From a virus: DNA of 21,562 nt. Where the stretch lies: the IMG/VR virus record IMGVR_UViG_3300005514_000018, positions 1-21,562 of that record; one strand, given 5' to 3'. Of this stretch, positions 1 to 21,562 are shown piece after piece; the first letter of the stretch is position 1; each line of letters opens with the position of its first letter. A model generated the notes under the pieces. The model was not told where the DNA came from. It saw only the letters and a program-made list of their open reading frames with translations, and searched no databases. The translations under genes were made by a program, and so were the position numbers.

Positions 1-1040
1 GGTAATGTTTCTACTTTTGAACCACGCCCTTCAGCAGTTTGTGCAAAGAAATAATCTTCCATAACACTAAGTGGATTATAACTAGCATCTAGAACAGTTG
101 CTCCACCACCTGTACGTGATGGAATACGTCTTTGATGTATTTCATTTTTAACACGTTCAACAAAACCCATTGCTTTATGCGAAGGCATGTTTCCTACATC
201 AATATAAAATACTCTACGTTCAGGTGCTCTTTGTACCCTGTAAATTATAATAGCATCTTCAAGTAATTCTTTTTGCTTATATGTTTTATAAACAGCATCT
301 AATACACTTTGTCCAAACGGCCAGTTTGAATCTAACCCTTCAGTTAAACTTAAATGTATCATATGCTCTGCATCAACACCATATTCTTTAATTGAATCGG
401 AAAGAGCTTGTGATGCGTTTTGATATTGTTGATTTTGTACTATACCGCCTTGTTGCATTGTTTGCATACTAGAATAATTGTCTGAGTGCGATATAATTTC
501 ACTAGCAGTTTTTTCTTGTAAATTTAGTTGTAAATTACGTACAATATATTGTTCTATCTCTTTACCTTTTGCTTCGTTGATAATTGCTTTAGAAACATCT
601 GCTGGATTAACCCATGTCCATTCGTATGTTTCTGGATCACGAATAAAAAATTGATCTCCATACTTTAATGTACTACGAAACATTCTCCATAAACGTGTAT
701 CCCAATCATTAATGTTTGACCATTGTTTTAATGCTTTTTTGAGTACATCAATTTCGGCTTCAGTTGCTTCGTCTTTAAAATTAAACTCAAAAGCCATATG
801 ATCGTTGTTACGTTGTTGCGTACAAAATTCAGATAATGTATCAAGTGCGGCATTTACTTCGCTATCAACATCAATCTGATCATACTGCATATAACGTTCA
901 ACACGGTTTGGTTGTCCAGTATATACTTCTGGTAACCAACTATGAAAGCGATTATGCGAGTTCGATAATTGTGTACCTGACGTTTTTTGTTGTAATTTTT
1001 CTATATTAGCACTTCTAAAGTGCTTTCTCCATCCAGCCAT
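1..1040 (-). CDS. 20: Portal vertex protein gp20 (partial, C-terminus outside window)
   Basis: This is the T4-type portal protein. It forms the dodecameric ring at one capsid vertex through which DNA is packaged, and it nucleates prohead assembly. The reading frame opens at ATG 1038-1040 (MAGWRKHF) and runs without a stop to the window edge, giving 346 complete codons. T4 gp20 is about 524 aa, so roughly a third is missing. Recognisable portal stretches include RVFYIDVGNMP, HKAMGFVERVKNEI, RRIPSRTGGGATVLDASYNP and MEDYFFAQTAEGRGSKVETL, the last being the well-known conserved gp20 region used for marine myovirus surveys. An AAGG ribosome site lies 6 bases before the start. An AATAAATA late-type element sits about 23 bases upstream, in the gap after the tape-measure stop. 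The identification rests on motif recognition and is secure. Confidence 0.95.
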   Translation of the reverse strand, partial: MAGWRKHFRSANIEKLQQKTSGTQLSNSHNRFHSWLPEVYTGQPNRVERYMQYDQIDVDSEVNAALDTLSEFCTQQRNNDHMAFEFNFKDEATEAEIDVLKKALKQWSNINDWDTRLWRMFRSTLKYGDQFFIRDPETYEWTWVNPADVSKAIINEAKGKEIEQYIVRNLQLNLQEKTASEIISHSDNYSSMQTMQQGGIVQNQQYQNASQALSDSIKEYGVDAEHMIHLSLTEGLDSNWPFGQSVLDAVYKTYKQKELLEDAIIIYRVQRAPERRVFYIDVGNMPSHKAMGFVERVKNEIHQRRIPSRTGGGATVLDASYNPLSVMEDYFFAQTAEGRGSKVETL

Positions 1041-1062
1041 GGTTAACCTTGATTATTTGTTG

Positions 1063-1070
1063 TATTTATT
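1063..1070 (-). promoter_or_regulatory. Late-type promoter element before gp20
   Basis: On the - strand this reads AATAAATA, seven of eight matches to the T4 late consensus TATAAATA recognised by gp55-programmed polymerase. It lies 23 bases upstream of the portal start, in the short gap after the tape-measure stop codon. That position fits independent late transcription of gp20. Such short AT-rich motifs arise by chance, so the support is mainly positional. Confidence 0.5.
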
Positions 1071-1073
1071 GTT

Positions 1074-2921
1074 TTAGTTAGAGAAGTAATCTCGTAAAGC
1101 TCGGTCTTGTTGTGCATTAGATCTCTGAAGTCGTGTATTCTCTTGAACTGTACTTGTTGTTTCAATTGCCGCTTTAACTTGTTCCTTAATTCCACCAGTC
1201 AGAGCCTCTATGTCTCTACCCAACCTTCCTAAAAAGTTTGAAAAGTTTTCATTTAATTTTAGTAATGCTGAAGTATTTTCAGATAATGCTACTTGATTTT
1301 CAGTACCAGTTCCTGAAACGGTAGCAGTAGGGGCTATTCCAACACCGTTGGTAGATTTACTTTTAAATAACATTTGTATAAATTCTGATTCTCCAAGTGA
1401 TTGCGCCTGGGCTCTAAGTTGTGTATTTAAATCCATCCCTGATGCACCAAAAAAATCATCTGCTAACCCTTTCATCCGATTTGGAGTCTTAATTAAGTAA
1501 TCAAGCACGGCTTGCTCGGTTAATCCTGTTTCTTTTCCTATATCCTGTAACATTGATGTTAATGTTTCTGCAGTTTCAAATCCCATGGCCTTCAATGTAC
1601 TAACAGTACCTTTAATTGCACTCTCTGCACCTAGTGCCATTTTAGTTACAGTATCACCCTCTTTTATTCGGGCTCTAATAGCGGCTAGTTCCTCTTCGTT
1701 TACTGCTCTCTGAACAGTACCTAGTTTCATGTGTAACTTTATACCATCATTAAACATTGATTGTTGTATATAATATTCTGACTCGCGACCAGATTTTATT
1801 TCTTCATTAAACCGTCTTGCAGAGGCTAATGCAGATGTACCTGTGCCATCTTTTATATACTGCATCATTTGTTCTAAGCCTTCCATTGTTACATCAGTGG
1901 CCGCAACCAGTTGTTTCATATCTTCACTGGATCCTGCTAATCCTAAACCAGTAGTTACCATTTGAGTAATTTGATTGGCTATTTCTGTACCGTCTTCGCC
2001 AAACTGAGAAGTTAATATTCCAACTAATTCTTGTTGGCGTCTTTGAACTGCGGCAGTATCTCCGCCCTGGGCTTGAATTTGTGCTAGATAAGTTTGCAAC
2101 GGTACACCAGAACCTGCTTGTTGTTGTGCTAACAATATTTCTCGTCTATCTCTACCTGTAATCTGTGCCATTGCAGTTGCTTCGTCAGCCATTGCTAATA
2201 TTGCATCTCTAGCCCGATTTGCGGCTAAGTCTCCTTGGATTCCTTGCATTCTTTGTATTTCTAATTGCCCAACTAATAAATCATTTAACTCTTCTTGTCG
2301 CATGCCATACATACCCATTTGAGCTAAATTTATTGTAAGTTCCTCTGATAAGGCACCAAATCGTTGTGCAGACTCTATTGCAGAGTCTCCTAGATTTCGA
2401 ATAGTTATGCCATTCTCTATTAGTATACTATTAAAAGCATCAATTGTCAACCTAGAACTCGCGGCCGCTTGTGCAATTCGTGTCATTTCCCCACTTAAAC
2501 CAAGTCCAACATTTGATAAATCTCTAACACGTCTAACATATCCATCCATCATTGTCATGGCAGTTGCAAATATACCTGTACCATCATCAACAAGTTGTGA
2601 TAAACTTTTAAATGAACCATCTACTTTATCAAGGTTTCTAATAAGTTTTCCTAATTGTCCAGTTGCTCCCGTAATTAACTTACCAAAGCCGCTTATCCAG
2701 TTCGCTGGATTTAATCCACCACCAAAAGCACCTCCAGATTTTATTGCTTGAACAGTTGCTCTAGTACCTTTAGTAATTGCCTGTTGTGTTTGATTGCCTT
2801 CATCAACAGAGGTACTTCTTACACCTTTTATTGCTTCTACTAATTCTTGTAATGTTTGCTCATTAGCCCATTCAGGATAGTCTACTCCCTGTTCTAATGC
2901 TGACATTGAAACTCGTGGCAT
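1074..2921 (-). CDS. Putative tail tape-measure protein (gp29-like)
   Basis: This 615-aa protein is predicted to be largely helical, rich in Gln, Ala, Met and Leu, with Gly-rich hydrophobic stretches near residues 60-90. It has no signal peptide or enzymatic motif. Its length is close to T4 gp29 (590 aa), the tail length ruler and hub component. It starts at MPRVSMSALEQG with an AAGGAC ribosome site 5-6 bases before the ATG. It sits between portal gp20 and the divergent gp26/gp51 locus, whose products help assemble the T4 baseplate hub around gp29. Composition, length and neighbours therefore agree on a tape measure, but I see no decisive sequence motif. A different large virion protein is possible. 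A late-type promoter element lies 36 bases upstream on the same strand. Confidence 0.6.
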   Translation of the reverse strand: MPRVSMSALEQGVDYPEWANEQTLQELVEAIKGVRSTSVDEGNQTQQAITKGTRATVQAIKSGGAFGGGLNPANWISGFGKLITGATGQLGKLIRNLDKVDGSFKSLSQLVDDGTGIFATAMTMMDGYVRRVRDLSNVGLGLSGEMTRIAQAAASSRLTIDAFNSILIENGITIRNLGDSAIESAQRFGALSEELTINLAQMGMYGMRQEELNDLLVGQLEIQRMQGIQGDLAANRARDAILAMADEATAMAQITGRDRREILLAQQQAGSGVPLQTYLAQIQAQGGDTAAVQRRQQELVGILTSQFGEDGTEIANQITQMVTTGLGLAGSSEDMKQLVAATDVTMEGLEQMMQYIKDGTGTSALASARRFNEEIKSGRESEYYIQQSMFNDGIKLHMKLGTVQRAVNEEELAAIRARIKEGDTVTKMALGAESAIKGTVSTLKAMGFETAETLTSMLQDIGKETGLTEQAVLDYLIKTPNRMKGLADDFFGASGMDLNTQLRAQAQSLGESEFIQMLFKSKSTNGVGIAPTATVSGTGTENQVALSENTSALLKLNENFSNFLGRLGRDIEALTGGIKEQVKAAIETTSTVQENTRLQRSNAQQDRALRDYFSN

Positions 2922-2930
2922 TTTCGTCCT

Positions 2931-2938
2931 TATAAATA
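2931..2938 (+). promoter_or_regulatory. T4-type late promoter (TATAAATA) before gp26
   Basis: This is a perfect TATAAATA octamer, the T4 late promoter -10 element, 28 bases upstream of the gp26 start. Initiation about 6-7 bases downstream would leave a leader of roughly 20 bases. No -35 is expected for this promoter class. It faces away from an oppositely oriented late-type element at 2957-2964. Confidence 0.7.
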
Positions 2939-2956
2939 CGATTGAACACTTTCTTA

Positions 2957-2964
2957 TATTTATT
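2957..2964 (-). promoter_or_regulatory. Late-type promoter element before the tape-measure gene
   Basis: On the - strand this reads AATAAATA, one mismatch from the T4 late consensus, 36 bases before the tape-measure ATG. Together with TATAAATA on the opposite strand it makes the 45-base gap a compact divergent late-promoter region. The transcripts would overlap, because each element lies downstream of or within the other's initiation region. Confidence 0.5.
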
Positions 2965-2966
2965 CT

Positions 2967-3794
2967 ATGGAAAACCCCTTAAAACAATACTTTAGGGCGC
3001 CTGGTGCTTTTATCAAGTTACCTAGTAAAGGTATGTTCTATTCAGTTCCTCCTAAACTTTCAGTAGAAGGGGAATTAGCAATTTATCCAATGACAGCAGA
3101 AGATGAGCTGTGGCTTAAAAATCCTGATGCATTATTAAATGGAGAAGCACTAAAGCGAATTGTTGCTAGTTGTGCCCCTGATATTCATAATCCAGAAGAA
3201 ACTACAATAGCCGATGCTGATGTTATTATGGTTACTGCAAGATTTGTTACATATGGTGATGATCTTACAGTTTCTAGCGAATGTCCAACTTGTCGTGAAA
3301 ATACAGATTATTCATTTAAACTTCCTGATATAATTGCTAACATTAGAGAAATGCCTGCGGAAACTTTTGTAAACATAAACGAACTAAAAGTATTTTTAAA
3401 ACCCTCAACAGTTGCATTACAAACAAAACAAGGAGTAGCGGCACTTCAGTATAGAATGTTGCTTAATAAACTTGCGGTTGAAAACAAAGAACCCGAAGAA
3501 AGGCAACAAGAATTATTAAAATCATTTGCTCATAATGTTACTACAATGCAATTTGAAACATTAAGAGAAAATATTGTTAAAATTGAAATGCCTGATGGTA
3601 ATCATGTTTCAAATAAAGATCATGTTAAAGACTGGTTGAGGAATATTAAAAAAGTTGAGTTTGATGCTCTAAATAGTAAAATTGACGACTTAAATAATTC
3701 TGGTACCGACATTGATTATAACGCAGAATGCCGGGCATGTTCGCACAAATATAATACCAGGATTAGCATGGATCCAATATCTTTTTTCGGATAA
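2967..3794 (+). CDS. 26: Baseplate hub subunit gp26 (tail assembly chaperone-like), zero-frame product
   Basis: This 275-aa protein resembles the T4 gp26 baseplate family. It acts in assembly of the central hub of the tail baseplate and may chaperone the tape measure. Recognisable stretches are the N-terminal FIKLPSKGMFY, then YPMTAEDELWLKNPDALLNG. Two Cys pairs follow, CPTC at residues 106-109 and CRAC at 255-258, which probably form a zinc ribbon closing the domain. T4 gp26 is shorter (208 aa). There is no clear Shine-Dalgarno before the ATG at 2967; the start is supported by the conserved N-terminus and the late promoter just upstream. Oddity: the last codons are TCT TTT TTC GGA TAA, containing a canonical -1 slippery heptamer. 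The -1 frame continues into a gp51-like sequence, so a minor longer product is likely. Confidence 0.85.
   Translation: MENPLKQYFRAPGAFIKLPSKGMFYSVPPKLSVEGELAIYPMTAEDELWLKNPDALLNGEALKRIVASCAPDIHNPEETTIADADVIMVTARFVTYGDDLTVSSECPTCRENTDYSFKLPDIIANIREMPAETFVNINELKVFLKPSTVALQTKQGVAALQYRMLLNKLAVENKEPEERQQELLKSFAHNVTTMQFETLRENIVKIEMPDGNHVSNKDHVKDWLRNIKKVEFDALNSKIDDLNNSGTDIDYNAECRACSHKYNTRISMDPISFFG
3782..3788 (+). promoter_or_regulatory. Candidate -1 programmed ribosomal frameshift site (T TTT TTC)
   Basis: The heptamer T TTT TTC lies in register with gp26 codons TTT (3783-3785) and TTC (3786-3788), matching the X XXY YYZ pattern. Slipping back one base re-pairs both tRNAs on TTT TTT. Translation then continues CGG ATA AGG into the downstream -1 frame, past the gp26 stop at 3792-3794. 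I see no strong stem-loop at the usual distance: only GATG/CATC at 3810-3823 and a six-pair stem at 3822-3837. An AGGA lies about 20 bases upstream. Confidence 0.7.
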
Positions 3795-4024
3795 GGCTTC
3801 TTGACGCAGGATGGGATAACATCGACTCGCTAGTTGAGGAGTTTTGGACCGAAAGCGATCAATTTACTAAAGGTTTATTAGAACTAGTTGTTAATACCGA
3901 AGGTACGGTATCATACGAAGATGTGACAAAAATGAGTGCCAAGGAAAGAAAACTATTAATTGAAGTTGTTAATGAACGTAATGAGAAATTAAATAAACAA
4001 ATGCAGGAAAATTCTAGAAAGTAG
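3788..4024 (+). CDS. 51: gp51-like baseplate hub assembly domain, read by -1 frameshift from gp26
   Basis: The -1 frame after the slippery site encodes 78 residues up to TAG at 4022-4024. It includes DSLVEEFWTESDQFTKGLLE, then SYEDVTKMSAKERKLLIEVV and a Lys-rich end. The pattern resembles the short gp51 hub-assembly proteins of marine T4-like phages, which normally follow gp26. The frame is open upstream only to a TAG at 3764-3766. It contains no ATG, GTG or TTG before GTG 3923, so it has no start that would give a useful protein. The simplest reading is a 352-aa gp26-gp51 fusion made by frameshifting at 3782-3788. In T4 gp51 is a separate 249-aa protein. The 3' end overlaps the convergent glycosyltransferase-like gene by 11 bases. 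The gp51 match is from memory; the frame structure is seen directly. Confidence 0.7.
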   Translation, partial: RIRLLDAGWDNIDSLVEEFWTESDQFTKGLLELVVNTEGTVSYEDVTKMSAKERKLLIEVVNERNEKLNKQMQENSRK

Positions 4025-4880
4025 ACGGCATATCATAGTCTCTACGAGTATTACTCCAATGAGCATTTATACCATCCCATTTTTGAGAAACTTTAGCCAT
4101 TGCTTTCCAAGACATTTCTTCCTTAGGTATTTTAGTTGCAGGTTCTCTTATTAATTTATGAGGTAATGGATTTTTGTATGTACGTAATTTTACATTTGAA
4201 TATTTGTAGATATGTGACCATCCAGTATGTGTATGAAAATGTCTTTCTTTTATTTTAGGATCTGTTATACAAAATTTCATAATATCTAGAATAGGTTCAT
4301 ATAACATTTTTGAAGCACTATGACTTCCAAAGTATACTATATCTACAATTTTTGTTTTGCCACGTTTTAAAGTCATATCTGTTGTATACATGCCATCAGG
4401 CTCTTTATTTTTTGCCCAACTTATTGCATCTTCAATGGGAGCGGCCGCATTATAGTTTATAGCACAATCTAATCGCATTCTATATACAATGTCGTAATTA
4501 TCTTCTAATAATTTAAAACTATTATATGCACTAAAAAACATGCCGTATGCTTGATAATTTCCTGCATGTCCAATTTCATGTTCTGTTTCTTGTTTTTCAG
4601 GATCTCCCCAATAGCAACAATCTGGATTTTCTTCAAGCCATTCGTCTATAATATTATACCCTGTAATTTCTATACGTTTAAAAGGATAACAATCATTTAA
4701 ATCTCGTTTTAATTTTTCTAAATCATGTTTTACAACGACTTCGGCTACTGTTTGAGTATCCCATGTATGTAAGTAATAATCAACAGAGGTTTCCTCAGTT
4801 TCAAAATATTTTCGATTGAATAAACATCCTATATCTGCAAACCGAGGTTGTCCACTAAAACATACTGCTACTTTTTTCAT
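4014..4880 (-). CDS. Putative glycosyltransferase (GT-A-like)
   Basis: This 288-aa protein begins MKKVAVCFSGQPRFADIG. The FSGQPR opening is typical of a family of small glycosyltransferase-like proteins in phages, large DNA viruses and bacterial surface-glycan loci. Further hints are HTWD at residues 38-41 (acceptor or nucleotide side) and YRMRLDCAI around 133-141, where the R-x-D element could serve as the DxD-like metal/nucleotide-sugar motif. Its substrate is unknown; modification of virion, DNA or host surface glycans would all fit. It overlaps the upstream GDPD-like gene by ATGA (4877-4880), so the two are probably translationally coupled and may act together. Its 3' end overlaps the convergent gp51-like frame. 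Assignment to a specific GT family is not possible by eye. Confidence 0.55.
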   Translation of the reverse strand: MKKVAVCFSGQPRFADIGCLFNRKYFETEETSVDYYLHTWDTQTVAEVVVKHDLEKLKRDLNDCYPFKRIEITGYNIIDEWLEENPDCCYWGDPEKQETEHEIGHAGNYQAYGMFFSAYNSFKLLEDNYDIVYRMRLDCAINYNAAAPIEDAISWAKNKEPDGMYTTDMTLKRGKTKIVDIVYFGSHSASKMLYEPILDIMKFCITDPKIKERHFHTHTGWSHIYKYSNVKLRTYKNPLPHKLIREPATKIPKEEMSWKAMAKVSQKWDGINAHWSNTRRDYDMPSTF

Positions 4881-5311
4881 ATTTCAAGTTGTGTGAAATC
4901 ATCAGAACAGACTCCATAGAAGTCGCCTAATTTCATTGAGGGTGTTGGTTTTACTGCTATTGTGCGAGCGTCATTACCTGATTGTCCTGGATATGCCCAT
5001 ATGTATCCTTGAGACGTAACAGTATAATTATCTTCTTGGTGCCAAAATACATTTATCTTTTGATATGAAAGTAAATTATTTAAAGCCTCGAAATTTTTAG
5101 CATGACACCATAATCGATCTTGTCTATCTTGTAACCACGAAAAGTCTATCATGTACTTAGGATTGTCGTGTCCAAGCCATAAGCCATCTTTGTGATACCA
5201 AACATCAATTTCTGCTTCGTATCCGTTACTTAAAGATTTATCAATATATTCAGGAGCATTTTCAAGATCATTACTACCATTAGTATTACCTCTATGTGCT
5301 ATCTTAATCAT
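4877..5311 (-). CDS. Glycerophosphodiester phosphodiesterase-like protein
   Basis: This 144-aa protein matches the first half of the GDPD/PI-PLC-like TIM barrel: IAHRGN (H6, R7), LENAP (E17, N18), YEAEIDVW (E34, D36) and WLGHDNP (H48). These cover the usual HR...EN...ExD...H catalytic/metal set. Full GDPDs are about 240-300 aa, so this is short, either a minimal phage form or a protein using the fold for another phosphodiester. I start it at ATG 5309-5311 because the protein then opens directly at the HRG strand and a GGAG sits 9 bases upstream. A longer frame to 5350 lacks these signals. Its TGA overlaps the glycosyltransferase-like ATG. A sigma70-type promoter about 110 bases upstream would express the pair separately from the nuclease genes. 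Confidence 0.7.
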   Translation of the reverse strand: MIKIAHRGNTNGSNDLENAPEYIDKSLSNGYEAEIDVWYHKDGLWLGHDNPKYMIDFSWLQDRQDRLWCHAKNFEALNNLLSYQKINVFWHQEDNYTVTSQGYIWAYPGQSGNDARTIAVKPTPSMKLGDFYGVCSDDFTQLEI

Positions 5312-5421
5312 ATATCTTTTCTCCATACTTAAACGATGAGCTTTGCTCATCGAAACTATCAGATACTCCGTATCTTCAGTTTAAATTGTTTGTTATGTTA
5401 CTTATTATAGATATTAACTGA

Positions 5422-5449
5422 TTTATAGAACTTATTCCCCGAGTGTCAA
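5422..5449 (-). promoter_or_regulatory. Sigma70-type promoter for the GDPD-like/glycosyltransferase-like pair
   Basis: On the - strand a perfect TTGACA (5449-5444) is followed by a 16-base spacer and TATAAA (5427-5422). The predicted start is near 5415, leaving a leader of about 100 bases. That leader contains a short hairpin, AGATAC/GTATCT (5361-5375). The consensus quality suggests early transcription by unmodified host polymerase. Confidence 0.6.
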
Positions 5450-5747
5450 GCCACACTTAGCCTGTATATGGCTAAGTGTCCTATTCCCCTCGGAATGCAC
5501 ACCTCCTATTAACTAACCTAATTAAAGGAAAAGGCGGTTGGGCTGTACCCTTTTACAGTCTACTATACCAACGCAGGCTGAATGGTTATAACTATAGGAG
5601 GCAGTTTATAACCAGCCTTGCAAGTTCCAAAGTCGTCAGGATTGCTTGCTCGTTCCCATCTCGTGATGTATGGGCATGTTAATGATCATTGCCAACGGAA
5701 ATCCGAACTAACACTATGTACTCATAGTATCGCTAGTCCTCGACCGG
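5435..5747. other. Gene-free region dense in inverted repeats; candidate structured RNA
   Basis: The 436-base stretch 5312-5747 has no convincing gene. Its right three quarters are unusually structured and relatively G+C-rich. Seen directly: CCGAG 5439-5443 with CTCGG 5489-5493 enclosing a perfect 10-bp hairpin (5453-5479); CTGTA/TACAG (5543-5558) inside GTTGG/CCAAC (5537-5572); GGTTATAACT 5584-5593 with AGTTTATAACC 5603-5613, extended by AGGCT/AGCCT (5575-5618); GCAAG/CTTGC (5620-5649); CCCAT/ATGGG (5655-5674); ACTATG/CATAGT (5713-5728). The loop 5594-5601 ATAGGAGG is exactly complementary to CCTCCTAT at 5502-5509, suggesting a pseudoknot. TATTCCCC is repeated at 5433-5440 and 5482-5489. I recognise no tRNA, tmRNA, RNase P, intron or known riboswitch. 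The strand is undetermined; flanking genes are all on -. Confidence 0.5.
5453..5479. repeat. Perfect 10-bp inverted repeat, 7-base loop
   Basis: ACACTTAGCC (5453-5462) and GGCTAAGTGT (5470-5479) are perfect complements around TGTATAT. No U-tract follows on either strand, so it is not a normal intrinsic terminator. On the - strand it lies just upstream of the TTGACA at 5449-5444, so it could be the 3' end of an upstream RNA or an operator for that promoter. Confidence 0.8.
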
Positions 5748-6284
5748 TCATTTCTGACAGTTTAGGGCGTATGGGTTACCTTTGATCGAAAGGTATTTTA
5801 CTGAGTCTTTGTTTAATTGCCAAAAGTCGTTGTAGCCTGTGAAAAGCCAGTTTTTGTATATTGTATGTCTGTGGGTTTTAAAAGAGAGATTGTGGAGGGA
5901 TTCTTGGAAGCCTATGTATTTGCCTTTGCGGTTAAATTTTAGTATTAATAAGTTCAAATCTTTTTCTTCTGATACATCTAATAGTTGTTCTGTCCATTCT
6001 TCTAATAGCCTAATTTCACCATCAAATAAAAACTGGTGAAATGGAAAATCTGCATATGATTTACATTCTACGTTAAAATATTTCCACTCGTCGGGTGGTA
6101 TTATGTCTCCTCTGAAAGACTGTATTTGTCCCTCGGATAAAAAATCTTTTCGTACGACATTAGAGCCGCCAACATAAGCACCCGACGACGGAGTTCTTAT
6201 AAAGCTCTCATTATATAAATCTGATAATTCTTTTGCAACTTCTCGTTCAAAAGAACTGCCTTTAGTTTTACTTTTACTCGGCAT
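5748..6284 (-). CDS. PD-(D/E)XK endonuclease, Holliday-junction-resolvase-like
   Basis: This 178-aa protein has the layout of archaeal-Hjc-like PD-(D/E)XK nucleases. It opens with GSSFEREVAKELS (E13) and then RTPSSGA around residues 30-36. The catalytic pair follows as RGD (D60) and FNVECKS (E73, K75). The C-terminal half is less conserved, with aromatic-rich stretches. A role in processing branched recombination or replication intermediates fits its position downstream of gp46/gp47 in the same operon. Restriction-like cleavage of host DNA cannot be excluded. Its ATG (6282-6284) overlaps the end of the preceding acidic-protein gene by 11 bases. It is the last gene before the structured gap. 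Confidence 0.75.
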   Translation of the reverse strand: MPSKSKTKGSSFEREVAKELSDLYNESFIRTPSSGAYVGGSNVVRKDFLSEGQIQSFRGDIIPPDEWKYFNVECKSYADFPFHQFLFDGEIRLLEEWTEQLLDVSEEKDLNLLILKFNRKGKYIGFQESLHNLSFKTHRHTIYKNWLFTGYNDFWQLNKDSVKYLSIKGNPYALNCQK

Positions 6285-6690
6285 CCTCTTGTATTGTTAT
6301 AGCACCGGAGTCTACTTCTGCTTCTACCGCGGCTTCGTTTATTGCTGTTAAATCTTCAAGTGATTCTTTTACTTCATCAACTGCTTCTTCTTCGGGTATA
6401 TCCAATACACTCATTTCAGGTTCACTAAGATTTGGAGGGTCAAGTGCTTTCCATAAATCCTCTAATGTAAACCCTGAATCAATCCCGCATGAGCGGTCAA
6501 TGTCAAATCCATCATCTACGTTTATTCCCTCTTTTTGAAGCCAATCTATAAACGCAGGATAATTTCCATCATCTTTAAACCCGGCTAAAGAAATAATGCC
6601 AGGTGCTTCACCTACGCTATTTGAATGCTTCCATGCTCGTTTAACTATACCTGATAATAGTTCTTCATCGTTTGTTCTTTCTACTGTCAT
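6274..6690 (-). CDS. Acidic protein of unknown function
   Basis: I do not recognise this 138-aa protein. It starts MTVERTNDEELLSGIVKRAW. The first ~80 residues look like a small folded domain (GIISLAGFKDDGNYPAFIDW). The C-terminal ~50 residues are very acidic and Glu/Ala-rich (IPEEEAVDEVKESLEDL, then AAVEAEVDSG), probably extended or helical. I chose ATG 6688-6690 because it overlaps the upstream gene's stop as ATGA; a longer frame to 6726 would intrude far into that gene. The 3' end overlaps the nuclease gene by 11 bases. The acidic tail could mimic DNA or bind a basic partner, but that is speculation. Confidence 0.7.
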   Translation of the reverse strand: MTVERTNDEELLSGIVKRAWKHSNSVGEAPGIISLAGFKDDGNYPAFIDWLQKEGINVDDGFDIDRSCGIDSGFTLEDLWKALDPPNLSEPEMSVLDIPEEEAVDEVKESLEDLTAINEAAVEAEVDSGAITIQEDAE

Positions 6691-7382
6691 GAAATTATTC
6701 CTTGTATCTTCCACGGTGTAAAGCAAATAGTCCCTAAACTAAAGTGATCTGCTCCATGGTCCTTATACATATTTATTGTGTCCTTCGTGTAAATTCCTCC
6801 ACCTGCTATAACGGTCACTGAGGGATACTTTGTCTTTATGAGCTTCAGAATCTTTAATGTGTAAGGCACTATCGCCGGTCCGCTCAACCCACCTTTCTCC
6901 GTTTGGATCGTGTTCGAAGCGTGTATCTGAGTGTATCCGCTCGCAAGGACGGATTCTATCTCTTGTTCTGTATACGTAGGGGGTATTTTGCAAATACACC
7001 ATTCTCTTTTATCCTCTGTCCATTTACTAAATTGGGTACTACTTATATTATTGCATGAACTATGCAAATTGTCAATATTTGGACAAGAAATGTTTATTTC
7101 TACAGATGCGTTACTAGGCACAATGTTATACATCTTGTGCCAGTCATTATCTTCTATTTGTGCTAAACTTAAAATTTCCCAGGGTTTGTGTTTACGTACT
7201 CCAACATGTATGCCCGGATTACGTAATCCAATTCTATTTATCCAGCCACCACGTGTTGGCCGTAAAGTCTTTACAATTTGTTTTAATCGTCCTGGTCTTG
7301 ATTCTAAAGTCCACGAACCTGTTACTGATATTGTGTTTTTAAACTTTAAATAATTTCCAAATGGTGCAGATATAAAGTACAT
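6687..7382 (-). CDS. Dihydroorotate dehydrogenase-like FMN protein (short)
   Basis: This 231-aa protein carries the hallmarks of the DHODH TIM barrel, which oxidises dihydroorotate to orotate with FMN in pyrimidine synthesis. They are SVTGSW near the N-terminus, INRIGLRNPGI, EINISCPN with the loop Cys, GGLSGPAIVPYTLKIL, VIAGGGIYT and the phosphate-binding end HGADHFSLGTICF. Cellular enzymes are 300 aa or more. Here the first ~50 residues (membrane or first barrel region) and parts of the middle are missing, so activity on dihydroorotate is not assured. It is tightly packed: its ATG shares a base with the previous stop (TAATG at 7384-7380) and its own stop overlaps the next start. A role in nucleotide supply during infection is plausible. 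Another FMN-dependent reductase or dehydrogenase function is possible. Confidence 0.7.
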   Translation of the reverse strand: MYFISAPFGNYLKFKNTISVTGSWTLESRPGRLKQIVKTLRPTRGGWINRIGLRNPGIHVGVRKHKPWEILSLAQIEDNDWHKMYNIVPSNASVEINISCPNIDNLHSSCNNISSTQFSKWTEDKREWCICKIPPTYTEQEIESVLASGYTQIHASNTIQTEKGGLSGPAIVPYTLKILKLIKTKYPSVTVIAGGGIYTKDTINMYKDHGADHFSLGTICFTPWKIQGIIS

Positions 7383-7957
7383 TAAAACTGTTTCAAGACA
7401 CCATCTTTATTTTCTTGTGTCTTAGTTTGTAATGGTTGTGGAAAACTTAGTTTATCAAGAATCCACTCAACAGATTCGTTATCGTTAAATCGTAATGCCA
7501 TGCCTATATGTTTAACACCGTCAACAAACGAAAAGCCATAATGTACTTTTTGTGTATTAACCGCATACCAACGACCGGGTTCTAACACTTCTATTTTATT
7601 ATCGTAAACAAAACAATAATCTGTTGGGCGTGTATAATTTAAAAAACAAAGACATCTAACAGAATTTGTGTGTAACTTTCTCCACTTATCTCTATGAGGA
7701 TATAAAAAAGAACCAGTGTTAAATTCTAAATATCCTACATCTGTAGCATTTTTAGGTAATTCCCACGAATCAGGTGCTTTATAGTATTCATATGCTATCT
7801 TTGCGCCTAGCTCGTTTGGATCTCTGCTATTTTTTATATTTGCCGAATCTTTATGAAATTCTTCAAGTTCCTGTATAACATTATCAGGGGCCCAAGCATT
7901 AAGATCAATAATATCTCCAGCGGCTTGAAATAAGTAATGTGCGTCAAATTGCTTCAT
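7382..7957 (-). CDS. 2-oxoglutarate/Fe(II)-dependent oxygenase-like (aspartyl/asparaginyl hydroxylase type)
   Basis: This 191-aa protein has the double-stranded beta-helix signature of Fe(II)/2-oxoglutarate oxygenases. It contains GSFLYPHRDKW with the H88-x-D90 metal pair, RCLCFLNYT, EPGRWYAVNT and KVHYGFSF with the distal His139. It ends IGMALRF, where R156 could bind 2-oxoglutarate. The spacing resembles aspartyl/asparaginyl beta-hydroxylase-like proteins. T4-like marine phages commonly carry several such oxygenases of unknown substrate; protein or nucleotide hydroxylation is possible. It lies directly downstream of gp46 with an 8-base gap, and its TAA shares a base with the next ATG. A late-promoter-like octamer lies only 5 bases upstream of its start. 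Confidence 0.75.
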   Translation of the reverse strand: MKQFDAHYLFQAAGDIIDLNAWAPDNVIQELEEFHKDSANIKNSRDPNELGAKIAYEYYKAPDSWELPKNATDVGYLEFNTGSFLYPHRDKWRKLHTNSVRCLCFLNYTRPTDYCFVYDNKIEVLEPGRWYAVNTQKVHYGFSFVDGVKHIGMALRFNDNESVEWILDKLSFPQPLQTKTQENKDGVLKQF

Positions 7958-7962
7958 AGTTG

Positions 7963-7970
7963 TATTTATT
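7963..7970 (-). promoter_or_regulatory. Late-promoter-like element immediately before the oxygenase gene
   Basis: On the - strand this reads AATAAATA, as upstream of gp20, and the surrounding AATAAATACAAC is identical at the two sites. It overlaps the last codons of gp46 and ends 5 bases before the oxygenase ATG. Transcription from it would begin at or inside the start codon and give a leaderless message. It may therefore be coincidental. Confidence 0.25.
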
Positions 7971-9741
7971 CTAATACGAAGTCCTTTGTTACCTCGTATG
8001 TTGTAAATCCGTTTTCTTTTGTTACTTGTAATATATCTGTAACCCTGCTTTGTAATTCGTCCTTATGACTTACAAGAAATACGTTTTTATTGCGTTCTCT
8101 TGACATTTTCTTTAATACTGCCATACTTGCTTCTACACCCATTGTATCCATTCCACTATCAATAAGTTCGTCTATACATAACAAATTAATAGGATGATTT
8201 AGATTTTCAAACACATCTCTAAATGCCCAACTTAAACCTAGTATAAGTCTATTACGTTCTCCTCGCGATAAGTTATCAAAGTCTAAATCACGTCCTAGCT
8301 CTGTAATTTCTACATCTAAATCGTTTTTAAACTTAACATTATGTGGTAGTCCTAGATCTAACAAGTATTTTTGTAATTTACTATTTAGATATTTTAAATT
8401 TTGTTCAACAATAAGTTTACGTATATACGAATCGGGTTTTGTTAGCATATCCTTTAAAAATTCCCTATGAGTTAAATCATCAGTTAACTCGTTAAGTTTT
8501 TTAAAAGATACGTCAGTCCATGCCGAATCTTTTAAATTTTCAATCTGTTCAGCATACGGATCAGTTTCCTTTTGTTTTGTTTCTAATTTTTCTTTTAGAT
8601 TTTCTAAGTTACTTTTATGTTCATATGCATGTTGTATATTTCCATAACTTACATGTGGCTTTTCCATATGATTTCCTAAAACTACACTTGCCGCCGTAGC
8701 AGATTCGTGATCGCTTTGTGCTTTATCTACTTGTTCGTTGGCGTCTTTTAATTGTTTTTCTTTTTGCTTAATTAAAGTGCCATGACCATTTGAATGTAAA
8801 TCTTGTTTACAGAGAGGACAACTTTTATTCTTTAGTTGTTCAAGGTCACTTAAAATAGAAGTACGAACATTGTCGGAATGTTTCAATGCTTTTTCTGCAA
8901 GGGATAGCTCTTTTTTCGTGGCAGTTTTTGCAGTGATCCATGCATTAAACTCATCTAGTAATTCGTGTTGTTTTAGTTCTTTTTCAATATCTATTTTGCT
9001 TAAACGGTCAATTCCTAATTGTAGATCGCTAATTTCTTTATCTTGATTTTTATTCCAAATAGTTGTACGACGTTCTAAATCTGCTATTGTTTTTTCTATT
9101 TTTGCATTTGCTTCTTGTTGTGCTTTAACTTTAAATTCTTCTTCTTTAATATTTGACTTTACTTCTTTGATAGTTTCTTTTAAAACATCAGCCTTTTCAC
9201 TAAGTTGAGTAACACCTAAAATAAGCTCAATCATTTCTCTTTGTTCATGAGCTCGCAATGCAAGAAATGGTTCTGTATATGTATTAAGTGCAATTAGATG
9301 TTTAAAAAGTGTTCCGTTAATACCAAGTACTTTGTTTATTTCTGCTTGTGTATTACGTCCTTCACCTTGCATTTCATCTGTAGTGCCATTGTCAGTTTCA
9401 TGTGCATCAACAATAAATTTAAAAATATTAGGTTTTCTACCACGCTCAATTTTATAAAGGTGTCCGTCCTTTTCAAACTCAACGGCACACATCATACCTT
9501 TGGCATTTGTTTTGTTTATTAAGTTGTCCTTTTTAATACTTGTTAAAGGAACACCAAATAAAGCATAACTCAAAGCATTAATAATTGTAGTTTTGCCTGT
9601 ACCATTACGAGATTCGTTTGAACCCAAATCTAAATTATTACCTAATACTAAGGTTAGCATTGAGTCATCAAATGTAACCGCTTGGGTTACATTACCTATA
9701 CTCATAAAGTTTTTTACAGATAATGTTTTTATATTAAGCAT
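7966..9741 (-). CDS. 46: Recombination endonuclease subunit gp46 (SbcC/Rad50-like ATPase)
   Basis: gp46 is the SMC/Rad50-type ATPase that, with gp47, resects DNA ends for T4 recombination-dependent replication and host DNA breakdown. In the 591-aa form chosen here, Walker A is NGTGKTT (residues 46-52). Two long coiled-coil arms flank a zinc hook, CPLC (about 308-311). The ABC signature LSRGER is at about 491-496, Walker B LLCIDE ends near residue 525, and the H-loop is FLVSHKDE. All functional elements are present. I start at ATG 9739-9741 (MLNIKTLSVKNF), where the conserved first strand begins and AGGAGA lies 10 bases upstream. The frame also runs on to 9783 without added similarity. It is in one operon with gp55 and gp47, as in other T4-like phages. 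Confidence 0.95.
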   Translation of the reverse strand: MLNIKTLSVKNFMSIGNVTQAVTFDDSMLTLVLGNNLDLGSNESRNGTGKTTIINALSYALFGVPLTSIKKDNLINKTNAKGMMCAVEFEKDGHLYKIERGRKPNIFKFIVDAHETDNGTTDEMQGEGRNTQAEINKVLGINGTLFKHLIALNTYTEPFLALRAHEQREMIELILGVTQLSEKADVLKETIKEVKSNIKEEEFKVKAQQEANAKIEKTIADLERRTTIWNKNQDKEISDLQLGIDRLSKIDIEKELKQHELLDEFNAWITAKTATKKELSLAEKALKHSDNVRTSILSDLEQLKNKSCPLCKQDLHSNGHGTLIKQKEKQLKDANEQVDKAQSDHESATAASVVLGNHMEKPHVSYGNIQHAYEHKSNLENLKEKLETKQKETDPYAEQIENLKDSAWTDVSFKKLNELTDDLTHREFLKDMLTKPDSYIRKLIVEQNLKYLNSKLQKYLLDLGLPHNVKFKNDLDVEITELGRDLDFDNLSRGERNRLILGLSWAFRDVFENLNHPINLLCIDELIDSGMDTMGVEASMAVLKKMSRERNKNVFLVSHKDELQSRVTDILQVTKENGFTTYEVTKDFVLE

Positions 9742-9800
9742 TAAGGAAAGATCTCCTGGCTTTAGTCGCAGACATATTATCAAGTGCTATGAACACTCGT

Positions 9801-10007
9801 TTAGTTTGGTGTTTGTTCATTATGTATATCGTTATAAATTACCGAAAATATATTATCTACTTCGTCTTCTTCAATAATGACAAAATCACCTAAAACATCC
9901 AAGAGTACGTATCCACCGCCTTCGCGGTACTTACGTATTTCATAATCTCCGGTATGTCCAAGATGATCCGAGACATCTAAAATTTCCATATGTTTTCGTA
10001 AATTCAT
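9801..10007 (-). CDS. Small protein of unknown function between gp47 and gp46
   Basis: This 68-aa protein begins MNLRKHMEILDVSDHLGHTG and is acidic at its C-terminus (IIEEDEVDN). I do not recognise it. It is supported as a gene by its ATGA overlap with the gp47 stop (10004-10007) and by filling the gp47-gp46 gap with only 59 bases to gp46. The middle stretch GGGYVLLDVLGDFVII predicts beta-strands of a small barrel-like fold. It has no Cys and no membrane segment. Its position suggests co-expression with the nuclease, but nothing shows that it binds it. Confidence 0.7.
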   Translation of the reverse strand: MNLRKHMEILDVSDHLGHTGDYEIRKYREGGGYVLLDVLGDFVIIEEDEVDNIFSVIYNDIHNEQTPN

Positions 10008-11023
10008 AACGAATTGTAGATGCTTACTAATTTGTCGACTTTAATTGTTTCGCTCTTAATACATTGTAACTGATTTAGTACCACTTTGTCAACCGTTTCA
10101 AACTCTAATTCACCATCGGTAGTTTGGTCTTCTGTATAATCAGTATTTGTATTTGGAATCATTGTTAGTTCACGAATAGGGTATTTTTCTAGGTATATTT
10201 CCCTAATTTGATTAGCCTCTTGATACGTTATATCTATATCTAAATTGACTTTTAAATGCGATTTAGATTTTAATATATCATCTGCATTATCCATTAATGT
10301 GCTAAGATCAAGTGTTTGATATCGTGGACAGTCTACCCAATTTATGTATTCAGGAACACCTCCCCATTCTAATATCATCATACCCCTATCATCATCCCAC
10401 GCATCAGCAAAGTTGTGTGGGAAAGCATTACCTATGTAATGCACATTTGATTTGTTTTGTCGCTTATGAAAATGTCCAGTAAACACATATTCTTGATTAG
10501 GAAAATGTCCCATACCTGGTCCTCCATGATCGGGCATTTCTACCATAGCATTCATTTTAAAACCGCTAAGTTCTAAATGCCCAAACATATATGGTTGTTT
10601 AAATTTAACAACTTTTTTCCATTCATTTTCAACAAGCCACGGAACAATAGCAACATCACCATCTTGTACTATTTCATTTACAATTTCAATATTTTTCCAT
10701 ACCTTGCCAAATGGAAGCGAATTAATCTCACGTTTTTCTCTGTAATACAGATCATGATTACCCATAATCATGTACACCTTTTCAAACGCATTGCTTAGTC
10801 GTTCCAAATTGCTTATAGTATAATTTAATGTTGAAACATTTATTTGTGCCCTATGGTGATGCCAATCTCCTAAAAATATAGCAGTTTCACAGTCCCTTGC
10901 TTGTGCTTCGGTTATAAACCATTTTATAAATTCTTCACAATCATCGTTATGCAAACGACTATTGTTTCGCATTCCAAAATGTATATCTGTAAAACATGCA
11001 ACTTTTTTAAACAAATTTTTCAT
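10004..11023 (-). CDS. 47: Recombination endonuclease subunit gp47 (SbcD/Mre11-like)
   Basis: gp47 is the metallophosphoesterase nuclease partner of gp46. The 339-aa protein has the full set of motifs: FTDIHFG (D13, H15), LGDWHHHR (D53, H55), MGNHD (N89, H90), FGHLE (H149) and TGHFHKRQ (H184, H186). These bind the two metal ions of the Mre11 active site. The C-terminal ~100 residues form the capping and gp46-binding region. Length matches T4 gp47 (339 aa). The ATG overlaps the gp55 stop as ATGA (11020-11023), and its own stop overlaps the next gene the same way, so gp55, gp47 and the 68-aa ORF are translationally coupled. Confidence 0.95.
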   Translation of the reverse strand: MKNLFKKVACFTDIHFGMRNNSRLHNDDCEEFIKWFITEAQARDCETAIFLGDWHHHRAQINVSTLNYTISNLERLSNAFEKVYMIMGNHDLYYREKREINSLPFGKVWKNIEIVNEIVQDGDVAIVPWLVENEWKKVVKFKQPYMFGHLELSGFKMNAMVEMPDHGGPGMGHFPNQEYVFTGHFHKRQNKSNVHYIGNAFPHNFADAWDDDRGMMILEWGGVPEYINWVDCPRYQTLDLSTLMDNADDILKSKSHLKVNLDIDITYQEANQIREIYLEKYPIRELTMIPNTNTDYTEDQTTDGELEFETVDKVVLNQLQCIKSETIKVDKLVSIYNSL

Positions 11024-11862
11024 TTTTCCGGAACCTCTAATGGTAAAATTGATTCATCAGTTCCCCATTTTTGTGCCGATGCTTTCTTAGCCTGGAGATA
11101 GTCATTTAACTGTCTAGTGTAACTAGGATTATATCCATGTTTCACAAGTAAGTCATCACGTATGTTTTGACTCTTTTTCTCTAAGTTTAATATACGTGTA
11201 AAAGAGTTAGTTATAGCGGCTGTATAATATGCAAAAGGATTTGCTGATTTACTTTCATCAAACTGTAAACCTATTTGACTAAGTTGTAATAATGCTTGTG
11301 ATCGCATTTCATCAACATATGTATAACCACGCCAGTTAGATCGCATACTGTAACGATCACATAATAGCATAAAACCTTTTGCTAATTCATCAGTAATATA
11401 TCCGTGTACTGACGAAAAATGCCCATCTCTTAAATTGCCTTTCCAATGACTTCGTCCAACTTCAGTAAGTTTATCGTTGATTAATGTCCAATGTTTAAAT
11501 GCTGGAAAGTTAACTTTAACATGGTAATCTGCTTCTGTCTTTGGATTCTTTTTTAGTTTTTCTTTTGGAGGGATGTGATCGTAACATGTAACTCTATAAA
11601 TTACATGATTTTTAAGTTCTTTATCGGGGACCTTTATTGGTGGTTCTTGTGCCTCTAGTTTAGCCCTACGTATGTCCTTTGCGGCCTTAGTTGTTCTTAT
11701 ATTAATCTTGTCTAACGATGGTAAAATTATATCATAGTCAGAAAACTTTTCATCCTTAAACCAACAATAGGTTTTTTTAGATAAGTGTATCTGAGCTAGA
11801 AGATTTTTATTCGTTAGGTACTTTTTCGCGGCTTTTTTGCCGGGTGCTACTATTTTTTGCAT
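11020..11862 (-). CDS. 55: Late-transcription sigma factor gp55, with N-terminal extension
   Basis: gp55 directs host RNA polymerase to TATAAATA late promoters, together with gp33 and the gp45 clamp in T4. The recognisable sigma region 2-like core lies from about residue 150 to 240: ITDELAKGFMLLCDRYS, then YTYVDEMRSQALLQ, FDESKSANPFAYYTAAITNS and FTRILNLEKKSQNIRDDLL. This matches gp55 of marine T4-like phages. T4 gp55 is about 185 aa; this one is 280 aa because some 140 residues of a basic N-terminal region precede the core. A good sigma70 promoter lies just upstream, and an AGGT ribosome site precedes the ATG. The late-promoter octamers in this window are consistent with its function. Confidence 0.85.
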   Translation of the reverse strand: MQKIVAPGKKAAKKYLTNKNLLAQIHLSKKTYCWFKDEKFSDYDIILPSLDKINIRTTKAAKDIRRAKLEAQEPPIKVPDKELKNHVIYRVTCYDHIPPKEKLKKNPKTEADYHVKVNFPAFKHWTLINDKLTEVGRSHWKGNLRDGHFSSVHGYITDELAKGFMLLCDRYSMRSNWRGYTYVDEMRSQALLQLSQIGLQFDESKSANPFAYYTAAITNSFTRILNLEKKSQNIRDDLLVKHGYNPSYTRQLNDYLQAKKASAQKWGTDESILPLEVPEK

Positions 11863-11891
11863 ATCAATCTACCTAATTTTGTGTTATATAT

Positions 11892-11920
11892 ATTATACAC
11901 TAAGATGTGGTGAAAATCAA
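11892..11920 (-). promoter_or_regulatory. Sigma70-type promoter for the gp55-gp47-gp46 operon
   Basis: On the - strand TTGATT (11920-11915) is followed by a 17-base spacer and a perfect TATAAT (11897-11892). The transcript would start near 11885, about 20 bases before the gp55 ATG. It lies back-to-back with the + strand late element at 11923-11930. The layout suggests host-polymerase expression of the late sigma factor before the baseplate operon comes on. Confidence 0.7.
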
Positions 11921-11922
11921 CG

Positions 11923-11930
11923 GATAAATA
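11923..11930 (+). promoter_or_regulatory. Late-type promoter for the baseplate operon
   Basis: GATAAATA matches the T4 late consensus at seven of eight positions and lies 21 bases before the nucleotidyltransferase-like ATG. A GAAGAG ribosome site fits in between. The following + strand genes overlap or nearly abut through 19281, so this may be the main late promoter for the whole baseplate block. Confidence 0.5.
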
Positions 11931-11951
11931 TCTAAAAGAAGAGATTACTCT

Positions 11952-12569
11952 ATGCGTATTTTTGAAGTTATAAAATCGAATATTGATGTTGCCGTTTTTT
12001 ACGGCGGAAGATTTCAGCCAATGCATAAAGGTCACTATGGGCTATATCAATCATTAGTTGAGAAGTTCGGCCCTAATAACGTATTTATCGCAACCACTTT
12101 TGGCAAAAAACAACAACAAGCACATGCCGTAATGGACTTCGATGCAGATCCTTTTACGTTTGAAGAAAAGCAATTTATAATTAATACAATGTATAACATA
12201 CCAAACGAACGCATTGTTAATACACAACCATATAGACCTGATATGAGTCTAGTAGGGTTAAACAAAGAAAAAAATGCATTAATGCTTGCTTTTAGTGATA
12301 AAGATGCAGGTCGTCTTAAACCCGGTAATGTATTACGTAATTACGAACCTGGTATAAAATTAGAACCAAACTTCATTGACGGGAAAGAACATAGAGCATA
12401 CATTTATACATCAGCATTATTTCATGGCGGAGCAAATGCATCAGACTTTAGAAGCGGTATGCGAAAATTAGAATCTGATGATGCTAAGAAACAATTATTT
12501 GCACATTATTTTGGTAAGATGAATGATGCAGTATATAACTTAATTAATGAGAGATTAAATGGCAGGTGA
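11952..12569 (+). CDS. Nucleotidyltransferase-like protein (HxGH superfamily)
   Basis: This 205-aa protein carries the class I nucleotidylyltransferase signature GRFQPMHKGH (residues 19-28, His25 and His28), preceded by a hydrophobic first strand (VAVFYGG). This superfamily includes NMN adenylyltransferases and cytidylyltransferases, which transfer a nucleotide from NTP onto a phosphate. A C-terminal YIYTSALFHGGANASDFRSG may supply the second nucleotide-binding element. The substrate cannot be told from sequence. NAD metabolism, or activation of a sugar or lipid headgroup for the glycosyltransferase-like protein elsewhere in the window, are both possible. It heads a structural operon and overlaps the next baseplate gene by 11 bases, which is unexpected for a metabolic enzyme. 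Confidence 0.75.
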   Translation: MRIFEVIKSNIDVAVFYGGRFQPMHKGHYGLYQSLVEKFGPNNVFIATTFGKKQQQAHAVMDFDADPFTFEEKQFIINTMYNIPNERIVNTQPYRPDMSLVGLNKEKNALMLAFSDKDAGRLKPGNVLRNYEPGIKLEPNFIDGKEHRAYIYTSALFHGGANASDFRSGMRKLESDDAKKQLFAHYFGKMNDAVYNLINERLNGR

Positions 12570-13188
12570 CACAGACCAACGGGCGTATCTATTACCACCG
12601 GAACACATAGTATCGATAATGAAAGAAAGTCCTATTTTTGAACCTATTGTAAAATCAGGGTTTAAAGTAATATTTCCTTTTACGCCAACTATACAAGGAA
12701 TACATGCCGCAGATTGGGGACCTATGGGAGTGACCCATACAAATTATCAATACTATTCCTATCAAGGATCACAATCACCGCAACTTAATTTAAGTGGTCC
12801 ATTCTTTAACCAATCACAAGAGGAAGCAAAATATTATTTGGCGTGTGTACATTTTTTTAGAATGGTAACCAAAATGAGATTTGGAAGATCAGATCCATAT
12901 AGAGGAGCACCTCCGCCTATATTAAAGTTTAACGCTTTTGGAGACTTAATGTTTAAAAACATACCTGTTATTATTCGAAGTTTTAACTTTGAAATGCCTC
13001 CAGCAGTTGACTTTATAGATATTGGTATTGGTAAGACTACCGGAGGATCAACATATTTTAAACAACGTGTACCAACACAATCTAATTTATTTGTAGATAT
13101 GCAAACACAATACTTGCCAGGGGCTACACTTGATTGGAACTTAGAAAAATTCGCTAACGGAGATTTAGTTAGGAAAGGGTTTATTTAA
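12559..13188 (+). CDS. Baseplate tail-tube junction protein, gp48/gp54-like
   Basis: This 209-aa protein resembles the T4-type tube initiators gp48/gp54, which cap the baseplate hub and start tail-tube polymerisation. Key stretches are SQEEAKYYLACVHFFRMVTK, FGRSDPYRGAPPPILKFNAF and NIPVIIRSFNFEMPPAVDFI. The EA-YY-A-HF-R pattern followed by GxPPP and a PxxVDFI strand is characteristic of this group. It is shorter than T4 gp48 (364 aa) or gp54 (320 aa), and only one such gene is visible here, so I do not choose between the two numbers. Its stop shares a base with the gp53 start (TAATG). It lies with gp53, the hub-like protein and gp5, supporting a central baseplate role. Confidence 0.65.
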   Translation: MAGDTDQRAYLLPPEHIVSIMKESPIFEPIVKSGFKVIFPFTPTIQGIHAADWGPMGVTHTNYQYYSYQGSQSPQLNLSGPFFNQSQEEAKYYLACVHFFRMVTKMRFGRSDPYRGAPPPILKFNAFGDLMFKNIPVIIRSFNFEMPPAVDFIDIGIGKTTGGSTYFKQRVPTQSNLFVDMQTQYLPGATLDWNLEKFANGDLVRKGFI

Positions 13189-13475
13189 TGACAAAACCAA
13201 CAAGCCACTATTCAACTACAACTTCTAATAACAAATACCTCGATATCTGGAACCCCCCTTCGCTACTAACAAAAACAGGTAAAGAGCAAACAGTAACAAT
13301 CGAATCAAAATATGCAAATCGTCCTGATTTGCTTGCTTCAGATTTATATGGTTCTCCTAGATTATGGTGGACTTTTGCATACTTAAATGCAGATAAACTT
13401 GAAGATCCTATATGGGATTTTAAGGCGGGTCTGGACATTCTTATATTCGATCCAACTGATATAAGAAGGGTATAA
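13188..13475 (+). CDS. 53: Baseplate wedge subunit gp53
   Basis: This 95-aa protein corresponds to the conserved part of T4 gp53, the LysM-like wedge component that joins wedges to the hub. Diagnostic stretches are YANRPDLLASDLYGSPRLWW, then TFAYLNADKLEDPIWDFKAG and a closing LDILIFDP strand. T4 gp53 is 196 aa; marine relatives are often shorter. An AGGAAAGGG ribosome site lies upstream in the preceding gene, and TAATG couples the two. The next gene starts one base after its stop. Confidence 0.85.
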   Translation: MTKPTSHYSTTTSNNKYLDIWNPPSLLTKTGKEQTVTIESKYANRPDLLASDLYGSPRLWWTFAYLNADKLEDPIWDFKAGLDILIFDPTDIRRV

Positions 13476-13476
13476 C

Positions 13477-15717
13477 ATGGCCACCACACATGATGATGAT
13501 GCACGTTATAATAAGGCTATAGGCGTACAAGCCAGAGGATTATCTGGCAAAGGCAAAGGAAAGTTTCTCCTCGGTAGTATGCTTGATCGCTTTAATTATA
13601 CATACCATCTTAGATTTACAATGTTAAATCCAATAGAATCAATAGATATGGATCCTTCTTTAGGAGTTGTAATGGTTGAATCTGCAACAACTTCTAGGTA
13701 CATTATTGATAGTTTTGAACTTACACAAACTGTTGGATGGGACAAAGTAACCCGAAGTGCTTTTGGCGGACGAGGTACTTTAGTAATTACTGAATCTGGT
13801 GGAGCATCATATTTAGATAGTATGTTACGTGCCGCAACTCTACTTAAAATACCTGATTATAAAGAAGCAACATATTTAATGGAAGTATCTTTTCCGACCG
13901 AAAGTCCATCTGATCCTATGCTACCAACATATAAGTGGTTATTTAAAATTACAGGAATGGCAGTAAATGTTTCCACCGCAGGAGCCCAATATTCTATACA
14001 AATAATAGATGTATCGCAACATGCTATTAGTAGTACAGTCGCAATAATTAACGATGTTTTAGTTTTAGATAAACTAGAAACATTTGGAGATTTTGTTGAC
14101 ACTTTAGAAAAAGAATTAAATGATGCCCAACAAAAGAAAGTTAAAGTAACACAAATGGTTGCCAATGAATACGAATTTATATATCCTAAAAGTTGGAAAT
14201 CGTGGAAATTAGAAAACTTAGATGCACCAGATGAAAATGATCCGTTTATGCGATCAACAAACGATAATACTAAAATACAATGTAAAGTAACAAAAGGAAC
14301 TAACATACTTGATTTAACGGGTTTTGCAGTAGGTAATACAGCGGAGTTTCAAGGTTGGGTTAGTGATAAAAGTTCTTCTGGTGAAGCAACAGATAGAGAT
14401 AAAACGGACGAAACAAAGTTAGATACAATTAAAAAGTTTTATAGAATACAAACAGATGTAGAATATTTAAAGTATGATGTTTTAAGAGGCGAATATGCCC
14501 AGAAACTTACATATAAAATAATGAGCTACTTGGAACCTAGACTAGATGCAGGAATGGCAAAAACATATGTTCCAAATATTGGTAATGCTCAACAAGCAAA
14601 AACCCGAGTAGACAAAATGCGTAAAGCAGGATTGCTTAAAAAAGTTTATGCACACTCAGGAACAGGTATAAACACAAATGTTTTAAACTTTGATTGTACA
14701 ATGAATCATTCTTACTATTCATTACAACCTGTTTTTAATTCTGCTAGTATAGCACAAATACCTGGATATAAATTTGAACAAGGCGGAAAACACAAACAAA
14801 ACAAATTATTAGATGACATTAAAAAAATAGATTCAAAAATAGAAAAATTACAATCAGCGGCAAATGCAGAAAGTTCGCCAGGCGTAATAGGTAGTAGTAT
14901 AGCAAAAAGCCAAGAAGACTCAGTTAAACAACGAAATCAAAAAATGGACGAATTAGTATCAACCCCTTCAGTAAATGATGAGCCCTCAGTTCCTGCACCA
15001 ACAAGTAATAAAGGACGAATGACAGGATTAACGTATGCAGAATCATTTCAGGATGAAGAAGAATACTTAAATCCAAATAGTTTTCCTATAAAATTTATAG
15101 AAGATGCAAATATGGCAACTAATATGGAAGCATTTCCGGGCGGATCACATCGCGGTAGGGCATTTTTTAACACAACATATTTAAATTTAAGTAACAATGC
15201 AGATTTTGCAAAAATAGATTTACATATTAAAGGTGATCCGTATTGGTTTGGAAGTCCTAATAGTATACGAGATAATGATTGGCATGATGAAGAAACCGGT
15301 ATATATGCTAACTATGAATTAGGAAGTTGTGCTTTCTTTTTTACAATGAATTTTCCGTCAACATCATTAGCATCAAGAGATTCAAATTCTCAATACGGTA
15401 GTCCTTCAGAAACAAATATGGAAAGCCAAGGAGTTAGCAATCCAACTCATCAAGGAACGGCTTCTTCTATGCTAACTGGAAAGGCTATGGCAAATAACGA
15501 TACTTCAAGTAAAGGATTAACAAGTCCAGAACCATGGGTACAAGAAGCAAACGGATTAGAGGCTGTTTATCTAGTTACAAATATTATAAGTAATTTTTCT
15601 AATGGACAATTTACACAACATTTATATGGATTGCGTGATTGCACAATTAATATATCTTTAGTTTATGACGAGTTAAAAGGCGACATAGACTTAGTAAAAC
15701 AACATCAAGATTTTTGA
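13477..15717 (+). CDS. Large baseplate hub-like structural protein (possibly gp27-type)
   Basis: This 746-aa protein has no enzymatic motif. It is beta-rich at the N-terminus (YTYHLRFTMLNPIESIDMDP, then TSRYIIDSFELTQTVGWDKV) and is followed by DKLETFGDFVDTLEKELNDA. A Ser/Lys/Gln-rich and probably flexible part spans about residues 445-510. The C-terminal strand set GLEAVYLVTNIISNFSNGQF, followed by a conserved TQHLYGLRD, resembles the closing domain of phage hub proteins (gp27/gpD type). Its place between gp53 and the gp5 spike also suggests the ring on which the spike sits. T4 gp27 is only 391 aa, so if homologous this form is greatly enlarged. Another wedge or hub protein is possible. An AGAAGG ribosome site precedes the ATG. 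Confidence 0.55.
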   Translation: MATTHDDDARYNKAIGVQARGLSGKGKGKFLLGSMLDRFNYTYHLRFTMLNPIESIDMDPSLGVVMVESATTSRYIIDSFELTQTVGWDKVTRSAFGGRGTLVITESGGASYLDSMLRAATLLKIPDYKEATYLMEVSFPTESPSDPMLPTYKWLFKITGMAVNVSTAGAQYSIQIIDVSQHAISSTVAIINDVLVLDKLETFGDFVDTLEKELNDAQQKKVKVTQMVANEYEFIYPKSWKSWKLENLDAPDENDPFMRSTNDNTKIQCKVTKGTNILDLTGFAVGNTAEFQGWVSDKSSSGEATDRDKTDETKLDTIKKFYRIQTDVEYLKYDVLRGEYAQKLTYKIMSYLEPRLDAGMAKTYVPNIGNAQQAKTRVDKMRKAGLLKKVYAHSGTGINTNVLNFDCTMNHSYYSLQPVFNSASIAQIPGYKFEQGGKHKQNKLLDDIKKIDSKIEKLQSAANAESSPGVIGSSIAKSQEDSVKQRNQKMDELVSTPSVNDEPSVPAPTSNKGRMTGLTYAESFQDEEEYLNPNSFPIKFIEDANMATNMEAFPGGSHRGRAFFNTTYLNLSNNADFAKIDLHIKGDPYWFGSPNSIRDNDWHDEETGIYANYELGSCAFFFTMNFPSTSLASRDSNSQYGSPSETNMESQGVSNPTHQGTASSMLTGKAMANNDTSSKGLTSPEPWVQEANGLEAVYLVTNIISNFSNGQFTQHLYGLRDCTINISLVYDELKGDIDLVKQHQDF

Positions 15718-15732
15718 AATGGATAAGGAATA

Positions 15733-16872
15733 ATGTCAGGATCAATAGAAAGTGGTATACCTAATCGCTATAAGACAGGTGCAGGATTATATAATAAAAT
15801 GTCCGGCATCTATATTGGCAAAGTAAAAAAGAATGAAGATAAAGAAAACCACGGCAGAGTCTGGGTATGGATTGGCTCAACTGGATCTTCTGAAGATGAT
15901 GAACGCTATTGGCTTCCTGTTGTTTATACTAGTCCATTTGCAGGAGCAACAGATCAATTAAAAGTATCACCAGGTAAAACTTATAAAGCCACACAAAAAA
16001 GTTACGGCTGGTGGGCAACGCCTCCAGATATTAATAACTATGTAATTTGTGCATTTCCTGAAGGTGTGCCGTGGGGTATATGGTTTTCTTGTTTATATCA
16101 AACCAGTACAAATCAAACAGTACCGGGTATTCCTTATGATACTACTACTGCTGGAGAGTTTCCGGCGGCTAACAAAAATAGATTATCGCAAGGTAAAAAA
16201 GATACAACATTCCCGCCACATGATATAATAAAAGCCGGACTTACTACCCAAGGACTAGAAAAAGATAAAGTACGTGGACTAACAACTAGTGGAGCAAGAC
16301 GAGAAAGTCCGAGTAAAGTATTAGGCATACTAAGTCCAGGACAACATCAGTTTGTTATAGACGACGAGGATCCTGATAGTGGTATACGATTGCGTACTGC
16401 TAATGGTGCCCAAATTTATATAAATGATACCAATAATTTTATCTACATTATTAATAAAGATGGTAGCAGTTGGGTTGAAATGGACGGTGACGGCCAAATC
16501 AATATGTATGCAAAGAATAATATTAACATACATAGTGAAGCCAATGTTAACATACATGCTAATCAAGATATACGTATGCAAGCAGATAATATTGTAGGTA
16601 TAAAAGCACTTGCCGATGTACATTTAGAAAGTGTTGGCAAAATGAATATCCAATCAGGTGATAATTTAATGATAACAACGGATGCAGATGGCAATATAAA
16701 ATGTGCAGGCGGATATAAAGAAACTGCAAGTAGAATTGACATGAACGGGCCACCAGCGACTGCCGCAACTAAATTAACACCTAATTCGTTAGGCGAAAAT
16801 AAAAATGTAACGTCTAGCATAGCAGTAAAAGTTCCAGAACACGAGCCGTGGAAAGGACACATAAATCAATAA
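15733..16872 (+). CDS. 5: Central spike protein gp5, without lysozyme domain
   Basis: This 379-aa protein has the gp5 layout. An N-terminal OB-fold (GIYIGKVKKNEDKENHGRVW, WLPVVYTSPFAGATD) would sit on the hub. After a linker, a C-terminal triple-stranded beta-helix shows near-regular alternating repeats (INMYAKNNINIHSEANVNIH, then MQADNIVGIKALADVHLESV) that would form the membrane-piercing needle. T4 gp5 is 575 aa and has a lysozyme domain between these parts. Here the linker (about residues 135-205) is too short and lacks lysozyme motifs. AAGGAA precedes the ATG. Its TAA shares a base with the following MORN gene (TAATG). A degenerate lysozyme-like protein is encoded 1.6 kb downstream. Confidence 0.85.
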   Translation: MSGSIESGIPNRYKTGAGLYNKMSGIYIGKVKKNEDKENHGRVWVWIGSTGSSEDDERYWLPVVYTSPFAGATDQLKVSPGKTYKATQKSYGWWATPPDINNYVICAFPEGVPWGIWFSCLYQTSTNQTVPGIPYDTTTAGEFPAANKNRLSQGKKDTTFPPHDIIKAGLTTQGLEKDKVRGLTTSGARRESPSKVLGILSPGQHQFVIDDEDPDSGIRLRTANGAQIYINDTNNFIYIINKDGSSWVEMDGDGQINMYAKNNINIHSEANVNIHANQDIRMQADNIVGIKALADVHLESVGKMNIQSGDNLMITTDADGNIKCAGGYKETASRIDMNGPPATAATKLTPNSLGENKNVTSSIAVKVPEHEPWKGHINQ

Positions 16873-18182
16873 TGTGGATAGGCACAGACTGTCAACAAGA
16901 CGAAGTGTTTGATAAAGACACTTACACGTGGCCAACAGGACAAAAATATACTGGCGAATTTACAAAAAATCCAAATACAAATAAAAATAATCCACCAATG
17001 ATTCCGCACGGCAATGGTACATGTGAATATCCGGACGGAAGAAAATTTGTTGGTACATTTAATTTAGGACAACCTGTAAAAGGAGAATGGAATGTAGCAA
17101 CAGATATAGTACAGGATAACAAAATGTATACTTCTGATGGCAGAGTATACGAAGGAAATTGGAAAGACGGTAATGCTAAGTTAACATTGCATACGGGTAC
17201 AATATATGAAGGTGTCTTTAAAAACGGAAAAATAATTAAAGGAACAATGACATATCCTTCTGGAAGGAAATGGAATGGTAAATTTGATGAAGATATGCAA
17301 CGATATATTCATGATCCAGTAAAAGAAACAATAGTACCTAGAGGTAAAAGAACATACTATGGAGAAGTTAATAAATTTGGCGAAGAAGATGGCATAGGAT
17401 ATTTTACTATCGAAGATGGTACACAAGGAGCAGGCGAATTTACTAACGGATGGTTATCGGGCATTTCAGTTTTACAAAGAGCTTCAGGAGAAACATATGC
17501 TATTGATAGAAAAGGCAACAGTAAAGAAGGACACGGCATTTATGTTTGGCCAGCAAAGAATGCATACGAAGAAGATACATGGTATATCGGAGAATTTAAA
17601 AACGCAAAACCAGAAGGGTTTGCAATATTCAAAACAAGTTATGGATATACATGGATTGGCGAAGTTAATAGATCGTGGATGCCAGTAGAAGGCCGCGGAA
17701 ATTGGTTTAATAGATATAATCAGCCTGTAAAATTGCCTATATGGATTGGTGGTGAAAAAAAGTTTGAAGGCTTTGGTACAAATATTGCTTCAAACGGAGT
17801 ATACTATCAAGGAGATTGGGTTAATGGACAACGACATGGCTGGGGTATTCATACTAAACCAGATGGATATAGATATGAAGGCGAATTTAAACACGATAAA
17901 AAACACGGCAAAGGAATATTTTTTAAGGCAAAACATAATAGTGTCTACGAAGGCGAGTTTGCTTATAACCTACCTAATGGTTACGGAATACGTTATAACC
18001 CAGAAGGCCCAGGCGGCCCAGTTATACATAGGGGAACATTTAAAAACGGGTTGTACTACGGAAAAGGAGAAATGCGATTTAGTGATTGCACATCCTTTTT
18101 TGGCACGTGGAACAACGGTAAATTAATTAAGGAGGATGTAAAACGATATGAAGAACACACAGGAACACAATACCCAACTTGA
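16872..18182 (+). CDS. MORN-repeat protein
   Basis: This 436-aa protein is built almost entirely of MORN-type repeats (G-x-G-x-x-x-Y/W-x-x-G-x-x-Y-x-G-x-W/F). I count about ten, for example YPDGRKFVGTF, GRVYEGNWKDG, GTIYEGVFKNG, YPSGRKWNGKF, GVYYQGDWVNGQRHGWGI, GYRYEGEFKHDKKHGKGI and SVYEGEFAYNLPNGYGI. MORN repeats form elongated beta-meander solenoids used for scaffolding, and in some systems for lipid or protein binding. I start at ATG 16872-16874 because it shares a base with the gp5 stop (TAATG); the frame extends a few codons upstream into gp5. Lying directly after the spike gene it is probably a virion or assembly protein, perhaps a fibre-like or host-contact element. This function is inference from position. 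Confidence 0.8.
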   Translation: MWIGTDCQQDEVFDKDTYTWPTGQKYTGEFTKNPNTNKNNPPMIPHGNGTCEYPDGRKFVGTFNLGQPVKGEWNVATDIVQDNKMYTSDGRVYEGNWKDGNAKLTLHTGTIYEGVFKNGKIIKGTMTYPSGRKWNGKFDEDMQRYIHDPVKETIVPRGKRTYYGEVNKFGEEDGIGYFTIEDGTQGAGEFTNGWLSGISVLQRASGETYAIDRKGNSKEGHGIYVWPAKNAYEEDTWYIGEFKNAKPEGFAIFKTSYGYTWIGEVNRSWMPVEGRGNWFNRYNQPVKLPIWIGGEKKFEGFGTNIASNGVYYQGDWVNGQRHGWGIHTKPDGYRYEGEFKHDKKHGKGIFFKAKHNSVYEGEFAYNLPNGYGIRYNPEGPGGPVIHRGTFKNGLYYGKGEMRFSDCTSFFGTWNNGKLIKEDVKRYEEHTGTQYPT

Positions 18183-18495
18183 AGCAGGTAATCTTAATAA
18201 CGGTATTGGCATCAAAAAGTATAAACTTAAAAAACATGCCGGAGTTTTTAAGCATAATATAGAAAACGGCGTAGGCATTACAGAATGGCCATCGGGTGCT
18301 AAACTATATGGTTATTTTAAAGATGGCACAATAAACAGTTTAGGACTTTTTATAACAAGTAATAAATTAAGATACTATGGTAAAATAAAAGATTTCAAGC
18401 CTGTTAATAATAAACATTGGTTTGATGATAACAACAATGCAGTTAATTTTACCTTGGAAGAGTCAGTCAATATATTTGCAAAAGAAATAAGTTAA
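18148..18495 (+). CDS. Short MORN-like protein
   Basis: This 115-aa protein begins MKNTQEHNTQLEAGN and contains two or three weak MORN-like units: GVFKHNIENGVGITEWPSG, KLYGYFKDGTINSLGLFI and RYYGKIKDF. It overlaps the end of the larger MORN gene by 35 bases in another frame. AGGAGG (18130-18135) lies 12 bases before the ATG, a strong if slightly distant ribosome site suggesting coupled translation. It may be a split-off C-terminal part of a once longer MORN protein, or a partner that caps or pairs with it. I see no slippery sequence in the overlap. Confidence 0.7.
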   Translation: MKNTQEHNTQLEAGNLNNGIGIKKYKLKKHAGVFKHNIENGVGITEWPSGAKLYGYFKDGTINSLGLFITSNKLRYYGKIKDFKPVNNKHWFDDNNNAVNFTLEESVNIFAKEIS

Positions 18496-18516
18496 ATATA
18501 TGTAAGGAATATTTTA

Positions 18517-19281
18517 ATGATAACAGTAGCACCAACAGTTGATTTTAGTATTTTTACAGCCTCAACGACTGTCGACACAACAACAAAGGCATTAATAACC
18601 AGTTTTTCATTAAGTACGGCCGGTAAATCGTTTATTTTATCGCAAACACGTTATCGCCCTGTAAGAATATATCAAAACGGATCATATCAACAAGGTTATT
18701 ATAATACTACTCTTGATTTTGAATATGGGCTAACCTCAACAGAAGCATACAGAGTATACGAACAAGATGTTGCAGATGCCGCAATATTTGTTAAAAACTT
18801 TTATCCCGACACTACAACATGCACCCAAAATCAATTTGATGTGTTAGTTAGTTTATATTTCTTTGAAAGAAATTTACGAACATTTATAGGTAATTCAGGT
18901 ACATACGATATACAAACTGCATTCTTATCTGGTACTGCTGAAAATTTTGCAAATATATTAATGGATACATCTGCTAACAGACAACGACATTTTAAGGAAG
19001 CAAAAATATATGCCTTAGGAGAGTATGGAGATGCGTTAACTACGGCGTGGCTTCGCAATGAAGGTATACAGTATATGCGAGCTAATTATCCGGATAATTT
19101 TCCTAGTGCGGCGAGCAGTCCAACGACCGAGCAAAAAAGGCAAGCTCGGTTATCCTATTACCGTGAAGTTCAACTTTGGCTAACAGGAATGACCGAGCTT
19201 GAAAAGCAAGATACAACTAACTTATATGATCAAGTTGTTGCAGGAACAATTGATCCTTTAAAGGCATTAATTGTTAAATGA
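18517..19281 (+). CDS. Lysozyme-like (GH24 fold) protein, apparently without catalytic residues
   Basis: The middle of this 254-aa protein follows the T4-lysozyme/GH24 pattern: RYRPVRIYQNGSYQQGYYN in place of the EGLRLKxYxDxxGxxTIGxGH region, then LTSTEAYRVYEQDVADAAIF and CTQNQFDVLVSLYFFERNL, which match the helical part. The active-site Glu aligns with Gln, the Asp with Asn or Gln, and GxGH with GYYN, so hydrolysis is unlikely. An N-terminal ~45-residue Ser/Thr-rich part and a C-terminal helical part (YYREVQLWLTGMTELEKQD) are extra. A structural or peptidoglycan-binding role at the baseplate is a reasonable inference, given that gp5 here lacks its own lysozyme. AAGGAA precedes the ATG. The gene ends in a 15-base convergent overlap with the lipoprotein gene. 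Confidence 0.55.
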   Translation: MITVAPTVDFSIFTASTTVDTTTKALITSFSLSTAGKSFILSQTRYRPVRIYQNGSYQQGYYNTTLDFEYGLTSTEAYRVYEQDVADAAIFVKNFYPDTTTCTQNQFDVLVSLYFFERNLRTFIGNSGTYDIQTAFLSGTAENFANILMDTSANRQRHFKEAKIYALGEYGDALTTAWLRNEGIQYMRANYPDNFPSAASSPTTEQKRQARLSYYREVQLWLTGMTELEKQDTTNLYDQVVAGTIDPLKALIVK

Positions 19282-20865
19282 AACTATTTTATTATTATTA
19301 TTATCTTCCCAATTTACCATATAATCCCATTCAAAAATAGTAACTTTACAATTACCAAATTCAGAAGTTCCAGGACCATCATTCCAAGTACCTAATTTTT
19401 TCTTTGGATTCTTATTTTTGAATATCATCTCTGCAAAATCTTCCCCAGAGCCATAATCATTTGGTCCATTTAGTGCCCAATTAGTAAAAAGCGGATTCGA
19501 ATTATCAAACCATCTCCAATCACCTTCACTACTCAAATCAGTTAATCCTATTCTTAATGTATACCCTGATACTTTATTGATTTTATCATTCAATTGGTTA
19601 TAAAAATAATTTGCAATAAATTCATTTTCTTCATTTCCTTCAATTTTCACAGGATACGAATTGAATTCTTTTGATAGATTTTTAGCTATTGACCAAGTAA
19701 CACACTTATTGGTTAATGCGTATGTATGGTTTTGATAAACCGTAAAATGTGAAAAGTGTTCATCAATATGTGGACGAGCCATCTCTAAGGATTCAGGCTT
19801 AGAAGGAATAACGGCCAGGATTTTCTTTTCGCCCCGAACACAACGGACACTGTATTCTTTCGACTTATCCTTTGTTTCATCAGTCAAGGTCCAAAATTGT
19901 TCATAACGGCTATCATCCGGATAATCTCCTTTTTCAGGCAAAGTCCAATCATTGAATCCTTCGAGATCCAGATTTTTGCAATATTCAACAGCACCATACC
20001 AATTAAGGTGGTAATCAAATGCTTCTTTCTGCCACATCAGCCTGGTTGTTGGTTTATTAGTTGTTGGTTTATTATTAGAAACGAGTTTCTCGGGCGTTTT
20101 ATTAACAACTTTTTTAGCAACAGACTTCCGTTTCTGTTTTTTATTCTTAATTTGTTCAAAGAGCTTGTTAGATTGCACAACCTGATTCATAGCAAGTGTC
20201 TGATTGTTCCTCTCAACTACTTGAATTCTATTTTCAAGAGTTTCGTTTTTCTTAGATAATTTTGCTATTGTTTCAGATTGTTCTTCAATGTAGGTATTTG
20301 CAGTTTTCCTATTTGCTCTGCAAGTTTCCATTTCATCCCGTGGAACTTTTATTAATGTCGACACTACAAAAGAATGTCCCATAAAACTTCCACCATGAAA
20401 GTTACTGTATCGTTCTAAATAGCGATCCTCGGTTGTTACATTTCCCATATATAATTCTGCTCTCATTTTAGCAAACGAATTACCTTGGGTCAATGTATCA
20501 ATTACACCGCCATTACCGCCAATACTAACATCTTTATGTTCTTCAATAACAGAAACATTAAGTCCACAGTAACGAGCAAACGCAATCATGGCATCATTAA
20601 ATGATTCATTTTTTGCATCTTTACGTTCTGAACGTCTTGCTGACATTCCAACAAAATAAAATGCATCACCTTCTTTTGGAGTTTTTCGCAACCAATCAGG
20701 TTCTATTGCAGGCTCAGTATGATCTAGTTGAGAATATCCTGATATTTTTACTTTGTTTATTTCTTGAGATTTTGCTTTTGGAGTAGTAGCCGTCGCAGTT
20801 GAACAACTAATTATAAACGGAAGGAGTAAGTATAAAATCTTATCCTTTATTGTTATATTTTTCAT
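19267..20865 (-). CDS. Lipoprotein with LPP20-like, DUF1566-like and C-type-lectin-like domains
   Basis: This 532-aa protein has a lipoprotein signal peptide: a charged start (MKNITIKDK), a hydrophobic core and the lipobox IISC with Cys21. The following Ser favours outer-membrane sorting. Residues ~45-185 resemble the LPP20-type lipoprotein domain (DWLRKTP, AFYFVGMSARRSERKDAKNE). Next comes a coiled coil (~195-250), then a Lys-rich linker with an NKPTT duplication. Residues ~280-350 match DUF1566/Lcl_C (RLMWQKEAFD, GFNDWTLPEKGDYP, YSVRCVRG). The C-terminal ~150 residues look like a C-type lectin fold (TWSIAKNLSKEF, WRWFDNSNPLFTNWALNGPN, GTWNDGPG). Such architecture is bacterial in style and rare in phages. 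It might alter the infected cell's surface. AAAGG precedes the ATG, and its 3' end overlaps the phage operon. Confidence 0.7.
   Translation of the reverse strand: MKNITIKDKILYLLLPFIISCSTATATTPKAKSQEINKVKISGYSQLDHTEPAIEPDWLRKTPKEGDAFYFVGMSARRSERKDAKNESFNDAMIAFARYCGLNVSVIEEHKDVSIGGNGGVIDTLTQGNSFAKMRAELYMGNVTTEDRYLERYSNFHGGSFMGHSFVVSTLIKVPRDEMETCRANRKTANTYIEEQSETIAKLSKKNETLENRIQVVERNNQTLAMNQVVQSNKLFEQIKNKKQKRKSVAKKVVNKTPEKLVSNNKPTTNKPTTRLMWQKEAFDYHLNWYGAVEYCKNLDLEGFNDWTLPEKGDYPDDSRYEQFWTLTDETKDKSKEYSVRCVRGEKKILAVIPSKPESLEMARPHIDEHFSHFTVYQNHTYALTNKCVTWSIAKNLSKEFNSYPVKIEGNEENEFIANYFYNQLNDKINKVSGYTLRIGLTDLSSEGDWRWFDNSNPLFTNWALNGPNDYGSGEDFAEMIFKNKNPKKKLGTWNDGPGTSEFGNCKVTIFEWDYMVNWEDNNNNKIVSFNN
20045..20074. 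repeat. Perfect 15-bp tandem duplication in the lipoprotein linker
   Basis: GTTGTTGGTTTATTA occurs twice in direct tandem (20045-20059 and 20060-20074). On the coding strand it duplicates the five-residue unit NKPTT in the linker before the DUF1566-like domain. It keeps the reading frame. Confidence 0.9.
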
Positions 20866-20883
20866 TTTGCCTTTATTTGCCTA

Positions 20884-20917
20884 AGTTTAAAAGAAAGGAG
20901 TGACCTAAGCCACTCCT
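20884..20917 (-). terminator. Intrinsic terminator after the partial lipoprotein-like gene
   Basis: On the - strand the 7-bp stem AGGAGTG/CACTCCT (20917-20911 with 20902-20896) with an 8-base loop is followed directly by TTTCTTTT. It lies 9 bases after the stop of the gene at 20926, a typical rho-independent position. It separates the two related lipoprotein-like genes. Confidence 0.75.
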
Positions 20918-20925
20918 GAGTGAGT

Positions 20926-21562
20926 TTATTGAGTTACAGGTGCCTCAAGTGGGCTAACTTCAGTTTGAAAAAAGTCATCATCGTTGATGCCTTCTTTTTC
21001 AACTATTTCCCAGAACTTAAGACTATTGACTGCCTGCTCTTGAGCGGCCGCCGTTACTGCATTACTTGCTTCTTGCTTTGCTTTAAAAACATTATGCTTG
21101 GCAGTATTACCAAATGCCTCAATAAAATGTTTCTTTGGCATTGACACAAGTGCAAAATACTTGTATCCTGGGCGTCCGACCATGTCGGCTTCACGCTCAA
21201 AATACCATTTAGTTGTACGAGCACCTTTAAGTACATTCATATGAACGAACTTATAATAGCCCCTTGAACCTATTGTTGGTGCAAGTGTAGCACCATCAAG
21301 ACCGAAACCTAATTCGGCTTCTTCATACTTTGCTTTTGCTACGGTACTCAAATACTCCATACCGGAGAACAACGCATCACGTTTCGCGGCACGTCTTGCC
21401 GATTTTTCAGTGGCGTAAAGTGAACTTACACCAGTAAAATAAATCAGATCTCCATCAAGCAATGGTTCATTCATTACCCACTCAGGACGATCAGATTGGT
21501 CTGGATACGTGATTGGTTTTAGTTGCTGAACAGTAGTAGTAGCAATTAAACTATCACTAACT
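20926..21562 (-). CDS. LPP20-like domain protein (partial, N-terminus outside window)
   Basis: The frame is open from the window edge to TAA at 20926 (about 211 codons). ATG 21472-21474 is probably internal, because RPEWV directly before it belongs to the conserved domain. The stretch DGDLIYFTGVSSLYATEKSA, followed by RRAAKRDALFSGMEYLS, parallels the other protein's AFYFVGMSARRSERKDAKNE. The two therefore share an LPP20-like domain and are probably paralogues in tandem. The later part (YKFVHMNVLKGARTTKWYFE, YKYFALVSMPKKHFIEAFGN) completes this domain, and the C-terminus is Ala/Gln- and Asp/Glu-rich. It lacks the lectin and DUF1566-like parts. A signal peptide cannot be judged because the start is missing. 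A terminator follows. Confidence 0.65.
   Translation of the reverse strand, partial: VSDSLIATTTVQQLKPITYPDQSDRPEWVMNEPLLDGDLIYFTGVSSLYATEKSARRAAKRDALFSGMEYLSTVAKAKYEEAELGFGLDGATLAPTIGSRGYYKFVHMNVLKGARTTKWYFEREADMVGRPGYKYFALVSMPKKHFIEAFGNTAKHNVFKAKQEASNAVTAAAQEQAVNSLKFWEIVEKEGINDDDFFQTEVSPLEAPVTQ

Follow-up and report, generated by a model that had tools for sequence, protein, structure and literature searches.

Organization of the lipoprotein locus

The DNA analyzed here (the window, 21,562 nucleotides or 21.6 kb) is a metagenome-derived fragment of a large T4-like phage. The portal protein of the window finds its best matches in jumbo phages, namely Sinorhizobium phage Phosso (52%) and the PA5oct group (49%), and the best matches of the hub protein are likewise jumbo phages (Phosso, the PA5oct group, Atu_ph07, and Salicola SCTP-2). 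Two lipoprotein genes, A (20926..21562, cut by the window end) and B (19267..20865), form a minus-strand unit of their own between the hub/lysozyme genes and gp25/gp6. B is convergent with a plus-strand lysozyme-like ORF (18517-19281), and the ORF coordinates overlap tail to tail by 15 bp (19267..19281). This overlap is kept in L007, one of the related viral contigs (denoted here by L numbers), and measures 4-11 bp in other relatives. An earlier note on this DNA recorded the 15-base overlap correctly and tied the pair to the baseplate operon; the latter idea is not sustained, because A and B constitute a separate unit with its own host-type promoter, as described below.

Several other genes were observed in the window and its relatives. 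Two adjoining genes for MORN-repeat proteins (16848-18182 and 18148-18495, plus strand) are located in the tail-hub region; the match to PF02493 has an E-value of 1.7e-20 for the former and 0.017, below the cut-off, for the latter. A dihydroorotate dehydrogenase-like protein (PF01180, E 3.4e-16) is encoded at 6687-7382 on the minus strand and overlaps its neighbors on both sides. A nucleotidyltransferase-like protein with a GRFQPMHKGH motif is encoded at 11952-12569 on the plus strand, and Phosso has a gene annotated as adenylyltransferase at the matching place. In window-like relatives, the gene immediately preceding A (L004:5052-5759) encodes a 235-aa protein belonging to phrog_28018, to which no function is assigned there; a glycosyltransferase identity, suggested by by-eye resemblance only, found no confirmation in searches. 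Upstream of A in L018, L020, L026, L029, and L034 lies a gene for ribose-phosphate pyrophosphokinase, an identity that Pfam confirmed in L018.

Domain composition of A and B

B is an intact ORF encoding a modular lipoprotein of 532 aa. Residues 1-21 (20803..20865) comprise a signal peptide and a lipobox (MKNITIKDKILYLLLPFIIS^C), with FIIS preceding Cys21 and Ser at the +2 position. Residues 53-180 (20326..20709) form an LPP20/FlgP-like domain that is also present in A, as assigned by homology and AF2 topology, and residues 181-248 (20122..20325) form a coiled-coil stalk, for which AF2 predicts a helix at 176-243. The C-terminal part contains an Lcl_C (DUF1566) domain at residues 270-340 (19846..20058) and a C-type lectin-like domain with a WND motif at residues 385-515 (19321..19713), both assigned by Pfam. 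The Lectin_C match (PF00059) lies above the Pfam cut-off (28.2 vs 22.6 bits), and the domain matches C-type lectins in the PDB (phmmer 5.5e-8). With regard to the calcium/sugar motifs, WND is present in both the window and L006, and EPN in L006 corresponds to GPN in the window. The Lcl_C match (PF07603) scores 30.2 in the window, below the cut-off of 34.9, 36 together with its neighbors in a whole-frame search, and 37.1 in L006. The window domain is 19 aa shorter than its L006 homologue, and this copy may be degenerating. As the AF2 model of full-length B is not confident in the tip region (pLDDT ~30), the tip domain assignments rest on sequence profiles. The lipobox-bearing protein with a lectin-like and DUF1566-like C-terminus described in the earlier note is thus borne out, with the DUF1566-like part above the cut-off in L006 and below it in the window.

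A is an LPP20/FlgP-like lipoprotein that has no C-terminal tip. The window ends before the 5′ part of A, which includes the signal peptide and lipobox; the full-length protein (238 aa) is encoded at L004:5845-6561; complete copies with their own lipobox are present in L004, L006, and L007. A signal peptide and a lipobox-like cysteine are found in A and B of every lineage. When a strict rule (an n-region with K/R, a hydrophobic stretch, and [LVI][ASTVI][GAS]C) was applied to the 133 ORFs with a length of 90 aa or more found across seven loci, 11 passed, and all 11 were A or B. The rule was passed by 21 of 25 A/B sequences; in each of the other four, a single residue departs from it, being either T at position -3 or E within the hydrophobic part. 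The +2 residue is Ser, Thr, or Ala, none of which is an inner-membrane retention signal under the Lol rule of E. coli, which may not be that of the host.

A and B are homologous over approximately 200 residues (tblastn 6e-7 with single sequences; hhalign 4e-17 with profiles), as had been proposed for the two tandem genes. The LPP20 label given to the shared domain is less secure: PF02169 (LPP20) matches 3 of 12 A proteins with a best E-value of 0.009, below the Pfam cut-off, and Pfam gives no PF02169 match in A or B of the window. The AF2 model of A (mean pLDDT 67) consists of a strand, a long helix, a disordered insert, two strands, and a helix, which is the arrangement described for FlgP, related to Lpp20 (PMC12222027). 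A Foldseek search of the PDB with this model ranked HP1454 of H. pylori first (E 2.3e-3, low TM-score). In the viral library, an ‘LPP20 lipoprotein’ of an uncultured phage ranked first and a protein of Campylobacter phage CP8 fourth, both with low TM-scores. The LPP20 likeness is therefore weakly supported by sequence and somewhat better by predicted fold, and A and B are called LPP20-like, rather than LPP20 members, because the sequence evidence lies below the Pfam cut-off.

Contiguity and distribution of the gene pair

The junction near position 19270 is shared by no fewer than five further viral contigs of IMG/VR, with identities to the window of 99.9% over 8.3 kb in L003, L004, and L005, 96% in L007, and 82% in L006. 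Two pattern scans of GTDB (one genome for each of 84,980 prokaryote species) revealed no bacterial homologue, with the qualification that these short peptide patterns may be escaped by distant relatives. An assembly chimera at about 19270, or a degraded prophage edge with homologues only in bacteria, had been named as the outcomes that would undo the earlier note; the identical join in independent contigs and the lack of a bacterial homologue in the GTDB scans refute this explanation, in favor of which nothing was found, and it can be set aside with near certainty. In addition, tblastn against 50,697 phage records yielded no relatives of A or B at E 0.01. The pair is kept in approximately 20 viral contigs. 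Its description as contiguous, phage-encoded, and unusual is upheld.

Distant relatives retain the order A then B. In those with enough flanking sequence, gp25/gp6 borders the pair on one side; on the other side are genes for lysozyme-like or hub proteins, replaced in some lineages by different genes. The isolates PA5oct, SCTP-2, and Phosso have different genes in the stretch after the hub gene. Together with the 19 aa by which the window Lcl_C falls short of L006, this difference would be expected if the pair were non-essential cargo (a moron) acquired from a host and now decaying. Such an origin is improbable, since the pair, the promoter and, in six sequences, the hairpin between A and B are kept over a deep divergence, in which A is only 37-40% identical between lineages, and since dN/dS in A and the LPP20-like domain is 0.10-0.15 (an approximate estimate from one pair, window-like vs L006).

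Exchange of the C-terminal tip

The endings of B after the coiled coil differ among lineages. The window and L006 have Lcl_C plus Lectin_C, L015 and L016 have a Laminin_G_3-type module, L025 has a second Laminin_G_3 type (83 bits), and L007 has a module that has no Pfam match. L018, L020, L026, L029, and L034 end with the coil, so that a tip is not always needed. The DNA of the window and that of its close relative L007 are 96% identical up to 19284 and 92% identical from 20097, and nothing matches in the intervening minus-strand stretch (19285..20096). The L015 and L025 sequences agree at 93% as far as the corresponding region of B, beyond which they differ through its end. A comparison of the window with L006, which shares its tip, gave a dS of 0.19-0.25 in the tip and 0.42-0.55 elsewhere in B (0.55 in the LPP20-like domain), and a dN/dS of 0.70 for the lectin domain against 0.15 for the LPP20-like domain, all figures being approximate and derived from this one sequence pair. 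Because dS is lower in the tip, the two tips appear to have a more recent ancestor than the gene carrying them. These sequence comparisons provide good support for the view that the C-terminal tip of B is a module that related phages swap as a cassette.

In L015, the laminin-G module lies between two copies of an 80-nt direct repeat (L015:3271-3350 and 3763-3842) that are 91% identical overall and agree fully in their first 63 nt. The L007 tip appeared MORN-like by eye, and this identity was rejected, as Pfam gave nothing and blastp against the window MORN protein gave only E 0.005. Diversification as a DGR target was also discarded, since five contigs, with fragments up to 73.5 kb, contain no RVT_1 (reverse transcriptase) match. 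A pattern search for the window and L015 modules in other viral proteins, with the context of the short contig L058 left aside, yielded no further context. The laminin-G module of L025 shows similarity to a virion structural protein from cyanophage S-PM2 and to phrog_8510.

Domains of the C-type lectin, Lcl_C, and laminin-G kinds serve generally in adhesion, and their exchange would likewise be predicted if the tip caused infected cells to adhere to particles, to one another, or to uninfected cells, releasing progeny near new hosts and involving no exclusion of other phages. This explanation is unlikely in view of the tip-less lineage, the lack of precedent in the literature searched, and the argument that random binding is costly in the open ocean (PMC8144416). 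A periplasmic location of A and B accommodates the tip-less lineage well: beneath the outer membrane, the two proteins might assemble into a ring or lattice of the FlgP/LPP20-like kind that would make the envelope more stable, modify flagella, or govern lysis, with the tip bound to peptidoglycan or envelope proteins. Known phage lipoproteins are indeed periplasmic (PMC9586334). This possibility is slightly better than adhesion, though still rather unlikely, because a conserved periplasmic ligand would not readily account for the swapping of lectin-type tips that are unrelated to each other.

Transcription signals

A near-consensus sigma70 promoter (TTGACn-N16/17-TATAAT) is located upstream of A, on the strand of A, in all 14 loci examined that include this stretch (L025 is excluded from the count because its contig starts inside A), whereas approximately 0.1 per locus would be expected by chance. 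It is kept although the preceding gene differs between loci. The same motif does not occur within the window, including its virion genes, and the T4 late promoter TATAAATA is found at neither A nor B. From the promoter sequence, A and B would be expressed early. In the lineage of L018, L020, L026, L029, and L034, a second copy of this promoter (TTGACA-N16-TATAAT) lies upstream of A and heads the same plus-strand gene cluster.

A terminator-like hairpin, AGGAGTGGCTTAGGTCACTCCT followed by a T-rich stretch, lies between A and B on the minus strand (20896..20917). All six sequences compared can form its eight pairs, two of which are changed on both sides; this covariation over six related sequences is supportive, not proof, of the structure. 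The conserved hairpin would leave A more abundant than B, so that A is probably made in excess in the lineage of the window. L018-type contigs lack the hairpin, and their A and B genes overlap. No Rfam match was obtained at the A-B locus. The promoter, the hairpin with its compensatory changes, and the module exchange are features beyond those of the earlier note.

The adjacency of B to the hub and gp25/gp6 genes, and the similarity of the L025 module to the S-PM2 virion structural protein and phrog_8510, could indicate that B is a receptor- or particle-binding accessory of the tail. A virion component of this kind has little likelihood, since the conserved signal peptide and lipobox of A and B imply export, away from cytoplasmic virion assembly, and since the pair lies on the opposite strand with a sigma70-type promoter instead of sharing late transcription.

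Proposed function

A role on the surface of infected cells fits best, because A and B are exported lipoproteins, the lectin-type tip is variable, and the pair appears to be transcribed apart from the virion genes. A host sigma70 promoter would drive A and B early in infection, separately from the surrounding late virion genes, and both products would be exported and lipid-anchored in the envelope. Their LPP20/FlgP-like domains would probably be located at the outer membrane and may self-associate. B would contribute a coiled-coil stalk and a ligand-binding tip of the lectin or laminin-G type, the cassette exchange of which is expected of a part matching a variable host-surface ligand. The most likely ligand of the tip would be the surface glycan or receptor that this phage group uses; bound there, the tip would keep additional phages, as well as progeny, from adsorbing to infected cells or their debris (superinfection exclusion). 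Exclusion is the first choice because Llp and Rtp45 are established exclusion lipoproteins and because the L025 module resembles a virion structural protein, suggesting that the tips may share parts with tail adhesins.

An early-made surface lipoprotein pair with a replaceable tip, most likely excluding competing phages, is accordingly our preferred, and tentative, reading, with a probability of roughly 0.4. The lipobox across lineages, the persistence of the pair in about 20 contigs, the sharp exchange boundaries, the promoter, and the precedent of Llp and Rtp45 count for it. On the other hand, no 532-aa lectin is among the known exclusion lipoproteins, which are small and located in the periplasm, and the tips alone are also compatible with adhesion or particle binding. 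Many lipoproteins face the periplasm, which counts against surface exposure of B. The export signal, the A-B homology, the domain content, the module exchange, and the conservation of the promoter sequence are well supported as sequence features; from these, we infer the surface exposure of B, its early timing, its ligand, and its role in exclusion.

A more specific proposal, possible but doubtful, is that a family of T4-like jumbo phages equips infected cells with a dedicated lectin display, in which A and B provide an FlgP/LPP20-like base, a stalk, and an interchangeable tip whose receptor blocking tracks receptor use. The tip would then evolve by cassette exchange as tail-fibre tips do. If so, superinfection exclusion would gain a modular, surface-displayed form with a specificity swapped like that of tail fibres, and the tip type should go with the type of receptor-binding protein across phages. 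It would also suggest a role for the LPP20-like lipoproteins that are annotated in other phages without a function.

Comparison with known systems

The LPP20 protein of Campylobacter phage CP8 (AGS81221.1) and the ‘LPP20 lipoprotein’ of uncultured Caudovirales phages are phage-encoded and lipobox-bearing, as are A and B, and have an LPP20-like fold to which the predicted structure of A may correspond. Foldseek matches between the A model and such phage lipoproteins range from E 9.5e-5 to 5e-3, with weak sequence similarity; AGS81221.1 is presumably the match S5WJL7, judging from its equal length and PF02169 match. The CP8 protein differs in being a 174-aa product of a single gene adjoining primase, with no stalk or tip. 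The predicted structure of A also resembles FlgP/Lpp20/HP1454 of Campylobacter and Helicobacter, which have an SHS2-like fold, in its C-terminal helix and in the insert that follows its first helix. The TM-score is low and the E-value weak, no lectin tips have been described for these proteins, and no flagellar genes were seen near A and B.

Llp of phage T5 and Rtp45 of phage Rtp are phage outer-membrane lipoproteins, as A and B are predicted to be, and an early-type promoter is presumed for A and B. They are small (approximately 6 kDa for Rtp45), block receptors by changing an outer-membrane protein, and face the periplasm in the solved complexes (PMC9586334, PMC12685063). B, with 532 aa and lectin-type domains, is not classed with them because its size and likely topology differ. 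According to work cited in PMC8144416, DGR-diversified surface proteins of Legionella and Treponema carry a variable tip with a C-type-lectin fold, on a lipoprotein in Legionella. Those proteins diversify via DGR, whereas B varies by whole-module exchange and its contigs hold no reverse transcriptase. In the literature searched, which lay mostly outside subscription journals, where an earlier description could exist, no account was found of a lectin-tipped lipoprotein architecture with cassette exchange. Its elements, namely phage LPP20 lipoproteins, exclusion lipoproteins, and lectin-tipped surface lipoproteins, are already known separately.
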